DNA of 64,000 bases, taken from the NCBI RefSeq assembly GCF_000384655.1, contig NZ_ARQI01000129.1, positions 62,001 to 126,000 on the forward strand, in the 5' to 3' direction. The notes under the pieces are model-generated. The model had not been told where the DNA came from. It did no database searches and was given only the letters and a program-made list of their open reading frames with translations. The DNA comes from Brachyspira innocens ATCC 29796. GTDB taxonomy: Bacteria > Spirochaetota > Brachyspiria > Brachyspirales > Brachyspiraceae. Made by a program: the position numbers and the translations under genes. Positions 1-64,000 of the stretch are shown in pieces; the first letter of the stretch is position 1; each line of letters opens with the position of its first letter.

Positions 1-845
1 ACAATAATAGATCTATTAACTTCATATATCTCTTCAGTATCCATAGCATAAGCAACTACCCAAGGCTGAGCAGTCATTTTCCTATAAAATCCTTCTCTTA
101 CACCATATCTTAATTTTCCAGACACAGATGTATCTTGCATTATATTATTATATTCACTTGGAGCCTGATTATTTATTTCTTTAGGATCTGTATCCATTAC
201 AACTACGGATTTATTATTAACCGTTACTATTCTTCCAGATTTTCCTAATCGTACATTACTAAAATAAGCGTCATATATAGACATTATTTTTATAATAGAA
301 ACTAAATAACCTATTAATTGATCATTATAATCAAGTATTCTCACCCCTAAAGATATTGTAAGATCACCTGTAGCAGCTGATTTAACAATATCATCTCCAA
401 AAGCCACTTCTTCTCCCGCTAATAACTTATTCATCATAGTGGGTCTTAAATCCATGAAATTTCGGCCTATTAATTGCGAGTTTCTATCAAAAACTATCAC
501 ACCTCTTGTATCCATTATAGATATGTTTTCTATAAAATTATTATTTTCTACAAATGATGTTATATCCAAATAAACATTATTACTATAGGCAGCGGCATTT
601 GAAAAGAAATTTTTTATATTAGCACCGCTCGTATATGATTTGTTAACCATTACCTGAGCATTTAATATAGAATCAAACAAATTAGCATATCCGGCAACAG
701 TATTCTCAAAGCCTGTATTAGTACTTTCAGTTATTCCTTTATTTGAAAAATATACTGATGCAGATAACAAAAATCCTAGCATTAATATAGACATTAAACT
801 AATAATAACAGGCAGTTTAAAAGATAAACTATGGATTTTCTTCAT
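1..845 (-). CDS. Methyl-accepting chemotaxis protein, N-terminal part (runs off the window)
   Basis: About 281 N-terminal codons are visible; the 3' part lies outside the window. The product begins with a short basic segment and one strongly hydrophobic helix (about residues 9-32), then a long extracytoplasmic region with the alternating pattern of a double-Cache sensor (for example YLDITSFVENNNFIENISIM, then a segment ending GVIVFDRNSQLIGRNFMDL). This is the usual N-terminal half of a chemoreceptor; the HAMP and signalling domains expected next are not in view, so a Cache-type histidine kinase or cyclase remains possible. The ATG start has a TAGGAG ribosome site 7 bases upstream. A promoter-like TTGACA-N17-TATACT lies at 941-913. 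Confidence 0.72.
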   Translation of the reverse strand, partial: MKKIHSLSFKLPVIISLMSILMLGFLLSASVYFSNKGITESTNTGFENTVAGYANLFDSILNAQVMVNKSYTSGANIKNFFSNAAAYSNNVYLDITSFVENNNFIENISIMDTRGVIVFDRNSQLIGRNFMDLRPTMMNKLLAGEEVAFGDDIVKSAATGDLTISLGVRILDYNDQLIGYLVSIIKIMSIYDAYFSNVRLGKSGRIVTVNNKSVVVMDTDPKEINNQAPSEYNNIMQDTSVSGKLRYGVREGFYRKMTAQPWVVAYAMDTEEIYEVNRSII

Positions 846-912
846 AATAGACTCCTAAATAATTAGATAAATTTGTATTAAATGAATGATAAGTATAAAA
901 TTTTATAAATTT

Positions 913-941
913 AGTATAGTAAAATTATATATGAGTGTCAA
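913..941 (-). promoter_or_regulatory. Promoter of the chemoreceptor gene
   Basis: On the minus strand TTGACA (941-936) and TATACT (918-913) are separated by 17 bases, about 70 bases upstream of the chemoreceptor ATG. The rest of the 846-1186 gap is featureless A+T-rich sequence. Confidence 0.6.
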
Positions 942-1186
942 TAAAATAAATTTAATTTTTATAATTATGAAATTATAAAAGTTTTATTACTGAATGTTTA
1001 AAAATAAGTAATAATCTTAATATTATACTTGCAGCAAAACTAATAATTATTTTAGTAATTAAATTAAACTAATGAAATATTATTATATATATTAGAAATT
1101 ATATTATTTTATAATATAATTAATATATAACTCAGATTTATAATAAAAAGTTTTATTTATATGTAATTGCCGAAATAAGCTGTTAT

Positions 1187-2050
1187 TTAAGATACGCAGA
1201 CTTTCTCTTCATAAACTTCTTTAGCTTTAGAATAAAACTCTGCTGCTTTTTCATAATTTCCATTAATAAATTCAATATTACCTAAATGGAAATAAGAACT
1301 AGAATCAGGATTTTCTTTTATTTTTTTAGTATATTTAGCTTTGCTTTCTTCCAAATTAGGATAATTATCTCTTAAACTTTTACTTCTAAGATTTTTAAGA
1401 GCAAGAATCTCTGGAGTATCAGCAGGATACATAGCCAAAGCCTGCAAATACATATTTTCAGCTCTTTTATAATCTTTAATTTCATGAAGACATACACCAT
1501 AATAATGATAATCATTATGGTCAGCCAAATTATTATCTACCAATATTTTATAAAAATTCATAGCCTCTTTATAAAGTTCATTTCTAAAGAAGTAATTAGC
1601 CATATAAACCAAAGCAACTCTGTCTTTTGAATTAATTTTAAGTACATTTTTAGCAGCTTCCAAACCCTTATCTTCTTCTTTAAGCATAGTACATAAAGAT
1701 AAAAACTCATAATAAGGATCTAGATTCTGAGAAGTATATAATGTGATACCTTTTCTATAAAGTTCAAAAGCCTCTTGAAGTCTGTATTCTTTTTTGGCAA
1801 TAGCTCCTAAAATAAAATATGCTTCAGCTGCCATCCAATATTCTAAGAAAGTGTTTAAAAATATTTTAGCATGTTCATAATCGCCGTTTTCAAATAAGGA
1901 AACAGCTACCTGTAAATACGACTTCATATCTTCAGAAGTACTTAATCTCATACTTCTTTTTAAAGCCTCGATAGCCTCTTCGTTTACTCCTTTCTTTAAA
2001 AGTTCCTCTGCAAGATTACTTAATTTCATTGCTTTAGTATTAGTAGACAC
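1187..2050 (-). CDS. TPR-repeat protein, cytoplasmic
   Basis: 287 residues of tandem helical hairpins with the tetratricopeptide pattern, e.g. AEAYFILGAIAKKEYRLQEA (about 75-94), a repeat with YYGVCLHEIKDYKRAENMYL (about 183-202) and SSYFHLGNIEFINGNYEKAA (about 252-271). There is no signal peptide or membrane segment, so it is probably a cytoplasmic protein-protein scaffold; no catalytic domain is seen. The start is GTG (2048-2050) with AAGGAG a few bases upstream. It lies 18 bases downstream of the secreted LamG/FN3 gene on the same strand and is probably cotranscribed with it. TPR proteins are abundant in spirochaetes and the specific partner cannot be guessed. Confidence 0.8.
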   Translation of the reverse strand: MSTNTKAMKLSNLAEELLKKGVNEEAIEALKRSMRLSTSEDMKSYLQVAVSLFENGDYEHAKIFLNTFLEYWMAAEAYFILGAIAKKEYRLQEAFELYRKGITLYTSQNLDPYYEFLSLCTMLKEEDKGLEAAKNVLKINSKDRVALVYMANYFFRNELYKEAMNFYKILVDNNLADHNDYHYYGVCLHEIKDYKRAENMYLQALAMYPADTPEILALKNLRSKSLRDNYPNLEESKAKYTKKIKENPDSSSYFHLGNIEFINGNYEKAAEFYSKAKEVYEEKVCVS

Positions 2051-2068
2051 GTTAATCTCCTTTTTATT

Positions 2069-3484
2069 TTAATGAACTGGTCTAACATAAACTTCTTTGG
2101 AAAAACCGCTCTCCATATTTCCGCCCTCGCCGCCTATAGCAGTTATAGTAAAATAATAAACCTCATTGCTATTAAGTCCTTTTATATAGTATTCACTCTG
2201 ATTTCCTATCTGTATAGGAGTATACTGAGCATCATTGTAAACCCCAGACTTTGTACCGTAATATATTTTATATCCAACAACATCTTCATGAACAGCATCC
2301 CATTTTAGCATAACAGAATTATTATTAACCGCTGATGCTGTTAAATTAACAGGTATCTGCGGAAGTCTTCCCTTATGATATGAAATATCAACATTATTTA
2401 ATATAGGTGTTATATTTCTATCAATATTACTCTTTAATACAGCTCTTATCTGAACATATTTTACATTTGATGTAATAGTATTTGTGTTATTATCTAAATA
2501 CTGCCAAGCTATATTATTATCATCTGGAGCAAAATAATAGTCTGAAGTTCTATAATAAACATCTATATAAGAACCATTTGTAAAACTTCCTTTATAATTT
2601 ATAGAGTCTATAAATGTATTTTTATCTTCAAAATCTATAACTCTGCTTATTATTTCTCCGTTTGATGAATATCTATATAAATTAAAATCTTGTTTATAAT
2701 TAGGTGTAAAATAGAAAGAATCCAAACCTCCTATAAAACCTTGTCCTAAATAGAGAGGATCTAATTTTATATTGTCAAACTCTGCTACATAAGGAGATCC
2801 GTTTCTATCACCTGTACTTGTCAAATAAACAACTTCTTCTTCAAGCCCGTCTATATATTTTACTAATTTTCCAGTAGAAGCATCAAAACTAACACTATGA
2901 TGTCTCCATTCATTTTCTTTTAAGTACTCTCCTCCTGATAAAGTAACATTCGTATATTGACCATTATAAGAAAATATATTATTAAACTGCCAAACTAATC
3001 TGCCATTAATAATATTTGCTCTTATACCTGCATACTTTGTAACACCATTATCATTATATATAGCCATTTTTGAAAGTACTTTAGAGTTCATTCTTACTCT
3101 GTAAGGATTTAAATAAAATTCAAAAGTAAAACTTGCTGTAGAAACATCATCAGAACTATCTAAATAATGATCTATTTTCACATAAGAGCGAATATTTGGG
3201 AAAAATACGGCCTTTCCTCCATTAGCCCCTGTAATATACTTGATATCAGGGCTATAGCTTAGTCCATGAAAATATGAAGAACCTAAAAGTGCTCTTTCAA
3301 ATATCAAATTAATGTCATTTGAAACTTCATCTGAATTCCCATTATTTAAGACAAAGCTATTAGTAATATTATCTAATGAACTGTAATAAATATTATTTGT
3401 ATCTGAAAAAACGTTAATAACAGCCGCATTTAGATTGACTGTACAAAATAAAATAAACGCTATAAAAATACCTATATAACGCAC
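2069..3484 (-). CDS. Secreted LamG/concanavalin-like plus fibronectin type III protein
   Basis: About 471 residues. A Sec signal peptide (hydrophobic to about residue 20, ending LNA before AVINV) is followed by a beta-rich concanavalin/LamG-like fold (about 40-250; note SFTFEFYLNPYRV and WRHHSVSFDASTGKLVKYID), a middle beta domain and a C-terminal fibronectin type III domain (about 380-470; IPVNLTASAVNNNSVMLKWD, and VYYFTITAIGGEGG). This suggests an exported surface or periplasmic binding protein; the ligand is unknown. A TTG two codons upstream extends the frame, but AGGA touches that TTG, whereas it lies at correct spacing from the GTG at 3484, which I chose. The 3485-3771 gap upstream holds no promoter I can call with confidence. 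Confidence 0.75.
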   Translation of the reverse strand: MRYIGIFIAFILFCTVNLNAAVINVFSDTNNIYYSSLDNITNSFVLNNGNSDEVSNDINLIFERALLGSSYFHGLSYSPDIKYITGANGGKAVFFPNIRSYVKIDHYLDSSDDVSTASFTFEFYLNPYRVRMNSKVLSKMAIYNDNGVTKYAGIRANIINGRLVWQFNNIFSYNGQYTNVTLSGGEYLKENEWRHHSVSFDASTGKLVKYIDGLEEEVVYLTSTGDRNGSPYVAEFDNIKLDPLYLGQGFIGGLDSFYFTPNYKQDFNLYRYSSNGEIISRVIDFEDKNTFIDSINYKGSFTNGSYIDVYYRTSDYYFAPDDNNIAWQYLDNNTNTITSNVKYVQIRAVLKSNIDRNITPILNNVDISYHKGRLPQIPVNLTASAVNNNSVMLKWDAVHEDVVGYKIYYGTKSGVYNDAQYTPIQIGNQSEYYIKGLNSNEVYYFTITAIGGEGGNMESGFSKEVYVRPVH

Positions 3485-3771
3485 TTTCAATTCCTAATTA
3501 TTTTTATAATTCTTTAATAATTCTTCGGATATTTTTTTAATTCCATTATTAAAAATATAATAAAAACCTTTATTTACAACTATATATTTATACTAACTGT
3601 AAAAATATACTAAAATAAATACTATATTTTAAATATAAAAAAAAATTAAAATATGTTATCATAATTTTTATATTTGGAAGTATTTTTCAGTTATTTAATA
3701 GTAATGTTATTTTAGTAATATAAAAATATATTGTTTGAATTGATAAAAAGAGTACAATTTAAGGACTAAAT

Positions 3772-4407
3772 ATGAGAGTTTTAATTATTATCAGTTTATT
3801 AATATCAAATGCGATACTATTTGCAGATATAAAAATAGGTTTCTTTTCGGCCATACATAGCGGAGATATAAAAACTGTACAGGAATATATAGAAATGGGT
3901 ATTAATGTTAATATACAAGATGATATGAAAAGAACACCATTAATGATAGCAATGTATAAAAATGATATGAAAATGGCTAAACTTTTTATTGATAATGGAG
4001 CAAATGTCAATATACAGGATAATAAATTTAATTCTCCGTTTTTATATGCATGCGAGAAAGGATATATAAATACAATAAAAATAATGTATGGGAATGCTGA
4101 TACTAAAGTAGTTAATATATACGGAGCAAATGCACTAACACTGGCATGTGAAAAAGGACATTGGGAAACTGTTCAATTTCTGCTTGAAAATACAGATGTG
4201 GATGTTAATCATATAGATAATTTATCAAGAACAGCTTTGCTTGAAATAGCAATATTTGGAAAAGACACTATTAATTATGTAGAAATAGTAAAACTACTAT
4301 TAGAACATAATGCTGACAAAAACATAAAAGACAGTAAAGGAAATGATGCTTTATACTATGCAAAAGAAAGAAATTTGAAAAATATAGAAAAATTATTGGC
4401 AGAATAA
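3772..4407 (+). CDS. Exported ankyrin-repeat protein
   Basis: 211 residues. A short signal peptide (residues 1-18, MRVLIIISLLISNAILFA) precedes about six ankyrin repeats from residue 20 to the end, recognisable by KRTPLMIAMYKNDMKMAKLF, GANALTLACEKGHWETVQFL and NALYYAKERNLKNIEKLL. Ankyrin stacks mediate protein-protein contacts; with a Sec signal this one should work in the periplasm or at the surface. AAGGAC precedes the ATG. It is a single gene, divergent from the LamG/FN3 gene and convergent with the hydrogenase gene. Ankyrin proteins are numerous in Brachyspira. No enzymatic domain is attached. Confidence 0.82.
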   Translation: MRVLIIISLLISNAILFADIKIGFFSAIHSGDIKTVQEYIEMGINVNIQDDMKRTPLMIAMYKNDMKMAKLFIDNGANVNIQDNKFNSPFLYACEKGYINTIKIMYGNADTKVVNIYGANALTLACEKGHWETVQFLLENTDVDVNHIDNLSRTALLEIAIFGKDTINYVEIVKLLLEHNADKNIKDSKGNDALYYAKERNLKNIEKLLAE

Positions 4408-4423
4408 TTAAATACATAAAAAA

Positions 4424-4454
4424 GGCAAGAGTAATGATAATATTAACTCCTGCC
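4424..4454. terminator. Possible bidirectional terminator between convergent genes
   Basis: GGCAAGAGT (4424-4432) and ACTCCTGCC (4446-4454) form a 9-pair arm with one A-C mismatch. It lies between the stop of the ankyrin gene and the stop of the hydrogenase gene. T-rich sequence follows on the minus strand and weaker T-rich sequence on the plus strand. Confidence 0.4.
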
Positions 4455-4481
4455 ATTATTGTTACTTATTTTAATAAATCA

Positions 4482-5954
4482 TCAGTCTTTTTTTACTTCA
4501 GTACCAGTAGAAGCATATCTTTGTAATTGAACCGTAGCAGCTTTAGGGTTTTTTACTACGCAAGGACCGCCTACACAGCCTCCATTACAAGCCATAACCT
4601 CAACAAGATTAGGTGTATCAGCGGTAATAGGAGTTTCTCCAGACTGAACTTTACCGTATCCTTTAAGCTGTTTCATACCCTCTTTATCAAGTCCGTTAAT
4701 AACAGCAGCTTTTAATTTTTCAGGGTGTTTTAATCTTATTTTAACAGCTTCAGCTACACCTCCGCTCATAGCATATTTTCTTCCAGAAGCAGTAGGAACA
4801 GTTTCTATATCCAAATCTGGTTCTTTAGCAACTTCTGTACCTGTAGCTATAAATAAAGCATCAAGCTCTTCCATAGATAAACAATAATCTACCAATTCAT
4901 CATCTATGCTTTCTCTTCTTTTAGCAAGACAAGGACCTATAAAAACATTAACAGCCTCAGGATCTTCAGCATGCATCATTTCAGCAGTATAATGCATAGG
5001 AGTTTTAGTTTCAGATACACAAGGAATCAATTCAGGTACATGTTTTCTAACAGCTTTAACATAAGCAGGACAGCAGGAAGTAGTCATAAGTTTATCTCCC
5101 CTCTCCATTCTCTCTTCAAATTCAGCTGCTTCTCTGTCAGAAGTAACATCAGCACCTAAAGCTACCTCCCAAACTTTGTTAAATCCTATCTTTAATAAAG
5201 CACTTTTTAATTGTCCAGGTTTAGCATTAAACTGTGAAGCTATTGCAGGAGCATACATAACATTAACTTTTTTATCTTCTTTTAGGTGTTTTAAAACATC
5301 TACAAGCTGTCCCTTATCCATCATAGCACTGAAAGGACATTCTCTCATACAATTACCGCAGAATATACATTTATGATAGTCTATTACTTCTTTACCCTGT
5401 TCATTTTTATTAATTGCTCCTACAGGACAAGATTCCTCACAAGGAACAGGTATATATATAATAGCATGATAAGGACAATTTTTTAAACATAATCCGCAGT
5501 TTATACATTTGCTGCTGTCTATATGTGCCCTTTTTTCATCTAAAATAGTAATTGCATTTTTAGGACAGTTCATCATACAAGGTCTTGCCAAACAAGCCTG
5601 ACAAGCATTAGTAACCATAAAATTTGCCCTAACACAAGCATTGCAGGCCTCGTCAAGTACTGTAAGCATAGGCCAAGTTGTTTTTTCCCTTTCTAATGCC
5701 AATTTAGCATACTCAGACAATGGTATTCCGCTGTCTTCTTTACCTTCAACACTTATTCCAAGTCTGGCCATAATTCTATTTTTTATGATTTCTCTGTCGT
5801 TATGTATACAGCATCTTATAGATTTACTGTCTCTTGGTATAATTTCTATAGGCAATCTATCTATATCCTCTATTAATCTGTCTTCAATAAACATTAATGC
5901 TATTTTTACCAAAATTTCTTTTTTTAACTGAGAGGCATTATTATTAATATTCAC
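4482..5954 (-). CDS. Monomeric [FeFe] hydrogenase, group B type
   Basis: 490 residues. The N-terminal half carries ferredoxin-like [4Fe-4S] motifs: C-x2-C-x2-C-x3-CP at about 150-160 and 196-206, with extra cysteines at 104-130 (CNACVRANF; NACQACLARPCMMNCP). The C-terminal half has the three H-cluster motifs in recognisable form: L1 TTSCCPAY (C294, C295), L2 IGPCLAKRRE (C342, E348) and L3 EVMACNGGCVGGPC near residue 460. The L1 and L2 variants (TSCCPAY not TSCCPxW; GPC not MPC) fit the group B/B1-B3 hydrogenases of fermentative anaerobes rather than classical HydA. The protein probably couples ferredoxin to H2 turnover in the cytoplasm. The maturases HydE, HydF and HydG are not in this window. 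Start is GTG with AGGAG upstream; promoter at 6056-6029. Confidence 0.88.
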   Translation of the reverse strand: MNINNNASQLKKEILVKIALMFIEDRLIEDIDRLPIEIIPRDSKSIRCCIHNDREIIKNRIMARLGISVEGKEDSGIPLSEYAKLALEREKTTWPMLTVLDEACNACVRANFMVTNACQACLARPCMMNCPKNAITILDEKRAHIDSSKCINCGLCLKNCPYHAIIYIPVPCEESCPVGAINKNEQGKEVIDYHKCIFCGNCMRECPFSAMMDKGQLVDVLKHLKEDKKVNVMYAPAIASQFNAKPGQLKSALLKIGFNKVWEVALGADVTSDREAAEFEERMERGDKLMTTSCCPAYVKAVRKHVPELIPCVSETKTPMHYTAEMMHAEDPEAVNVFIGPCLAKRRESIDDELVDYCLSMEELDALFIATGTEVAKEPDLDIETVPTASGRKYAMSGGVAEAVKIRLKHPEKLKAAVINGLDKEGMKQLKGYGKVQSGETPITADTPNLVEVMACNGGCVGGPCVVKNPKAATVQLQRYASTGTEVKKD

Positions 5955-6028
5955 CTTTATATTCTCCTATTATTTTTAAGTGATTTGATATTAAATTAAA
6001 TTAAGTAATATCATTTTTATTATTATAT

Positions 6029-6056
6029 ATTATAATATGAAGTCTAATTTTTTCAA
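6029..6056 (-). promoter_or_regulatory. Promoter of the [FeFe] hydrogenase gene
   Basis: Minus-strand TTGAAA (6056-6051), a 16-base spacer and a perfect TATAAT (6034-6029). A weak inverted repeat, TGATATTA (5986-5993) and TAATATCA (6006-6013), lies just downstream in the leader. Confidence 0.6.
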
Positions 6057-6177
6057 GTATAATATTCAAATTATGTACAAAAATTTATTGTATATAGTAT
6101 TCATATTAAATGTGTAATAATCAAATAAAAATGAAAAATAAAAATATATTAAACAAAATAAAAAACAGATTTATTTC

Positions 6178-6206
6178 TTGACAAACCGTAATTAAATAAC
6201 TATATT
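6178..6206 (+). promoter_or_regulatory. Promoter of ald
   Basis: TTGACA (6178-6183), exactly 17 bases, TATATT (6201-6206). The -10 hexamer is itself the outer part of one arm of an 11-base inverted repeat. Confidence 0.78.
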
Positions 6207-6250
6207 GTATACATATAGAAGTTTATATACAATATAATATACTTCTATAT
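6201..6250. repeat. Two interleaved inverted repeats over the ald promoter and start region
   Basis: Repeat A: TATATTGTATA (6201-6211) and its exact complement TATACAATATA (6226-6236), 14-base spacer. Repeat B: ATATAGAAGT (6213-6222) and ACTTCTATAT (6241-6250), 18-base spacer. The arms alternate A-B-A'-B', so both cannot form simple hairpins at once. Arm A covers the -10 box and B starts at about +1. They look like operator sites or a switchable leader. Confidence 0.6.
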
Positions 6251-6281
6251 AAAGTAATTTTAATTTTAAAGGAGTTTTTAT

Positions 6282-7394
6282 ATGCTTATAGGATGCCCAA
6301 AAGAAATTAAAAATCAAGAATATAGAGTTGGATTAACACCAGCTAATGCAGCTGATTATATACTGCATGGTAATAAAGTAATTATGGAAAAAGGTGCTGG
6401 AGAAGGGTCTGGATTTAGCGATGAAGAATATAAAAAAGTCGGTGCGGAAATAGCTGACAAAAAAAGAGTATTTGAAGCAGATATGATTATTAAAGTAAAA
6501 GAACCTATAGAAGAAGAATATGAATATTTCAGAGAAAATCAGATATTATACACCTACCTACATTTAGCTGCCGATAAACCTTTAACTGAAATGCTATTAA
6601 AGAAGAAAATAAAATCTATTGCATATGAAACTATGAAAGATGAGATGAATCAGCTGCCTTGTTTAGCTCCTATGAGCGCTATAGCTGGAAGATTATCTAT
6701 TCAGGAAGCTGCTAAATACATGGAAAAGAAATTCGGAGGAGAAGGAGTATTATTAGGAGGCGTTCCTGGAGTACAAAAAGCAAATGTTGTTATATTAGGT
6801 GCTGGTGTTGTAGGGCTTAATGCTGCTCAAATAGCTATGGGATTTGGGGCTAATGTATCTATTACTGATATTAATGTAGCAAGACTATCGTATATAGATC
6901 AAATATTTAATATGAGGATAAATACATATTTTAGTGCTCCTTCAACTTTAGAAGAATTATTTAAAACTGCTGATGTTGTGATTGGAAGTGTACTTATACC
7001 TGGTGCCAAAGCTCCTAAACTTTTAAGAAAAGAGCATCTAAAAATGATGAAAAAAGGGGCTGTAATAGTAGATGTTGCTATTGACCAAGGAGGCTGTTTT
7101 GAAACATCTCACCCTACTACTCATGATGATCCTATATTTATAGTAGATGATATTGTTCATTACTGTGTTGCCAATATGCCGGGAGCTGTGGCAAGAACTT
7201 CTACTATAGCACTTACTAATTCTACAACTCATTACGGAATAATGCTTGCCGAAAAAGGATTAGAAGAAATTTGCAAAACAAATAATACTTTTCTTACTGG
7301 ACTTAATACTTATAATGGAAAATGTACATTCAAAGGTGTTGCTGAAGCATTTGGCATTGAATATACAGATCCTAAAGCTGCATTAGGCAACTAA
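6282..7394 (+). CDS. ald: Alanine dehydrogenase
   Basis: 370 residues, the normal length for the family. It catalyses NAD-linked, reversible oxidative deamination of L-alanine to pyruvate and ammonium in the cytoplasm. The N-terminus MLIGCPKEIKNQEYRVGLTP is typical; R15, K73 (in IIKVKEP) and H94 (in YLHLAAD) correspond to substrate-binding and catalytic positions; the NAD-binding Rossmann loop is VVILGAGVVGLNAAQIA (about 170-186); VDVAIDQGGC follows at about 265. AAGGAG lies 8 bases before the ATG. The gene is monocistronic, between its own promoter and a terminator at 7419-7446. In a fermenting anaerobe it may dispose of reducing power by making alanine or allow alanine catabolism. Confidence 0.95.
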   Translation: MLIGCPKEIKNQEYRVGLTPANAADYILHGNKVIMEKGAGEGSGFSDEEYKKVGAEIADKKRVFEADMIIKVKEPIEEEYEYFRENQILYTYLHLAADKPLTEMLLKKKIKSIAYETMKDEMNQLPCLAPMSAIAGRLSIQEAAKYMEKKFGGEGVLLGGVPGVQKANVVILGAGVVGLNAAQIAMGFGANVSITDINVARLSYIDQIFNMRINTYFSAPSTLEELFKTADVVIGSVLIPGAKAPKLLRKEHLKMMKKGAVIVDVAIDQGGCFETSHPTTHDDPIFIVDDIVHYCVANMPGAVARTSTIALTNSTTHYGIMLAEKGLEEICKTNNTFLTGLNTYNGKCTFKGVAEAFGIEYTDPKAALGN

Positions 7395-7418
7395 AAATAA
7401 ATAAATTTTATATAAAGT

Positions 7419-7450
7419 GCCGTAAAGTTTTAATGAGCTTTACGGCTTTA
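7419..7450 (+). terminator. Rho-independent terminator of ald
   Basis: Perfect 9-base stem GCCGTAAAG (7419-7427) and CTTTACGGC (7438-7446), followed by TTTAATTT. Confidence 0.75.
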
Positions 7451-7602
7451 ATTTAAAATTATTAAAAAAACACATATAAATATATTGACTTTAATACTTA
7501 TTTAATATAGTATTACTACTAAAAATAACGGTTTTTTAATTTACTAAAAGCCTTTTACTAAAAAAGAAAATTATCAATTTTTTATAAGTACATAAAACTC
7601 CA

Positions 7603-7640
7603 AAATCGCTATAAGTTATACTTGTAGCGATTTGCTTTTT
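7603..7640. terminator. Strong hairpin, terminator-like, with no adjacent plus-strand gene
   Basis: AAATCGCTA (7603-7611) pairs with TAGCGATTT (7625-7633), and the stem continues inward (AAGT/ACTT with one G-U) to a three-base loop, about 14 pairs in all. GCTTTTT follows on the plus strand. It could end the minus-strand plsC transcript or a small plus-strand RNA from the 7450-7600 gap. The rest of 7395-7720 shows no gene. Confidence 0.5.
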
Positions 7641-7720
7641 AAAGTTATAAATTATTTTTTATTAATAAAATTTATTACTAATTCATATAAACTTGTAATA
7701 GATAAATATTTTTTAATACT

Positions 7721-8458
7721 TTATTTTCTATTTTTAAGTTCATTATAATTCCTATCCATAATTTCATACCAATAATTTAATTTGGCATTATCATCTCCAT
7801 CTATATCTTTTAAATAGAAAGGTTTTAAAAATCTTACTTTTATTTTTCTAAAAGGATTAATTTTAATACTCTTTGCTTTCATAATATCTTTAGTTCCATA
7901 TATGACAACAGGGAGTACTTCTACATCAGGACATCTCTCTGCTATTTTTAATATCCCTCTTTTAGGTTTTCTTATTTCTCCGTCAGCACTTCTGCTTCCT
8001 TCTGGATATATAACTATACTAGTACCATTTTTTAATCTGTCTTCCATATCGTCTATAGATTTTACAGCTCCTACTGTACCGCGTTTTACAAATATATAAT
8101 TGGCAAGAGACATACCAAAACCTATTAAAGGTACTTTTCCATAAGTGTCTTTTGAAACAAAAGCATATGATTTTTTAAATATTGAAAAACATGCAAATAT
8201 ATCAAATGAACTTTGATGATTAGGAGTAAGAAGGTATGTTTTATTAGGATTATAATTTTCTTTTCCTTCAACATCAAATGATATAAAAGCCATTTTCATA
8301 AGTCCTCTTCCCCACACTTTTGCTATCGAATGCACCCAGTATTTTGCTTTCTTCTTACTAAAAATACGGATAAAAGGATAAATAGGAAATGCTACAATAA
8401 CGCATAACAATGTATGGATAAATCCCAACAAAAAATAAATTAAACTAAACAATATCAT
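7721..8458 (-). CDS. plsC: 1-acyl-sn-glycerol-3-phosphate acyltransferase (PlsC family)
   Basis: 245 residues. It transfers an acyl chain to lysophosphatidic acid to make phosphatidic acid at the inner membrane. An N-terminal hydrophobic helix (about 1-30) anchors it. The acyltransferase motifs are in order: NHQSSFD (80-86, catalytic H81 and D86), GKVPLIG (107-113), YPEGSRS (151-157) and a proline-containing segment VLPVVIYG near 195. The gene is divergent from nadK and appears single. Confidence 0.92.
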   Translation of the reverse strand: MILFSLIYFLLGFIHTLLCVIVAFPIYPFIRIFSKKKAKYWVHSIAKVWGRGLMKMAFISFDVEGKENYNPNKTYLLTPNHQSSFDIFACFSIFKKSYAFVSKDTYGKVPLIGFGMSLANYIFVKRGTVGAVKSIDDMEDRLKNGTSIVIYPEGSRSADGEIRKPKRGILKIAERCPDVEVLPVVIYGTKDIMKAKSIKINPFRKIKVRFLKPFYLKDIDGDDNAKLNYWYEIMDRNYNELKNRK

Positions 8459-8502
8459 ATCAATAGTTTATTATAAAAATTAAAAATTATCAATATATAA
8501 CT

Positions 8503-8531
8503 TGATATATTAATTACAGTTTGATATAATC
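8503..8531 (+). promoter_or_regulatory. Promoter of nadK-recN
   Basis: TTGATA (8503-8508), 17 bases, TATAAT (8526-8531), 37 bases before the nadK ATG. The -10 sits in a small inverted repeat, TTTGAT-ATA-ATCAAA (8521-8535). Confidence 0.68.
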
Positions 8532-8567
8532 AAATGAATTATTTTTAGAGTTTTTAATTAAAGTAAT

Positions 8568-9437
8568 ATGAATAACAAAGCAAAAAAGCAAATAGGAATT
8601 ATCGTAAATACGCTTAGGGGTGATCCTGCTTGCATTCTAAAAAATATTAAAAAGATATTAAAAAAATACAATATAGAACCTATTATAATAGATTATGATA
8701 TATCTACTTATATGAATATTAAGAAAGCAATAAGAAAATTAAGAGATGTATCAATGCTTATATCTATTGGCGGAGATGGTACTTTATTATCCGCTTTAAA
8801 AATCGCTATAAAATATGATATCTCCGTACTTCCAATATATAACGGTACACTTGGTTTCATATCAGAGATTCCTCCAAATGAAGCATATATGATACTTAAT
8901 GAATATCTTGAAGGTAAAAAAACTCTTTATGAAATAGAGCCTAGAACTTTATTATCTGTAAGTCTATACTCTACTAACAAAAAAATTATTAAAGAATATT
9001 TAGCTGTTAATGAACTTGTACTTAGCAAATGTTCTGGAAGGGCTATATATATTAATATTATGATATCAGGCAAACTTATATCTTCAATAGTAGCTGACGG
9101 AGTAGTGATAGCCACACCTACAGGATCTACTGCATATGCATTAAGTGCTGGAGGACCTATATTATCACCTAGTATTGATGCTATATCTTTTGTACCTATA
9201 GCTCCGCATTCACTTACGTTTAGACCATTGGTTGTTCCAAAACATGATACTATAGAATTAGAATTAACAGAAAAATCTCTAAAAGCTATGGTTATTATAG
9301 ATGGATATGATATATGCCAATTTAAAAATTATGATAAAATAAAGGCACAAATAAGTGATAAAAACTGTTACATATTTCAAAGTGCTAACAGACTGTTTTA
9401 TGATATACTTAGAAATAAACTTAATTGGGGCAGATAA
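8568..9437 (+). CDS. nadK: NAD kinase
   Basis: 289 residues. It phosphorylates NAD to NADP with ATP or polyphosphate. The diagnostic GGDGT motif is at 68-72 (SIGGDGTLLSAL), the glycine loop NGTLGFISE at about 92-100, NE at 148-149, and PTGSTAYALSAGGPI at 184-198. Length and motif order are normal. No clear Shine-Dalgarno precedes the ATG. It overlaps recN by one base (TAATG), an arrangement found in many bacteria, and the two should be cotranscribed. Confidence 0.95.
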   Translation: MNNKAKKQIGIIVNTLRGDPACILKNIKKILKKYNIEPIIIDYDISTYMNIKKAIRKLRDVSMLISIGGDGTLLSALKIAIKYDISVLPIYNGTLGFISEIPPNEAYMILNEYLEGKKTLYEIEPRTLLSVSLYSTNKKIIKEYLAVNELVLSKCSGRAIYINIMISGKLISSIVADGVVIATPTGSTAYALSAGGPILSPSIDAISFVPIAPHSLTFRPLVVPKHDTIELELTEKSLKAMVIIDGYDICQFKNYDKIKAQISDKNCYIFQSANRLFYDILRNKLNWGR

Positions 9438-11161
9438 TGCTTAAATATCTTGAAATAAGAAATTTTGTTTTAATAGATAAATTAAAAATTAATTTCAGCA
9501 GCGGTTTTAATGTACTTACTGGAGAAACTGGAGCTGGTAAAAGTATTATAATCAGTGCTTTAGAACTTATTACAGGTGAAAAAGGCTCTATAAGAATGGT
9601 AGGCTCTAATGGAGACAGACTTATTGTTACTGGTAACTTCAAACTTCAGTCATCTTCAGAAATAGTAAAAAATAAATTAAAAGAATGGAATATAGAAATT
9701 AATAATGATGAGCTTACTATAAAAAGAGAAATTACTAAAGACGGAAAAAGCAAATCATTTATAAATAATGTTGGTGTAAAAGTTGCTGAATTAAAAGAGC
9801 TTGGAGATTTAATAGTTGATATTCATGGACAGCATGAACATCAGTCTCTTTTTAATCCTGCAAATCATATTAACTTTTATGACAGTTATCTAAATATAGA
9901 AGATAAACTTGAAAATTATAAAAATCATTATTATAAATTAACAAAACTCATAAGACAATATAATGAAATATCTCAAAATAAAAACTCAATTCTAAAAGAA
10001 AAATCTTTTTTGGAATATGCAATAGATGAAATAGAAAAAGCAAAATTAAAACCCAATGAAGATGAAGATATAAAAAACGATATAACAATGATGTCAAATG
10101 CTGAAAGTATAGCTTCATCGCTTTCTTCTATAAATAAAGATATATTTGGGAGCGAATCTGGGGCTTATACAAAACTCACAAGAAGTATAGGAGCATTACA
10201 AACGGTATCAAAATATGACAGCAGACTTTCAGATATTGCCTCACAGATAGAAGGAATAACATTAAATCTTGAGGATATAAAAAGCGTATTGACAGAGATA
10301 AGATCCAAAACAAAATTTGACCCTGAAGAGCTTCAGATGCTTAATGAGAGACTTTTCTTTATAAACAATCTCAAAAAGAAATACGGCTCTAATATAAAAG
10401 AAATTGTATCATATGCCAAAGATGCAAAAGAAAAATTGGAGTCTTTAAATTTTTCAGAAGAAGATATCGAAAATTTAAAAAAAGAAATAGAAGTTCTAAG
10501 AGAAAAAGCTTCAATACTTGCTAAAGAAATATCTGATATAAGGCATAACAGAAAAGATGAATTCATAAAGGCAATAGAAAGCGAGATGAATGATTTAGGT
10601 ATGTCATCTACAAAATTTGATGTTGAAATAACTTTAGATGAAGATGATGATGGAATACTAAATATTGACGGCTCAAATATAAAGGCCAATTCTAATGGAA
10701 TAGATAATATAGAGTTTATAATAGCACCAAATAAACAAAGTATATATCAGCCTCTTAGAAAAATTGCTTCTGGAGGCGAAATATCAAGGATAATGCTTTC
10801 ATTAAAAAATGTACTTTCTTTAGGTGACTACTGTGAAACATGCGTTTTTGATGAGATAGATGTAGGAGTTGGCGGAAGAATTGCTGAGGTAATAGGAGAA
10901 AAAATAGCTGCTCTTTCAAAAAGGAAACAGGTATTAAGTGTTACACATTTGGCACAAATTGCAATATATGCTAATAATCATTTTAAAGTTACAAAAAATG
11001 AAGGTGAAGATACTGTAACTTCTACTATTGAAGAATTAGATAATTCTATGCGTGTTAATGAAATTGCAAGAATGATAACTGGAAAAGAAATTACAGAAGC
11101 AAGCATAAAACATGCTGAAGAATTATTAGAACATGCTAAAAATAATAAAAAAATTATATAA
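9437..11161 (+). CDS. recN: DNA repair protein RecN
   Basis: 574 residues. RecN is an SMC-like ATPase acting in double-strand-break repair. Walker A is GETGAGKS (29-36), two coiled-coil stretches occupy about 150-370, the ABC signature region is ASGGEISRIMLSL near 440 and Walker B is VFDEIDVGVGG near 475. A TTG at 9425 would lengthen the frame by four codons, but GGGG at 9427-9430 is at ideal spacing from the ATG at 9437, so I use the latter. Its start overlaps the nadK stop codon by one base. Confidence 0.95.
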   Translation: MLKYLEIRNFVLIDKLKINFSSGFNVLTGETGAGKSIIISALELITGEKGSIRMVGSNGDRLIVTGNFKLQSSSEIVKNKLKEWNIEINNDELTIKREITKDGKSKSFINNVGVKVAELKELGDLIVDIHGQHEHQSLFNPANHINFYDSYLNIEDKLENYKNHYYKLTKLIRQYNEISQNKNSILKEKSFLEYAIDEIEKAKLKPNEDEDIKNDITMMSNAESIASSLSSINKDIFGSESGAYTKLTRSIGALQTVSKYDSRLSDIASQIEGITLNLEDIKSVLTEIRSKTKFDPEELQMLNERLFFINNLKKKYGSNIKEIVSYAKDAKEKLESLNFSEEDIENLKKEIEVLREKASILAKEISDIRHNRKDEFIKAIESEMNDLGMSSTKFDVEITLDEDDDGILNIDGSNIKANSNGIDNIEFIIAPNKQSIYQPLRKIASGGEISRIMLSLKNVLSLGDYCETCVFDEIDVGVGGRIAEVIGEKIAALSKRKQVLSVTHLAQIAIYANNHFKVTKNEGEDTVTSTIEELDNSMRVNEIARMITGKEITEASIKHAEELLEHAKNNKKII

Positions 11162-11220
11162 ATAATAATACATATCATAAAAAATAATACAATCAATTTA
11201 TAAAATATCAGGAAGTAAAA

Positions 11221-12777
11221 ATGTATACATTGGGAATAGATTTAAGCACTCAAAGTGTAACTTTAAGTATTTTAAATTATGAAACTAAAAAAAATGAATT
11301 AAATATATCTATAGCTTTTAACTCATTAGAAGAAATAAAAAAAACATCTATGAATAAAAATAGCCTTTTAATTTATTCTAATGTAAGAGGAAAAGCTGAA
11401 CAAGACCCTAATATATTTTTGGCAGCATTAAATAGAGCATTTGATGAACTCAAAAAAAAATGCAGTATAAAAGACATAAAAGCAATACAAATATCAGCAC
11501 AGCAGCATGGACATGTTTATTTATCTGAAAAATATAAATATAATTTAGAAAAGTTGAGAGATAGATCATCAGCAAATCAAAGTTTAATGGATATGTTTAA
11601 AGATTCATATTCATATAATGCCGCACCTATATGGAGAACTTCCTGCACACAGAAAGAGGCTAATGAATTAAGAGAAGCGGCTGGCGGAAAAGAAAAAATG
11701 ATACAAATAACTGCCTCAAACTCTCCTCTTAGATTTACAGGTGCTGTTATAAAATACTATTTTGATCATAACAAAGGTTTATCAGAAAATACATACAAAA
11801 TATTTTTATTAAATACATTTATAGCCTCAATATTAACTGCTAAAGATGATGTACCTGCAGATTTTGGAAATGCTTCTGGTACAAGTTTAATGGACTATAA
11901 TAAAAGAGAATGGAATGATACATTATTAAACACTATATCAACTGATTTAAAACAAAAATTAGGAGAAATCGATGCTCCCTCTAGTTTTGCAGGTTATATA
12001 TCTGAATACTTTATGGAAAGATACGGTTTTGATAGTGAATGTATAGTTGGTATAGGAAGCGGTGATAATCCTCAGACAAAAGTTTTATATAAAGGAGATA
12101 TATTATCATTAGGAACAAGTTTTGTTTATATGCTTGATATAGATGAAAACACAAGAGATTATTCAGGTGCTGCTAACAATATGTATGATGGTATAGATAA
12201 TCCTTTTATGATATTATGCAGAACAAACGGAGGCATAGTTTTAGATGAAATTATGAACTCTTATGACAGAACATACAAAGAAGCTGAAAAATCTTTAGAA
12301 AAAAATGCTGATAATCTTCCAATAATGCTATGGCAGAAAGAATATGAGTCTGCCCCTATAAGCAAGGCATTTCCTATAAAAAGATATTATGAAACTCCTT
12401 CATTTGATGATGATTATAAAGGTATAGTTTTAAGTTCTTTAGGATTATTAGAAATATATTTGAGCAAATTTACTCATAAAAACAGAGATGATAATAAAAT
12501 AGATCTTGCTGTTACAGGAGGCGCTTCAAACAATAAAGAGATAGTAAAAATAATAGCAAATATTTGGGAATCTACTATAAAAATACTGCCTTCAGCTGGT
12601 GCTTCTTTGGGTGCTGCTTTATCTGCATTACTTCTTCTAAAAAAGCAAGTTTCTTTAGATGAGATTAGAGAATCTTTAATTGATAATAATATAATAGAGC
12701 CTGATTTGATGCTTGCAAATAAATATCATAATTATATGAAAATTTTAAAAGAAAGATATGAAGATATTATTAAATAG
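11221..12777 (+). CDS. FGGY-family carbohydrate kinase (xylulokinase-like)
   Basis: 518 residues with the two-domain actin-like fold of sugar kinases. The phosphate-1 loop is GIDLSTQSVTLSI (5-17); SAQQHGHVYL (about 97-106) is the xylulokinase-type substrate motif; DFGNASGTSLMDY (about 218-230) and the second-domain nucleotide motifs VGIGSGDNPQTK and TGGASNNKEIVKI follow. It should phosphorylate a pentulose or related sugar with ATP; the exact substrate is not decided, though D-xylulose is the best guess. No sugar isomerase or transporter is adjacent. It lies 59 bases after recN. Confidence 0.82.
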   Translation: MYTLGIDLSTQSVTLSILNYETKKNELNISIAFNSLEEIKKTSMNKNSLLIYSNVRGKAEQDPNIFLAALNRAFDELKKKCSIKDIKAIQISAQQHGHVYLSEKYKYNLEKLRDRSSANQSLMDMFKDSYSYNAAPIWRTSCTQKEANELREAAGGKEKMIQITASNSPLRFTGAVIKYYFDHNKGLSENTYKIFLLNTFIASILTAKDDVPADFGNASGTSLMDYNKREWNDTLLNTISTDLKQKLGEIDAPSSFAGYISEYFMERYGFDSECIVGIGSGDNPQTKVLYKGDILSLGTSFVYMLDIDENTRDYSGAANNMYDGIDNPFMILCRTNGGIVLDEIMNSYDRTYKEAEKSLEKNADNLPIMLWQKEYESAPISKAFPIKRYYETPSFDDDYKGIVLSSLGLLEIYLSKFTHKNRDDNKIDLAVTGGASNNKEIVKIIANIWESTIKILPSAGASLGAALSALLLLKKQVSLDEIRESLIDNNIIEPDLMLANKYHNYMKILKERYEDIIK

Positions 12778-12851
12778 CTATAATTTTAATTTGTAGCAAT
12801 ATTTATAGGTATTCATAAGCAATTACTTATATAATCTGTAAATAAATATAC

Positions 12852-12880
12852 TTGACATATTTTTATTAACATAATATATT
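12852..12880 (+). promoter_or_regulatory. Promoter of the FmdB-type gene
   Basis: TTGACA (12852-12857), 17 bases, TATATT (12875-12880), about 38 bases before the ATG. Confidence 0.72.
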
Positions 12881-12918
12881 TATCAGCAATTAATTTTTTA
12901 AAATTAAAAGGAAAAATT

Positions 12919-13158
12919 ATGCCAACTTATGAATATAAATGTGAAAACTGCGGTCATGAATTTGAAGAGTTTCAATCAATAACTGCAGAAGCTAAAGCTA
13001 CTTGCCCAGAATGTGGCAGCGAAGCTAAAAGAATGATATCTTTAAATAGCGGTATCATATTTAAAGGAAAAGGCTTTTATGTAAATGATTATAAAGCTAA
13101 AAACAGTGCAGCAGGCTCTTCAAATTCTTCCTCTACTCCGCCTACAAAAAGCTGCTGA
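12919..13158 (+). CDS. FmdB/CxxC_CXXC_SSSS family zinc-ribbon protein
   Basis: 79 residues. An N-terminal zinc ribbon, MPTYEYKCENCGHEFEEFQS, has cysteine pairs at 8/11 and 29/32, followed by a low-complexity serine/alanine tail ending in PPTKSC. This is the FmdB-type regulatory-protein family; the biochemical role is not established. It has its own promoter and AAAGGA ribosome site. The gap to rlmN is 61 bases, so cotranscription is likely. Confidence 0.9.
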   Translation: MPTYEYKCENCGHEFEEFQSITAEAKATCPECGSEAKRMISLNSGIIFKGKGFYVNDYKAKNSAAGSSNSSSTPPTKSC

Positions 13159-13219
13159 GGGGTTTGATTAAAACTTATAGGTTATAAGTTAAATAAAATA
13201 AAAATATATACAAAAAACT

Positions 13220-14248
13220 ATGTCAAAAAAAATATCTATAATGAATGTTTCAGAAGAGGATTTATCTAAATTCTGTGAGGATAATAATTTCCCAAAGTTC
13301 CATGCTTCTCAGGTGCTTGATTGGATATATAAAAAGTATGCTGTAAGTTTTGAAGATATGAGCAATATACCAAAAAATTTAAGAGCATTACTTGATGAAA
13401 ACTATTTTATACATAATTCCAAAATAGAAACTATATCTGAAGATGAATACGGAACAAAAAAATTATTAATTTCATTATATGATAAGAAAAAAATAGAATC
13501 TGTTATTTTACAAAAAAAAGATAGAGTAACTTTTTGTCTGTCATCGCAGGTAGGATGCGGTTACGGCTGTGCTTTCTGTGCCACTGGAAGTATGGGCTTA
13601 TCACGCAATCTTACTGCTGATGAAATACTTGCTGAATTTATTTTAATGAGGGCTGTTACAAAAAAGGTAAATTCTATTGTATTTATGGGTATGGGCGAAC
13701 CTTTAGCTAATACCAAAAATCTTTTCAAAGCCATAGAAACTATTAACTCTTTTAAAGGCTTTAATTTGGGTATAAGACATATTACTATATCAACTTCAGG
13801 AGAGGTAGTTGGAATAAAACAGCTTATAGAAAAAGATTTGGACTGCCGTCTTGCCGTTTCTCTGCATTCATTAAAAAATGAAGTGAGAGATAAGATTATG
13901 CCTATTAACAAGAGATATCCTATTGAAAACCTTATGGCTGTACTAAAAAGATACAGTAAAAATGGAAAAAGAATGATAACTTTTGAATGGGTACTTATCA
14001 AAGATATTAATGATTCTGTTAATGATGCCTACAGACTTGTAAATTTAAAAAAAGAGTTCCCTTTCAAAGTAAATGTAATTCCTATGAATCCAGTAGAACA
14101 TGCCCCAGAACTCCAAAGACCTAATAAAGATATTATATTAAGATTTAAGTCTATACTAAAAGATAATGGTATTGAAGTAGTAGAAAGATTTAAACAAGGT
14201 CAGGAAATTTTGGCAGGCTGCGGACAATTAGCTGTAAAAAATTTATAA
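13220..14248 (+). CDS. rlmN: 23S rRNA (adenine-2503-C2)/tRNA methyltransferase RlmN
   Basis: 342 residues. A radical-SAM methyltransferase that methylates C2 of A2503 in 23S rRNA (and A37 of some tRNAs in other bacteria). The [4Fe-4S] cysteines are C113, C117 and C120 (VGCGYGCAFCATG). The conserved mechanistic cysteines are C106 (seven residues before the cluster, as in E. coli) and C334 in the C-terminal LAGCGQLA. GMGEPLAN marks the SAM-binding region. No essential residue is missing. Confidence 0.95.
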   Translation: MSKKISIMNVSEEDLSKFCEDNNFPKFHASQVLDWIYKKYAVSFEDMSNIPKNLRALLDENYFIHNSKIETISEDEYGTKKLLISLYDKKKIESVILQKKDRVTFCLSSQVGCGYGCAFCATGSMGLSRNLTADEILAEFILMRAVTKKVNSIVFMGMGEPLANTKNLFKAIETINSFKGFNLGIRHITISTSGEVVGIKQLIEKDLDCRLAVSLHSLKNEVRDKIMPINKRYPIENLMAVLKRYSKNGKRMITFEWVLIKDINDSVNDAYRLVNLKKEFPFKVNVIPMNPVEHAPELQRPNKDIILRFKSILKDNGIEVVERFKQGQEILAGCGQLAVKNL

Positions 14249-14326
14249 AATATATACTATTTATTTTTTGTGTAAATAATAGTATAATAGTATTAGATAA
14301 AAGTTAATAACAATTAAGAGTTTTTT

Positions 14327-17038
14327 ATGGAAAAATTTAATAGTTCTTTATTTAGCAGAAGATATGAGGGCTATAATTTAGAAAAGGAAATATGCATAAT
14401 TAACAGAGGAATAGTAGAAAATGATATATATGCCCTAGATTTTCTAAGAGAAGCTAATTATACATACGGCAAAGACAGGGATTATTTCTACACTCTCTAT
14501 TCTAAACTAGAAAAAAGTAATAACTGCGGAATATATTTAATATTAACTGCCATTCTCTTAAAAAAAGGAGATGAAAAAGCAAATATAAAAATAGCCGAAA
14601 AAAAAATAGATATGCTTATGCATAAAATATATGACTCTTATTATGCCAAATACAATATAGTAGAACATTTAGGCACTCCAAATAGTATTACAGTTATTAA
14701 TGATGATATAATATACGAAGATGATAAAAGATATGAACTTATTAAAAGATTTCATGTAAAAAAATCAGCTTTCGGATATTTTAGTGCATTAAAACCATAT
14801 GCCCCATATAATTTAAAAAAAACTCCAAATTCTAATGATATTTTATTCATAAAAAAATCTCTTCTTACAAACTATAGAATATATTATATACTTTTATTGG
14901 CTGAATATTCTAAAAAAGCAAAAAGGCTTCTCAATATTATACTAAAAACTAATAATTATAAAGCCTTAATATATTTAATATTGATAGCAAAAGAAGGATT
15001 TAATATAACATATAAGGAAAGCCTTGATTATTTAAATGACTTTGATATAACTTTATCAGACATAATCATATCATATATATTTTTCTACTCCTATAATGAC
15101 AGAATATCGTATTATGATTCATTTGCTGTACAGATAAAAAATAAAGAGTTTAATAATTTTTTCTATTCTCTTATAAAAGACAACAGCGACTATTTTGAAA
15201 ACTTATTCTCTAATAAAAACTTTACAAAAAGAATAACAAAAAACAGCAAAAATTTTATACCATTTTTAAATGAACTCTATAGTAAAGAAGTAAATTTTAG
15301 TTCAAGTAAAGTACTATGTTCTTTGCTCGAAAATAAATCAAAAAAAATAAGACAAGCTGCTATAAAAATCATTAATCGAAAGAAAAAAGAATCGTATGAA
15401 TATTTGAAAGGTTTGGATAGTGATTTAGCAAAAGATATATTAAAAAAATGGAAAAATAAAAAGATTATTAATTCTGGTTTTAAAGATATCAATACTCTTG
15501 TAAACTTTGTTAATAAAAACTACAATAAAAAATATGAAAAAAATCTTCTATGTATAGATGAATCTATGCTATATGGTGTTGTAAGCAAAGACACTAATCA
15601 AAATATTCCAATTATAGTAATGAAGTATATATATATGGAATATTCAAGGTTAAAAAATCCTATAAAGATAAAAGATTTGGATAAACTTATATCATATTTT
15701 GATTTTAATTCATTTATAACAGTGATAAAAAATGTATACGAAAAATGGATTTATGAAGGTGCTGATACATCTTATAAATATGTGATGATACCATATTTAG
15801 TATATGAAAATGAATATAAAATAGATAAGATAGTTTATAAAATAAAAGAATGGTGCGAATCTGGGAGAATATCACTTGCCAATTATGCCATATCAGCATT
15901 AGCTTCTAACGGCAGTATTAATTCTCTTATAGTTATTGATTATATATCTAGCAACTTTAAATATTTCCAAATAAAAAACACATCAAAATTGGCATTTAAA
16001 TCAGTTGCTAAAAGATTAAACATATCCGAGGACAAATTAAGTGATAAGATAATACCAGATTTTGGAATAGATTTAAATGGTACAAAAACTCTTAAAGATG
16101 AAAAATATTCTTTTACTATATATTTAAATGAAAAATTGGATATAGATAAAATATTAGATAATAACACTAACAAATATATTAATAAATTAGATAAATACAG
16201 CAATTTAGATAAAAACATATTAGATGAATTTAATAGTATCAAAAATCATATAAAAATATGCTATAAATTCCAAATAAGCAGATTGTACAAAGCATTAATG
16301 ACTGGAAAAAGATGGACTATTGAAGATTGGAAGGAAGTTTTTGCAAACAACTATATTATGAATATATTGGCTGATATGTTTATATGGACTCTCTACAATA
16401 AAAATGGCAAAATAGTAAAACATTTAAAATACAATAGAAATGATAATTCATTCTATACATTGGATAATGAAAAGTATAAAATAAATAAGCAGTATCAATT
16501 ATCATTAGCAAGTCCGATAGAGATGTCTAAAGAAGATATAGAAAAATCAAAAGCAGTTATATCAAAATTAAAAATTAAACAGCCTTTTAATCAAATGCAG
16601 GAAATAAAATTCCATTTTGAAGAAGGCGATATAAAAGAAAATATAATAGTAAAATATAGAAATAAAGAAGTAAAAATAAAAACTTTTAAAAGTTTAATAG
16701 ATACATTAGATATGGAATTAGATTATGAAAACTCTTATATAGTAGGATATAAAATCATAGATTCTTCTATATCTATAGGAGTAAAAATAAATTTAATAGG
16801 AATGGATACTGCCATAGAAGATAATGATATAATATTATTCGGAGATATAGTATTTTATAAAGTAGATTCTAATGAAGTATTTTCATATAAAAATATTATA
16901 GACCCTGCAGCATCAAATTTAAGATATGTGCACTATATAATGTTTAACATAGATAATCATATAAAAAAGAATGCAAACAAAACAAAAAAAATAGAAACCA
17001 TACAAAATAGGAACAGAAGGATAACAGATAATAAATGA
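14327..17038 (+). CDS. Large DUF4132-like protein, function unknown
   Basis: 903 residues, lysine- and asparagine-rich, no signal peptide or membrane helix. About the first 600 residues look like irregular helical repeats (HEAT/ARM-like, e.g. ENKSKKIRQAAIKIINRKKK). From about 640 it resembles DUF4132 (the MolR/WGR-associated domain): a segment with RLYKALMTGKRWTIEDWKEV, then MNILADMFIWTLYNKNGKIV, then LASPIEMSKEDIEKS and KIKQPFNQMQEIKF, the counterparts of the HPLEL and QPFxQ motifs. No catalytic residues are established for this domain. The stop codon overlaps the next gene's start (ATGA), so the two are translationally coupled. The domain assignment is by eye. Confidence 0.68.
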   Translation: MEKFNSSLFSRRYEGYNLEKEICIINRGIVENDIYALDFLREANYTYGKDRDYFYTLYSKLEKSNNCGIYLILTAILLKKGDEKANIKIAEKKIDMLMHKIYDSYYAKYNIVEHLGTPNSITVINDDIIYEDDKRYELIKRFHVKKSAFGYFSALKPYAPYNLKKTPNSNDILFIKKSLLTNYRIYYILLLAEYSKKAKRLLNIILKTNNYKALIYLILIAKEGFNITYKESLDYLNDFDITLSDIIISYIFFYSYNDRISYYDSFAVQIKNKEFNNFFYSLIKDNSDYFENLFSNKNFTKRITKNSKNFIPFLNELYSKEVNFSSSKVLCSLLENKSKKIRQAAIKIINRKKKESYEYLKGLDSDLAKDILKKWKNKKIINSGFKDINTLVNFVNKNYNKKYEKNLLCIDESMLYGVVSKDTNQNIPIIVMKYIYMEYSRLKNPIKIKDLDKLISYFDFNSFITVIKNVYEKWIYEGADTSYKYVMIPYLVYENEYKIDKIVYKIKEWCESGRISLANYAISALASNGSINSLIVIDYISSNFKYFQIKNTSKLAFKSVAKRLNISEDKLSDKIIPDFGIDLNGTKTLKDEKYSFTIYLNEKLDIDKILDNNTNKYINKLDKYSNLDKNILDEFNSIKNHIKICYKFQISRLYKALMTGKRWTIEDWKEVFANNYIMNILADMFIWTLYNKNGKIVKHLKYNRNDNSFYTLDNEKYKINKQYQLSLASPIEMSKEDIEKSKAVISKLKIKQPFNQMQEIKFHFEEGDIKENIIVKYRNKEVKIKTFKSLIDTLDMELDYENSYIVGYKIIDSSISIGVKINLIGMDTAIEDNDIILFGDIVFYKVDSNEVFSYKNIIDPAASNLRYVHYIMFNIDNHIKKNANKTKKIETIQNRNRRITDNK

Positions 17039-17757
17039 AAGCTATTATAGTACTTCCAACATACAATGAAAAAGACAATATAGAAAAGATGATAAACACA
17101 GTGTTAAACCTTCCTGAATATATAGAGCTGCTAGTTGTAGATGATAATAGTCCTGATGGAACGGCTAGTATTGTAGAAAAATATCTTAATAATGATAGAG
17201 TTCATCTTTTAAAAAGAGAGAAAAAAGAAGGATTAGGACCTGCATATATAGCTGGTTTTAAGCATTCATTTCAATATAATCTAGACTATATAATAGAAAT
17301 GGACGCTGATTTTTCTCATGATCCTAATTTTGTAATTAAATTTATAGAAAAAATGGAAGAAGAAAAACTTGATTTAGTTATAGGTTCAAGATATTGTAAT
17401 GGAATAAGTGTTGTTAATTGGCCTTTGAGAAGACTTTTTTTATCATATTACGGAAACAGATATGCCTCATTTGTATTGGGTTCAAAGATTATGGACATAA
17501 CAGGCGGATTTAAATGTTTTAGAGCTTCTGTATTAAAGAAAATGAATTTTGATAATATTCTTTCTGCAGGATATTCTTTTCAAATAGAAATGAATTACTC
17601 TTTTGAAAGCAACGGATACAAAGTAAAAGAAGAGCCTATTATATTTTATGAAAGAAGAAACGGACAATCTAAAATGTCTAAAAATATTATAGCGGAAGCA
17701 TTATTTAGAGTTGTGCGTTTGAGATTCAGAAATAAAAAGAAATATTTTAATGGATAG
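17035..17757 (+). CDS. Polyprenol/dolichol-phosphate mannosyltransferase-like GT2 glycosyltransferase
   Basis: 240 residues, a GT-A fold family 2 glycosyltransferase of the DPM1 type: LPTYNEKDNIEKMI at 8-21, VVDDNSPDGTASIV at 34-47, the DxD motif in EMDADFSHDP (D90, D92), GSRYCNG at 117-123 and a segment ending KMSKNIIAEAL near 220. It has no C-terminal membrane domain, like the soluble DPM1 form. It should transfer a sugar from a nucleotide donor to a polyprenyl phosphate for glycolipid or glycoprotein synthesis. It overlaps the DUF4132 gene by 4 bases and is 5 bases from the first substrate-binding lipoprotein gene. Confidence 0.88.
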   Translation: MKAIIVLPTYNEKDNIEKMINTVLNLPEYIELLVVDDNSPDGTASIVEKYLNNDRVHLLKREKKEGLGPAYIAGFKHSFQYNLDYIIEMDADFSHDPNFVIKFIEKMEEEKLDLVIGSRYCNGISVVNWPLRRLFLSYYGNRYASFVLGSKIMDITGGFKCFRASVLKKMNFDNILSAGYSFQIEMNYSFESNGYKVKEEPIIFYERRNGQSKMSKNIIAEALFRVVRLRFRNKKKYFNG

Positions 17758-17762
17758 TTAAA

Positions 17763-18755
17763 ATGAAAAAAACAATATACCTCTTAATAATAATTTTTAT
17801 AATATTATCCTGCAGTAATAATGAAAATAATATTGATAATAATATTATAAAAATAAAAGTGGGGTATTTATCAGATTTTGCTGGGGCTTCTGCAATTGCA
17901 ATAGCCAAAGGAAAGGGATTTTTTGAAGAGGAAAATTTAGACGCAGAAATAATAAAATTCGATAACGGACCTTCTGAAATATTATCAATGATAGGGCATG
18001 AAATAGAATTCGGATATATAGGAAATGGAGCACATTCTCATGCCATAAAAGGATATGTAAAAGTATTGTTTCCTAATGGTATAAGTAAAGCTGAAAAAAT
18101 AATAGCAGGAAAATGGACTAATATAAAAACTATATCAGACTTAAAAGGAAAAACTGTAGCTACTCATCTTGGTACTTCTGGAGAAACAATGCTCAATATA
18201 GCTTTAAAAACTGCCAAATTGACAAAAGATGATATAAACTTATTAAATGTAAATATTACAAACTTGGCTAATATGATAATAAATAAAAAAGCAGATGCTG
18301 TTTCTATTTGGGAGCCGCATACAAAAGAAATTATTGATGCTATACCAAATCAATATGTTGTAATATCTAGTATAACAAACTATTCAAATGAAGCAGTATT
18401 CATAAGCAGCTTTATAACAACCGCTGAATATATTAATAATAATCCGTATGCTGCAGCAAAATTTTCAAGAGCAATATTAAAAGCTATGGATTATAGAAAA
18501 TATAATATAAATGATGCAGTAAAAATCACAGCTGAAATAACTGGAATAGATGAAAATATGATGAAGCAGGAAATAGATACTGCTGTTTGGTTTTCATCAT
18601 CTGATTTAAAAAATTCATGTAAATATAAAAATATAGAAAAATGGTATAATACCCAGCAAAAATTATTTTTAGATTCTGGTATTATTAAAGAAAATGTGCC
18701 TATTACCAATTATCTAGAATTAGATATGTTAAAAAATATATTATCAGATTTATGA
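17763..18755 (+). CDS. ABC-type substrate-binding lipoprotein, NMT1/SsuA/TauA type (copy 1)
   Basis: 330 residues. A lipoprotein signal ends in ILSCSNN (Cys 17). The mature part begins KVGYLSDFAGASAIAIAKGK, then GFFEEENLDAEI, GYIGNGAHSH, LKGKTVATHLGTSGE and SIWEPHT, the layout of periplasmic proteins that bind nitrate, sulfonates, taurine or thiamine precursors. The ligand cannot be read from sequence. It is the first of three tandem paralogues; no permease or ATPase of this family is in the window. It follows the GT2 gene by 5 bases, so may share its transcript. Confidence 0.86.
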   Translation: MKKTIYLLIIIFIILSCSNNENNIDNNIIKIKVGYLSDFAGASAIAIAKGKGFFEEENLDAEIIKFDNGPSEILSMIGHEIEFGYIGNGAHSHAIKGYVKVLFPNGISKAEKIIAGKWTNIKTISDLKGKTVATHLGTSGETMLNIALKTAKLTKDDINLLNVNITNLANMIINKKADAVSIWEPHTKEIIDAIPNQYVVISSITNYSNEAVFISSFITTAEYINNNPYAAAKFSRAILKAMDYRKYNINDAVKITAEITGIDENMMKQEIDTAVWFSSSDLKNSCKYKNIEKWYNTQQKLFLDSGIIKENVPITNYLELDMLKNILSDL

Positions 18756-18768
18756 TTTGGATTTAGAT

Positions 18769-19755
18769 ATGAAAAAAGCAGTATGTATCATTATTTCTAT
18801 AATTTTCATTATATCATGCAATTCAAATGAAATTAAAGAAACTGAAAAAGAAAGTATAGAAAATAATTCTATAAAGATAAATGTAGGTTATTTATCAGAT
18901 TTTGCAGGAGCTTCTGCAATTGCAATAGCCAAAAATAAAGGATTTTTTGAAGAAGAAAATTTGGATGCAAAGTTATATAAATTTTATAATGGTCATTCTG
19001 CCATATTATCAATAGTTTCTAAAGAAATAGATTTTTCATATATAGGTCATGCTGCTCATAATTTAATCATAAACGGCAAAGCACAAATTTTAGTTCCAAA
19101 CGCAATAAGTAAAAGTGAAAAAATAATAGTCAATAAGGATTCTAATATTAATAGTATACAAGATTTAAAAGGAAAAACTGTAGCCACTCATTTTGGAACA
19201 TCAGGTGAGGCTATGCTTTATATATCTTTCAAAAAATCAGGATTAAAGAAAAAAGATGTTAATCTTATGAATATAAACATAACCAATTTGGAAAACTATC
19301 TAATCAATGGAAAGGCTGATGCCATATCTACTTGGCTGCATTTTACAAATGATTATAAGGTGCTCGCATATATTACAAACTATTCAGATGATATTGTATT
19401 AACAAGCAGTTTTGTATCTAGTTTAGAATATATTAATAAATATCCGCAAATAGCAAAAAAATTTTCAAGAGCAATATTAAAGGCAATGGATTATAGAAAA
19501 TACAATATGGACGAAGCAGTTAAATTAGCGGCAGAACTTATAGGAAGTGAAACAGATGAAGTAAGAAAAGAAATTGACAGCGGTGTATGGTTTTCATCAT
19601 CAGATATAGAAAATGCTTTAAAATCAGGAGATATATTAAAATGGTATGAGGCTCAAGAACAGGTATTTTTATATTATGATACAATAGAGCAAGCTGTACC
19701 TGTAACAAATTATATACAATTAGAAATGCTTAAAAATGTATTAAACAATTTATAA
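18769..19755 (+). CDS. ABC-type substrate-binding lipoprotein, NMT1/SsuA/TauA type (copy 2, diverged)
   Basis: 328 residues from the ATG at 18769; a TTG four codons upstream is open but the ATG starts directly with the lipoprotein signal MKKAVCIIISIIFIISCNS (Cys 17). It shares the framework of its neighbours (VGYLSDFAGASAIAIAKNKG, YIGHAAHN, TVATHFGTSGEA). Where copies 1 and 3 have WEPHT or WEPYT it reads ISTWLHFTNDY, with a short deletion, so the conserved W-E-P is lost and ligand specificity has probably shifted. It starts 13 bases after copy 1 ends. Confidence 0.85.
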   Translation: MKKAVCIIISIIFIISCNSNEIKETEKESIENNSIKINVGYLSDFAGASAIAIAKNKGFFEEENLDAKLYKFYNGHSAILSIVSKEIDFSYIGHAAHNLIINGKAQILVPNAISKSEKIIVNKDSNINSIQDLKGKTVATHFGTSGEAMLYISFKKSGLKKKDVNLMNINITNLENYLINGKADAISTWLHFTNDYKVLAYITNYSDDIVLTSSFVSSLEYINKYPQIAKKFSRAILKAMDYRKYNMDEAVKLAAELIGSETDEVRKEIDSGVWFSSSDIENALKSGDILKWYEAQEQVFLYYDTIEQAVPVTNYIQLEMLKNVLNNL

Positions 19756-19768
19756 TAAGGATAATTTT

Positions 19769-20755
19769 ATGAAGAAAATAATTTATATGATTTTTATAAT
19801 GATAAGTATTATATCATGCTCTAATAAAGAAGAGAAAGAAAATAAGGTTCAAAAAACAAAAATAAGAGTAGGATATTTATATGAATTTGCTGGAGCTTCT
19901 GCTGTAGCGGTGGCTAAAGAAAAAGGATTTTTTGAAGAAGAAAATTTAGACGCTGAATTATATGAGTTTTTTAACGGACATGCTGCTATTTTGTCTATGA
20001 TATCAGAAGAAATTGACTTCGCTTATATTGGACATGCAGCTCATAATCTAATAATAGATGGAAAAGCACAAATTTTAATACCAAACGGAATAAGCAAGGG
20101 CGAAAAAATAATAACAGCTAAATCCAACAATATAAATACAATATCAGATTTAAAAGGAAAAACTGTAGCCACTCATTTAGGTACATCGGGAGAAGCTATG
20201 CTGCTTATAGCTTTAGAAAATGCAGGACTTACAAAAAAAGATATTAATTTATTAAATGTTAATATTACAAATTTAGAAAATACCCTTATAAATAAAGAAG
20301 CTGATGTTATATCTACTTGGGAGCCTTATACAACACATATAAGAGGCAGTAATTATAAAATGCTTGCTGATATTACTAACTATTCTGATAAAATTATATT
20401 AACAAGCAGCTTCGTTTCTACTTTGGAATATATAAATAATCACAGAGAAACAGTATCTAAATTTTCAAGAGCAATATTAAAAGCAATGGATTATAGAAAA
20501 GATCATATAGATGAGGCTGTAGAGTTTGTATCAAAACTTAATGGAAATAGTATAGATGCAGTAAAAGAAGAAACAGATACTGGAATATGGTTTTCTTCAT
20601 CAGATATAAGCAATGCCTGCGAATCAGGAGATATAATAAAATGGTATGAAACTCAGCAGAAAGTATTTTTGCATTCACAGATAATTGATGAAGATGTAGC
20701 AGTAACAAATTATATACAATTAGAACTATTAAAAAGTATCTTAAATACTTTATAA
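19769..20755 (+). CDS. ABC-type substrate-binding lipoprotein, NMT1/SsuA/TauA type (copy 3)
   Basis: 328 residues. Lipoprotein signal ending IISCSNK (Cys 17), then RVGYLYEFAGASAVAVAKEK, YIGHAAHN, LKGKTVATHLGTSGEA and STWEPYT. It is closely related to copies 1 and 2 and has the clearest ribosome site of the three (AAGGA). It ends convergently against aroA: the last six bases, TTATAA, encode Leu-stop on both strands. Probably a periplasmic receptor sharing a distant permease/ATPase. Confidence 0.86.
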   Translation: MKKIIYMIFIMISIISCSNKEEKENKVQKTKIRVGYLYEFAGASAVAVAKEKGFFEEENLDAELYEFFNGHAAILSMISEEIDFAYIGHAAHNLIIDGKAQILIPNGISKGEKIITAKSNNINTISDLKGKTVATHLGTSGEAMLLIALENAGLTKKDINLLNVNITNLENTLINKEADVISTWEPYTTHIRGSNYKMLADITNYSDKIILTSSFVSTLEYINNHRETVSKFSRAILKAMDYRKDHIDEAVEFVSKLNGNSIDAVKEETDTGIWFSSSDISNACESGDIIKWYETQQKVFLHSQIIDEDVAVTNYIQLELLKSILNTL

Positions 20756-22012
20756 TACCATATTAACACCAATACTTCTAAACTGCTCTATAAAGTTAAA
20801 AGATGATTTATTAATAGACTGAGCATCATCTATTGTTATAGGATTATTTGAAACTATAGCAGCAACTGCAAGAGACATAGCTATTCTATGATCATTATGA
20901 GAAGTTGTTTTACCGCCTTCCAATTTTTCTATTCCCTCTATAAAAATCTCATTTTCTGTAACTTCTATTTTTGCTCCTATTTTACTAAAACTATCTTTAA
21001 GATCATTTATTCTGTCGCTTTCTTTATATCTTAATCTTGAAGCATTATATAATTTTGTTCTTCCTTTTGCCGTAGAGGCAAGAGAGGTTATTATAGGTGC
21101 TAAATCTGGTATATTTGCAATATCTATGTCCATAGCATTAAGCCTGTTTGCTTTCTTTATAGTTATAGAATTATCATCATTATAGATTATAGGTGCCCCC
21201 ATAAACTTAAGTATATTAAGTATTTCCTTATCACCCTGAAGAGAATATTTATTAAGCCCATACAAAGTAACCTCGCCTCCCAAAGCACCAGCAGCAGCAA
21301 AAAAAGCGGCATGCGACCAATCAGATTCTACTTCATAGTCACTAAGAGAATACCCCTGATTACCACATACTTCTATTATATTTTCACCCTGTCTTGAAGT
21401 TTCTATATTTGCATGTTTAAGCGTCTTTAATGTCATCATAACATAAGGTGCAGACTCAAGCTCCCCTTCTATTATAATCTTAGAATCTCCTTCTAACAAA
21501 GGCAATGCAAATAAAAGCCCGCTTACAAATTGACTGCTTACATTACCAGCAACTCTAAACTCACCGCTTTTTAATTTACCAGATACTTTAAGAGAATCCT
21601 CATTAAGAGAAAACTCTAGTCCCTGTTCTTTCCATATATTTTTATATACTTCCATAGGTCTTGAAAATAACTTTTTAGAACCTATAAAAGTACAGTTAAG
21701 TCCAAGTGCCGATACAATAGGAATTAATAGCCTCAAACTAGTACCTGATTCTTTTACATCTATAGTTAATTCTTTTTTATATTCTTTTTTAGGAACAACT
21801 TTAAGCCCGTCATCAATAACTTCTAAATCTGCAAAATTAGAAACAGCCTCTTTAGTAACCTCTATATCTATACTTACATTATCAATCCAAGGCTTTATAA
21901 TATTAGGATTTTTAGATAAAGCAGAAGCTATCAAAGCTCTATGGGCATCACTTTTACTCATTTGAATATAAACAGAACCAAAAATTTCTGAAGGTTTAAT
22001 AGTCAAAGGCAT
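20750..22012 (-). CDS. aroA: 3-phosphoshikimate 1-carboxyvinyltransferase (EPSP synthase)
   Basis: 420 residues, the usual length. It condenses shikimate-3-phosphate with phosphoenolpyruvate in chorismate synthesis. Motifs in order: SKSDAHRALIASAL (19-32, usually SKS.SNRAL), ESGTSLRLLIPI near 87 (family NAGTA.R), SSQFVSGLLFALPLL near 160, SDWSHAAFFAAAGAL near 230 and HNDHRIAMSLAVAA near 375. It lies 22 bases downstream of ftsY on the same strand, with its own TAGGAG, and is probably cotranscribed. It overlaps copy 3 of the binding-protein genes by 6 bases with no terminator between. Confidence 0.94.
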   Translation of the reverse strand: MPLTIKPSEIFGSVYIQMSKSDAHRALIASALSKNPNIIKPWIDNVSIDIEVTKEAVSNFADLEVIDDGLKVVPKKEYKKELTIDVKESGTSLRLLIPIVSALGLNCTFIGSKKLFSRPMEVYKNIWKEQGLEFSLNEDSLKVSGKLKSGEFRVAGNVSSQFVSGLLFALPLLEGDSKIIIEGELESAPYVMMTLKTLKHANIETSRQGENIIEVCGNQGYSLSDYEVESDWSHAAFFAAAGALGGEVTLYGLNKYSLQGDKEILNILKFMGAPIIYNDDNSITIKKANRLNAMDIDIANIPDLAPIITSLASTAKGRTKLYNASRLRYKESDRINDLKDSFSKIGAKIEVTENEIFIEGIEKLEGGKTTSHNDHRIAMSLAVAAIVSNNPITIDDAQSINKSSFNFIEQFRSIGVNMVL

Positions 22013-22034
22013 AAAAAACTCCTAAATATAACTT

Positions 22035-22994
22035 TTACTGCAATATAGAATCTACAAAACTTTCAGCATCAAATTCTTTAAAGTCATCAACCTTCTCACC
22101 AAATCCTCCGTAATATATAGGGAGAGATAAATAATGAGCTATACTTATAGAAACCCCGCCTTTAGCAGTGCTGTCTAATTTTGAAACTATAGCACCCTGT
22201 ATATTCAAAGCATTAGTAAAAACTTTGGCTTGCTCTATTCCGTTATGTCCTACATTAGCATCCAATACCAATATAGGTATAAAATTAAACTCACTAAATC
22301 TTTCAGTAGCTATTTTTTTCATTTTTTCAAGCTGTCTTACCAAATTTTCCTGATTATGAAATCTTCCAGCTGTATCAACTATTACAATATCAGCATCTGT
22401 AGCCTTAGCTTTATCTAAAGCTGAAAATAATACGCTTGCTGGATCTCCTGCCTGCTGACCTTTTACTATTGTAACAGAAAGTCTATTAGCCCACTCTTCT
22501 AACTGCTCTATAGCTGCTGCTCTGAATGTATCTGCTGCTGCCAGTATTACTTTATGATCTTTCTTTAGTATATTGGCTAATTTTGCTATTGATGTGGTTT
22601 TTCCAACACCATTTACTCCAACTATAAAAAGTATATTTTTATCTTTTAATTCTATTTTTTTAGATATAAACTTTGATATTAAAATTTCTCTTAAATATTT
22701 TTTTGCTTCTGAAGGCTCTTTTATATTTTCTTTTTGTATAGCTTCTCTTAATTTTGAAATAATATCTTTTGTAGTTTCCACTCCAGCATCGGCTGTTATC
22801 AATGTATTTTCCAAACTCGCAAAAAACTCATCATTAATAGATGAAGTGTTAAAAATTGATGATAAAGAAAATTTGCTTTTAGCACTGGTTAAAGATACTT
22901 TAGGTTTGCTTTTAGATTTTTTCATTAAAACTAAAAGTATAATAAGTACAACTATAACAGCACAAGCTATTATTATAATATTCATAGATGACAT
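22035..22994 (-). CDS. ftsY: Signal recognition particle receptor FtsY
   Basis: 319 residues. FtsY docks SRP-ribosome complexes at the inner membrane. An N-terminal helix (about 5-24) replaces the usual long acidic A domain and should anchor it directly. The NG domain follows: G1 GVNGVGKTTS (126-135), ADTFRAAAIEQL (154-165), VDTAGR (207-212), a TKxD-equivalent SKLDSTAKGG near 275 and GFGEKVDDF near the end. A promoter TTGAAA-N16-TATAAT lies at 23054-23027. Confidence 0.94.
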   Translation of the reverse strand: MSSMNIIIIACAVIVVLIILLVLMKKSKSKPKVSLTSAKSKFSLSSIFNTSSINDEFFASLENTLITADAGVETTKDIISKLREAIQKENIKEPSEAKKYLREILISKFISKKIELKDKNILFIVGVNGVGKTTSIAKLANILKKDHKVILAAADTFRAAAIEQLEEWANRLSVTIVKGQQAGDPASVLFSALDKAKATDADIVIVDTAGRFHNQENLVRQLEKMKKIATERFSEFNFIPILVLDANVGHNGIEQAKVFTNALNIQGAIVSKLDSTAKGGVSISIAHYLSLPIYYGGFGEKVDDFKEFDAESFVDSILQ

Positions 22995-23026
22995 TTATTT
23001 CTCCAATTAAAAAAATTATTGAAAAT

Positions 23027-23054
23027 ATTATATAGGCTATTGATATTTTTTCAA
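23027..23054 (-). promoter_or_regulatory. Promoter of ftsY-aroA
   Basis: Minus-strand TTGAAA (23054-23049), 16 bases, TATAAT (23032-23027), 33 bases upstream of the ftsY ATG. Confidence 0.65.
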
Positions 23055-23150
23055 GTTATAATTTGTATATAATAAAAAAAGCATCGATAATAAAATTACT
23101 ATAAATACTTCTTTTGCCTCTTTCAATAAATTGAAAAATTATAATTTTAA

Positions 23151-23753
23151 TTAATTAAAAACTTGAAAAGAACTAGTTGTAGCGTTACAAAGAGAACATT
23201 TGCTAGGAGCACTTCCTGCTTCTATATATCAACAAAATAGGCATAGATAATATCCTTCTGGTAAGTTTTATTAGCATTTAAGTCTTGCATAGTTTAGTAT
23301 ATAAACTAGTATGAGTTTTTTCTACAGCACCTGTTATGTTCATTAAATCAGCAACATTTTTATTTTTTTTTCAGCAGAAGCTACTTTACTGAATGCATGA
23401 TACATTTTTGTATATTCATAAGTTTCGCCAGCTATACTGCTTTTAAAATTATCAACATCAGAAGAAGTTTTTACAGCATTGATTGTAGCTTTCAAAGGAG
23501 CTGTTGATAATTTAGAAGAAATAGCAATCTCATTTAAAAGTTTAGCATGTATAGCTTCAGCTGCAGAAGCTGCTCTAAACATAGCTGCTACGCTTTTATT
23601 TTTTGCTGCTTTAGCATATTCAGCATAAGAAGCAGAAGCATTCATTTCACCATTATATGATTGTGATAAACCGTCTAATGTAGATTTAGCTGTTTGTCCG
23701 TATACAAAACTAGCAAAAACAAATGATAATAATAAACTAATTTTTTTAATCAT
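23151..23753 (-). pseudogene. Decayed secreted rubrerythrin
   Basis: The first 128 or so codons are intact: a Sec signal peptide ending VYGQ, then a ferritin-like di-iron domain with YNGEMNASASYAEYAKAA, FRAASAAEAIHAKLL and AGETYEYTKMYHAFSKVASAE. The frame then slips in a run of nine A residues (T run at 23363-23371); one more A would restore NKNVADLMNITGAVEKTHTS. Two further shifts lie near 23280 and 23255, and a TGA (23229-23231) replaces the glycine of the rubredoxin CxxCG; beyond it the remnant YIEAGSAPSKCSLCNATTSS is still readable. Four lesions argue for true decay, not sequencing error. Rubrerythrins reduce peroxide in anaerobes; a Sec-exported form is unusual. Confidence 0.82.
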
Positions 23754-23812
23754 ACTTTTTTCCTTTTTTTAATATAGTGTTTAGATTTTTATATGCAGAG
23801 GCAATCATATAC

Positions 23813-23831
23813 GATATAAACAGTTTATATC
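23813..23831. promoter_or_regulatory. 19-bp palindromic operator (9-1-9) in the rubrerythrin promoter
   Basis: GATATAAAC-A-GTTTATATC, perfect 9-base half-sites around one base. It overlaps a minus-strand -35-like TTGATA and spacer, with TATATG about 16 bases further on. Size and symmetry match Fur/PerR-type boxes. The repressor is inferred, not seen. Nothing else is recognised in 23754-24020. Confidence 0.55.
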
Positions 23832-24025
23832 AAAAAAGCTAAATAAAAATCTAATATTTTTATTATATTATATTTTTTATTTAATAATGAATACATTAAA
23901 ATATTGTAAATTAATTAAAACGTATATTAGATATATATTACATTTTTTTATATACTTCATACCTGTATGATGTTTATAAAAAATTACATATTTTAAAATA
24001 TAAAATTAATTATTATGCAATAATA

Positions 24026-24047
24026 AAGGGGCCTTATAAAGCCCCTT
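24026..24047 (-). terminator. Terminator of the first aminotransferase gene
   Basis: AAGGGGC (24026-24032) and GCCCCTT (24041-24047) around an 8-base loop, 20 bases past the stop of the minus-strand gene, followed on that strand by T-rich sequence. Confidence 0.6.
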
Positions 24048-24069
24048 ATATCATTTTATTATAAAAATA

Positions 24070-25269
24070 TTATTTACGCATATCTTTAATAACTTTTGCA
24101 AGTATAGACATACCTTTATCTATATCTTCTGGTTTAGAGTTAGTATAATTAAGTCTTAAAGTACCTAATCCTCTTTTAGCCTCATAGAAAGGCTCTCCAG
24201 GAACAACCGCAACTCCAGCATCGGCAGCTTTCTTATAAAACTCAACAGCATCTATTCCTTTAGGAAGTGTAGCCCACACAAACATACCGCCTTCTGGGTG
24301 AGTCCAATGCATATCATCAGGTAAATGCTTATCCATAGCTTCAAGCATATATCCGCATTGTTTTCCATACATGTCTATGATTTTTTTGATATGGGCATCA
24401 TAATCATTGTCTTCAAAATACTGACTAACAACTACTTGAACAAATGTGCTGGTATGCATATCTATAAGCTGTTTATACTCTGTCATTTTCTGCATAAGCT
24501 CTTTAATACCGCAAACTATCCAGCCTATTCTCAAACCTGGTGAAACTGTTTTTGAGAAAGTACCCAAAAGTATAGCCTGATCTCCCAAATATGTATAAAG
24601 TGATTTTTGATGTTCGCCTTTAAATCTTAATTCCCCGTAAGGATTATCTTCTATAAAGAATGTATCCTTGCCTTTCATTATTTCAGCTATCTTTTCTCTT
24701 ACAGCATTTGTATAAGTTATTCCTGTTGGGTTTTGGAAGTTAGGAACTGCATAAAAGAATTTATGGTCATATTTATTCATAGATTCTCTAAATTGTTCTA
24801 CATCTGCTCCGTCTTCATTTAAATCAATAGTTTTAATATTAGGATTATATAGATGAAATGACTGCAAAGCTGCTAAATATGACGGATCTTCTACTAAAAC
24901 AGTATCACTTGGGTCTACCAAACATGAAGAAATGACATCTAACGCCTGCTGTGAACCGTTTGTAATGAGAATATCTTTTGCTTCCACATTAACGCCTTGT
25001 TTTCTGTACCTATTGGCAATAAACTCTCTTAAAGGTCCATATCCTTCAGCACTATTATACTGAAGAGAATAACTGCCTTTAGTTTCCAATACTTTAATAG
25101 CTGCTGCTTTTATTTCCTCTACTGGGAAAGAAGCTGGATTAGGCAATCCTCCTGCAAATGATATTAAATCACCTTTGGCAGCTACTTCTAAAATCATCTT
25201 AACAAAATTACCCTGAAAATCTTCTTGTAATGCTCTTTTTGATAATCTTAATTTCATAATCCTATCCAT
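24070..25269 (-). CDS. PLP-dependent aminotransferase (2-aminoadipate/aromatic type, class I/II)
   Basis: 399 residues, fold-type I aminotransferase. Signatures: ISFAGGLPNPASFPVEEI (about 36-53), LQYNSAEGYGPLREFIA, ILITNGSQQALDVIS, AVPNFQNPTGITYT and the PLP-lysine segment GTFSKTVSPGLRIGW near 240. The opening FAGGLPNP and GTFSK are typical of the LysN/2-aminoadipate and MocR-related branch; the physiological amino acid is not certain. Two in-frame ATGs are possible (25269 and 25257); neither has an ideal ribosome site, though GGATAGG precedes the second. Single gene with its own terminator. Confidence 0.85.
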   Translation of the reverse strand: MDRIMKLRLSKRALQEDFQGNFVKMILEVAAKGDLISFAGGLPNPASFPVEEIKAAAIKVLETKGSYSLQYNSAEGYGPLREFIANRYRKQGVNVEAKDILITNGSQQALDVISSCLVDPSDTVLVEDPSYLAALQSFHLYNPNIKTIDLNEDGADVEQFRESMNKYDHKFFYAVPNFQNPTGITYTNAVREKIAEIMKGKDTFFIEDNPYGELRFKGEHQKSLYTYLGDQAILLGTFSKTVSPGLRIGWIVCGIKELMQKMTEYKQLIDMHTSTFVQVVVSQYFEDNDYDAHIKKIIDMYGKQCGYMLEAMDKHLPDDMHWTHPEGGMFVWATLPKGIDAVEFYKKAADAGVAVVPGEPFYEAKRGLGTLRLNYTNSKPEDIDKGMSILAKVIKDMRK

Positions 25270-25372
25270 TTAAAAAATTTGTTAAGTATTATACACTACT
25301 ATTAATAATAATGCTATATTACTTTACAATTTTTTATCAAAAAGATAAATAAATTATATAAATAAAATTCTA

Positions 25373-25399
25373 ATTGACTATAATTGTTTGTATGATATT
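25373..25399 (+). promoter_or_regulatory. Promoter of rhodanese lipoprotein 1
   Basis: ATTGACTATAAT (25373-25384) contains TTGACT as a -35; TATTAT follows 16 bases later. The same 12-mer occurs at 29532-29543 before the second rhodanese gene. Confidence 0.5.
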
Positions 25400-25438
25400 A
25401 TATAAAAAATTTTATATAAAAAAAGGAGAATTTTATAT

Positions 25439-25846
25439 ATGAAAAAAAATATTATTATCACTTTTAGCCTATTGTCTATCATATTATTAATTGCAGGCTG
25501 TCAGAAAAAAGAAACTTCTGAAGCTGTAAACTACAAAAATTTAAACGTAGATGAGGCTGTTGAACTAATAGCATCTAATCCTAATATTATAGTAATAGAT
25601 GTTAGAACTCCAGATGAAATCAAAGAAACAGGTACTATAGAAAACGCTTCTAACATAGATTTCAAAGCAGCTGATTTCAAAGAAAAAGTATCTGAATTAG
25701 ATAAGAGTAAAGAATATTTATTATTCTGCAGAACAGGAAACCGCTCTGGTCAGGCATCTCAAATAATGGCTGATTTAGGATTCACTAACATTAATAATTT
25801 AAAAGATGCTGGATACGATGAGTTTTCTAAAGCATTAGCTAAATAA
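25439..25846 (+). CDS. Rhodanese-domain lipoprotein 1
   Basis: 135 residues. A lipoprotein signal ends LLIAGC (Cys 21), so it should be membrane-anchored and face the periplasm. One rhodanese domain follows: VIDVRTPDEIKETG (52-65), NIDFKAADF, and the active-site loop LLFCRTGNRSGQA with catalytic Cys 97. Single-domain rhodaneses carry sulfur as a persulfide. It is a clear paralogue of the gene at 29596, which has a cleavable signal instead of a lipobox. AAGGAG lies 10 bases before the ATG. It stands upstream of the ArsS-like radical SAM gene on the same strand. Confidence 0.9.
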   Translation: MKKNIIITFSLLSIILLIAGCQKKETSEAVNYKNLNVDEAVELIASNPNIIVIDVRTPDEIKETGTIENASNIDFKAADFKEKVSELDKSKEYLLFCRTGNRSGQASQIMADLGFTNINNLKDAGYDEFSKALAK

Positions 25847-26040
25847 TTTATCATTATTTTTTTATTATGAAATATAATTTTTATAAATACAGAACATTAC
25901 ATTATAAAAATAAAATCCCTCTTATTTTCATTTAATTAGATCGTGAATCTATAAAAATAATTCAAAACTATTATTATCATTATTATTTTATATAATTAAT
26001 TACAGATAAAACAATCATATAAATAAACAATTAAAAAAAT

Positions 26041-26076
26041 TAACAAGTATAGTAATATGATTTATTATACTTGTTA
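26041..26076. repeat. 11-base inverted repeat upstream of the radical SAM gene
   Basis: TAACAAGTATA (26041-26051) and its exact complement TATACTTGTTA (26066-26076), spacer 14 bases, ending 32 bases before the start codon. No T run follows, so it is more likely an operator or leader hairpin than a terminator. The rest of 25847-26108 shows no gene. Confidence 0.55.
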
Positions 26077-26108
26077 GTTAACATTAATAAAATATTTACG
26101 GAGATATT

Positions 26109-27062
26109 ATGACTCATTTTTCAGAAATGTTAAAAAAATACTCAATTAAACTAAATAAAAAAGAGATTAAAACAATACAAATCAATACTGGATATGCCTG
26201 CAACCTAAATTGTGCTCACTGCCATGTGGATGCTAATAAAAATAGAACAGAAACCATAACAAAAGAAGTAATAGACGACTGTTTAAAATTTATAAAAAAC
26301 TGTAGAAAGGAAATTGATATTGATATTACTGGAGGAGCCCCTGAAAAATCAGAGTTTATAGAATATTTTATAAAAGAGCTTAGAAAATTAAAAAATGTAA
26401 AAAGAATAATATTAAGAACAAATTTAACTATTTTAGAAGATAAAAAAGAACTTATAGATGTTTTCAAAGAAAATAATGTAGAATTAACTGCATCCCTTCC
26501 ATGCTACACGAAAGAAAATGTAGATGAACAAAGAGGAAACGGCACTTATGAAAAATGTATAAATATGCTTAAGTATCTAAACTCTATAGGATATGGTATA
26601 GATGAAAACTTGATAATAAATTTAGTTTATAATCCTTTGGACGATTATCTGCCTTCTTCTCAAAAAGAACTTGAAAAAGATTATAAAACCAATTTAAAAA
26701 ATGATCATAATATAGTGTTTAATAATTTATATACAATAGCAAATATACCTATAGGAAGATTTGAAGAAAAACTAAAGAAAAATAATAAATACGAAGCATA
26801 TATGCAGCTTCTTGAAGATAATTTTAATGCATCAAATGCATTTAAAGTAATGTGCCTTGATACCATTAATATAGGATATGACGGAAAGGTTTATGACTGT
26901 GATTTTAATCAAATGAAAAATCTTTTATCTCAGAACGGAAAATCTTATTATATAGGAGATTTAACTATTGATGATTTTAAAGATAATAATATACCAGTTG
27001 AAGATTACTGTTACGGATGTACTGCGGGTGAAGGAAGCAGCTGTCAGGGTAATTTATCTTAA
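26109..27062 (+). CDS. ArsS/rSAM-SeCys family radical SAM protein with Cys-rich C-terminus
   Basis: 317 residues. The radical-SAM cluster cysteines are C31, C35 and C38 (GYACNLNCAHCHVDA). Landmarks of the TIGR04167-type family (arsenosugar-biosynthesis radical SAM ArsS and its selenocysteine-containing relatives) are all present: IDITGGAPEKSEF, RTNLTIL, TASLPCYTKENVDEQRGNGT, NLVYNPLDDYLPSSQ, the bridging VYDCDFNQM and a terminal YCYGCTAGEGSSCQG (C301, C304, C312). All positions are ordinary Cys; there is no in-frame TGA. Known ArsS couples a 5'-deoxyadenosyl unit to arsenic, but for most family members the substrate is unknown. Neighbours are rhodanese and methylthioribose-salvage genes; the associated transferases are at 43.6-45 kb. 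Confidence 0.85.
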   Translation: MTHFSEMLKKYSIKLNKKEIKTIQINTGYACNLNCAHCHVDANKNRTETITKEVIDDCLKFIKNCRKEIDIDITGGAPEKSEFIEYFIKELRKLKNVKRIILRTNLTILEDKKELIDVFKENNVELTASLPCYTKENVDEQRGNGTYEKCINMLKYLNSIGYGIDENLIINLVYNPLDDYLPSSQKELEKDYKTNLKNDHNIVFNNLYTIANIPIGRFEEKLKKNNKYEAYMQLLEDNFNASNAFKVMCLDTINIGYDGKVYDCDFNQMKNLLSQNGKSYYIGDLTIDDFKDNNIPVEDYCYGCTAGEGSSCQGNLS

Positions 27063-27069
27063 ATAATTA

Positions 27070-27098
27070 TTGAAATTAAAAAATCATTTTACTATACT
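27070..27098 (+). promoter_or_regulatory. Promoter of mtnA-mtnK
   Basis: TTGAAA (27070-27075), 17 bases, TATACT (27093-27098); a second TATAAT-like box lies a few bases downstream. It lies between the radical SAM stop and the mtnA start. Confidence 0.5.
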
Positions 27099-27132
27099 TT
27101 ATTATAATACATAAACTATTCGGAGACTTTTT

Positions 27133-28182
27133 ATGCAAAATAAAAATATACCTACTGTAAGATGGACTGGGGAAGAATTATATATACTTGACCAAACATT
27201 GATACCCATAACAGTAAAAGAAATAAAACTATCAAATGAAGAAGAAGCATATAATGCGATAAAAGAATTAAAGGTAAGAGGTGCTCCTGCAATAGGTGTT
27301 GCTGCTGCATATTCTTTGCTTATAAACTTAAAAAATAAAACTAATTTAAATACTAATGAGTTTATAAACTTTGTAGAAGAGAGAGCAAAATATTTAAACT
27401 CTTCAAGACCTACTGCTGTTAATTTAAGCTATGCCTTAAATAGAATGATAAACACTATAAAAGATAAAAAAGACAAATCATCTTTAGAACTATATAACAT
27501 ACTAGAAGAAGAAGCCAAAAAAATACATTCTGAAGATATTGATATATGCCAGAAAATAGGAGAATACGGTTCAGAGCTTTTAAAAGATAACTGCGGTATA
27601 TTAACACATTGCAATGCAGGAAGATTAGCTGTAAGCGGAATAGGAACAGCACTTGCCCCTATGTATATAGCTCATCAGAAAGGAATAAAAATAAGAGTAT
27701 ATGCTGATGAAACAAGACCGCTTCTTCAGGGAGCTAGACTAACTAGTTTTGAACTTCAGGAGGCTGGTATAGATGTTACTTTAATATGCGATAATATGGC
27801 TGCTTTTATAATGTCGAAAGGACTTGTTGACTTGGTAATAGTAGGCTGCGACAGGGTTGCTGAAAACGGAGACGCTGCAAATAAAATAGGAACTATGGGT
27901 GTAGCTATTTTAGCTAAATATTTCAATATACCTTTTTATATAGCATGTCCTTCTACAACATTTGATTTAAATACTAAAACTGGAAATGATATAATAATAG
28001 AAGAAAGAGATGCTAAAGAAGTTATTAATTTTGCAGGAGTACAAACTGCTCCTTTAGATATGAATGTAAGAAATCCAGCTTTTGATGTTACGCCTAATGA
28101 ACTTATAACAGGATTTATCACTGAAAAAGGCATAATAAAACCGCCTTACATAGAAAATTTAAAAGCACTTCTAACTAAATAG
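27133..28182 (+). CDS. mtnA: S-methyl-5-thioribose-1-phosphate isomerase
   Basis: 349 residues. It converts methylthioribose-1-phosphate to methylthioribulose-1-phosphate in the salvage of 5'-methylthioadenosine. Family motifs: KVRGAPAIGVAAAYSL near 50, the active-site ILTHCNAGRLA with C160, and GCDRVAENGDAANKIGT with D240; these positions match the catalytic Cys and Asp known for MtnA. Start ATG with GGAG upstream. mtnK follows 26 bases later. Confidence 0.94.
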   Translation: MQNKNIPTVRWTGEELYILDQTLIPITVKEIKLSNEEEAYNAIKELKVRGAPAIGVAAAYSLLINLKNKTNLNTNEFINFVEERAKYLNSSRPTAVNLSYALNRMINTIKDKKDKSSLELYNILEEEAKKIHSEDIDICQKIGEYGSELLKDNCGILTHCNAGRLAVSGIGTALAPMYIAHQKGIKIRVYADETRPLLQGARLTSFELQEAGIDVTLICDNMAAFIMSKGLVDLVIVGCDRVAENGDAANKIGTMGVAILAKYFNIPFYIACPSTTFDLNTKTGNDIIIEERDAKEVINFAGVQTAPLDMNVRNPAFDVTPNELITGFITEKGIIKPPYIENLKALLTK

Positions 28183-28208
28183 ATAAAATATATAAAGGAG
28201 ATATAAAT

Positions 28209-29471
28209 ATGGCTTATAAACAATTAAATATTAATACTATATCAGACTATTTAAAAACAATTGATGAAATGAAAAATATATTCTCAAGTTTTGATGATTT
28301 AGTTATAACAGAAATTGGAGATGGAAATTTAAATTATGTATACAGTATTACAAATAAAAACAATGATAAGGAAACTGTAATATTAAAACAGTCCGTTCCT
28401 TTTTTAAGATGCGTTGGAGAAAACTATCCATTAGAAAAAGACAGAATGAAAATAGAAATAAAAACACTCAAAGAACAGTACAAATTATGTCCTAATTTAG
28501 TGCCTAAAATATATTATGATTCTGATGATATGTGCGTTGTTATAATGCAGAACCTAAATAAACATAAAGTACTCAGAGGAGAAATAATAAACGGAAGAAA
28601 ATTTCCAAAAGCTGCAGAAGATTTAACCGATTTTCTTTCAAAAACATTATTTTTCACATCCGATTATTATTTAGACAGCAAAACAAAAAAGGCACTTGTC
28701 TCTGAATATATGAATGCTGAATTATGCAGTTTAACAGAGGATTTTATTTTTACTCACCCTTTTGAAGATAATGAAACCAATGTGTTTTATGATGAATTAA
28801 ATATAGAAAAAGTAAAACAATTTCAAAGAGATTCTAATCTAAAAACAGCAGCAGCTGAAATGAAATACGCCTTTATGACAAAAGCAGAAGCATTACTTCA
28901 TGGAGATTTTCATTTGGGAAGTTTTATGGGCAATGAAGAAGAAACTTATGTAATAGACCCCGAATTTGCATTTTATGGTCCTATAGGTTTTGATATAGGA
29001 AAAGCAAGTGCTAACTTTTTTATGGCTTATATATCTCAGGAATATCATCAAAAAAGACTTGGTACAAATTCTATAGAGTTTAGAAAATGGCTTTTTGATA
29101 CTGCTAAATATATGATAACAGGTACTTTAGAAAAATTTGAAAAATTATGGAAAAAACACTTAAAAGAAACTAAACCTCTATATTGGAATTATGATGAAGG
29201 AGAAAAACATTCTGAAGAGTATATAAAAACTGTATTAAACAGAATATTTAAAGATGCTGTTGGTTTTGCAGGCTGCGTACTTATAAGAAGAACTTTAGGA
29301 CTTGCTAAAAATAAAGATATTGCTTCAATAGAAGATTTAAAAGAAAGAGCAAGGCTTGATTGGATATGTTTAGAAATAGGAAGAGAGTTTTTAGTAAATA
29401 GAGATAGTATTGAAAATATAGAAAAAGTTTCTGATATTGTAAATAAATATTCAAGCATAGATAAAATTTAA
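28209..29471 (+). CDS. mtnK: S-methyl-5-thioribose kinase
   Basis: 420 residues, kinase of the aminoglycoside-phosphotransferase/choline-kinase fold. It phosphorylates methylthioribose, making the substrate of MtnA. Motifs: EIGDGNLNYVYSI (glycine loop, about 36-48), LKQSVPFLRCVGENYPLEKD, the catalytic LLHGDFHLGSFM and VIDPEFAFYGPIGFDIG (metal-binding D). AAGGAG lies 8 bases before the ATG. In organisms lacking the full methionine salvage pathway, MtnK-MtnA feed an aldolase (DHAP) shunt that can also recycle 5'-deoxyadenosine; no aldolase is in the window. Confidence 0.93.
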   Translation: MAYKQLNINTISDYLKTIDEMKNIFSSFDDLVITEIGDGNLNYVYSITNKNNDKETVILKQSVPFLRCVGENYPLEKDRMKIEIKTLKEQYKLCPNLVPKIYYDSDDMCVVIMQNLNKHKVLRGEIINGRKFPKAAEDLTDFLSKTLFFTSDYYLDSKTKKALVSEYMNAELCSLTEDFIFTHPFEDNETNVFYDELNIEKVKQFQRDSNLKTAAAEMKYAFMTKAEALLHGDFHLGSFMGNEEETYVIDPEFAFYGPIGFDIGKASANFFMAYISQEYHQKRLGTNSIEFRKWLFDTAKYMITGTLEKFEKLWKKHLKETKPLYWNYDEGEKHSEEYIKTVLNRIFKDAVGFAGCVLIRRTLGLAKNKDIASIEDLKERARLDWICLEIGREFLVNRDSIENIEKVSDIVNKYSSIDKI

Positions 29472-29533
29472 TCTATTTTAAGCTTATAACTATAACTTTG
29501 ATTACAAGGTGAAATGCATATTGTAGAAATTAT

Positions 29534-29560
29534 TGACTATAATATTTAAAGTGTTATCAT
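29534..29560 (+). promoter_or_regulatory. Promoter of rhodanese 2
   Basis: TTGACT (29534-29539), 16 bases, TATCAT; embedded in the 12-mer ATTGACTATAAT shared with the promoter of rhodanese 1. Confidence 0.45.
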
Positions 29561-29595
29561 TAACATAAACAATTTATTAAAAGGAGTTTTTTATT

Positions 29596-29988
29596 ATGAA
29601 AAAACATATTAGTATTTCATTTATTATTTTATCATTATTACTTTTTAGTATTCAGGCATTCTCTCAGGCAAAAGCAAACGGATTGGATTTAAAGAAAACT
29701 GTATCATTATTAAAATCTGATTCAAGCATTGTAATACTTGATGTGAGAACACCAGAAGAAATTAAAGAAACAGGTATTATCAAAAATGCTGTAAATATAG
29801 ATTTTAAAGCAAACGATTTTAAAACAAAAGCATCAGCATTAGATAAAAATAAAACATATGTAATATACTGCAGATCAGGCAACCGTGCTGGTCAAGCTGC
29901 TCAGGTTATGTCTGATATGGGATTCAAAAATATCAGTTATCTAAAAGGTGCTGGATATGCTGAATTATCTAAAGAATTAAATAAATAA
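29596..29988 (+). CDS. Secreted rhodanese-domain protein 2
   Basis: 130 residues. A cleavable Sec signal (cut probably after AFS at residue 23) leads into one rhodanese domain: VILDVRTPEEIKETG (46-60), NIDFKANDF, and the active loop VIYCRSGNRAGQA with catalytic Cys 92. It closely resembles rhodanese 1 but would be soluble in the periplasm. AAGGAG precedes the ATG. It has its own promoter and a strong terminator, so it forms its own transcript. Confidence 0.9.
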   Translation: MKKHISISFIILSLLLFSIQAFSQAKANGLDLKKTVSLLKSDSSIVILDVRTPEEIKETGIIKNAVNIDFKANDFKTKASALDKNKTYVIYCRSGNRAGQAAQVMSDMGFKNISYLKGAGYAELSKELNK

Positions 29989-30003
29989 TTTCATTTTTTA
30001 TTA

Positions 30004-30036
30004 AAAAGGGCTGTAGTTAAAGCTGCAGCTCTTTTT
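30004..30036 (+). terminator. Terminator of rhodanese 2
   Basis: AAAAGGGCTGTAG pairs (two G-U pairs) with CTGCAGCTCTTTT around a six-base loop, followed by a T run to 30036. The 30037-30238 remainder shows nothing else. Confidence 0.8.
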
Positions 30037-30238
30037 ATAAATTTTAGAAAAAATAATAAATTATATACAGTCATAATTAATAAAAATCTCCATAAAAAAT
30101 TAAATCAATTATACTATAAATGACATATTAATACTTTAAAACTATATAAAAATATATTGCCTATTGCAACATAAATCTATATAAAGTAAAATGCTCAAAA
30201 AAACAATATAAAAAAATATAAAAATTGAGGAGAAAATT

Positions 30239-32239
30239 ATGAAAAGGTATTTAACAATAAAAAACTTTAGGAACATTAATCCAGTTTTGGAAAATGAGGG
30301 AAGCAAAGAAAATGAATTAAAGTACGGAAGATTATACCTTAACGGAGATATGAAACAGGGAGCTTTAATAAGTATAATAGGAGCTAACGGCATTGGAAAA
30401 AGTAATATACTTTCTGCAGTAGAAAAAGCTTTTACAGGCTGTATAGACGATAAAAGAGATAATCCCAAAATAGAAGGCTTTATAAACTGTAAACCAGAAA
30501 TTTCAATATTTATAGAAACTGATGAAGGAATCATATATAAAGGTAATGCTCAGAATAAAAATATTGTATGGACTGTTATAGAAAACAAAGATTTATATGA
30601 TATTGTCTTGAAAAAAAATTATATATATAAAATACTTAATTATATATTTAAAAGTGATGATGAAGCGTATAAAGATAATGAGCTATTTTATATTTATAAA
30701 AATAATTATAATGTTGATAATAATATAAAAACTGATAATAATGAAGAAGAAAATTTTAATGATATATTAAATTATTCTTCAGAAAAAATTTTGGATATAA
30801 TTTCTAAATACAAAGAAAATAAGAAAGTAGATAAATTAAAACTATTAATAAGCATACTTAAAACAGAATATTATGAACTTGATAAATGGAATAATTATTA
30901 TAATATATTATTAGACGAAGATAAAATAAATAAGAGCAATTTACAATATTTAACAGATATACTAATAAAAATTGACGGTATAGAAAACTCTCAAGTATAT
31001 GTTCATAAAAACAATATAAAAAGTGATGAACTTGTGGTATCATGCTATAAAAAAAATGAGAACTCGATTTCAAAACATAACAGAAAAAATAACAATAAAA
31101 ACTTTATTAAAGAATCTAATTTTCTATATTCTTTATTTAAATCAGCCAATAACTTGGAAATGTATGAATATATATCAGATAATTACAGCAATATACTATC
31201 TGATGTAGCATTTGCAAAACAAACAGAAAATGAAATAAATAAAATATTAGAAAATACTATATCTAAAAGATTTAATGATTTATATATATCAAACAATGAA
31301 TTATACAAATCAAATAGTGATTATAGTTTTAAGATATCATTAGAAAAAGAATTCATAAAAATATATTTTGAAAGCAAAAACGGACTTACAAATTTAGAAA
31401 ATGAGTCTGAAGGATTTAATTGGTTTTTCAGTTTATTTTTCAACACATTGAATTATAATGAGTTTAAAAAAGGAGATATTATTATAATAGATGAGCCAGA
31501 GCAGCATTTATCAGTACCAGTAATAAAAGAACTTAGAGAATTTTTAAAACAGTTTGCAAAAGACAATGGAGTTACAATTATAACATCTGTTCAAATTCCA
31601 TATTTTGCTGATATAAATTATTTAGACGAATTAAAAATAGCCGAAATAAAACAGGACGGTATAGGAATAAAAATTGAAAATGACTTCTCTGCAACTTACG
31701 GCAAATCAGATACTCTTGAAAAAATTATAAATGCATTTGGTATAAAACATATAGATATTACCAGAGATACAAAACTGATATATGTAGAAGGAATTATAGA
31801 CTATAATTATTTTACGGCCTTTAAAATACTTATGGAATATATAGAAAATAAAGAAATAGATATAGCATTCATGCCTATTAATGGTATAGGAAGAGAAAAT
31901 GATGAAAAGCAAAAAAATATCATAATAGAAGGATTATGCAATATATCAAAAAAACCTTCTATATTAATTGACGGTGATAACTCCGCTAATCAATTTAAAG
32001 AACTCGCTAAAAATACAAATCTTAAAGTAACACAGCTAACAGATATAAACAGCAATTTTGTTACTATAGAAGATTTATTTAGTGATGAGGATAAACAAAT
32101 TTACAAAATAGATAAAAAAAATAAAGATGCACTTTATTCAAGTTTATTTAAAAATAATATAATAGACTATTATAATAAAGAATTAATATCTAAGGAAACA
32201 ATAGATAATTTCTTTAAGGTGATAAGAGAAATAGATTAA
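30239..32239 (+). CDS. OLD-like ATPase with C-terminal TOPRIM domain
   Basis: 666 residues. N-terminal SMC/ABC-type ATPase: Walker A IGANGIGKSN (about 47-56), an insert of helical, Asn/Lys-rich sequence (about 100-370), Walker B DIIIIDEPEQHLS (D near 418) and a sensor region ITSVQIPYFA. The C-terminal third has TOPRIM features: LIYVEGIIDYNYF (acidic E near 515) and SILIDGDNSAN (DGD near 578). This is the architecture of OLD-family nucleases, some of which act in phage defence. No helicase partner (as in Gabija) is adjacent, so it would be a solitary class. Start has GAGGAG; terminator at 32261-32292. No known gene name. Confidence 0.75.
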   Translation: MKRYLTIKNFRNINPVLENEGSKENELKYGRLYLNGDMKQGALISIIGANGIGKSNILSAVEKAFTGCIDDKRDNPKIEGFINCKPEISIFIETDEGIIYKGNAQNKNIVWTVIENKDLYDIVLKKNYIYKILNYIFKSDDEAYKDNELFYIYKNNYNVDNNIKTDNNEEENFNDILNYSSEKILDIISKYKENKKVDKLKLLISILKTEYYELDKWNNYYNILLDEDKINKSNLQYLTDILIKIDGIENSQVYVHKNNIKSDELVVSCYKKNENSISKHNRKNNNKNFIKESNFLYSLFKSANNLEMYEYISDNYSNILSDVAFAKQTENEINKILENTISKRFNDLYISNNELYKSNSDYSFKISLEKEFIKIYFESKNGLTNLENESEGFNWFFSLFFNTLNYNEFKKGDIIIIDEPEQHLSVPVIKELREFLKQFAKDNGVTIITSVQIPYFADINYLDELKIAEIKQDGIGIKIENDFSATYGKSDTLEKIINAFGIKHIDITRDTKLIYVEGIIDYNYFTAFKILMEYIENKEIDIAFMPINGIGRENDEKQKNIIIEGLCNISKKPSILIDGDNSANQFKELAKNTNLKVTQLTDINSNFVTIEDLFSDEDKQIYKIDKKNKDALYSSLFKNNIIDYYNKELISKETIDNFFKVIREID

Positions 32240-32260
32240 TAGAAATAATTTATAATAAAT

Positions 32261-32292
32261 AAAAGGGACTATTTTTTAATAGCCCCTTTTTT
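32261..32292. terminator. Bidirectional terminator between convergent genes
   Basis: AAAAGGG-A-CTATT pairs with AATAG-C-CCCTTTT around a TTTT loop, with a T run on the plus strand and the A run giving T on the minus strand. It can serve both the OLD-like gene and the aminotransferase. Confidence 0.8.
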
Positions 32293-32308
32293 AATTTTAA
32301 TATAAAAA

Positions 32309-33508
32309 TTATTTTTCTACTTCTTTTTTATATTTTATTAAGCCTTGTTTTAATATTTCCATAGATCTTTTTAAGTCTTTAGCTTCCAAAGCATAACACA
32401 TTCTAACTTCATCTTTACCCAAACCTTCAGTAGCATAAAAACCTTCACCAGGAGCAAACATTACAGTTTCATTATCAAGATTAAAATCTTTTAAAAGCCA
32501 TATAGCAAAATCCTCAGCATTTTTTACTGGAAGTTTTGCAAGTACATAAAATGCACCTTCAGGTTCTTTCATTACTACGCCGTCCATCTTTGTAAGCTCT
32601 TCAAATAATATTTTTCTTCTATTATCATACTCTTTTCTAGCAGCTTCAAAATAGTTCTCTGGTAAATCATATAAAGCAGCAGCACCAACCATTTCAAGTG
32701 TAGGAGCTGATAATCTAGCCTGACATTCTCTAAATACTGCATTACTGAAATCTTTGTTTTTGCTTATTATACAGCCTATTCTAGCTCCGCATGCTGAGAA
32801 TCTTTTTGATATAGAATCAATTATTACAACATTATCAGCCAAATCTTTATAAGTACCAAAACTGATTGCTTTTCTCTCTCCGTAAACAAATTCTCTATAT
32901 ACTTCATCGCTTATGATGAACATATTATGTTTTTTAGCAAGATAAGCTATATCATCAAGCTCTTCTTTAGTAGATACAACACCAGTAGGGTTTGAAGGGT
33001 TAGAGAACATATATGCTTTTGTCTTTGGAGTAATATGTTTTTCTATCTCATCGCGTTTAGGAAGATGGAATCCGTTTTCTGCATAAGTTCTAACAGCATT
33101 ACGTTTTATATCAAGCACATCATAAAAACTGTTATAATTAGCATAGTAAGGCTCTGCTACCAAAATTTCATCACCCTCATCAAAAATAGCAAGCAAACTA
33201 AATAATATTGCTTCACTTCCGCCGTTAGTAATAGTTATTTCATTTTCTTCATAATGAACACCTAATTTATCATAATACTCCTGAATCTTATTAATAAGCG
33301 GCTTCATACCTCTTGAATTCTCATATTTAAGAGTTTTTCCTTTATATTTGGAAATAGCTTCTAAAAATACACTTGGTGTTTCAATATCAGGCTGTCCTAT
33401 ATTAAGATGGTATATTTTTATTCCTCTTTTTACAGCCTCTTCAGCATATGGATTTAACTTTCTTACAGGCGAAGTTTTAAGCCTTTGAATTCTTTTAGAT
33501 ATATACAT
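32309..33508 (-). CDS. PLP-dependent class I aminotransferase (aspartate aminotransferase-like)
   Basis: 399 residues from the ATG at 33508; an upstream TTG (33520) is actually part of the TTGGAGAG ribosome site. Motifs: YHLNIGQPDIETP (about 33-45), ITNGGSEAILFSLLAI, MFSNPSNPTGVVST (NPTG), ISDEVYREFVYG and the PLP-lysine segment IDSISKRFSACGARIGCII near 240. This is the aspartate/aromatic aminotransferase branch; substrate not certain. It is a different subfamily from the gene at 24070. Cytoplasmic. It lies downstream of the tRNA-Lys/tRNA-Glu pair but a terminator separates them. Confidence 0.87.
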   Translation of the reverse strand: MYISKRIQRLKTSPVRKLNPYAEEAVKRGIKIYHLNIGQPDIETPSVFLEAISKYKGKTLKYENSRGMKPLINKIQEYYDKLGVHYEENEITITNGGSEAILFSLLAIFDEGDEILVAEPYYANYNSFYDVLDIKRNAVRTYAENGFHLPKRDEIEKHITPKTKAYMFSNPSNPTGVVSTKEELDDIAYLAKKHNMFIISDEVYREFVYGERKAISFGTYKDLADNVVIIDSISKRFSACGARIGCIISKNKDFSNAVFRECQARLSAPTLEMVGAAALYDLPENYFEAARKEYDNRRKILFEELTKMDGVVMKEPEGAFYVLAKLPVKNAEDFAIWLLKDFNLDNETVMFAPGEGFYATEGLGKDEVRMCYALEAKDLKRSMEILKQGLIKYKKEVEK

Positions 33509-33636
33509 ATTTCTCTCCAAATTTTTATATATAGTAATCTAAAAAGAGAGAATATACCAAAGTATTAAAATTGTCAATACAATTTATTTATAATATTAAA
33601 ATTTTTGTAATTGATTACATAGAAAATATAAAACAT

Positions 33637-33664
33637 AAAAAAACCATACTCTCTAAAGTATGGT
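33637..33664 (-). terminator. Terminator of the tRNA-Lys/tRNA-Glu transcript
   Basis: On the minus strand ACCATACT, six-base loop, AGTATGGT (33664-33643) and then seven T residues, ten bases past tRNA-Glu. Confidence 0.85.
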
Positions 33665-33673
33665 AAGAAAATG

Positions 33674-33746
33674 AACCGGTGACGGGTTTCGAACCCGCGA
33701 ATGCAGGAATGAAAATCCTGTGTGTTAGCCACTTCACCACACCGGC
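33674..33746 (-). tRNA. tRNA-Glu (anticodon UUC)
   Basis: A complete cloverleaf: acceptor GCCGGTG with CACCGGT, D arm GTG/CAC, anticodon stem CAGGA/TCCTG around TTTTCAT (anticodon TTC), T arm GCGGG-TTCGAAA-CCCGT. Two oddities: the first pair is G1-U72 and the discriminator is U. CCA is not encoded. It lies 26 bases after tRNA-Lys in one transcript. Confidence 0.93.
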
Positions 33747-33772
33747 ATATTAAATAGAATATAAACTCTATG

Positions 33773-33845
33773 TGAGCCAAGAAAGGTTCGAACTTTCGAC
33801 AACCGCCTTAAAAGGGCGATGCTCTACCGACTGAGCTATTGGCCC
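33773..33845 (-). tRNA. tRNA-Lys (anticodon UUU)
   Basis: Acceptor GGGCCAA/TTGGCTC, D arm GCTC/GAGC with AGTCGGTA, anticodon stem TCGCC/GGCGG around CTTTTAA (anticodon TTT), T arm GAAAG-TTCGAAC-CTTTC, discriminator A. CCA not encoded. Confidence 0.96.
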
Positions 33846-33874
33846 GTTTGTTTCATTCATTTGAATGTTTGTAT

Positions 33875-33902
33875 ATAATAGCATATTATTATTTTTTGTC
33901 AA
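33875..33902 (-). promoter_or_regulatory. Promoter of the tRNA-Lys/tRNA-Glu operon
   Basis: Minus-strand TTGACA (33902-33897), 16 bases, TATTAT (33880-33875), about 30 bases before tRNA-Lys. Confidence 0.8.
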
Positions 33903-33931
33903 GTACCAAAAATAATTTTTTTCATAATTAT

Positions 33932-34645
33932 TTATTCAAATATATTCCAAGGATTATAATTAGGTAAATCCGCCTCGGCATAGATATATTCATCTTTTGT
34001 AGGGTGAGGAAATCTCAAACTTTTGGCAAATAAGGCTAAAGGAACATCATCTCTGTCATATTTTATATAGTTTCCGTATTTCCTGTCTCCATATATGGTA
34101 TGACCTATATTTGAAAGCTGAACTCTTATTTGATGAAACCTTCCTGTCTCTAATTCTATTTTTAATAGGCTCAGATTTTTTATTAAATCTTCTTTTACAA
34201 CCTCGTATTTTAATTTTGCTATTTTGGCATTTTTAGTATTTTCAAAAACCACCTGAGCAATATTACCCAATTTATTTGTCTTTTTTATAAGATAGTTTTC
34301 AAGCCTACCCTCTTTATCTAAAAGTATGCCATTAACAACAGCATAATAAGTCTTTTCAAATTTTCTATCTCTTATAGCCTCGCTTAATCTTGAAGCTGCC
34401 TTAGAAGTTTTGGCAAAAACCATTATTCCAGATACTGGTCTGTCTAATCTATGAACAAGCCCCAAAAATACATTTCCTTTTTTATTGTATTTTATTTTTA
34501 TATAATCTTTTATATTATCAAAAAAAGATAAATCTCCAGTTATATCACCCTGAACGGGTATATTAGGAGGCTTCACTGCCACTATTATATGATTATCCTC
34601 ATATATTGGATTAATGTAATTTGTCATTTCTTTTTCTATATTCAT
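33932..34645 (-). CDS. RluA-family rRNA/tRNA pseudouridine synthase
   Basis: 237 residues from ATG 34645. It isomerises uridine to pseudouridine. The catalytic motif is GLVHRLDRPVSGIMVFAK (D68), the fold opening is IVAVKPPNIPVQGD (21-34), and ETGRFHQIRVQLSNIGHTIYGDRKYG is the conserved RluA-class segment. No S4 domain. The open frame continues up to 34759, but a promoter (TTGACA-N16-TAAAAT, 34705-34678) lies inside that extension, so the start must be downstream of it. Which RNA site it modifies cannot be told. Confidence 0.88.
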   Translation of the reverse strand: MNIEKEMTNYINPIYEDNHIIVAVKPPNIPVQGDITGDLSFFDNIKDYIKIKYNKKGNVFLGLVHRLDRPVSGIMVFAKTSKAASRLSEAIRDRKFEKTYYAVVNGILLDKEGRLENYLIKKTNKLGNIAQVVFENTKNAKIAKLKYEVVKEDLIKNLSLLKIELETGRFHQIRVQLSNIGHTIYGDRKYGNYIKYDRDDVPLALFAKSLRFPHPTKDEYIYAEADLPNYNPWNIFE

Positions 34646-34677
34646 ATTTTTACCGCTATGTATTTTAATAGTAAAAT

Positions 34678-34705
34678 ATTTTAAAGCATTAGAAGTTATT
34701 GTCAA
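34678..34705 (-). promoter_or_regulatory. Promoter of the pseudouridine synthase gene
   Basis: Minus-strand TTGACA (34705-34700), 16 bases, TAAAAT (34683-34678), about 33 bases before the chosen ATG; it decides the start of this gene. Confidence 0.68.
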
Positions 34706-34767
34706 GTGTATAAAATTAATTATTAAACTAGTGAATAGATTATTTGATTGGGAAAACAAAAGAAATG

Positions 34768-34840
34768 TGCCCAGTCAGGGAATCGAACCCTAGACACAAG
34801 GATTTTCAGTCCTTTGCTCTACCTACTGAGCTAACTGGGC
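34768..34840 (-). tRNA. tRNA-Phe (anticodon GAA)
   Basis: Acceptor GCCCAGT/ACTGGGC, D arm GCTC/GAGC, anticodon stem AAGGA/TCCTT around CTGAAAA (anticodon GAA), T arm TAGGG-TTCGATT-CCCTG, discriminator A. CCA not encoded. Confidence 0.96.
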
Positions 34841-34851
34841 AAGTGATAATT

Positions 34852-34879
34852 ATCATAACATACATATAAAAAATGTCAA
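34852..34879 (-). promoter_or_regulatory. Promoter of tRNA-Phe
   Basis: Minus-strand TTGACA (34879-34874), 16 bases, TATGAT (34857-34852). A 12-base palindrome, TGATAATTATCA, runs from the -10 into the start region. Confidence 0.75.
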
Positions 34880-34936
34880 GTATTAATATAAAAATTATTA
34901 CAAAAAATATATTTTTGGGTTTATATTCTATATATT

Positions 34937-34964
34937 TTGACAAATAATAATGTTAATATATAAT
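34937..34964 (+). promoter_or_regulatory. Promoter of the GldG-like gene and radA
   Basis: TTGACA (34937-34942), 16 bases, TATAAT (34959-34964), a full consensus match, about 60 bases before the GldG-like ATG. Confidence 0.8.
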
Positions 34965-35023
34965 ATGTTCTTTAATCTAAAATATATTAATTAAATAAAA
35001 AACACTTAATGAGCAGGTAATAC

Positions 35024-37063
35024 ATGACAAAGAAAAAAGACAGAATAATAACATTTTCATTAATAGTTGTAATTATAATACTTATAAACGCTATAATTAA
35101 TCAATTCACCCCGATGATAGATTTAACAAAAGATAAAGTATACTCTCTAAGTAAAGAAAGCAAAAACTTGGTTAAAAATTTAAAAGAACCTATGAGTATA
35201 AAGTTTTTTGTTACACCAAATCTTCCGCCTCCTTTTTCAACTTATGAGAAATATGTAAAAGATTTGTTTGAAGGATATAAAACAGCAGGAGGAAAAAATA
35301 TAAGTTTTGAGGTAATAGACGCATCAAAACATTCTGAATTAGCTTCTCAGTACAGAATAAATCCAACTCAAATAAGTGTTTTAGAAAAAGATCAAACACA
35401 AACTAAAGTAGCATATATGGGACTTTCTTTTATATACGGCGACTCTATAGAAACTATACCTTTTATTCAATCAACTGAAGGTTTAGAATATAATATAGAT
35501 ACTATCATAAGAAAAATGATGGATAAAAACGACAGATTAAAAAGACTTGAAAATAATTTAAATGTTTATTATATATCATCGCCTGAAATATATGATCTAC
35601 TTCAAATAGGAGCAATGGAAATTATACCAGACTCTATTATGCAGGCAGTGGCTGAAGCAAATAAAGACTTAATGAACAAAGTAAAGTTTATTAATGTAGA
35701 TATGACAAACCCTACTAAAGAAAATGAGGAATTGATAAAAAAATTAAATGTAGAAAAGATAGAATGGGAGGATATAAAAGACCCAGACGGAAATATAGTA
35801 GCAAATAAAGGAAGTGCTTATTTCGCATTAGTTTTAGAAAACGGAGATGATATAAGACATCTTTCAACATCATATATATTATATGGAGCTTTTGATCAAA
35901 TAAAAGATGAAATATCAAAAAATATAGACAGTATGCTAGGACTTAAAGCTACTATAGGATATATACAAGGTCATGAAGAAGCAAACTATATAACTATACC
36001 GCCTCAATTTGGAGGAAACCCTAATGATGCATATGACAGTGTAAGTGAGTATGTATCAGAGATAGAAGGAAATTATAATTTTGAAGCAGTTGATATTTCT
36101 TTAAATGATATACCTTCTAATATAGATGCTTTAATAGTTTTAGGAAGCAAAACTGCATTCAGCGACTATGAATTATATAAACTAGATCAATTCATTATGA
36201 GCGGAAAGCCTGTACTATTTATGCTTAATGGGGTACAGATAAATCAAGACGATCCAGCTGCTCAAATGTACGGACCTAAACTTATACCAGTTACAAACAG
36301 ACTTAATGAAATACTTCCTAATTACGGATTTACTGTAGCAGAAAATATGATATTTGATGATAATTCATATAAAGCACAACTTCAGCAAGGTATGCCAGAA
36401 CAGAAAATGTATTATATACCTTTAATAGCTGCAGAAAATATCAATGCCAAAAGTGATATAACTAAAAGCATTAATTTAATGCTTACACCTATATCATCAG
36501 AAATTATCACAAATACAAATAATACAGATATAAAAATTACACCTCTAATTTATACTAGCGATAAAAGCTGGGTTGAAACGGAGAACTTCACTGCATCTAT
36601 GACTGGAATGCCTACTGATTCAAGTAAATTATCAAAAAGATTATTAGCTTCTGTATTTGAGGGAAAGATGAATAGTGCATTTGAAGGAAAGGATATACCG
36701 TTGTCAGATAACACTCAAAACAATATTAATAATGATATAAACAGAATTAACTCCACTACAAGCGGAAAAGTTATAGCTGTAGGCTCTTATGAAATGGCTA
36801 AAAATAGTGCCTATACTGCAAACAAAATTTTCTTAATGAATCTAGTTGATTATATGGTAGGAGATAATGGACTTATGAGCATAAGAAGAAAAGGTGCTGT
36901 ATATAATCCTCCTTATCAAGTACCTGAAACTATAAAACTATTTGTAAGAGTTATAAATATAGTTATGCTTCCTGCTGCTGTTATAGTATTTGGGCTTATG
37001 TTATGGAGCTCAGATAAAAAGAGAAGAGAGAAAATTTTTGAAAAGTTTAATAATAAAAATTAA
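35024..37063 (+). CDS. GldG-like ABC-transporter auxiliary membrane protein
   Basis: 679 residues. One membrane helix at the N-terminus (about 8-27) and one at the C-terminus (about 646-666), with a large periplasmic part between. The segment DLTKDKVYSLSKESKNLVKN, then PMSIKFFVTPNLPPPFSTYE, is diagnostic of the ABC_transp_aux/GldG family; ALIVLGSKTAFSDYELYKLD is the later Rossmann-like region. In Bacteroidetes GldG works with GldF and GldA in gliding; related proteins occur beside other ABC permeases. Here no ATPase or permease is adjacent. It is followed 5 bases later by radA. Confidence 0.85.
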   Translation: MTKKKDRIITFSLIVVIIILINAIINQFTPMIDLTKDKVYSLSKESKNLVKNLKEPMSIKFFVTPNLPPPFSTYEKYVKDLFEGYKTAGGKNISFEVIDASKHSELASQYRINPTQISVLEKDQTQTKVAYMGLSFIYGDSIETIPFIQSTEGLEYNIDTIIRKMMDKNDRLKRLENNLNVYYISSPEIYDLLQIGAMEIIPDSIMQAVAEANKDLMNKVKFINVDMTNPTKENEELIKKLNVEKIEWEDIKDPDGNIVANKGSAYFALVLENGDDIRHLSTSYILYGAFDQIKDEISKNIDSMLGLKATIGYIQGHEEANYITIPPQFGGNPNDAYDSVSEYVSEIEGNYNFEAVDISLNDIPSNIDALIVLGSKTAFSDYELYKLDQFIMSGKPVLFMLNGVQINQDDPAAQMYGPKLIPVTNRLNEILPNYGFTVAENMIFDDNSYKAQLQQGMPEQKMYYIPLIAAENINAKSDITKSINLMLTPISSEIITNTNNTDIKITPLIYTSDKSWVETENFTASMTGMPTDSSKLSKRLLASVFEGKMNSAFEGKDIPLSDNTQNNINNDINRINSTTSGKVIAVGSYEMAKNSAYTANKIFLMNLVDYMVGDNGLMSIRRKGAVYNPPYQVPETIKLFVRVINIVMLPAAVIVFGLMLWSSDKKRREKIFEKFNNKN

Positions 37064-37068
37064 TAAAT

Positions 37069-38451
37069 ATGGCAAAGAAAAATAACACAATATTTGTCTG
37101 CGATAACTGCGGAGAAAGCACTATTAATTGGATGGGTAAATGCCCTTCCTGCGGTTCTTGGAATAGCTTAAAGCCTTTTACAGAACCTACAGAAAATACA
37201 AATAAAGCTATAAGAGAAAGAACTTCCGTTTCTTCAGATAAAGCTCAGTTAACATCTATAAAAAAAATAAAAACTAATGAAAGTGCAAGAATATCAACAA
37301 ATATAGATGAGCTTAACAGAGTTTTAGGAGGAGGAATTGTATCTGGAAGTGTCATACTTATAGGAGGCGAACCGGGTATTGGTAAATCTACTTTGCTTTT
37401 GCAGGTTGCTTCAAATATTGCTAAAGATGAAAAAGTTTATTATTTTACAGGCGAAGAATCTATTGAGCAGATAAAGTTAAGAGCTGACAGGCTTGCTTTG
37501 GAAGATTCAGATTTTTTAATATCATCAGAATCCAACTGCGATAATATAATAAATACATTATTAGATAATCCTCCTACACTGGCCATAATAGACTCTATAC
37601 AAACAGTATACAGCCCCTCAACAAATAGTATAGCAGGCTCTCCAGCACAAATAAAAAACTGTGCATGGGCTTTAATGCAGACTGCAAAATTAAAAAATAT
37701 AACTATATTTTTGGTAGGACATATCACAAAAGAAGGAACTATAGCAGGACCTAAAATTCTAGAGCATATAGTAGACTGCGTTCTTTATTTTGAAGGTGAT
37801 GATAAAGGAATATACAGAATATTAAGAGCTGTAAAAAACCGTTATGGGGCAGTAGATGAAGTCGGAATATTTGAAATGGCTGAAAAAGGATTAATGGAAG
37901 TTAAAGATCCTTCAAGAGTTTTTACTAGAGGATTAAATGAAGCAGTATTTGCAGGAAGCGTCATAACCCCTGTAATAGAAGGAAGCAGGGTATTTTGTGT
38001 TGAAGAAGAGGCATTGGTAGGAAGCAGTGCATTCGGCTATCCTAGAAGGCTTACTATAGGTTATGATCAGTACAGACTTCTTATAATAATAGCAATACTA
38101 GAAAAACGTGCACATCTAAATCTTTCAAATCAAGATGTATATATTAATATAGCAAACGGACTTAATGTAAAAGAAACAGCAAGTGATTTATCTATAGCAA
38201 TGGCAATAGCTTCCAGTATGTCTGGAATATCTATTCAAAGAACAACTGCATATATTGGTGAATTAGGACTTTCTGGAGAAATAAGACCTGTAAGATTTAT
38301 AGAAAGACGCATAAAAGAAATGAAAAAATTTTCTCTCAAAGAAGTATATATTTCTAAGCGTGCATTAAAAGAAGTAAAAAATATAGATGGAATAAAAATT
38401 ATAGGATTAGATCATATTTCGGAAGCCGTAAAAAGATTAGGTATATCATAA
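37069..38451 (+). CDS. radA: DNA repair protein RadA
   Basis: 460 residues. A branch-migration helicase of recombination. Zinc finger C11, C14, C25, C28 (VCDNCGES, GKCPSCGSW), RecA-like ATPase with Walker A GGEPGIGKSTLL (about 100-111), the RadA signature VKNRYGAVDE near 257, and a C-terminal Lon-protease-like domain (EEEALVGSSAFGYPRR to ELGLSGEIRPVRFI). Lengths and motifs are standard. It begins 5 bases after the GldG-like gene and must share its transcript. Confidence 0.96.
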   Translation: MAKKNNTIFVCDNCGESTINWMGKCPSCGSWNSLKPFTEPTENTNKAIRERTSVSSDKAQLTSIKKIKTNESARISTNIDELNRVLGGGIVSGSVILIGGEPGIGKSTLLLQVASNIAKDEKVYYFTGEESIEQIKLRADRLALEDSDFLISSESNCDNIINTLLDNPPTLAIIDSIQTVYSPSTNSIAGSPAQIKNCAWALMQTAKLKNITIFLVGHITKEGTIAGPKILEHIVDCVLYFEGDDKGIYRILRAVKNRYGAVDEVGIFEMAEKGLMEVKDPSRVFTRGLNEAVFAGSVITPVIEGSRVFCVEEEALVGSSAFGYPRRLTIGYDQYRLLIIIAILEKRAHLNLSNQDVYINIANGLNVKETASDLSIAMAIASSMSGISIQRTTAYIGELGLSGEIRPVRFIERRIKEMKKFSLKEVYISKRALKEVKNIDGIKIIGLDHISEAVKRLGIS

Positions 38452-38597
38452 CTCACATATTTTTTATTAAAGAAATGAAAAAATTACCGTTAATAATAAT
38501 TTTAATACATGCATATACAAAAAATATAATTGAAAAATATAATATAATGATATATAATATTACTATATAAAATATTATATTTGTCTAAGGAGAAATT

Positions 38598-39734
38598 TTG
38601 AGTATAAAAGCAGAAGATTTTTACAATAAATTCAAATTTTGCATACCTACAAATAAAGAAATAGCTAATAAAGAAATAAATATACTTCAAAATATTATTA
38701 ATAAATCAAATAAAGAAATACAGAATTATTTAAGACAATATATAGCAAAACTCACTTATTATCGTAAAAACTTCTTAGACGCTGAAACCGCATCAGCCAT
38801 CTCCAAAATGCTTGTAGAAATAGCTTTCATATTAAGGCTTCAATATATAGATTATTTAGAAAAAAAAGAAAACAATACATTAAGCAATGATGAAGAAGAT
38901 ATAATAAACCTATCAAAAATGATAAAACTTTTAATATCTGAAATATCTATGATAATATATAAAAAAGAGTATGAAACTAATAATATTTTTGAAAATATGG
39001 AAGCATTTAAATCTGACTCCACAATAGGACATATTAATAGGGTATTTTTGACAGCAATAGAAGCTATACTCTTTTTTAATGAAAAAATGAGTCAGGGACT
39101 AACTAATAAAATAAGAGTAGATTTCAAAAAAACTTACTACAAATATTCTGAGAAAATATATAAAATGTACAATATAGATACAGAAAACAGTTTGGAAACA
39201 AATGTTAAACTTGGAATAAGAAAGTTAGAAGCTAATACATTGCTGGATACAGCTATAGGAATATTAATGCATGATATTGCACTTGAAAATAATCATGACT
39301 ATATACCTATACCTGAAGAGAAAAAAGATAATCATTCCATAAAAGACTACAACTTTACAAAATATTTTATGCGCGGAAGCGAAGGAGTATCTTTAACCGT
39401 TTCTTTACATCATGAATATTACGGACATGGATACGGACTTTTCAGTGAATTATATAAAGCAGCTTTAAAAAGAAATCCAAATCATTATATAGAATATATA
39501 GTCTCTTATGATTATAAAGATATATTAACACTTCAAAGTTTAACATATCTGCCTGCTAAAATTTTAGAAGTTCTAGATGTATATGACACTTTAACACATA
39601 GCTTTAATAAATCAAGCAAAGAAGCTGTAAACTATATGGTCGAAAACTTTGTAGAAAAAAATATAATGCTTGATCCTATTATAACGGATATGTTTATACA
39701 ATTTCTAAAAGAAGTAAAAAAAATCAAATTATAA
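38598..39734 (+). CDS. HD-domain (HD-GYP-like) protein, partly degenerate
   Basis: 378 residues; TTG start with AAGGAG 8 bases upstream. The N-terminal half is helical with no known domain. The C-terminal half resembles an HD-GYP cyclic-di-GMP phosphodiesterase: ILMHDIALEN (H225, D226; family HDIGK), LTVSLHHEYYGHGYGLFSEL near 267-286 (family HHE..DG.GYP) and ILEVLDVYDTLTH near 322. The GYP motif reads GYG and the Lys of HDIGK is lost, so activity on cyclic-di-GMP is doubtful; the metal-binding histidines are largely kept. It ends convergently in dxs with the dual-strand stop TTATAA. Confidence 0.68.
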   Translation: MSIKAEDFYNKFKFCIPTNKEIANKEINILQNIINKSNKEIQNYLRQYIAKLTYYRKNFLDAETASAISKMLVEIAFILRLQYIDYLEKKENNTLSNDEEDIINLSKMIKLLISEISMIIYKKEYETNNIFENMEAFKSDSTIGHINRVFLTAIEAILFFNEKMSQGLTNKIRVDFKKTYYKYSEKIYKMYNIDTENSLETNVKLGIRKLEANTLLDTAIGILMHDIALENNHDYIPIPEEKKDNHSIKDYNFTKYFMRGSEGVSLTVSLHHEYYGHGYGLFSELYKAALKRNPNHYIEYIVSYDYKDILTLQSLTYLPAKILEVLDVYDTLTHSFNKSSKEAVNYMVENFVEKNIMLDPIITDMFIQFLKEVKKIKL

Positions 39735-41585
39735 AAAATAATTTTTTATTACCTCTTTTAATCCATCTTTATCAAGTTTATACATATTTAGAAGTTCTGC
39801 TCTTGACGCCGACTCAAAAAATTTATCAGGCAATGCATGAAGTTTTACCTCTTTATATATTTCATTATCTGATAATAATTCCAATATGGCACTTCCAATT
39901 CCTCCTGCCTCCAAAGCCTCTTCAATAATTAAAACTTTATTAGCTTTTTTTATCTGTTTTAAAATAGTCTCTTCATCTAAAGGTTTTAAAGTAGAAAGAT
40001 TAATAATAGTAAAATCTGTATTAAGTTCATAAGCCGCTTCTGTTATATCAATGAGCGTCTGACCATAGCTTATTATAACATTATTATTTATTTTATCTTC
40101 TCTAAGAATATATGCTTTTCCTATTTCTATATCATCTAATAGTTCATCATTTTTTAATTCTCTTACAGAAGATTTATTATATCTTATAACAACAGGACCT
40201 TTATATTCTACAGCTTTTTTTACCATACTTCTAAAATCTTTTTCACATATAGGAGCCATGATAGTAATATTTGGCACAATTCTCAAAAAAGATACATCAA
40301 ATACACCCTGATGAGTATCTCCATCCTCTGGTACAAGACCTGCCCTATCTATCATAAGTTTAACATTGGCATTCATAATACCAACATCATGTATAACCTG
40401 ATCATATGCCCTTTGAAGAAATGTAGAATATAAACAAACAAAAGGTATTATACCGCTTTCAGCAAGCCCTACTGCAAATGTTACTGCATGCTGCTCGGCT
40501 ATTCCCACATCAAAAAATCTATCAGGGAACATTTTGGCATATTCTGTTAATCCTGTTCCAGATTCCATAGCTGCGGTTATTGCTGCAATATTTTTATTTG
40601 ATTTCGCAGCATTTACAATACATTCGCCTGCAATGGCAGAAAAAGTTTTTGAATCTTGTTTTGTTTTCAATTCTCCAGTTTCTATATCAAAAGGAGCTAT
40701 TCCATGAAATTTTGAAGGATTTTCTTCAGCTATCTTATATCCTTTTCCTTTAACTGTGTTAACCTGAACAAGTCTAGGACCTCTTATAGATTTTACTTTA
40801 TTAAAAGTATTTATAAGATCATCATAATTATGCCCATCAACAGGACCGAAATATTTAAATCCCATCTCTCTAAAAGCTATACCAGGTGCAACAAAAGTTC
40901 TAATAGCACCTTTACCTCTATCTATAAACTCATTTGCAATATCCCCGAAAGGAAGAGTTGAAACTATTCCTCTAACCTTTTCTGAAGCCTCCTGAACTAA
41001 TGAATCATTTAAAGTTGTATTTAAAAACTTTGATATAGCACCTATATTTTTACCTATAGACATTTCATTATTATTTAATACTATAATTATATCAGTATCA
41101 GTATTTGCAATATTATTCATAGCTTCAAGAGCCATACCACCAGTCATAGCCCCGTCTCCTATTATGGCTATAACATCGCCTTTAATACCTAGTATATTTC
41201 TTGAACAAGCAAGCCCATAAGCAAATGATAATGAAGTAGAGGCATGTCCTGTTTCTTCTATATCATGTTCAGACTCAGATTTTTTAGGAAATCCAGAAAG
41301 TCCTCCGTATTTTCTTAATGTATGAAATAGGTCTTTTCTTCCAGTGAGAATTTTATGAGTATATGACTGATGACCAACATCAAATATAAAAGCATCTCTT
41401 GGAGAAGAAAATAAATAATGAAGTACAATAGTTAAATCCACTACTCCTAAATTACTTCCTAAATGTCCCCCTGTATTGGAAACATTATTTATCAAAAACT
41501 CTCTTATCTCAGAAGATAAAATTTGCAATTCTTCTACTGTTAATCTCTTTAAATCAATAGGACTATTTATTCCTTCTAAATACAT
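39729..41585 (-). CDS. dxs: 1-deoxy-D-xylulose-5-phosphate synthase
   Basis: 618 residues, normal length. It condenses pyruvate and glyceraldehyde-3-phosphate in the non-mevalonate isoprenoid pathway, using thiamine diphosphate. Motifs: HLGSNLGVVDLTIVLHYLF near 41, DVGHQSYTHKILTGRK near 75, the ThDP motif GDGAMTGGMALEAMNN (about 144-159) and the transketolase-like AEQHAVTFAVGLA and DGDTHQGVFDVSFLR in the second half. A promoter TTGAAA-N16-TATAAT is at 41643-41616. Its stop overlaps that of the HD-domain gene by six bases. Confidence 0.95.
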   Translation of the reverse strand: MYLEGINSPIDLKRLTVEELQILSSEIREFLINNVSNTGGHLGSNLGVVDLTIVLHYLFSSPRDAFIFDVGHQSYTHKILTGRKDLFHTLRKYGGLSGFPKKSESEHDIEETGHASTSLSFAYGLACSRNILGIKGDVIAIIGDGAMTGGMALEAMNNIANTDTDIIIVLNNNEMSIGKNIGAISKFLNTTLNDSLVQEASEKVRGIVSTLPFGDIANEFIDRGKGAIRTFVAPGIAFREMGFKYFGPVDGHNYDDLINTFNKVKSIRGPRLVQVNTVKGKGYKIAEENPSKFHGIAPFDIETGELKTKQDSKTFSAIAGECIVNAAKSNKNIAAITAAMESGTGLTEYAKMFPDRFFDVGIAEQHAVTFAVGLAESGIIPFVCLYSTFLQRAYDQVIHDVGIMNANVKLMIDRAGLVPEDGDTHQGVFDVSFLRIVPNITIMAPICEKDFRSMVKKAVEYKGPVVIRYNKSSVRELKNDELLDDIEIGKAYILREDKINNNVIISYGQTLIDITEAAYELNTDFTIINLSTLKPLDEETILKQIKKANKVLIIEEALEAGGIGSAILELLSDNEIYKEVKLHALPDKFFESASRAELLNMYKLDKDGLKEVIKNYFL

Positions 41586-41615
41586 TACAATACCTTATAA
41601 TTAAAATATAAGCCA

Positions 41616-41643
41616 ATTATAACTATAAAATATTTTATTTCAA
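41616..41643 (-). promoter_or_regulatory. Promoter of dxs
   Basis: Minus-strand TTGAAA (41643-41638), 16 bases, TATAAT (41621-41616), about 31 bases before the ATG. Confidence 0.65.
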
Positions 41644-41822
41644 TAATTAAAAACTAAAATTTGCATAAGATACATACATATTGCCTTTTAGTATTTATGA
41701 ATTTATTAAAGTAAACATACAGTATATACTAAAGCTATATTAAATATAATAATATATACTTAAATATCTTTATTCAGTTAAGTTATTTATCAATTATATT
41801 TTTTCATTTTCAAATATTTTAT

Positions 41823-42224
41823 TTAGCTTACTTTTTCAAAATAATAAGTTATACCAGATACACTTCCATAACTTATTTCACATTCATTGTCACTTTTAAA
41901 ATAAAAAGTCATATTTCCTAAAATTGGAAGATTTGGTATAATTAACTCATAATAACTTTTTTCATTATACTTCTCATTATCCCAATTCTCAATATAATGA
42001 TGGCTATATGAACCATCAGCATTATAAGAAGTTAATATACCATCATAGGAAATAGTAAATTCTTCTCTGTAATCGTCCTTATTTCTCCAAGTACCTCTTA
42101 AATCATAAGGTCTGAATTTTGATGCAGAATCAAATAGTGATGAGCATGATGTAAAAAACAAAGATGTTAATGAAAGAAATAGCATTAACAATATAAATTT
42201 CACAATTCTTTTTTTATTAATCAT
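41823..42224 (-). CDS. Small lipoprotein of unknown function
   Basis: 133 residues. Lipoprotein signal with the lipobox ending FFTSC (Cys 27). The mature part is beta-rich and begins with LRGTWRNKDDYREEFTISYD, the pattern of small lipocalin-like or DUF-type lipoproteins that start with a G-x-W. I do not recognise a named family. Strong ribosome site AGGAGG and its own promoter at 42293-42266. Confidence 0.78.
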   Translation of the reverse strand: MINKKRIVKFILLMLFLSLTSLFFTSCSSLFDSASKFRPYDLRGTWRNKDDYREEFTISYDGILTSYNADGSYSHHYIENWDNEKYNEKSYYELIIPNLPILGNMTFYFKSDNECEISYGSVSGITYYFEKVS

Positions 42225-42265
42225 ATAAACCTCCTAAATATTGTTATAATACAATATACCTACCT

Positions 42266-42293
42266 ATAATATATATTATATAGATTTTGTCAA
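42266..42293 (-). promoter_or_regulatory. Promoter of the small lipoprotein gene
   Basis: Minus-strand TTGACA (42293-42288), 16 bases, TATTAT (42271-42266). Confidence 0.68.
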
Positions 42294-42429
42294 TACAGTA
42301 AAAAAAATATATAATCTAACAAAATTATATTATTTAACATAAAATCAAACACATATAATGTAAATATTTTATACATAAAACTTGATGAAAATTAGTAAGT
42401 CTGAAAAAAATATATTTTTCATTTTGGTT

Positions 42430-42621
42430 ATTTGTTGTGACTACGGCTATAATACCTACATATAAGGTACGCATCACTTTGGTGCAGTATGCAGGAGAGA
42501 AGTAGGCAAAAGCAAGCATTTTTAAATAAAATATAGTTGTTATAATATATTTTATCGAATAAATAATAATCGCATTCATAAATAATTCAAATTTGAAGAA
42601 CTGTATTTGTTTAGGTATATA
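42430..42621. repeat. Diverged intergenic repeat, copy 2, with promoter-like tail
   Basis: The core (about 42430-42515) is richer in G+C than its surroundings. Read on the minus strand, TGCCTACTTCTCTCCTGC (42508-42491) matches TGCCTGCTTCTCGCCGCA of copy 1 at 47161-47178, and the stretch that follows, with ATATGT and GCC, also matches. A tail module TTGAAG (42593-42598), 17 bases ending TTGTTTAGG, TATATA (42616-42621) matches the tail at 47317-47345. No coding function is evident in 42300-42631. Confidence 0.5.
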
Positions 42622-42631
42622 CTAAATTTAA

Positions 42632-43624
42632 TCAATAAAATCTAAACATCGCCCTATTAATAATAGAACTCTTATTTTTTATCTCTAAATTATCAATACC
42701 AAGTATACTAAGAAGCAAATGCCTTACATTATTTATTTTGTTTCTATTAAAATTACCCGCACAAGTAGCACAGTAAACATATAAGTTGTTTAATCTTTTA
42801 CTCTTTAATTTTTCTATAAATCCAGACGCTATTTCTTTTTCATTAACTATAGCACAGCCTCCTAATCCGCAGCAATTAATATCATTTATCTCTTTAACAA
42901 TTATATCTCCGTCTATAATATTTAATATAGAGTTCTTTATATGTTTTGTTTTTTTATCTGGGCAAGGTATGAATAAATTAATTTCCTCATCAATATTTAA
43001 ATTAAATCTTAAACCAAGCTCATTAAGTTTTTCGTATATGCTTATAATTCTAATACTATTTATTCTAGGACTTAAAAAATAATAACAGTTGGGGCATAAT
43101 GTTACTATCTCCTTTACACCATGCGAAATCATTCTATCTTCAAGTTTTTTAACAATACTCTCTTCATCTATTCCAAGTTCAGCTATAGGTTTGCCGCAGC
43201 AGTCAAATACAGAACCTATATTATATTCTTTTTTAAATTTATTTAATATATATTTCAAAGCATCAGGATAAAATGATGAAAAATTACAGCCTGAAAATAT
43301 TACAGATTCGCTTATAACATTTTTATAATTTTTAAAAATATAATCAGTTTTTTCAAGCATAAGAAATTTATATTTTTTTTCTATTTCTTTTTTATTTTTT
43401 ATATCAGAGTTTATTTTATTTATCCTCATACACATAGATATTTTATTTCCGTCTATATCTTTAGGACAAACTATATTGCAGTCATTGCATAAAAAACAAT
43501 GATAAGCTAAATCTTCTCTTTTTGAAAATGCTTCCAAATCTATATTATACTTGCTTAAAAAACTGCATTTCTTCACACATTTATTGCAGTGTATACAGTC
43601 TTTTACATTATCAGGCATCTGCAT
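42632..43624 (-). CDS. Iron-sulfur oxidoreductase with 2x[4Fe-4S] and two CCG domains
   Basis: 330 residues, heterodisulfide-reductase-D/GlpC-like. Two ferredoxin motifs at the N-terminus: C10-x2-C13-x2-C16-x3-C20 (CIHCNKCVKKC) and C43, C46, C49, C53 (CFLCNDCNIVCP). Two CCG (DUF224) modules follow: SGCNFSSFYPDALKY with FDCCGKPIAELG near 110-150, and CPNCYYFLSP with INCCGLGGCAI and CATCAGNF to the end. Such proteins pass electrons or reduce thiol/disulfide substrates. It is the last gene of the -strand operon with the two selenodomain-associated transferases, 10 bases after the second, suggesting it supplies the redox step of that pathway. Confidence 0.87.
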   Translation of the reverse strand: MQMPDNVKDCIHCNKCVKKCSFLSKYNIDLEAFSKREDLAYHCFLCNDCNIVCPKDIDGNKISMCMRINKINSDIKNKKEIEKKYKFLMLEKTDYIFKNYKNVISESVIFSGCNFSSFYPDALKYILNKFKKEYNIGSVFDCCGKPIAELGIDEESIVKKLEDRMISHGVKEIVTLCPNCYYFLSPRINSIRIISIYEKLNELGLRFNLNIDEEINLFIPCPDKKTKHIKNSILNIIDGDIIVKEINDINCCGLGGCAIVNEKEIASGFIEKLKSKRLNNLYVYCATCAGNFNRNKINNVRHLLLSILGIDNLEIKNKSSIINRAMFRFY

Positions 43625-43634
43625 AAAAAACTCC

Positions 43635-44315
43635 TCACTTCATATTATTATATATATCTGCTATTTTTTCTATATCATAACCTTTTCTAAACATATGCTG
43701 AAGTTTCTGCATACAGATAATAGTTTTTATAATACCATTTTTTTCAAAACGTCTGGAAGAAGATATGATATAAGAATCAATATATTTTATAGGATAAAGT
43801 TTTTTTAATTTTATAGATAATTTATAGTCTTCCATAAGTGCTATATCATCAAACATTCCTATACTCATAAATAAGTCTTTTTCTATAAATATTCCCTGAT
43901 CCCCGAAGGCAATATTTCTAAACTTTACTCTCAAATTAGAAAAAAATCCGCATATACTCATTAATATTTTTTTACTGTCAAATTTTATTTTTAAACAGCC
44001 TGTTCTATTACCATTTTTGATAAACTTCTCTATTTTTATTATAACATCTTTTTCTATAATACTGTCAGCATGCAAAAATAAAAGTATATTATGTTTACTC
44101 TCCAGAGCCCCCCTATTTAACTGTTTAGCCCTTCCTTTTTCAGAGCAAACTATTTTATAATTACTCATTTCTTTTATTATATTCAAAGTTTTATCTGTGC
44201 TTCCTCCGTCAGAAAATATAACTTCAAAATCACCTTTCAAAACTTTTAAATCATTTATTAGTCTCTCTATTATATTCTCTTCATTTAAAATTGGTATTAT
44301 TATAGATACTGACAT
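43635..44315 (-). CDS. Glycosyltransferase, rSAM/selenodomain-associated transferase 2 (TIGR04283-like)
   Basis: 226 residues, GT2 fold: VSIIIPILNEENIIERLIND (2-21), VIFSDGGSTDKTLNII near 33-48, the family-specific RAKQLNRGALESKHNILLFL then HADS (about 62-85), and AFGDQGIFIEKDLF near 136. The NEE and GRAxQLNRGA features distinguish the TIGR04283 family, annotated as an arsenosugar-biosynthesis or selenodomain-associated transferase. It directly abuts the transferase-1 gene (stop and start adjacent) and is 10 bases from the Fe-S gene. Confidence 0.88.
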   Translation of the reverse strand: MSVSIIIPILNEENIIERLINDLKVLKGDFEVIFSDGGSTDKTLNIIKEMSNYKIVCSEKGRAKQLNRGALESKHNILLFLHADSIIEKDVIIKIEKFIKNGNRTGCLKIKFDSKKILMSICGFFSNLRVKFRNIAFGDQGIFIEKDLFMSIGMFDDIALMEDYKLSIKLKKLYPIKYIDSYIISSSRRFEKNGIIKTIICMQKLQHMFRKGYDIEKIADIYNNMK

Positions 44316-44975
44316 TTATAAAAGTCCAATATTTTTCAAAAAATTTCCAGTATTTTCTAAAAGTGCCTCTCCATTATTTATTCTCTCACTTAAAGAAAGT
44401 AAATCCTCATACTCATCAATATCATGCTTTTTTTCTATAACTGAATATTTAAAATTGTTTTTTTCTATAAAGAATAAAATATCTTTCAAAATACCGCTTT
44501 CAGACTTCACTATAATATCGCTGTATTTATTCATACCCACAAGATAATATCCGCCGTCAAAACTCTCACCAAATACAAAATCATTATCACTGAGTATATT
44601 AAATGCATCTATAATGTTTTCTTTAGTTATCTCTGGTATATCAGCACCAATTAAAACGCATTTATCATACCCTAAAAATAATACCTCTTTAATAGAATTA
44701 TATATTTTTTCATTAAGATTACTGCCTTCCTGTTTAATATACTCAACATCATTATTAAATATTTCTTTTAAGATATTAAAATCACCTTCTGGATTATATG
44801 ATACTATAACATCGATATCATATTCTTTTAATCCTATCATTTCTTTATATATATCTTTTAAAAAACATTTATGAATATCGGCACATTCATCTGGAGTTAA
44901 TTTTGTCTGAAGTCTTGTTTTTGTTTTTCCAGCTATTGGTATTCTAGTAAATATTATAAAGGCATTTGATTTCAT
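44316..44975 (-). CDS. Glycosyltransferase, rSAM/selenodomain-associated transferase 1 (TIGR04282/DUF2064)
   Basis: 219 residues. MKSNAFIIFTRIPIAGKTKT then RLQTKLTPDECADIH is the nucleotidyltransferase-like opening of the DUF2064 family (usual form P.pG.vKTRL); CVLIGADIPEITKENIIDAF (about 109-128) and FVFGESFDGGYYLVGMNK (about 134-151) complete the GT-A signature. Family members occur with ArsS-type radical SAM proteins and TIGR04283 transferases; the sugar acceptor is unproven in most organisms. It lies between the four-helix membrane protein and transferase 2 with no spacing, so the genes are translationally coupled. Confidence 0.9.
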   Translation of the reverse strand: MKSNAFIIFTRIPIAGKTKTRLQTKLTPDECADIHKCFLKDIYKEMIGLKEYDIDVIVSYNPEGDFNILKEIFNNDVEYIKQEGSNLNEKIYNSIKEVLFLGYDKCVLIGADIPEITKENIIDAFNILSDNDFVFGESFDGGYYLVGMNKYSDIIVKSESGILKDILFFIEKNNFKYSVIEKKHDIDEYEDLLSLSERINNGEALLENTGNFLKNIGLL

Positions 44976-45380
44976 TTATTTATTACCTTTATCTATTACT
45001 TTTTTAGAATATATAAAAATAAGTCCCCCAATAATAAATAAAAGCAGAATAATATTGATAGTATTAAGCTTTAATAATTTGCCAGCATGTAAACCATCTC
45101 TTATAATAGATGCTGGAACATATGCAGCACTTTTAGGAGACAATATTATTAGAGTAATTACCAAGAATAATATAAGATTAATAGATGAAAATATTTTAAA
45201 ATTTTTAAAAATGTTTTTTTTGCTTCCTACAAATAAAAATATTATAAAAAACAAAGCCCATACAATAAAAAAACATAAACCTATATTAACTCTCATCTCA
45301 AGCCATACATTTTTAAACATAATAAAAGCAATTATCATAGCCCATAAGAAAGTATTATAAAGTATAATAAAATATTTCAC
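44976..45380 (-). CDS. Four-helix inner-membrane protein of unknown function
   Basis: 134 residues, GTG start. Four predicted membrane helices (about 3-22, 33-52, 64-83, 108-127) with a short loop KSAAYVPASIIRDGLHAGKL before the last. I recognise no family. It sits inside the operon, 20 bases after the second YdjY-like lipoprotein gene and abutting transferase 1, which links it to the same process. Confidence 0.75.
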   Translation of the reverse strand: MKYFIILYNTFLWAMIIAFIMFKNVWLEMRVNIGLCFFIVWALFFIIFLFVGSKKNIFKNFKIFSSINLILFLVITLIILSPKSAAYVPASIIRDGLHAGKLLKLNTINIILLLFIIGGLIFIYSKKVIDKGNK

Positions 45381-45400
45381 CTATCAATCCCTTAAATTTT

Positions 45401-46102
45401 TTAATTATTATTGTCAGCTATTCTAAAAATCACTGATACTCTTGTTCCATCTGGCGGAAGTACATCTTCTCTGCCATATCTTCCTATTTTTTTCACCTCA
45501 ACAGCACCTGTTTCATAAGCAGCATCGCTTGTAATACCAACTGCACAGCTATCAAGACATAGTATGCAGCCTGTTCTTTTAGATTTAGCAGCCTCAAAAT
45601 TTCCGCCGAATCTAATATCCATAGGTCTTTCTTCATCTGATCTTATTATATCTGAAAAAGGAATTTCTTTACCCAAACCGTCCCAAGTAACAAATACATC
45701 TAATTTCTGACCATCTACTGTTTTTTCTAATTTCATATCTTCCATAGTAAGATTGTTTCCAGCTACTGCTCCTATATCTATTAATGCCTGATAAAATTCT
45801 CTCTCATCTGACAAACCTCTCAAAACTGATTTATCACCATTAACACCTCTGTCAAATACTACACCATGTCTTGTAGGACTGTTAAAATATTTGCCGTTTA
45901 CTTCTGCTGGAATGATAACTTCTTTTTTCTCTATATCAATAACAACAGGCTCAGCTCCTTCATCTCTAAGTATTACGCTTCCCATAGAGTTAGTCAATTC
46001 TGCACCATTGCTGTTTACTGATGATGATTGTTGTTTATTTCCGCATGATGATAACATTAATGCCGATAATAAACATAACATAATAATAATTTTTTTGTTC
46101 AT
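45401..46102 (-). CDS. YdjY-like lipoprotein B with C-x2-C-x3-C motif
   Basis: 233 residues. Lipoprotein signal ending LMLSSC (Cys 20). The mature domain resembles YdjY: EVIIPAEVNGKYFNSPTRHG (61-80), FYQALIDIGAVAGNNL (about 103-118), LDVFVTWDG, and a conserved cysteine motif RTGCILCLDSC (C179, C182, C186). The motif could bind a metal or cluster or form a redox centre outside the membrane. It is a tandem paralogue of the gene at 46168, 65 bases downstream of it. E. coli has ydjY between two TVP38-type genes, the same association as here. Confidence 0.85.
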   Translation of the reverse strand: MNKKIIIMLCLLSALMLSSCGNKQQSSSVNSNGAELTNSMGSVILRDEGAEPVVIDIEKKEVIIPAEVNGKYFNSPTRHGVVFDRGVNGDKSVLRGLSDEREFYQALIDIGAVAGNNLTMEDMKLEKTVDGQKLDVFVTWDGLGKEIPFSDIIRSDEERPMDIRFGGNFEAAKSKRTGCILCLDSCAVGITSDAAYETGAVEVKKIGRYGREDVLPPDGTRVSVIFRIADNNN

Positions 46103-46167
46103 ACATTACTCCTTTTAAACCTTAAAAATATTTATTTCATATTACTTATACTTAAACTAAATAAATA

Positions 46168-46866
46168 TTATTCTGCTATTCTAAATATTACATAAACCTT
46201 GCTTCCATCAGCTGGAAGTACATCTTCTCTTATATATTTATCTATTTTTTTACTGTCAAGTTCTGCAGTCGCAAAAGCAGCATCACTTGTTATAGCAATA
46301 GGACAGCTGTCAAGACATAGTATGCAGCCTGTTCTATTAGCTTTAGCAGCCTCAAAATTTCCGCCGAATCTAACATCAATAGGTCTTTCCTCTGAAGATT
46401 TTATTACTTCAGAAAAAGGTATTTCTTTATCCAAGCCGTCCCAAGTAACAAATATATCTAATTTCTGACCATCTACATATTCACTTACTTTACCATAATC
46501 TTCAAGTTTAAGATTATTTCCTGCTACTGCCCCTATATCAATTAAAGCCTGATAAACTTCTCTTTCATCTGTTAATCCTACTAAAACAGCTCTGTCTCCA
46601 TACTTACCGCCTTTAAATACTATGCCATGATGTCTTGAAGGCGTATTAAAATATTTACCATTTACTGTTGCTTCTATAATGACTTCTTTATTATCATTAT
46701 CTATCACAACAGGAACTGCATTTTCATCTCTTAATATGACGCTTCCCATCGAATTAGTTAATTGAGAATTTTCTGAAGCTGACTTATTTGATTCTTCAGA
46801 TTGTTTACTTCCGCATGATGAAAACATAAATGCAGAAAGTAAAATAATAATAATTTTTTTGTTCAT
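46168..46866 (-). CDS. YdjY-like lipoprotein A with C-x2-C-x3-C motif
   Basis: 232 residues. Lipoprotein signal ending FMFSSC (Cys 18). Very similar to lipoprotein B throughout: VNGKYFNTPSRHHGIVF, VYQALIDIGAVAGNNL, FVTWDG, and RTGCILCLDSC (C181, C184, C188). First gene of the downstream half of the operon, with a strong promoter at 47017-46989 and a 5' leader of about 115 bases. The pair probably arose by tandem duplication and both cysteine motifs were kept. Confidence 0.85.
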   Translation of the reverse strand: MNKKIIIILLSAFMFSSCGSKQSEESNKSASENSQLTNSMGSVILRDENAVPVVIDNDNKEVIIEATVNGKYFNTPSRHHGIVFKGGKYGDRAVLVGLTDEREVYQALIDIGAVAGNNLKLEDYGKVSEYVDGQKLDIFVTWDGLDKEIPFSEVIKSSEERPIDVRFGGNFEAAKANRTGCILCLDSCPIAITSDAAFATAELDSKKIDKYIREDVLPADGSKVYVIFRIAE

Positions 46867-46988
46867 ATATTACTCCTTTTAAAAACTTAAAAATATTTCG
46901 CTTAAAAGTTCTGAATACTTACGCATTCAGATGCTAAATATTTTTAAGATTATTAGCATATTAAAAAATCACTATACAAAAACTCAAA

Positions 46989-47017
46989 AATATACTGAAA
47001 ATTTTTAAGTTTGTCAA
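46989..47017 (-). promoter_or_regulatory. Promoter of the YdjY-transferase operon
   Basis: Minus-strand TTGACA (47017-47012), 17 bases, TATATT (46994-46989), about 120 bases before lipoprotein A. Confidence 0.75.
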
Positions 47018-47027
47018 TTTTTATGTT

Positions 47028-47053
47028 GTTCTTTTTCCCGCCGCAAAAAGAAC
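47028..47053. repeat. Perfect hairpin with GC-rich loop
   Basis: GTTCTTTTT (47028-47036) and AAAAAGAAC (47045-47053) around CCCGCCGC. It lies just upstream of the operon promoter and about 90 bases from the GC-rich repeat, and may be part of that repeat or end the TVP38 transcript. Confidence 0.5.
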
Positions 47054-47139
47054 CAAAAAGTGCAAGTCTAAAATAAAACTAAATCCTACTAATTATGTTT
47101 TATATGTAGAATAAATTATTAAATTTAACCTAAAATATA

Positions 47140-47345
47140 GCCTTTCGCTACTGATGGCTGTGCCTGCTTCTCGCCGCAGACGTACTTCATATGTGGCACA
47201 CATGCCTACGGCACGCAGAGCAAGGCGGACAGCGTCACAAAAGAAGTGGGGTGGCGGCACGACTGTGTACTTCGTAGCAAAGCCCTGCAAATATTTTAAA
47301 TTAAAAAAATTAATTTTTGACAAATTATAGTTGTTTAGGTATACA
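47140..47345. repeat. GC-rich intergenic repeat, copy 1, with promoter-like tail
   Basis: Between about 47140 and 47290 the sequence is more than half G+C by eye, far above the surroundings (TGCCTGCTTCTCGCCGCAGA, then GTGGCACACATGCC and GGACAGCGTCAC). The tail is TTGACA (47317-47322), 17 bases ending TTGTTTAGG, TATACA (47340-47345), pointing on the plus strand into the 3' end of the minus-strand TVP38 gene. A 76-codon open frame across it looks like a by-product of the repeat. A diverged copy is at 42430-42621. Confidence 0.6.
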
Positions 47346-47347
47346 CT

Positions 47348-48025
47348 CTAAACAGATTTATCATTAATATATTTACTCTTCAAAAATAAAGATAATACTA
47401 ATACAAATATTAAAATAATACCTGCAATCAAAAAATATAAATATCTGTTATTATCAGAAACTATACCTACAGAAGCTATAGTAAATAAAGATATACCCGG
47501 AAGCATAAATAAAAATGTATACAATGAATACTTCACAAAGCTTACATCAGTTATACCATAAGCAAAATTCTGTATATTATAAGGAAATAAAGGTACTAAC
47601 CTAGTAATCATCAAAAGGATCATGGCATTTTTATTTCCTTCCTCAAATAAAAGTTTATTTAAATATTTATTTTTCTCTACCAATGGCTTTATAGTATCTT
47701 TTAGAAAAAACCTAGCTATTAAAAAAGAAATTACAGCAGCCAAAGTAGCAGAAAAAGAACATAATATTATGCCAAGTACAGGACCAAACAGTAATCCAGA
47801 AAATAAAGCAAATGCTATACCTGGTAAAGCTAACACAGAACTTCCTATAGCTGTTACTACAATATATATGATAGAAGCCCTAATTATATTATCTCCAAGT
47901 ATATTTCTAAAATCTTCCAAATTATGTATTCTGTCATGCAGTTTATAATGATGATTTAATATAATAACAGCTATAACTGCTGCCAAAAATATAATAAGTT
48001 TTATATATTTAGTTTTTAACTTCAT
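47348..48025 (-). CDS. TVP38/TMEM64 family membrane protein B
   Basis: 225 residues with about five to six hydrophobic helices. The DedA/SNARE-associated VTT core is seen in VLALPGIAFALFSGLLFGPV (about 63-82), LIARFFLKDT, and MILLMITRLVPLFPYNIQNF then AYGITDVSFVKY near 135-165. These proteins are related to lipid scramblases and undecaprenyl-phosphate carriers; the E. coli relatives are YdjX and YdjZ. It overlaps the preceding TVP38 gene by 17 bases. Confidence 0.88.
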   Translation of the reverse strand: MKLKTKYIKLIIFLAAVIAVIILNHHYKLHDRIHNLEDFRNILGDNIIRASIIYIVVTAIGSSVLALPGIAFALFSGLLFGPVLGIILCSFSATLAAVISFLIARFFLKDTIKPLVEKNKYLNKLLFEEGNKNAMILLMITRLVPLFPYNIQNFAYGITDVSFVKYSLYTFLFMLPGISLFTIASVGIVSDNNRYLYFLIAGIILIFVLVLSLFLKSKYINDKSV

Positions 48026-48764
48026 TATTATTTTCAGCCTTATTTTCTGCTTTTTGAGTTTTATCTTTTCTATTTTTATATATCTGTCTTAATAAAATTA
48101 TCAATGCAGACAATGCAAACAATATTAAAAGCCCAGTAACAAACAGTTTAGCACCTCCAGTGAGCATGCCTCCTACATATGAATATACTATTGTAGCAGG
48201 AAGCTGTCCTATTCCAGTAGCTATAAAAAAACTTAAAAAATTCATAGATGTCAATCCTGCTGCATAGCTTACTATATCAAAAGACATAAAAGGAAGAAGC
48301 CTTGCTATAAGCACACTTTGTTTTCCATATTTTTCAAAAAACTCATCTATTTGTTTTAATCCAGTCTTGCTTGTAAGTTTTTCAACAAAATCTCTTCCTA
48401 ATATTCTTGCTATATAAAAACATACAGCAGCACCTGCCATAGCACTAGACCAAGATAATAATGCTCCAGCTTTCCAGCCGAATAAATTAGCATTTGCAAA
48501 TGTGAGTAAAAATGCTGGCAAAGGTGCTATTACAGACTGAAGTACCATAAGTATAAATGAAACTGCCATAGCATAATGTCCGTAAGAAGCTACAAATTCC
48601 TTTACTACATTAAAATCACCAGAGGCAAACATTTTAAATATTGTATTAAGATTACTATTTACCTGCGGTATAAAGAAATAAGAAAGTACTGCAAGCAAAA
48701 TTATTAATATTAAAATTACTTTTTTTATTATTGATTTTTTATTTGAAACATTTGACTGTTCCAT
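48009..48764 (-). CDS. TVP38/TMEM64 family membrane protein A
   Basis: 251 residues. The VTT core contains PLPAFLLTFANANLFGWKAG (about 92-111), GAAVCFYIARILGRDFVEKL and VLIARLLPFMSFDIVSYAAG (about 151-170). The tail is charged and ends in a lysine-rich stretch. TAGGAG lies 9 bases before the ATG. It is the first of the two overlapping TVP38 genes, matching the ydjX/ydjZ pairing in E. coli. Probably moves a lipid-linked intermediate or supports membrane sorting; the substrate is unknown. Confidence 0.88.
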   Translation of the reverse strand: MEQSNVSNKKSIIKKVILILIILLAVLSYFFIPQVNSNLNTIFKMFASGDFNVVKEFVASYGHYAMAVSFILMVLQSVIAPLPAFLLTFANANLFGWKAGALLSWSSAMAGAAVCFYIARILGRDFVEKLTSKTGLKQIDEFFEKYGKQSVLIARLLPFMSFDIVSYAAGLTSMNFLSFFIATGIGQLPATIVYSYVGGMLTGGAKLFVTGLLILFALSALIILLRQIYKNRKDKTQKAENKAENNNEVKN

Positions 48765-49001
48765 AAAATTAAACTCCTAAAAATGATAGAATAATTTTTT
48801 ATTATGATTTTAAAGCCGCACGGACTAATATTTTTTATTTAAGAGGAAATTTATGATTGTTAAAAAACATACAAAATAGCAGTTTTTTTGATAAAAGAAT
48901 AAACATAAGAAAAATCCAGTAAAGTTACTTTATAAGTATGATAACAAAAATAATAAAAATATCAAGCATAAAACCGTAATATATAATTTTTTTGTAAACT
49001 A

Positions 49002-49030
49002 TTGACATTTTATTATCTAAATTATATTAT
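49002..49030 (+). promoter_or_regulatory. Promoter of the ECF-transporter/desulfidase operon
   Basis: TTGACA (49002-49007), 17 bases, TATTAT (49025-49030). It implies a leader of about 230 bases. Nothing else is recognised in 48765-49000. Confidence 0.65.
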
Positions 49031-49062
49031 TAAAATATAGTTTTCAAAAAATAATAATCATT

Positions 49063-49238
49063 AAAGGTATTAATTTCATATGAATATTTTATCGTCATCA
49101 CAAAATATGCATTTCAGTAATCAATACCACTTTCCCCAGATAATCTAAATAATGCAGGCAGGCTGTCTGTAAAAACATCAATATTCTCTTCTTATTTTAA
49201 TGAATATAAATAAATATAATTGATTAATTTTTTAATCA
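49063..49238 (+). promoter_or_regulatory. Long, possibly structured 5' leader of the ECF operon
   Basis: GGTATT (49066-49071) can pair with AATACC (49123-49128), enclosing a hairpin ATATTTT (49084-49090)/AAAATAT (49102-49108). A second hairpin AATTGATTAA/TTAATCAGTT lies at 49218-49241, just before the AAAAGGA ribosome site. This layout suits a riboswitch or attenuator, but no known class is matched. Confidence 0.35.
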
Positions 49239-49270
49239 GTTAAAATAAAAAAACTAAAAGGATTTACACA

Positions 49271-49888
49271 ATGAAAACAAAAGCGTATTCATTAACTTTT
49301 TGTGCTATAGGCGTAGCATTAAACATAGTGCTTTCATTTATAGCAAAACACTTAAATATCCCATTTGTATTTTTCGATGTAATGGGTACAGTATTAAGCG
49401 GTGCAGTACTAGGGCCATTATACGGAGCTATTACTGGATTCGTTACCAATTTAATTACTTCTATGGTTAATAATCCTGCAGAACTTCCTTATGCTATTGT
49501 TAATATGATGATAGGTATAATAACAGGATTTATTTCTATTAAGTTCGGATTCAAAATTCATACAGCTATAATAACAGGTGTAATACTTGCTGTTGCAGCA
49601 CCTTTAGTAGGAACTCCTATAACAGTAATATTATACGGCGGATTAGCTGGCGGAACTATGGATATTATGACTGGATTCTTAATTCAAAGCGGTCAGAAAA
49701 TATTTACTTCTGCATTTATACCTAGAATAATATCAAATATTATAGATAAGCCTTTATCTTGTATAATAGCATATATTATAATTTTAAGAATGCCTAGCTC
49801 TCTTCTCTCTAAAATAACAACAAATAAAAAATTATTAGCTCAAAAAAATGCTGCTTCTTCAAAAGATGAGGATATAGATAATGAATAG
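49271..49888 (+). CDS. ECF transporter substrate-binding S component
   Basis: 205 residues, about six membrane helices, no ATPase. MKTKAYSLTFCAIGVALNIV, FFDVMGTVLSGAVLGPLYGA and GFVTNLITSMVNNP have the look of an ECF S component (vitamin or nucleobase-precursor type), with the small-residue helix 1 used to dock on EcfT. The ligand is unknown; next to a TudS-related desulfidase a sulfur-containing base or similar compound is likely. AAAAGGA precedes the ATG. It overlaps the desulfidase gene by 8 bases. Confidence 0.82.
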   Translation: MKTKAYSLTFCAIGVALNIVLSFIAKHLNIPFVFFDVMGTVLSGAVLGPLYGAITGFVTNLITSMVNNPAELPYAIVNMMIGIITGFISIKFGFKIHTAIITGVILAVAAPLVGTPITVILYGGLAGGTMDIMTGFLIQSGQKIFTSAFIPRIISNIIDKPLSCIIAYIIILRMPSSLLSKITTNKKLLAQKNAASSKDEDIDNE

Positions 49889-50399
49889 GTCAAAAAAATT
49901 GGCTGTATTATCGCATTGCATATTAAATCAAAATGCTGTTGTCAAAGGAGAATACAAAGATATGAATGTATTTTTTTCATTTGTACAAGAGCTATTTAAA
50001 AATAATATAGGAATACTTCAGCTTCCATGCCCTGAAACAGAATGCTACGGATTAAAAAGATGGGGACATGTAAAAGAACAATTCAATAACTCTGGATATA
50101 AAAAATATGCTAGAGAAACTCTGAATTCATTTGCTGATACTCTTAAAGAATATATTAACAATGGATATGAAATAGTAGGAATATACGGAATAGCTGGAAG
50201 TCCTAGCTGCGGAGTTAATCTTACATGCTCTGCTGACTGGGAAGGAGAAGTAGGACTTTATAAAGATAAAGAAGATATTACATCAAGAGTAAAAATGATA
50301 AATGAAAGCGGTATATTTATGGAGATGTTTAAATCTATACTAAAAGAAAATAATATAAATATACCTTTTTATGATGTTGATGATTATTTAAAAAAATAG
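49881..50399 (+). CDS. TudS-related putative desulfidase (CD3072-like, DUF523 relative)
   Basis: 172 residues. Cysteines in the TudS/DUF523 pattern: SHCILNQNAV (C13), LPCPETECYG (C50, C55) and GSPSCGVNLTCS (C110, C116). TudS enzymes use a [4Fe-5S]-type cluster held by three cysteines to remove sulfur from thiouracil. This protein resembles the shorter CD3072-type branch found beside ECF genes in clostridia; its substrate is not proven. It overlaps the S-component gene and is followed by a strong terminator hairpin. Confidence 0.8.
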   Translation: MNRSKKLAVLSHCILNQNAVVKGEYKDMNVFFSFVQELFKNNIGILQLPCPETECYGLKRWGHVKEQFNNSGYKKYARETLNSFADTLKEYINNGYEIVGIYGIAGSPSCGVNLTCSADWEGEVGLYKDKEDITSRVKMINESGIFMEMFKSILKENNINIPFYDVDDYLKK

Positions 50400-50420
50400 A
50401 TATTTTTATTAACAAAAATA

Positions 50421-50460
50421 TATTGGGGTTTTATTATTAAAACCCCAATATTAATTTTTT
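50421..50460 (+). terminator. Strong terminator/attenuator inside the ECF operon
   Basis: Perfect 13-base stem TATTGGGGTTTTA (50421-50433)/TAAAACCCCAATA (50438-50450), four-base loop, then TTAATTTTTT. It separates the S/desulfidase genes from the ATPase genes, only 21-30 bases before the next start. Confidence 0.8.
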
Positions 50461-50480
50461 ATTTATTAGGAAAGTTTATA

Positions 50481-51311
50481 ATGAGTAAAGCTGTAGAGTT
50501 TAAAAACGTATGCTTTTCATATATTCAAGATGATGAAAACTACTTTCTTGACAATATTAATCTCTATATTGATGAAAACAGTTATTTAGCACTTCTTGGA
50601 AAAAACGGAAGCGGAAAATCTACATTAATAAAACTTATGTTTGGAATAGAAAAAGCAAATAAAGGCGAAATAAAAATATTTGATATGAATATAAATGAAA
50701 AAGCATATGAAATATATAAAATAGCAAGCCTAGTTTTTCAAAATCCTGATGATCAAATAGTAGCGGACACTATAGAACTTGATATCGCTTTTACTATGGA
50801 AAATTATTCTATACCAAGCAAAGAGATGCATAAAAGAATAGATGAAGTACTTGAAATAGTAGAACTTTCAAATAAAAGAAAAGATAAAGTACATTCATTA
50901 TCAGGAGGAGAAAAACAAAGACTATGTATAGCTTCATCTTTGGTATTAAATCCTAAAATACTTGTATTAGATGAACCTACATCTATGCTTGATGCTGAAA
51001 ATAGAATGAAAGTAATTGAAGTATTAAAGAAAATACATTCAATGGGTACTGCTATAATTATAGTAACTCATCATATTAATGAAATAGAACATTGCAATGA
51101 AGTTGTATTTATGGATAATGGAAGTGTATCTTTTAAAGGCTCTTCAGATGAATTTGTAAGGGCTTTAATAAAAAATGATGAATTTCATAAGCTAAATATG
51201 CCTATTAATTTTAAGTTGGCTTATGAATTATATAAAAATAAAAATGTATTAATAGATAAAGATATTTTTAACTATAAAAAGGTTTGTGAAAGTTTATGGA
51301 AATATGTTTAA
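50481..51311 (+). CDS. ecfA1: ECF transporter ATPase A1
   Basis: 276 residues, ABC ATPase of the energy-coupling module. Walker A GKNGSGKST (40-48), Q-loop VFQNPDDQIVADTI near 91, signature HSLSGGEKQRLCIASSL near 137, Walker B LVLDEPTSMLD near 164 and the switch His in VTHHINEIEH. FQNPDDQ is the hallmark of EcfA. AGGAAAG precedes the ATG. It overlaps the second ATPase gene by 16 bases. Confidence 0.94.
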   Translation: MSKAVEFKNVCFSYIQDDENYFLDNINLYIDENSYLALLGKNGSGKSTLIKLMFGIEKANKGEIKIFDMNINEKAYEIYKIASLVFQNPDDQIVADTIELDIAFTMENYSIPSKEMHKRIDEVLEIVELSNKRKDKVHSLSGGEKQRLCIASSLVLNPKILVLDEPTSMLDAENRMKVIEVLKKIHSMGTAIIIVTHHINEIEHCNEVVFMDNGSVSFKGSSDEFVRALIKNDEFHKLNMPINFKLAYELYKNKNVLIDKDIFNYKKVCESLWKYV

Positions 51312-52129
51312 AAAACTTAAATGCAGGATACATAATAAGCAAAAAAGAAAAAAAACTAATAACTGAAAATTTAAATGCTGTGTTTGAAAGCGGAAAATTT
51401 CATTTTTTGGCAGGAGTATCTGGAAGCGGAAAATCTACACTTCTTGAAACTATATGCCTGCTTATAAAAAAAATATCAGGTGAAATATTATTTGATAATA
51501 AGAATATAGAAGACAAAAATAATCTAAAAGAGTTTAGACAATCATCTGGAATAATGCTTCAATACACAGAAAAACAATTTTTTAATAATACAGTAAGAGA
51601 AGAAATAACATTTAACCTAAAAAGACAAAAACTTGATAATAAAGAAATTAATAAAAAATTAAGAGCAACTCTAGAAATATTAAATATTGATAAAAAAATA
51701 TTAAAAGCCTCTCCGTTTGAAATAAGCGGCGGTCAGAAAAGAACAATAGCACTAGCCTCTATAATAATAACCTCTCCTAAAATATTATTTTTAGATGAAC
51801 CTACAGCAGGACTTGACTTTGAAAGCAAAAGTACATTCATGAATACTATAAAAAATTTAAATAAAACTTCTAATATTACTATTATACAGTCATCTCATAT
51901 ACTAGATGATATAATAGAATACGGAGATTATGTTTTTATTATTAATAAAAATAAAAAATATATTCAAGGAAAACCAAAAGATTTATTATTTTCAAAAAAT
52001 ATACTTAAAGAATATAATCTAATAGAACCTGAAATTTTCTTATATATAGAAGAGCTTAAAAAATTAGGAATGAATAATATTGATAATGTATCAAATGCTG
52101 ATGAATTAATACAAAAATTATTTTATTAA
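51296..52129 (+). CDS. ecfA2: ECF transporter ATPase A2
   Basis: 277 residues. Walker A GVSGSGKST (40-48), Q-loop region MLQYTEKQFFNNTV near 85, signature FEISGGQKRTIALASI near 141, Walker B ILFLDEPTAGLD near 164, switch His in IQSSHILDDI. QYTEKQ in place of QNP is the usual EcfA2 form. It pairs with A1 as the ATPase heterodimer. Starts within the A1 gene. Confidence 0.93.
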   Translation: MEICLKNLNAGYIISKKEKKLITENLNAVFESGKFHFLAGVSGSGKSTLLETICLLIKKISGEILFDNKNIEDKNNLKEFRQSSGIMLQYTEKQFFNNTVREEITFNLKRQKLDNKEINKKLRATLEILNIDKKILKASPFEISGGQKRTIALASIIITSPKILFLDEPTAGLDFESKSTFMNTIKNLNKTSNITIIQSSHILDDIIEYGDYVFIINKNKKYIQGKPKDLLFSKNILKEYNLIEPEIFLYIEELKKLGMNNIDNVSNADELIQKLFY

Positions 52130-52141
52130 AAGAGTATCATT

Positions 52142-52882
52142 ATGACAAAAAGATTTGACCCAAGAACTATTTTTTTATCCACATTATTTTTAGCTGTATC
52201 ATTAGTAGTAATGAATAAAATAAATCAAACTATATTCTGTGCTTTAGCTATAATTTTGCATGTACTTCTTATAGGAATAAATATTAAAAATATTATAAAA
52301 ATATTTATAGCGTCTATATGGCTTTTGCTTTCAATTATATTAATTAACTATTTTTTGATAGGAAGAAATATAGATTATATAGCAAATACAGCTTTCAGAT
52401 TATTTGGGATTATAATACTTGCAGCAGTAGTTCTATCATCTATGGATATAATGGATATAGGTTTTGCCATAGAAAAAATATTTTATCCTTTGAAATATCT
52501 AAAAATACCAATAGAAAGCATAAGCATTATAATAGCATTATCATTAAAGTTTATACCATTAATAAAAGATGAAGCTTTAAGAATAAGAAAAGCTCAAAAA
52601 GCAAGGGGGCTTGATTATCAATTAATGCCAATAGGAGAGAAAATAACTAATTCTGCCAACCTTTTTATACCAATAGTAATTTTGGCTATACAGTCATCAG
52701 TAAAAACAGCCATTGCTATGGAAGTGAGAGGATACAGTGCACCTTATGACAAGACAAGGCTATATGAGTCATTTATTAAAGCAAAAGATGTTTTATATAT
52801 ATCATTCAGTATTTTATTTTTAGTATTCATTATTTTAGTGAGGCTTAATATAATAAAAATACTCGAAAATATAAAACTATAA
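52142..52882 (+). CDS. ecfT: ECF transporter transmembrane component T
   Basis: 246 residues, about five membrane helices. The cytoplasmic coupling helices carry the two signature motifs: KARGLD (near 156) and EVRGYS (near 204), variants of the Ala-Arg-Gly motifs that grip the two ATPases; LSLKFIPLIKDEALRIRKAQ precedes the first. It starts 12 bases after ecfA2 and completes the module. Terminator at 52888-52915. Confidence 0.92.
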   Translation: MTKRFDPRTIFLSTLFLAVSLVVMNKINQTIFCALAIILHVLLIGINIKNIIKIFIASIWLLLSIILINYFLIGRNIDYIANTAFRLFGIIILAAVVLSSMDIMDIGFAIEKIFYPLKYLKIPIESISIIIALSLKFIPLIKDEALRIRKAQKARGLDYQLMPIGEKITNSANLFIPIVILAIQSSVKTAIAMEVRGYSAPYDKTRLYESFIKAKDVLYISFSILFLVFIILVRLNIIKILENIKL

Positions 52883-52887
52883 TAAAA

Positions 52888-52915
52888 AATAAAGGGCTTA
52901 AAAAAGCCCTTTATT
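52888..52915. terminator. Bidirectional terminator after ecfT
   Basis: AATAAAGGGCTT (52888-52899), four-base loop, AAGCCCTTTATT (52904-52915). It lies between the convergent ecfT and the long TPR gene. Confidence 0.75.
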
Positions 52916-52937
52916 TATATTATTTCCATATTATTAA

Positions 52938-55145
52938 TTATATCTTCCAATCAGGGAAACGCTTAATAACAGCAGAAATTATATCAGTTTTATAATGCTG
53001 CTCTAAATTAACCAGCTTTTGGAACTCACTAAATATAACTTTTACATCATCTTCAGATTCATTTTCTATAAACTTGAGCAGATAAGCCTTATCAAATACC
53101 AAATCATACACCACTTTCAAAAGTTTTCTAGCCTGTGCAGATGTTTCTTTTTTATCTACCATTTTAGAAAGATGAGGGATAATGCTAAGAAGCCCTATCA
53201 TAAGAGAGTTTTTATTTATTTTAATGTCTCCCTCTATATCATCATAATATTCCCCATCAAGTATCTTCTGAGCAAAATATACAAATGCCTCTGGATATTC
53301 TCTGTAATGAAGAAATATATCATCAATAGTCTTAGCAAGCATATCTACTTTACCATCAGCAAATAATTTATTTACTATAAGATAATTATTTTTAACCTGA
53401 GAAGAATAAAGCATTTTTAATATAATATTATAATAATCATCTCTTCTTCCGTCCCAAATAGCTTTTATGAACTTCTCTCTATAGTTTGAAGAAGGAAGAA
53501 CCTCATAAACATGAGTATAATCATCAATATCTTTCACTATATCAGAAAGCAGCGGTATATCTTTATCAACTGATGACTGACTTCTCAAATATATTGTACT
53601 CACTATTCTTGCATCATTAGGAGATTTTTTATCTTTAGAAATATTAACAAAATAATCATTCATCTCTTTAGCTTCATCAGAGTTCAAATTAGGAGTATAA
53701 TTTAAATATTCCATATATATCTGATATCTTTCAAAGAAATTATCAGTTTTATTGAACTTAGACAAACATTCAGCATCATAAGTTTCAGCTTCTTCATTAT
53801 AAAGGAAAGTATTTTTATCAAACTTAACAGTAGTAGAAGCCCTTACAGATTTTTTAGCCCCTTCAAGCCATTTAGTATATGATGTTTCAGGAACTACTAC
53901 AGCTGGTTTTGAAGTTAATTCCTGTTTCAAATCTTTAGTTGTAATAGTTTTTTTATATTTTAAAATAATAGTTAAAAGCTCTGTAGGATTTTCCTCTGCT
54001 ATTTTTTTTATTTCATTAAGTTTATATGCCTTATAAACATTAATATCATCTGCTGGAAGTGTAGTAAGAGACTGTATAGCCATATCAAATGTCATTTTTC
54101 TTACATCTTCCTGAGATACAAATTTTATCATCAAAAAGTTTATATCTATAGCTTTAATCTTTCCTACCCCGAAGTTTCTATGAAGAACATATTTATCAAC
54201 ATCGTACTGTATATATTTTTCAAATATTTCTATACATTCTTTTGGTTTTTTATTAACATTAGTAATTGAAGATATTTCCTCTATTTTTTCAAAAAGCGTA
54301 TGATTAGGATACAATGCTTTATAAACATCTACAAGTCTATGTCTGAAAAATTTGGCTTTTTTATTATTCTGAGCTACTATATCCTGTTCATAATTAAGCA
54401 AATTTTTTATAGTTTTCAAAGCATCGCTGTATCTGTTATTTTCAAAATAATAGAAAAATATTATTTTCCACACATCTATCATTATATTAGAATCAACTAA
54501 TGCCTTTAATGCATTCTCATGTTTAAGCAGATAGTTATAATTATCAGGCTCATACTGAAGAACTTTTTTTATATCGCTTTCGGCATTATCTCTCTCTCTT
54601 AAAAGATTTCTTTCAAAAGCTATTTTATAATAATGTACAGCACTCTTTATATCGCCTGCTAATTCTTTGGTATGAGCTATTTTTTCTGGAAGTTCTGGAT
54701 TTGAAACATCAAAACGTATAAGTCTTTCCCATATTTCTAAAGCCTCAGCTTCCCTATTTGTACTTTGATAATAGCTAGCTAAATATCTTAAAGCATAATC
54801 GCTTTCATAATATTCATCTAATATTTTCTGAGCTATAAACTCAACTATATTCCATTTCTTAGCATTTTTAAAAATACCTAAAAGTTTATCCAAACTTCCT
54901 TCAGAATAGTTTGCAATTTTTAAATTTAAAAGTCCGTTTGCATATAATGCTGATATATGATTAGGATTTTTATCCAACTGCAGTTTAGCGGTATCTATAG
55001 CAGCATTAATATCATTAGTATCGTTTATCTCGTTAATTACAGCAGCCAAATCAAAAAAATATTTAGTTGTATAATTAAGTAATGGCTTTCTAGTAAATGT
55101 TTCTTCTGAAAATATATTTTCCAATTTTTGTAGAGCTTCTGACAT
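52938..55145 (-). CDS. Long TPR protein resembling the N-terminal extension of spirochaetal GreA
   Basis: 735 residues. Residues 1-290 are TPR-like (HISALYANGLLNLKIANYSE; ALEIWERLIRFDVSNPELPE). A small beta module follows, DKYVLHRNFGVGKIKAIDIN then MIKFVSQEDVRKMTFDMAIQ (about 316-355), which recalls the module in the long GreA proteins of Borrelia and Treponema and the CarD/TRCF-type SH3 fold. The rest is helical. Unlike those GreA proteins it has no C-terminal Gre coiled-coil/FKBP domain. A transcription-linked role is an inference from this one similarity. It follows the 326-residue TPR gene by 4 bases. Confidence 0.68.
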   Translation of the reverse strand: MSEALQKLENIFSEETFTRKPLLNYTTKYFFDLAAVINEINDTNDINAAIDTAKLQLDKNPNHISALYANGLLNLKIANYSEGSLDKLLGIFKNAKKWNIVEFIAQKILDEYYESDYALRYLASYYQSTNREAEALEIWERLIRFDVSNPELPEKIAHTKELAGDIKSAVHYYKIAFERNLLRERDNAESDIKKVLQYEPDNYNYLLKHENALKALVDSNIMIDVWKIIFFYYFENNRYSDALKTIKNLLNYEQDIVAQNNKKAKFFRHRLVDVYKALYPNHTLFEKIEEISSITNVNKKPKECIEIFEKYIQYDVDKYVLHRNFGVGKIKAIDINFLMIKFVSQEDVRKMTFDMAIQSLTTLPADDINVYKAYKLNEIKKIAEENPTELLTIILKYKKTITTKDLKQELTSKPAVVVPETSYTKWLEGAKKSVRASTTVKFDKNTFLYNEEAETYDAECLSKFNKTDNFFERYQIYMEYLNYTPNLNSDEAKEMNDYFVNISKDKKSPNDARIVSTIYLRSQSSVDKDIPLLSDIVKDIDDYTHVYEVLPSSNYREKFIKAIWDGRRDDYYNIILKMLYSSQVKNNYLIVNKLFADGKVDMLAKTIDDIFLHYREYPEAFVYFAQKILDGEYYDDIEGDIKINKNSLMIGLLSIIPHLSKMVDKKETSAQARKLLKVVYDLVFDKAYLLKFIENESEDDVKVIFSEFQKLVNLEQHYKTDIISAVIKRFPDWKI

Positions 55146-55149
55146 ATTA

Positions 55150-56130
55150 TCACTCCTTATCTAATATTTTTATGTAGTATTGCAGCAAATCCTTATCTAT
55201 CGCAGCCATCTTTCTGCCCCATACCTTAACTTCTTCTATATCAGAATCATTTTGCCTCATAATAAGATATGTTGTTAAAAACGCATAAGAAGCTAAAAGT
55301 TTAGGTGCTGCTGCCTCTCTCAGTTTTAATTTTCTATAGTCAGCTTCAAGCCTAGATATCTTTTTCCTAAGTTCAAACTCTTCTTTTTCACTTAAAGGTC
55401 TTTTCACATCCAGTATATTCATAAGCTCGCCATAGGCACTCATCCAAAGTATTATCTCCTCCTGACTATTATTATGAATGCCTCTTTTTATTATTATATC
55501 TCTTATTTCTCTTACTACTTCAATGCTAATATTTTCAAACTCTATACTTAAAGGATCATAAAATAAAGCCTCTCTTATATATAATTTGCATTTCTTTTCA
55601 TCGCCTAGTATATCATAAATCATAGCAATAAAACTAAGAGTCTTTGAATTATAAGGCTCTATTGTATTTAAATATTCATAAGATTTTAATGCCCTAGAAT
55701 AATCCTTTAACTCTATAAAAGCATTTGAAAGTAAATGTAATTCCTCCGTGCCTTCAATATCATCAGTACTTTTCTGCATTATTAAGTCTATTGTTTTATT
55801 ATAAACATAATAATGTATAGCATTAACTGCCATAAGACTCTCATCATAAGATTTAGTATGTACAAATACACTAAATTTCTTGTATGTAGAATCTAAAAGT
55901 TTGCAATACTCTATACAATTTCTCTCTACGCTTTTAAACTTATCAAGCCTGTTAATCCAAAATTTAACACAGGATATATTTTCATATAGGTTAGCACATT
56001 CAAAGTCCATAGACATAATCTTATCAAAATCTTCCATAGACTCTTCAAATAAGCCGTTTTTTAATTTACTTTCTATAACAGAAAAAATATCCTTAACAGA
56101 CTCCTTCCTAGAAAATAATTCTTCTTCCAT
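55150..56130 (-). CDS. TPR-repeat protein, cytoplasmic
   Basis: 326 residues, helical throughout, with TPR-like hairpins such as ELHLLSNAFIELKDYSRALK and a following pair with LSFIAMIYDILGDEKKCKLY, a coiled-coil-like stretch SEKEEFELRKKISRLEADYR near 245 and no signal peptide. No catalytic domain is recognised. It is the first gene of a two-gene unit with the GreA-extension-like TPR protein, so the two may act together. Promoter at 56225-56197. Confidence 0.75.
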   Translation of the reverse strand: MEEELFSRKESVKDIFSVIESKLKNGLFEESMEDFDKIMSMDFECANLYENISCVKFWINRLDKFKSVERNCIEYCKLLDSTYKKFSVFVHTKSYDESLMAVNAIHYYVYNKTIDLIMQKSTDDIEGTEELHLLSNAFIELKDYSRALKSYEYLNTIEPYNSKTLSFIAMIYDILGDEKKCKLYIREALFYDPLSIEFENISIEVVREIRDIIIKRGIHNNSQEEIILWMSAYGELMNILDVKRPLSEKEEFELRKKISRLEADYRKLKLREAAAPKLLASYAFLTTYLIMRQNDSDIEEVKVWGRKMAAIDKDLLQYYIKILDKE

Positions 56131-56196
56131 TATATTTTATACAAACTACTCCCTTAAAGTTAAAAAACGTACAGAGATATATACGTATATTTATAT

Positions 56197-56225
56197 AATA
56201 TAATCAAATAAGACTAAATTGTCAA
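56197..56225 (-). promoter_or_regulatory. Promoter of the two TPR genes
   Basis: Minus-strand TTGACA (56225-56220), 17 bases, TATATT (56202-56197). Confidence 0.7.
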
Positions 56226-56306
56226 GTAAAAATAATACTTTGTATATTTCAAAATAATAAAAAATATATTAAAAAACTATAATTATTTTTATAATATGAT
56301 AATTTA

Positions 56307-57547
56307 CTAAATATCAGTACTGTTATATACAATTTCTCCTGATTTAAAAACGATACTGCATAAATTATTATCCAAAGTATAGAGTAAAAAGTTTAATTTT
56401 TTGGTATTCCATATTATAATATCAGCCTTTTTTCCAACTTCAATAGTGCCTATCTCTTTTCCTCTATCAATAGCACATGCGGCATTAATTGTAGCAGCAT
56501 TCAATATTTCTTCAGGCTTTAATCTATATATTAAATATGCTAATTTCATAATAAACTGCATATTAAAACAAGTACTTGAGCCTGGGTTATAATCAGAAGC
56601 TATAGCAACAGGTATACCTTTTTCCACCATATATCTAGCTTAGCATAAGGCATTCCTAAATAAAAAGAAGCATTAGGTAAAAGTACTGCTATTACCCCAT
56701 GTTTTTTTATAACGTCTATACATCTGTCATCAGCCATAATCAAATGCTCGGCACTTACAGCATTAAATCTAGCCGCCAAATAAGAACCTCCGCTGGTTTC
56801 AAGCTGGTCAGAATGTATTTTGAGTTTTAAATTATGCTTTTGGGCTGTATCTAAAATCTTATGGCTTTCTTCCATGTCAAGTCCGCAATTTTCACAAAAT
56901 ACATCGCAAAATTCTGCAAGTCCTAACTCTGCAATTTTAGGTATCATCTCATTGCATATTAAATTAACGTATCCATTTCTGTCATTTTTATATTCATTTG
57001 GTACAACATGTCCTCCCATAAATGTAGAAACTATATCTATTTTATGGTTTTCATTCAATTTTTTCATAACATTTAATATCTTTATCTCATCTTTAACTGT
57101 TAAACCATAGCCGCTTTTACCTTCAACAGTGGTAGTTCCATATTTTATCATACTGTCAAGTATTGGAATTGACTTTTTATAAAGTGCATTCTCTGTCTGT
57201 TCTCTAGTATCTTTTACCGTAGATAATATACCATATCCAGCCTTTATTATATCAGAATATCCCATATGACCAGTAACTATATCATACATCTCATCTTCAC
57301 GGCTTCCTCCATATACAAAGTGAGTATGGCAGTCAACTAAACCAGATGTAACTAAAGCACCATTGGCATTGATAGTTTTTCTAGCTTTTTCATTAGGAGA
57401 TTCTCCTATATATTCTATAAAACTATCCTTTATGCCTATTGAAATATTATTATATACTTTTACTTTCCCCTGATTTTTACCATATAATGGACTGCTGCCT
57501 TCTGCAGTTACTAATGTTCCTATGTTCTTTATAATGATATCTAACAT
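56307..57547 (-). pseudogene. hutI: Imidazolonepropionase, broken by one frameshift
   Basis: Two overlapping frames together make a normal-length HutI (about 413 residues), the histidine-degradation enzyme that hydrolyses imidazolonepropionate to formiminoglutamate. The first part has the metal motif DCHTHFVYGG (H74, H76), MGGHVVPNEY and KIHSDQ; it ends out of frame after LGMPYAK. The second frame resumes with ARYMVEKGIPVAIASDYNPG. One base, most simply an A in a GCTAAAGCT at 56640-56641, is missing. With a single lesion a sequencing error is possible. No other hut gene is in view. Confidence 0.85.
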
Positions 57548-57608
57548 ATTATAATTACCGCCATATTAATAGTATAGTAATAATTATAACATAAAACAAT
57601 ATTAAAAG

Positions 57609-58409
57609 TTATATATTAATAGAAAAATGGTACAAGTTATAAGAAGTTATTAAAATTATTATTATTAATATAGTTACAAATAGTTTATTTACGATATTAG
57701 AATCTATTTTTTTATTGACAAATCTTCCTAATACCCCTCCCAATATACCGCCAATTATCATTACAATCAAAAAACGTAAATTAACTTTAGAAGCCTCATT
57801 ATTTGCTATACTTATAAATACGCTTGCTATTTGAGAAAAAAGTATTATGTATAAAGAATTTTGAGCTGCAGCTTTTGAATCCATACTAAAGAAAAAATAC
57901 AAAAATGCTATATTAAAAGGTCCGCCGCCAATCCCTAAAAATGATGATAAAAATCCAAGAATAAGTCCTATAATAATACATAAAAATATATTTTGTATAT
58001 GTAAAGACTTTATTTTTTTTCCCTGCATATTTTTTATAGTAAAAATAACAGTAAGTATAGTTAAAAATATCAAAACGGCCGACTGAAAAACACCTGCAAT
58101 ATTTTCACTTTTAAAAAACATAATAACATAAGAAAATGACATCTTTCCAAATATTCCGCCAAGCACACCGCCCAAAGCAAGCGGAGTAGCTATTTTTCCG
58201 TTTACAAGGCTGTCTCCCTTTATCTTTGAAACTATGAAAGTGTACATGCTCATAGAAAGCACTGTACAAGAAGATAGAAAACTTATTTTACTCACTTCCA
58301 TAATATTTAGAGAATCAAGTACTGGCTTTATTATAACACCGCCGCCTATTCCGCAAATAGCTCCTATAGTTGAAGCAAGCAAACTTACAATCAAAAAAAA
58401 GACTATCAT
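57609..58409 (-). CDS. TSUP-family permease (TauE/SafE)
   Basis: 266 residues with seven to eight membrane helices in two homologous halves: AICGIGGGVIIKPVLDSL (about 17-34) and LSSFLGIGGGPFNIAFLYFF (about 154-173), each with the glycine-rich motif of the sulfite/organosulfonate exporter family. Substrate unknown; family members move sulfite, sulfonates or other small anions across the inner membrane. It overlaps the PHP gene by 4 bases (ATGA) and so is coupled to it. Confidence 0.9.
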   Translation of the reverse strand: MIVFFLIVSLLASTIGAICGIGGGVIIKPVLDSLNIMEVSKISFLSSCTVLSMSMYTFIVSKIKGDSLVNGKIATPLALGGVLGGIFGKMSFSYVIMFFKSENIAGVFQSAVLIFLTILTVIFTIKNMQGKKIKSLHIQNIFLCIIIGLILGFLSSFLGIGGGPFNIAFLYFFFSMDSKAAAQNSLYIILFSQIASVFISIANNEASKVNLRFLIVMIIGGILGGVLGRFVNKKIDSNIVNKLFVTILIIIILITSYNLYHFSINI

Positions 58410-59113
58410 TTTTCTATATTAAGATATTCCATCAATCTGTCATAATCAGTATTAAGTATAAGATTTTCTGGAAAATCAATAGATTCAAGCATATCTACTG
58501 CATCTTTATGATCTCCTACTTTATACATAGAATGGGCATCAGAAGTTACTATGATATTAGTTTCATATTTTTTGCACATAAGTGCTACTTCCCTGCATAT
58601 AGGATAGCTTCCTTTTCTCACTTTAAAAGATGATGAATTAATTTCTATAAGTTTATTATATTCTTTGCATAATTTCACTATATATTCAATATTAAACTCA
58701 AATTTCGGATTACCAACATGCCCTAAACAGTCAATATGTTTATTTTTTATAACTTCAGCATATCCATTGGTATGCTCTCTTATATTTAGAGGCTGCAAAG
58801 CATCTTCATGATATGAAGCTATAACAAAATCCAAATAATTTAATACAGCCTCACTTAAATCTACTTTTCCGCTGTAATCTATTATATCAGCCTCACAGCC
58901 TCTTAATAGTCTTATACCATCTATATAATCAGGTAAATTATGCATAGCCTTAAAATGAACTTCTTTAGCCCCGTCACTTGAAGCAGGACCATGATTTGTA
59001 ATAGCTAAAGCTAAAAAACCCTTTCCTTTGGCTGCCTGTACCATTTCATTGACTGTACTATATGCATGCTCACTTACTGTAGTATGGGTATGTAAATCAG
59101 GTATTATTTTCAT
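58406..59113 (-). CDS. PHP-domain phosphoesterase, YcdX-like
   Basis: 235 residues with the four PHP metal motifs: DLHTHTTVSEHAYS (6-19), ITNHGP near 39, a central GCEADI and SYHED, and GHVGNPKFEF, finishing with VTSDAHSMYKVGD near 196. This is the trinuclear-metal phosphatase family that includes E. coli YcdX. The substrate is not known. It lies 10 bases after the cytidylate-kinase-like gene and overlaps the permease gene. Confidence 0.9.
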   Translation of the reverse strand: MKIIPDLHTHTTVSEHAYSTVNEMVQAAKGKGFLALAITNHGPASSDGAKEVHFKAMHNLPDYIDGIRLLRGCEADIIDYSGKVDLSEAVLNYLDFVIASYHEDALQPLNIREHTNGYAEVIKNKHIDCLGHVGNPKFEFNIEYIVKLCKEYNKLIEINSSSFKVRKGSYPICREVALMCKKYETNIIVTSDAHSMYKVGDHKDAVDMLESIDFPENLILNTDYDRLMEYLNIEK

Positions 59114-59123
59114 AATAATATAC

Positions 59124-59747
59124 CTATTTGTCTAATCTAAATTTGGCTATTTTTTCTATTAAATCTACAGTATTATCAATACCTATAAAATCGCTGTTAA
59201 AGCAGGCATGATAATTTCTTGCATCTCCCCAAACTTTACCAGTATAGTAATTATAATGTTTGGATCTTAATTTGTCTCTTTCTTTAAGGATTTTTTCTAT
59301 ATTAGAACTATCCAGTTTATAATCATTAACAGCACGTTTAATTTTGCTTTGTATATCAGAATAGATAAAAATATTAATACAGTTATCCATTCCTTCCAAT
59401 ACATGATTTGCACATCTTCCCACTATAACACATGAATTTTTTGAAGCTACTTCCTTAATAACATTACTTTGAGCAAAAAACATAGTATCCTGCAGTGACT
59501 CTCCGTTTCCAAATGTCATATTTCCTGCATAAGAACCTGATATAGCAAAATTAAATAAAGAAGCACCTGTTAATTTCTGTTCATTTTCTTTAATATATTC
59601 TGGAGAAAATCCCGTTTTATCCGATGCCATCTCTATTATAGCCTTATCATAAAAAGGTATATCTAGTTTTTTTGCAACCATCTCACCGATATATCTTCCG
59701 CCGCTTCCGAATTCTCTGCTGATAGTTATAACAATATTTTTACTCAT
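59124..59747 (-). CDS. Cytidylate kinase-like family protein
   Basis: 207 residues from the ATG at 59747, chosen because GAGGGG lies 7 bases upstream; the open frame begins seven codons earlier. VITISREFGSGGRYIGEMVA (5-24) is the P-loop opening of the AAA_26/cytidylate-kinase-2 family, which differs from true Cmk; VIVGRCANHVL and INIFIYSD follow. It probably phosphorylates a nucleoside monophosphate or similar, but the substrate is unproven. First gene of a three-gene unit with PHP and TSUP. Promoter TTGACA-N17-TAAACT at 59812-59784. Confidence 0.85.
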   Translation of the reverse strand: MSKNIVITISREFGSGGRYIGEMVAKKLDIPFYDKAIIEMASDKTGFSPEYIKENEQKLTGASLFNFAISGSYAGNMTFGNGESLQDTMFFAQSNVIKEVASKNSCVIVGRCANHVLEGMDNCINIFIYSDIQSKIKRAVNDYKLDSSNIEKILKERDKLRSKHYNYYTGKVWGDARNYHACFNSDFIGIDNTVDLIEKIAKFRLDK

Positions 59748-59783
59748 AATAGACCCCTCGTTTATCATTTACTATTATATAAT

Positions 59784-59812
59784 AGTTTACCAATATTATC
59801 TTCATTTGTCAA
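59784..59812 (-). promoter_or_regulatory. Promoter of the kinase-PHP-TSUP unit
   Basis: Minus-strand TTGACA (59812-59807), 17 bases, TAAACT (59789-59784). Confidence 0.55.
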
Positions 59813-59877
59813 ATTAAAATAATACCAATTTTAAGAATATATTAAAATAAAAATAAATATATTTTTATATATAATTA

Positions 59878-60678
59878 TTAAAAAAAGTCGGAGAAAGTTT
59901 TTTCTCTGGCATTTTCATCTTTCATTACGCCTATATCATACAAATATCTAGTAACAGCCAATGAAAAACCGCCTTTTATAGGAGTTTTCGGATAAAGTAT
60001 TATTATAGGTGTCCTTTTCTGAACTGATATCATAACTTTCTCTTCATCAAAAAGTACAGGACCCAAAAGAACCAAATTAATATCAAGTGAAAACTTAGCA
60101 GTTACCTTCTTAACTTCTCTGTATAAATTGATAGCCCAGTCTATATTTTTTACTTTATTAACTATCAAATACATTTTGTCAGTCATATTATTAACATATA
60201 TCATCTTCATAAGTCTGTAAAGGTCAGTTAAAGCTGTAATTTCTGGGTTTGCTACTAATATAATATCATCAGACATCTCATAAAAACGCATCATAGGCTG
60301 AGTAATACCTGCAGCATAATCTATTATAACATAGTCATAATCATTGGCTAAAACCTTTAAATCTTTAGCAAGGTTTGACAAATTAAAATCATTTTCAAAC
60401 TGAACAAATCTCTGTATATTAACACCAGCACTAATAACATCAATACCATATTCGCTTCTTATAACACAGTCTTTTAATGTTAAAGTACCTTCAAAATATT
60501 CTTGTAATTTAGATTGCGGTTTGACATGAAGTAATATAAATACATTAGAACAGTTAATATCTATATCAAATACTAAAACTTTATATCCTCTTGAGGCTAA
60601 TTCTGCAGAAAAATTAACTGAACATAAAGTTTTTCCTGCACCGCCCTTACCGCTAGAAAAAGATATTATTCTTCCCAT
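59878..60678 (-). CDS. ParA/MinD-type ATPase, FlhG-like
   Basis: 266 residues. Deviant Walker A SSGKGGAGKTLCS (8-20; signature Lys11, P-loop Lys16), KVLVFDIDINCSNVF near 33-47 (family DxDxx.n), VIIDYAAGITQPMM near 118 (usually DtpaG; here Asp-Tyr-Ala-Ala-Gly) and VNKVKN near 174. The family positions protein machines on membranes; FlhG/FleN members set flagellar number. No flagellar genes are beside it, so that role is only a suggestion. It lies one base after the small HEAT-repeat gene and is surely cotranscribed. Confidence 0.82.
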   Translation of the reverse strand: MGRIISFSSGKGGAGKTLCSVNFSAELASRGYKVLVFDIDINCSNVFILLHVKPQSKLQEYFEGTLTLKDCVIRSEYGIDVISAGVNIQRFVQFENDFNLSNLAKDLKVLANDYDYVIIDYAAGITQPMMRFYEMSDDIILVANPEITALTDLYRLMKMIYVNNMTDKMYLIVNKVKNIDWAINLYREVKKVTAKFSLDINLVLLGPVLFDEEKVMISVQKRTPIIILYPKTPIKGGFSLAVTRYLYDIGVMKDENAREKTFSDFF

Positions 60679-60679
60679 A

Positions 60680-60874
60680 TTATTGTCCTGTATACAATTT
60701 TAATACCTGAGCCACTTTAAGTCTGACATTTTCGTCCCAATCTAGTATATGCGGCTTCAATGCTTTAATTACAGATATTTTATCGGAATTTTCTACATTT
60801 TTTGCCAACTCTTCAAGAGCCTCAAGTCTTTTTTCTACCTCTTCGCTTTCCAAAAGTGCAAAAATTTCTTTCAT
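60680..60874 (-). CDS. Small HEAT-repeat protein
   Basis: 64 residues forming about two HEAT-like hairpins: EEVEKRLEALEELAKNVENS and KPHILDWDENVRLKVAQVLK. No signal peptide. It is short but well supported: tight coupling to the MinD-like gene (one base between stop and start) and a full-consensus promoter. It may be a partner or adaptor of that ATPase. No known family name. Confidence 0.78.
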   Translation of the reverse strand: MKEIFALLESEEVEKRLEALEELAKNVENSDKISVIKALKPHILDWDENVRLKVAQVLKLYTGQ

Positions 60875-60929
60875 AGTTTCTTCCTTAAATTAAAAAGAAT
60901 CAAATAAACAATACTCTGATTATTAGATA

Positions 60930-60957
60930 ATTATACATCATAAAATATTTTTGTCAA
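60930..60957 (-). promoter_or_regulatory. Promoter of the HEAT-MinD unit
   Basis: Minus-strand TTGACA (60957-60952), 16 bases, TATAAT (60935-60930): full consensus. Confidence 0.82.
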
Positions 60958-61009
60958 AATATAAAGATTATTTAATTTTAATTAAAAAAATATGCTAAAA
61001 TCACATTAA

Positions 61010-61972
61010 TTACATTTGGAAAGGTTTTTCTTTAGTAAAGTCTGGCAAATAATTTTCAGAACTCTCCATCTCCTGAACCAATAAATTTTCAAAGCCCAAA
61101 TCAAGAGCATAATCTACAACATCATCATACTCTTTTTTATATAGTTTTCTGTTTATATTCTCAAAATCTAAAGCCTTAAATTGCGGATTATACTGAGACA
61201 TTAAAGATATAGTGCTTTTTAAAAATCCCCTCTCCTTTAACTCTATTAATATATCGTAAGAATCAGATTCATTATTTGGAAGTATCAAATGCCTTATTAT
61301 AATTCCTCTCTCAGCAATCCCATTATCATTAACAGTCAAATCTCCAACCTGACTTTTCATTATCTCTATAGCATTAATAGCAACATTAAAATAATTTTCA
61401 GCCCTAGAATATTTAAAAGCCTTATCATCAAAAACATATTTTAAATCAGGCAAATATATATCAACTATGCCGTCTAAACAATCCAGTAACTCTTTAGTAT
61501 CATACCCATTTGTATTATAAACTATAGGAAGATTAAGACCTTTCTCTAAAGCAATCTTTAAACCTTTAAGAACTGGATATATAACATGAGTAGCACTTAC
61601 TAAATTTATATTTAAAGCTCCATCTCTTTCTAAACTCAAAAAATAATCGCCTAATGTTTCTATATTAACGGCATCGCCAACTCCTTCATTACTAATCTGA
61701 TAATTCTGACAAAATACACAGTTCAAATTACAGCTTGAAAAAAATACGGTTCCGCTTCCTCTCTCTCCTACAAGCATAGGCTCTTCTCCAAAATGAAGTG
61801 TATGAGATGCTACTTTTATATGATTAGTATCTTCAAAAATTTTGCATCTTCCTATCTTATTTTCATTACGATTAATACCGCATATATGTCCGCAGCATAT
61901 ACAACTGTCATAAAGTGCCTTTGCCTTATCTATTACTGCACCTATATTTTTTAAATGCTTTTCATTATACAT
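61010..61972 (-). CDS. PflX-like radical SAM protein (COG1313)
   Basis: 320 residues. Radical-SAM cysteines C81, C85 and C88 in FFSSCNLNCVFCQNYQIS. An N-terminal cysteine cluster (YDSCICCGHICGINR: C24, C26, C27, C31, plus C43) could bind a second cluster or zinc. The core contains LPIVYNTNGYD, DIYLPDLKYVFDDKAFKYS and IIRHLILPNN, typical of the uncharacterised PflX/YgiQ-like activase branch. It resembles glycyl-radical-enzyme activases, but no glycyl-radical enzyme is adjacent. Substrate unknown. Confidence 0.85.
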   Translation of the reverse strand: MYNEKHLKNIGAVIDKAKALYDSCICCGHICGINRNENKIGRCKIFEDTNHIKVASHTLHFGEEPMLVGERGSGTVFFSSCNLNCVFCQNYQISNEGVGDAVNIETLGDYFLSLERDGALNINLVSATHVIYPVLKGLKIALEKGLNLPIVYNTNGYDTKELLDCLDGIVDIYLPDLKYVFDDKAFKYSRAENYFNVAINAIEIMKSQVGDLTVNDNGIAERGIIIRHLILPNNESDSYDILIELKERGFLKSTISLMSQYNPQFKALDFENINRKLYKKEYDDVVDYALDLGFENLLVQEMESSENYLPDFTKEKPFQM

Positions 61973-62085
61973 AATTTGTCCTAATATTATTTATATTAAA
62001 TAATATACAAAAAATAAAACTATATCAATAGCATAATATTATTATAAATATAAACAAAAAAACGACAAAAATACATATTAAGATA

Positions 62086-62113
62086 TTGACAATTTTTATT
62101 TAAATGTTAGAAT
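62086..62113 (+). promoter_or_regulatory. Promoter of feoB
   Basis: TTGACA (62086-62091), 16 bases, TAGAAT (62108-62113), about 45 bases before the ATG. No clear Fur-type palindrome is seen at it. Confidence 0.68.
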
Positions 62114-62159
62114 ACACAAACAATTTGTAAATATCTTATAATTTTCAAGGAGAAAATTT

Positions 62160-64000
62160 ATGAAACTAACTGAATTGGATATTGAAGAAGGTTTTGTTGT
62201 TGATAAAGTAGCCACTGATGGTGAAATTAGACAAAGAATTATAGAAATGGGTTTCACACCCGGGGCTAAAGGCTGGATTGTAAGAAAAGCACCTTTAGGA
62301 GACCCTATACAAGTTCATATAATGGATTATGAAATATCTTTAAGAAAATCTGAAGCTAACGGAATAGAAGTTGATAAATCTAATATTGAAATAAAAAAAG
62401 AAAGAGTATTAAAGCCAATTGAACATAAAGAATCAAAAGAAGATGAAGCTTCATTAACTGAAAATAAAAGCGATATAGCTAAAAAGATAAAAGTTCCTTC
62501 TAATAATACAAAATTAAAAGTAGCATTAGCTGGAAATCCTAATTCTGGTAAAACTACAATATTTAATGCACTAACAGGAGCAAATTATAAAGTTGCTAAT
62601 TACCCCGGTGTAACTGTAGAAAAAAGACAAGCTAATATGATGTATAACGGATATACTTATGATTTGATTGATTTACCCGGTGTTTATAGTTTAAGTGCTT
62701 ATTCACAAGATGAGGTTGTTGCATGTGATGTTTTACTTAATGAAAAACCAGACTTTATAATCAATGTTATAGATTCTACAAATTTGGAAAGAAATCTTTA
62801 TCTTACATTGCAGCTTGTAGAATTAGGTATTCCTATAGTATGCGTACTTAATATGTATGAGCATGCTGAAAAAAACGGAGTTAATATTGATGAAAAAATT
62901 TTAACAGAGCTTTTTAAACTTCCAGTAATGAAAGTACATGGCAATAAATACGAAAGTGTTGTTATGATATTAGAAAAAATAGAAAAGATGTACAAATCTG
63001 GAAATAAGCTTCATCAGGATTCCGCTATAAGATACGGAGAAGAAGTTGAAAAAGCTATAGAAATAATCACAAATAAAATGCAGGGAGATATAAGCAATCT
63101 TCATAAAAGATGGCTTGCTATAAAGGCATTAGAAAAAGACGAAAGAGCGATTCACTCTATAAGAAGAGAATGCAATAACGGCGGAGATGTTATAGAAACT
63201 CTAAATAAAGAAATTATAAAATTAGAAAACTCAATGAATGCAAAAACAGATTCTATAATGGCTGATAAAAGATATTCATATATAAGAGGAGCTTTACAGG
63301 AAGCTGTTCATAAGGATAATATACAGGCATTCAATTTTACTGAGGCTGCTGATGTAATATTTTTAAATAAATGGCTTGGTCTTCCAATATTTTTGGTTGT
63401 ATTATGGCTTATATTTAAGATAACATTTACAGTAGGGGCATATCCTCAAGGCTGGCTTGAAATGGGTATAGGAGCATTATCTGGTTTTATAGGCAGTTTA
63501 CTTCCAGAAGGCAGTTTAATACAGTCGGTTATTGTTGATGGTGTTATAGGCGGCGTTGGGGCTGTATTATCATTTCTTCCGCTTGTACTTATACTTTTTA
63601 CTGGTATTTCATTTTTGGAAGACTCTGGATATATGGCAAGGGCTGCGTTCTTAATGGACAAAATAATGCATAAATTAGGTCTTCATGGTCAGTCATTTAT
63701 CCCTCTTTTCTTGGGTTTCGGCTGTACTATTCCAGCTGTTATGGCAGCTCGCACATTAAGAAGTAAAAAAGACAGAGTTGTAACTGTTTTAATTACTACA
63801 TTTATGAGCTGCGGTGCAAGGCTTCCAGTATATATACTTTTTATAGGGGCTTTCTTCGCTCCAAAAATGGCTGCTTCTGTAATGTTCAGTATATACATGA
63901 TTGGTGTATTAATGGCTTTTATAATGGCATTTATATTTAGAAAAGCATTCTTTAAAGGCGAAGAAACTCCTTTTGTAATGGAGCTTCCTCCATACAGAAT
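62160..64000 (+). CDS. feoB: FeoA-FeoB fusion, ferrous iron transporter (3' end outside window)
   Basis: About 613 codons are visible. Residues 1-75 form a FeoA-type SH3 domain (MKLTELDIEEGFVVDKVATD; RQRIIEMGFTPGAKGW), then a charged linker (76-118) leads into the FeoB G domain: G1 GNPNSGKTT (125-133), ANYPGVTVEKR (146-156, G2), DLPGVYSLSA (171-180, G3) and G4 LNMYEHAE (230-237), where the usual Asp of NMxD is Glu. The helical spacer domain and the first gate helices follow (LSFLPLVLILFTGISFLEDS then GYMARAAF; FIPLFLGFGCTIPAVMAART with the conserved Cys). It imports Fe2+ across the inner membrane. AAGGAG precedes the ATG. Confidence 0.94.
   Translation, partial: MKLTELDIEEGFVVDKVATDGEIRQRIIEMGFTPGAKGWIVRKAPLGDPIQVHIMDYEISLRKSEANGIEVDKSNIEIKKERVLKPIEHKESKEDEASLTENKSDIAKKIKVPSNNTKLKVALAGNPNSGKTTIFNALTGANYKVANYPGVTVEKRQANMMYNGYTYDLIDLPGVYSLSAYSQDEVVACDVLLNEKPDFIINVIDSTNLERNLYLTLQLVELGIPIVCVLNMYEHAEKNGVNIDEKILTELFKLPVMKVHGNKYESVVMILEKIEKMYKSGNKLHQDSAIRYGEEVEKAIEIITNKMQGDISNLHKRWLAIKALEKDERAIHSIRRECNNGGDVIETLNKEIIKLENSMNAKTDSIMADKRYSYIRGALQEAVHKDNIQAFNFTEAADVIFLNKWLGLPIFLVVLWLIFKITFTVGAYPQGWLEMGIGALSGFIGSLLPEGSLIQSVIVDGVIGGVGAVLSFLPLVLILFTGISFLEDSGYMARAAFLMDKIMHKLGLHGQSFIPLFLGFGCTIPAVMAARTLRSKKDRVVTVLITTFMSCGARLPVYILFIGAFFAPKMAASVMFSIYMIGVLMAFIMAFIFRKAFFKGEETPFVMELPPYR

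Follow-up and report, generated by a model that had tools for sequence, protein, structure and literature searches.

Eight genes lie on the minus strand at 42632-48764 of the window, by which we mean the whole 64,000-nucleotide stretch of DNA from the gut spirochaete Brachyspira innocens analysed here. All of the open reading frames originally predicted are present at the expected coordinates and on the expected strand, and profile matches bear out the two VTT/TVP38 proteins, the two YdjY proteins and the TIGR04282, TIGR04283 and CCG proteins. TVPa (48009-48764) and TVPb (47348-48025) are TVP38/TMEM64 proteins, which match the VTT domain (PF09335) with 94.6 and 67.8 bits (cut-off 33.9), and the predicted 17-base overlap of their genes was found. 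TVPa is YdjZ-like and TVPb is YdjX-like; their homologues in another Brachyspira locus (L052) are 58% identical to Escherichia coli YdjZ and 32% identical to YdjX respectively. TVP38 proteins are members of the COG0398 group, which is closest to the eukaryotic scramblases (PMC10127716). Against the model for the undecaprenyl-phosphate transporter UptA (DedA), TVPa scores 41 bits, under the cut-off of 250.

Two YdjY-domain lipoproteins, YdjY1 (46168-46866) and YdjY lipoprotein 2 (45401-46102), match NF040466 with 134.3 and 146.9 bits (cut-off 50). The AlphaFold model of lipoprotein 2 has a pLDDT of 88 and no fold match in the PDB at E<=0.001; sequence searches of the PDB with the YdjY and CCG proteins gave no useful match. 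The predicted four-helix protein, HP134 (44976-45380), is a 134-residue membrane protein with four hydrophobic segments. It has no Pfam match and belongs to a family without a Pfam model, the genes of which come after ydjY in several phyla. The CCG protein (42632-43624) is an HdrD/GlpC-like iron-sulfur protein (PF02754), in which two complete CCG sets and two N-terminal CxxCxxCxxxC motifs ([4Fe-4S]) are retained in the alignment. It shares the double CCG pattern with the HdrD/GlpC-type proteins and with the pyridine nucleotide-disulfide oxidoreductase/dicluster-binding family NF045663, but lacks the FAD oxidoreductase part of the latter, aligning to positions 306-640 of that model with 97.5 bits, a partial match which falls far short of the cut-off of 530.

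Between these genes lie NT82 (44316-44975) and GT83 (43635-44315), which abut with no gap, as claimed. NT82 matches TIGR04282 with 153.8 bits, over the NCBI curated cut-off of 134. This family is named glycosyltransferase by NCBI, and NT82 had been predicted to be a transferase beside GT83; the Pfam and PDB matches rule out a second glycosyltransferase. The protein matches PF01983 (CofC) at 2.5e-11, PF09837, and the PDB entry 3CGX at 7e-18, and it conserves the motifs RxPxxGxxKTRL, LIGxDIP, DGGYYL and RDID. Judged by its sequence, it looks like a CofC-like, sugar-activating nucleotidyltransferase. GT83 is a GT2 glycosyltransferase which matches TIGR04283 with 253.3 bits (cut-off 182). It also matches the general GT2 model PF00535; the runner-up family scores 42.8 bits, so GT83 is not an ordinary envelope GT2 enzyme. 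A better match to such enzymes, which had been named in advance as grounds for rejecting the prediction, was looked for and not found.

The genes had been described as one operon. The gene set is real, but it is not a single tight operon in B. innocens: a gap of 481 bases (46867-47347) separates TVPb from YdjY1, against only 25 bases in a congener (L048). The gap contains a promoter-like site at 47017-46989 and an interspersed repeat of about 360 bases, which has many further, partial copies across the genome. In this genome the TVP38 pair is thus set apart from the remaining genes.

A second group of genes lies on the plus strand. The ArsS-like protein predicted at 26109-27062 matches TIGR04167 with 396.5 bits, over the curated cut-off of 300, and is therefore assigned to the ArsS radical SAM enzymes. 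Its gene is preceded by that of a rhodanese-domain protein (25439-25846), which is 5' of arsS in congeners also, and followed by MtnA, an S-methyl-5-thioribose-1-phosphate isomerase (27133-28182; TIGR00512, 440.7 bits), and by the second genomic copy of MtnK, an S-methyl-5-thioribose kinase (28209-29471; TIGR01767, 501 bits). In this genome ArsS is about 15.6 kb away from the eight genes, and in congeners (L048-L050, L058) the two units are back to back. The eight genes may well be one half of a cluster split in B. innocens, with rhodanese-arsS-mtnA-mtnK (25439-29471) as the other half, a reading to which we give even chances.

YdjY, TIGR04283 and the CCG protein are present in the same nine of 26 Brachyspira genomes (p 3e-7 before phylogeny is considered). 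ArsS is present in seven genomes, all of them among these nine, and absent from the other two. Across the phylum Spirochaetota, ArsS is found in 16 of the 22 genomes with GT83 (p 7e-13), and outside Brachyspira in nine of 13 (p 1e-7). Neither ArsM (NF008823, E<=1e-15) nor the TIGR04169 peroxidase-like protein was found in any of the 26 Brachyspira genomes. The second MtnK copy occurs also in eight of the 17 genomes without the cluster; it is thus not a cluster-specific gene, and its position beside arsS is only suggestive. SelD, present in 25 of the 26 genomes, occurs with or without the cluster, and is therefore uninformative and does not identify selenium as the driver.

The association extends to several other phyla. 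Within 10 kb of 74 ydjY loci from outside Brachyspira, TIGR04283 was found at 16, TIGR04282 at 14 and ArsS at 13. Even with one GT83 gene in every genome, chance would place it near about 0.7% of ydjY loci. Of the sequences aligned, 15 of 16 for GT83 and 15 of 18 for the radical SAM enzyme meet stringent E-value limits for the families assigned to them; the ArsS-like proteins of three loci (L123, L134 and L149; 25-28% identity) belong to a different radical SAM family. The gene order in Synergistaceae is TVP-CCG-TVP-YdjY-ArsS-GT83, and in Anaerococcus (L179) TIGR04169, ArsS, ArsM and YdjY are consecutive. The families thus co-occur outside this locus, the check that had been proposed. The locus is not a product of chance, since nine congeners and members of other phyla have the genes in this order too. 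The back-to-back congeners, the matching presence and absence and the linkage elsewhere uphold the predicted functional unit with ArsS.

The gene set is a variant of the known arsenosugar cluster, whose components by NCBIfam name are ArsM, ArsS (TIGR04167), TIGR04282, TIGR04283 and TIGR04169. ArsS, TIGR04282 and TIGR04283 score over their cut-offs here, whereas ArsM and TIGR04169 are missing. The arsenosugar cluster on an Acinetobacter portensis plasmid (NZ_CP096121.1) also has ArsS, TIGR04282, TIGR04283 and TVP38 together. In Acinetobacter these clusters contain TVP38-FAD reductase fusions, in place of which Brachyspira has YdjY, HP134 and the CCG protein, and MtnP where Brachyspira has MtnK and MtnA. 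The membrane and periplasmic branch had been thought new in this company; since TVP38 is already known beside these enzymes in Proteobacteria, only YdjY, the CCG protein and HP134 are undescribed there.

The claim that E. coli pairs ydjY with two TVP38 genes was verified (ydjX-ydjY-ydjZ), and B. innocens has likewise two TVP38 genes beside ydjY, and the GCxxCLDSC motif in YdjY1. The E. coli genes, in the FNR-activated ydjXYZ-ynjABCD-ynjE-ynjF group (PMC3688515), have a rhodanese gene (ynjE) close by. Unlike the Brachyspira loci, the E. coli locus lacks ArsS, TIGR04282, TIGR04283 and the CCG protein, and includes an ABC transporter (ynjBCD) and a CDP-alcohol phosphatidyltransferase (ynjF), neither of which was found in the Brachyspira loci. 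As ydjXYZ in E. coli does not adjoin ArsS or the transferases, the role of this module goes beyond the arsenosugar setting, which counts against the route proposed below.

This mobile-looking gene set probably builds an activated ribose carrying an odd atom, arsenic or similar, joins it to a second molecule and handles it at the membrane. In characterised ArsS the nucleophile, X, is dimethylarsenic. We propose a five-step route which we consider as apt to be right as wrong. ArsS would join the 5'-deoxyadenosyl group of SAM to X, giving 5'-X-5'-deoxyadenosine. A nucleosidase or phosphorylase would split off the adenine, and a kinase would act to yield 5-X-5-deoxyribose 1-phosphate; MtnK would serve in Brachyspira, and elsewhere an APH-type kinase or the phosphorylase MtnP. 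NT82 would convert this sugar phosphate to an NDP-sugar. GT83 would then move the 5-X-ribosyl unit onto an acceptor, possibly the glycerol of a phospholipid, as in arsenosugars. Finally the TVP38 pair would move or flip the product, and its redox handling would fall to the HdrD-like CCG protein and, in the periplasm, to the YdjY lipoproteins. Dimethylarsenoriboside phospholipids occur in microalgae, and the steps after ArsS are given there only as 'glycosidation' (PMC4632732).

The genes and their families are observed, as is the way in which the cluster is conserved and linked; all the reactions in B. innocens, X, the acceptor and the fifth step we infer. The ribose-1-phosphate route is supported by genes linked to NT82 or GT83: NT82 fused to an APH kinase (Campylobacter and Facklamia), free-standing APH kinases (L221 and L227), nucleoside hydrolases (Facklamia and L227) and the MTA phosphorylase MtnP (Acinetobacter, Burkholderia and L174). 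To these independent sources of ribose 1-phosphate is added the MtnK that adjoins arsS in Brachyspira. MtnA, however, would drain the proposed intermediate. Arsenic may be the native element; the metalloid product of the original prediction is conjectural, with no ArsM in the genus and no ArsS in two of nine carriers. The flipping, export or redox handling of the product by TVP38, YdjY and the CCG protein is likewise put forward conditionally, as are the lipid link and redox chemistry on both faces of the membrane.

Even with the arsenosugar part right, TVP38, YdjY, HP134 and the CCG protein may instead be an independent membrane module for thiol/redox or metalloid handling, which moves with the enzymes as a detoxification island without acting on their product. 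YdjY-TVP38 does occur with a ynjBCD-type transporter and a CDP-alcohol phosphatidyltransferase and without ArsS or GT83, the latter being absent from all 14 loci having a ynjB-type binding protein. The exact match of presence and absence in the genus, the interleaved Synergistaceae order and the TVP38-FAD reductase fusions within ArsS clusters argue against this, and we regard it as a minority possibility. The nucleophile could also be sulfur or selenium, supplied by rhodaneses as persulfide or selenide to give a thio- or seleno-ribosyl compound. This seems unlikely: it fits the rhodanese beside arsS, a YnjE-like protein of 50% identity in L123, the near-universal SelD and the lack of ArsM in the genus, but SelD occurs in the genus with or without the cluster, the score of ArsS makes it a TIGR04167 equivalog, and ArsM and TIGR04169 adjoin ArsS-YdjY in Anaerococcus.

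APH-family kinases act on many alcohols. This range and the kinase-nucleotidyltransferase fusion would suit a LicA/LicC-like system, in which a small alcohol or amino alcohol, once activated by an APH-type kinase and TIGR04282, is put on envelope glycans by GT83 or another enzyme; the links to ArsS, nucleoside hydrolases and MTA phosphorylases, and CofC as the closest relative of TIGR04282, make it very improbable. That GT83 is an ordinary envelope gene beside TVP38 and YdjY by chance is scarcely credible, for all the frequency of GT2 domains and the PF00535 match, given its family scores and its recurrence near ydjY.

Returning to the five-step route, we tentatively suggest, with low confidence, that YdjY, TVP38, HP134 and the CCG protein make up an undescribed system at the membrane, which handles a lipid bearing a 5-deoxyribosyl group (arseno- or otherwise X-substituted) and is tied to ArsS via the kinase, TIGR04282 and TIGR04283 and spread by gene transfer among host-associated bacteria. 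Cells without ArsM would use an imported or non-arsenic substrate, and E. coli ydjXYZ would be a cousin.

The gene set recurs in unrelated bacteria and connects the uncharacterised E. coli ydjXYZ proteins to arsenosugar enzymes, giving them a functional context. The linked kinases, nucleosidases and nucleotidyltransferase provide a concrete and testable order of enzymes after ArsS, and suggest that the NCBI name of TIGR04282 is misleading. The finding would also point to a chemistry of organometalloid sugars in bacteria of the gut and mouth without ArsM.

The eight minus-strand open reading frames at 42632–48764 (TVPa, TVPb, YdjY1, YdjY2, HP134, NT82, GT83 and CCG) are all found as originally described. 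The two TVP38 genes overlap by 17 bases, and HP134, NT82, GT83 and CCG are spaced by 0, 0 and 10 bases. This tight spacing is broken once, where 481 bases (46867–47347) separate TVPb from YdjY1. This gap contains an inserted interspersed repeat, about 360 bases long, that occurs dozens of times elsewhere in the genome, mostly as partial copies. A promoter-like site (TTGACA-17-TATATT) lies inside the gap, promoter-like matches in this region showing no excess over shuffled sequence. The corresponding gap in a congener (locus L048) measures 25 bases, so the commoner state is one compact operon, and the B. innocens locus may give two transcripts. Adjoining the operon (49271–52129) are genes for an ECF transporter S component (CD3073 family), a TudS-related CD3072 protein and an ECF ATPase, also beside it in loci L053 and L055, not in L048–L050. 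The CCG gene of Brachyspira sp. G79 (G024; L055:9660–10653) is disrupted by an early stop and then a frame change.

GT83 scores 253.3 bits against TIGR04283 (cut-off 182) and NT82 153.8 bits against TIGR04282 (cut-off 134). The scores are 396.5 bits for ArsS at 26109–27062 (cut-off 300), 146.9 and 134.3 bits for the YdjY proteins (cut-off 50), and 94.6 and 67.8 bits for the VTT domains of the TVP38 pair (cut-off 33.9). NT82 is read as a probable sugar-activating nucleotidyltransferase, contrary to its database name, because it also matches CofC (PF01983) and DUF2064 (PF09837), has a solved relative (3CGX, a putative nucleotide-diphospho-sugar transferase) and keeps the motifs RxPxxGxxKTRL, LIGxDIP, DGGYYL and RDID in alignment. 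In alignment, the CCG protein shows a pair of CxxCxxCxxxC motifs and, after them, two intact CCG sets, the arrangement of HdrD/GlpC-type proteins. YdjY proteins share a GCxxCLDSC motif; a good-quality AlphaFold model matched no solved fold at E≤0.001. HP134 (44976–45380) belongs to a small membrane family with WLEMR and VPASxxRE motifs (alignment A7) and no Pfam model, which follows ydjY in several phyla.

In the window, rhodanese-arsS-mtnA-mtnK lies about 15.6 kb from the TVP38-YdjY operon; in four Brachyspira genomes (G018, G022, G016 and G002; loci L048, L049, L050 and L058) the ArsS unit and the operon are divergent, back to back. TIGR04283 scores above its cut-off in nine of 26 Brachyspira genomes; YdjY and CCG each occur in these same nine, ArsS in seven of them and in none of the others. 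Across 393 Spirochaetota genomes ArsS is present in 16 of 22 with TIGR04283 (9/13 outside Brachyspira); hypergeometric values for such co-occurrence ignore shared ancestry. In a search of 247 genomes, G049 is the only one outside Brachyspira with YdjY; it has TIGR04283 and ArsS as well, but not all at one place.

A YdjY-alignment scan, taking one genome per species, returned 80 loci. Linkage extends outside Brachyspira: counting flanks of at most 10 kb, GT83 is present at 16, NT82 at 14 and ArsS at 13 of the 74 non-Brachyspira ydjY loci, and the organisms include Campylobacter, Facklamia, Synergistaceae, Pelotomaculum, Peptococcaceae and Syntrophus. GT83 would be expected beside about 0.7% of loci, assuming one GT83 in every genome. 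Homologues of CCG and HP134 also recur next to ydjY. GT83 is found in none of 14 loci with a ynjB-type binding protein; the YdjY-TVP38 module therefore occurs in two contexts at the least, one like that of E. coli ynj and one with ArsS/GT83. A GT83 tree places the Brachyspira proteins with those of Campylobacter and Facklamia, next with Synergistota, and away from most other spirochaete copies (deeper forks moderately supported, ultrafast bootstraps 82 to 90); this placement suggests horizontal spread.

Several clusters (L049:7125–9430, L050:5936–8223, L137:17461–19766, L158:7599–9870) include a Na+/solute symporter, 57–62% identical between Brachyspira and Campylobacter; the same clusters encode a weakly metallophosphoesterase-like protein (40–48%). 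In L123, L134 and L149 ydjY is accompanied by an LPG_synthase_TM gene and by one for a radical SAM protein other than ArsS. Locus L094 (NZ_CP154629.1, a 2.6-Mb Acetoanaerobium noterae sequence classed as plasmid) carries, one after another, genes for CCG, a ynjBCD-like ABC transporter, a CDP-alcohol phosphatidyltransferase, YdjY and two TVP38 proteins. We found no paper linking YdjY or TVP38 to arsenosugar genes in a search mostly outside subscription journals, which is weak evidence of novelty.

The COG0398-type TVP38 subgroup is nearest to eukaryotic scramblases, and undecaprenyl phosphate flipping is unlikely (PMC10127716). A lipid product is plausible in view of this kinship and of genes related to lipids, for CDP-alcohol phosphatidyltransferase and LPG_synthase_TM, that lie near ydjY at other loci.

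An APH kinase is fused to NT82 in Campylobacter and Facklamia and separate beside it in loci L221 and L227. A nucleoside hydrolase is near NT82/GT83 in Facklamia and L227, MtnP in Acinetobacter, Burkholderia and locus L174, and MtnK is beside arsS in Brachyspira. These enzymes, which differ between lineages, would deliver a ribose 1-phosphate from a 5'-substituted adenosine. Because different families recur at one step, the order may be ArsS product, ribose 1-phosphate, NDP-sugar, glycoside; this recurrence is taken as the strongest support for the putative ArsS-to-glycoside route.

The consecutive genes TIGR04169-ArsS-ArsM-YdjY in Anaerococcus (L179) tie YdjY to arsenic methylation genes. Neither ArsM nor TIGR04169 is found in Brachyspira, so the source of any methylated arsenical would have to be external, or the substituent that ArsS would join to the 5'-deoxyadenosyl group is something else.
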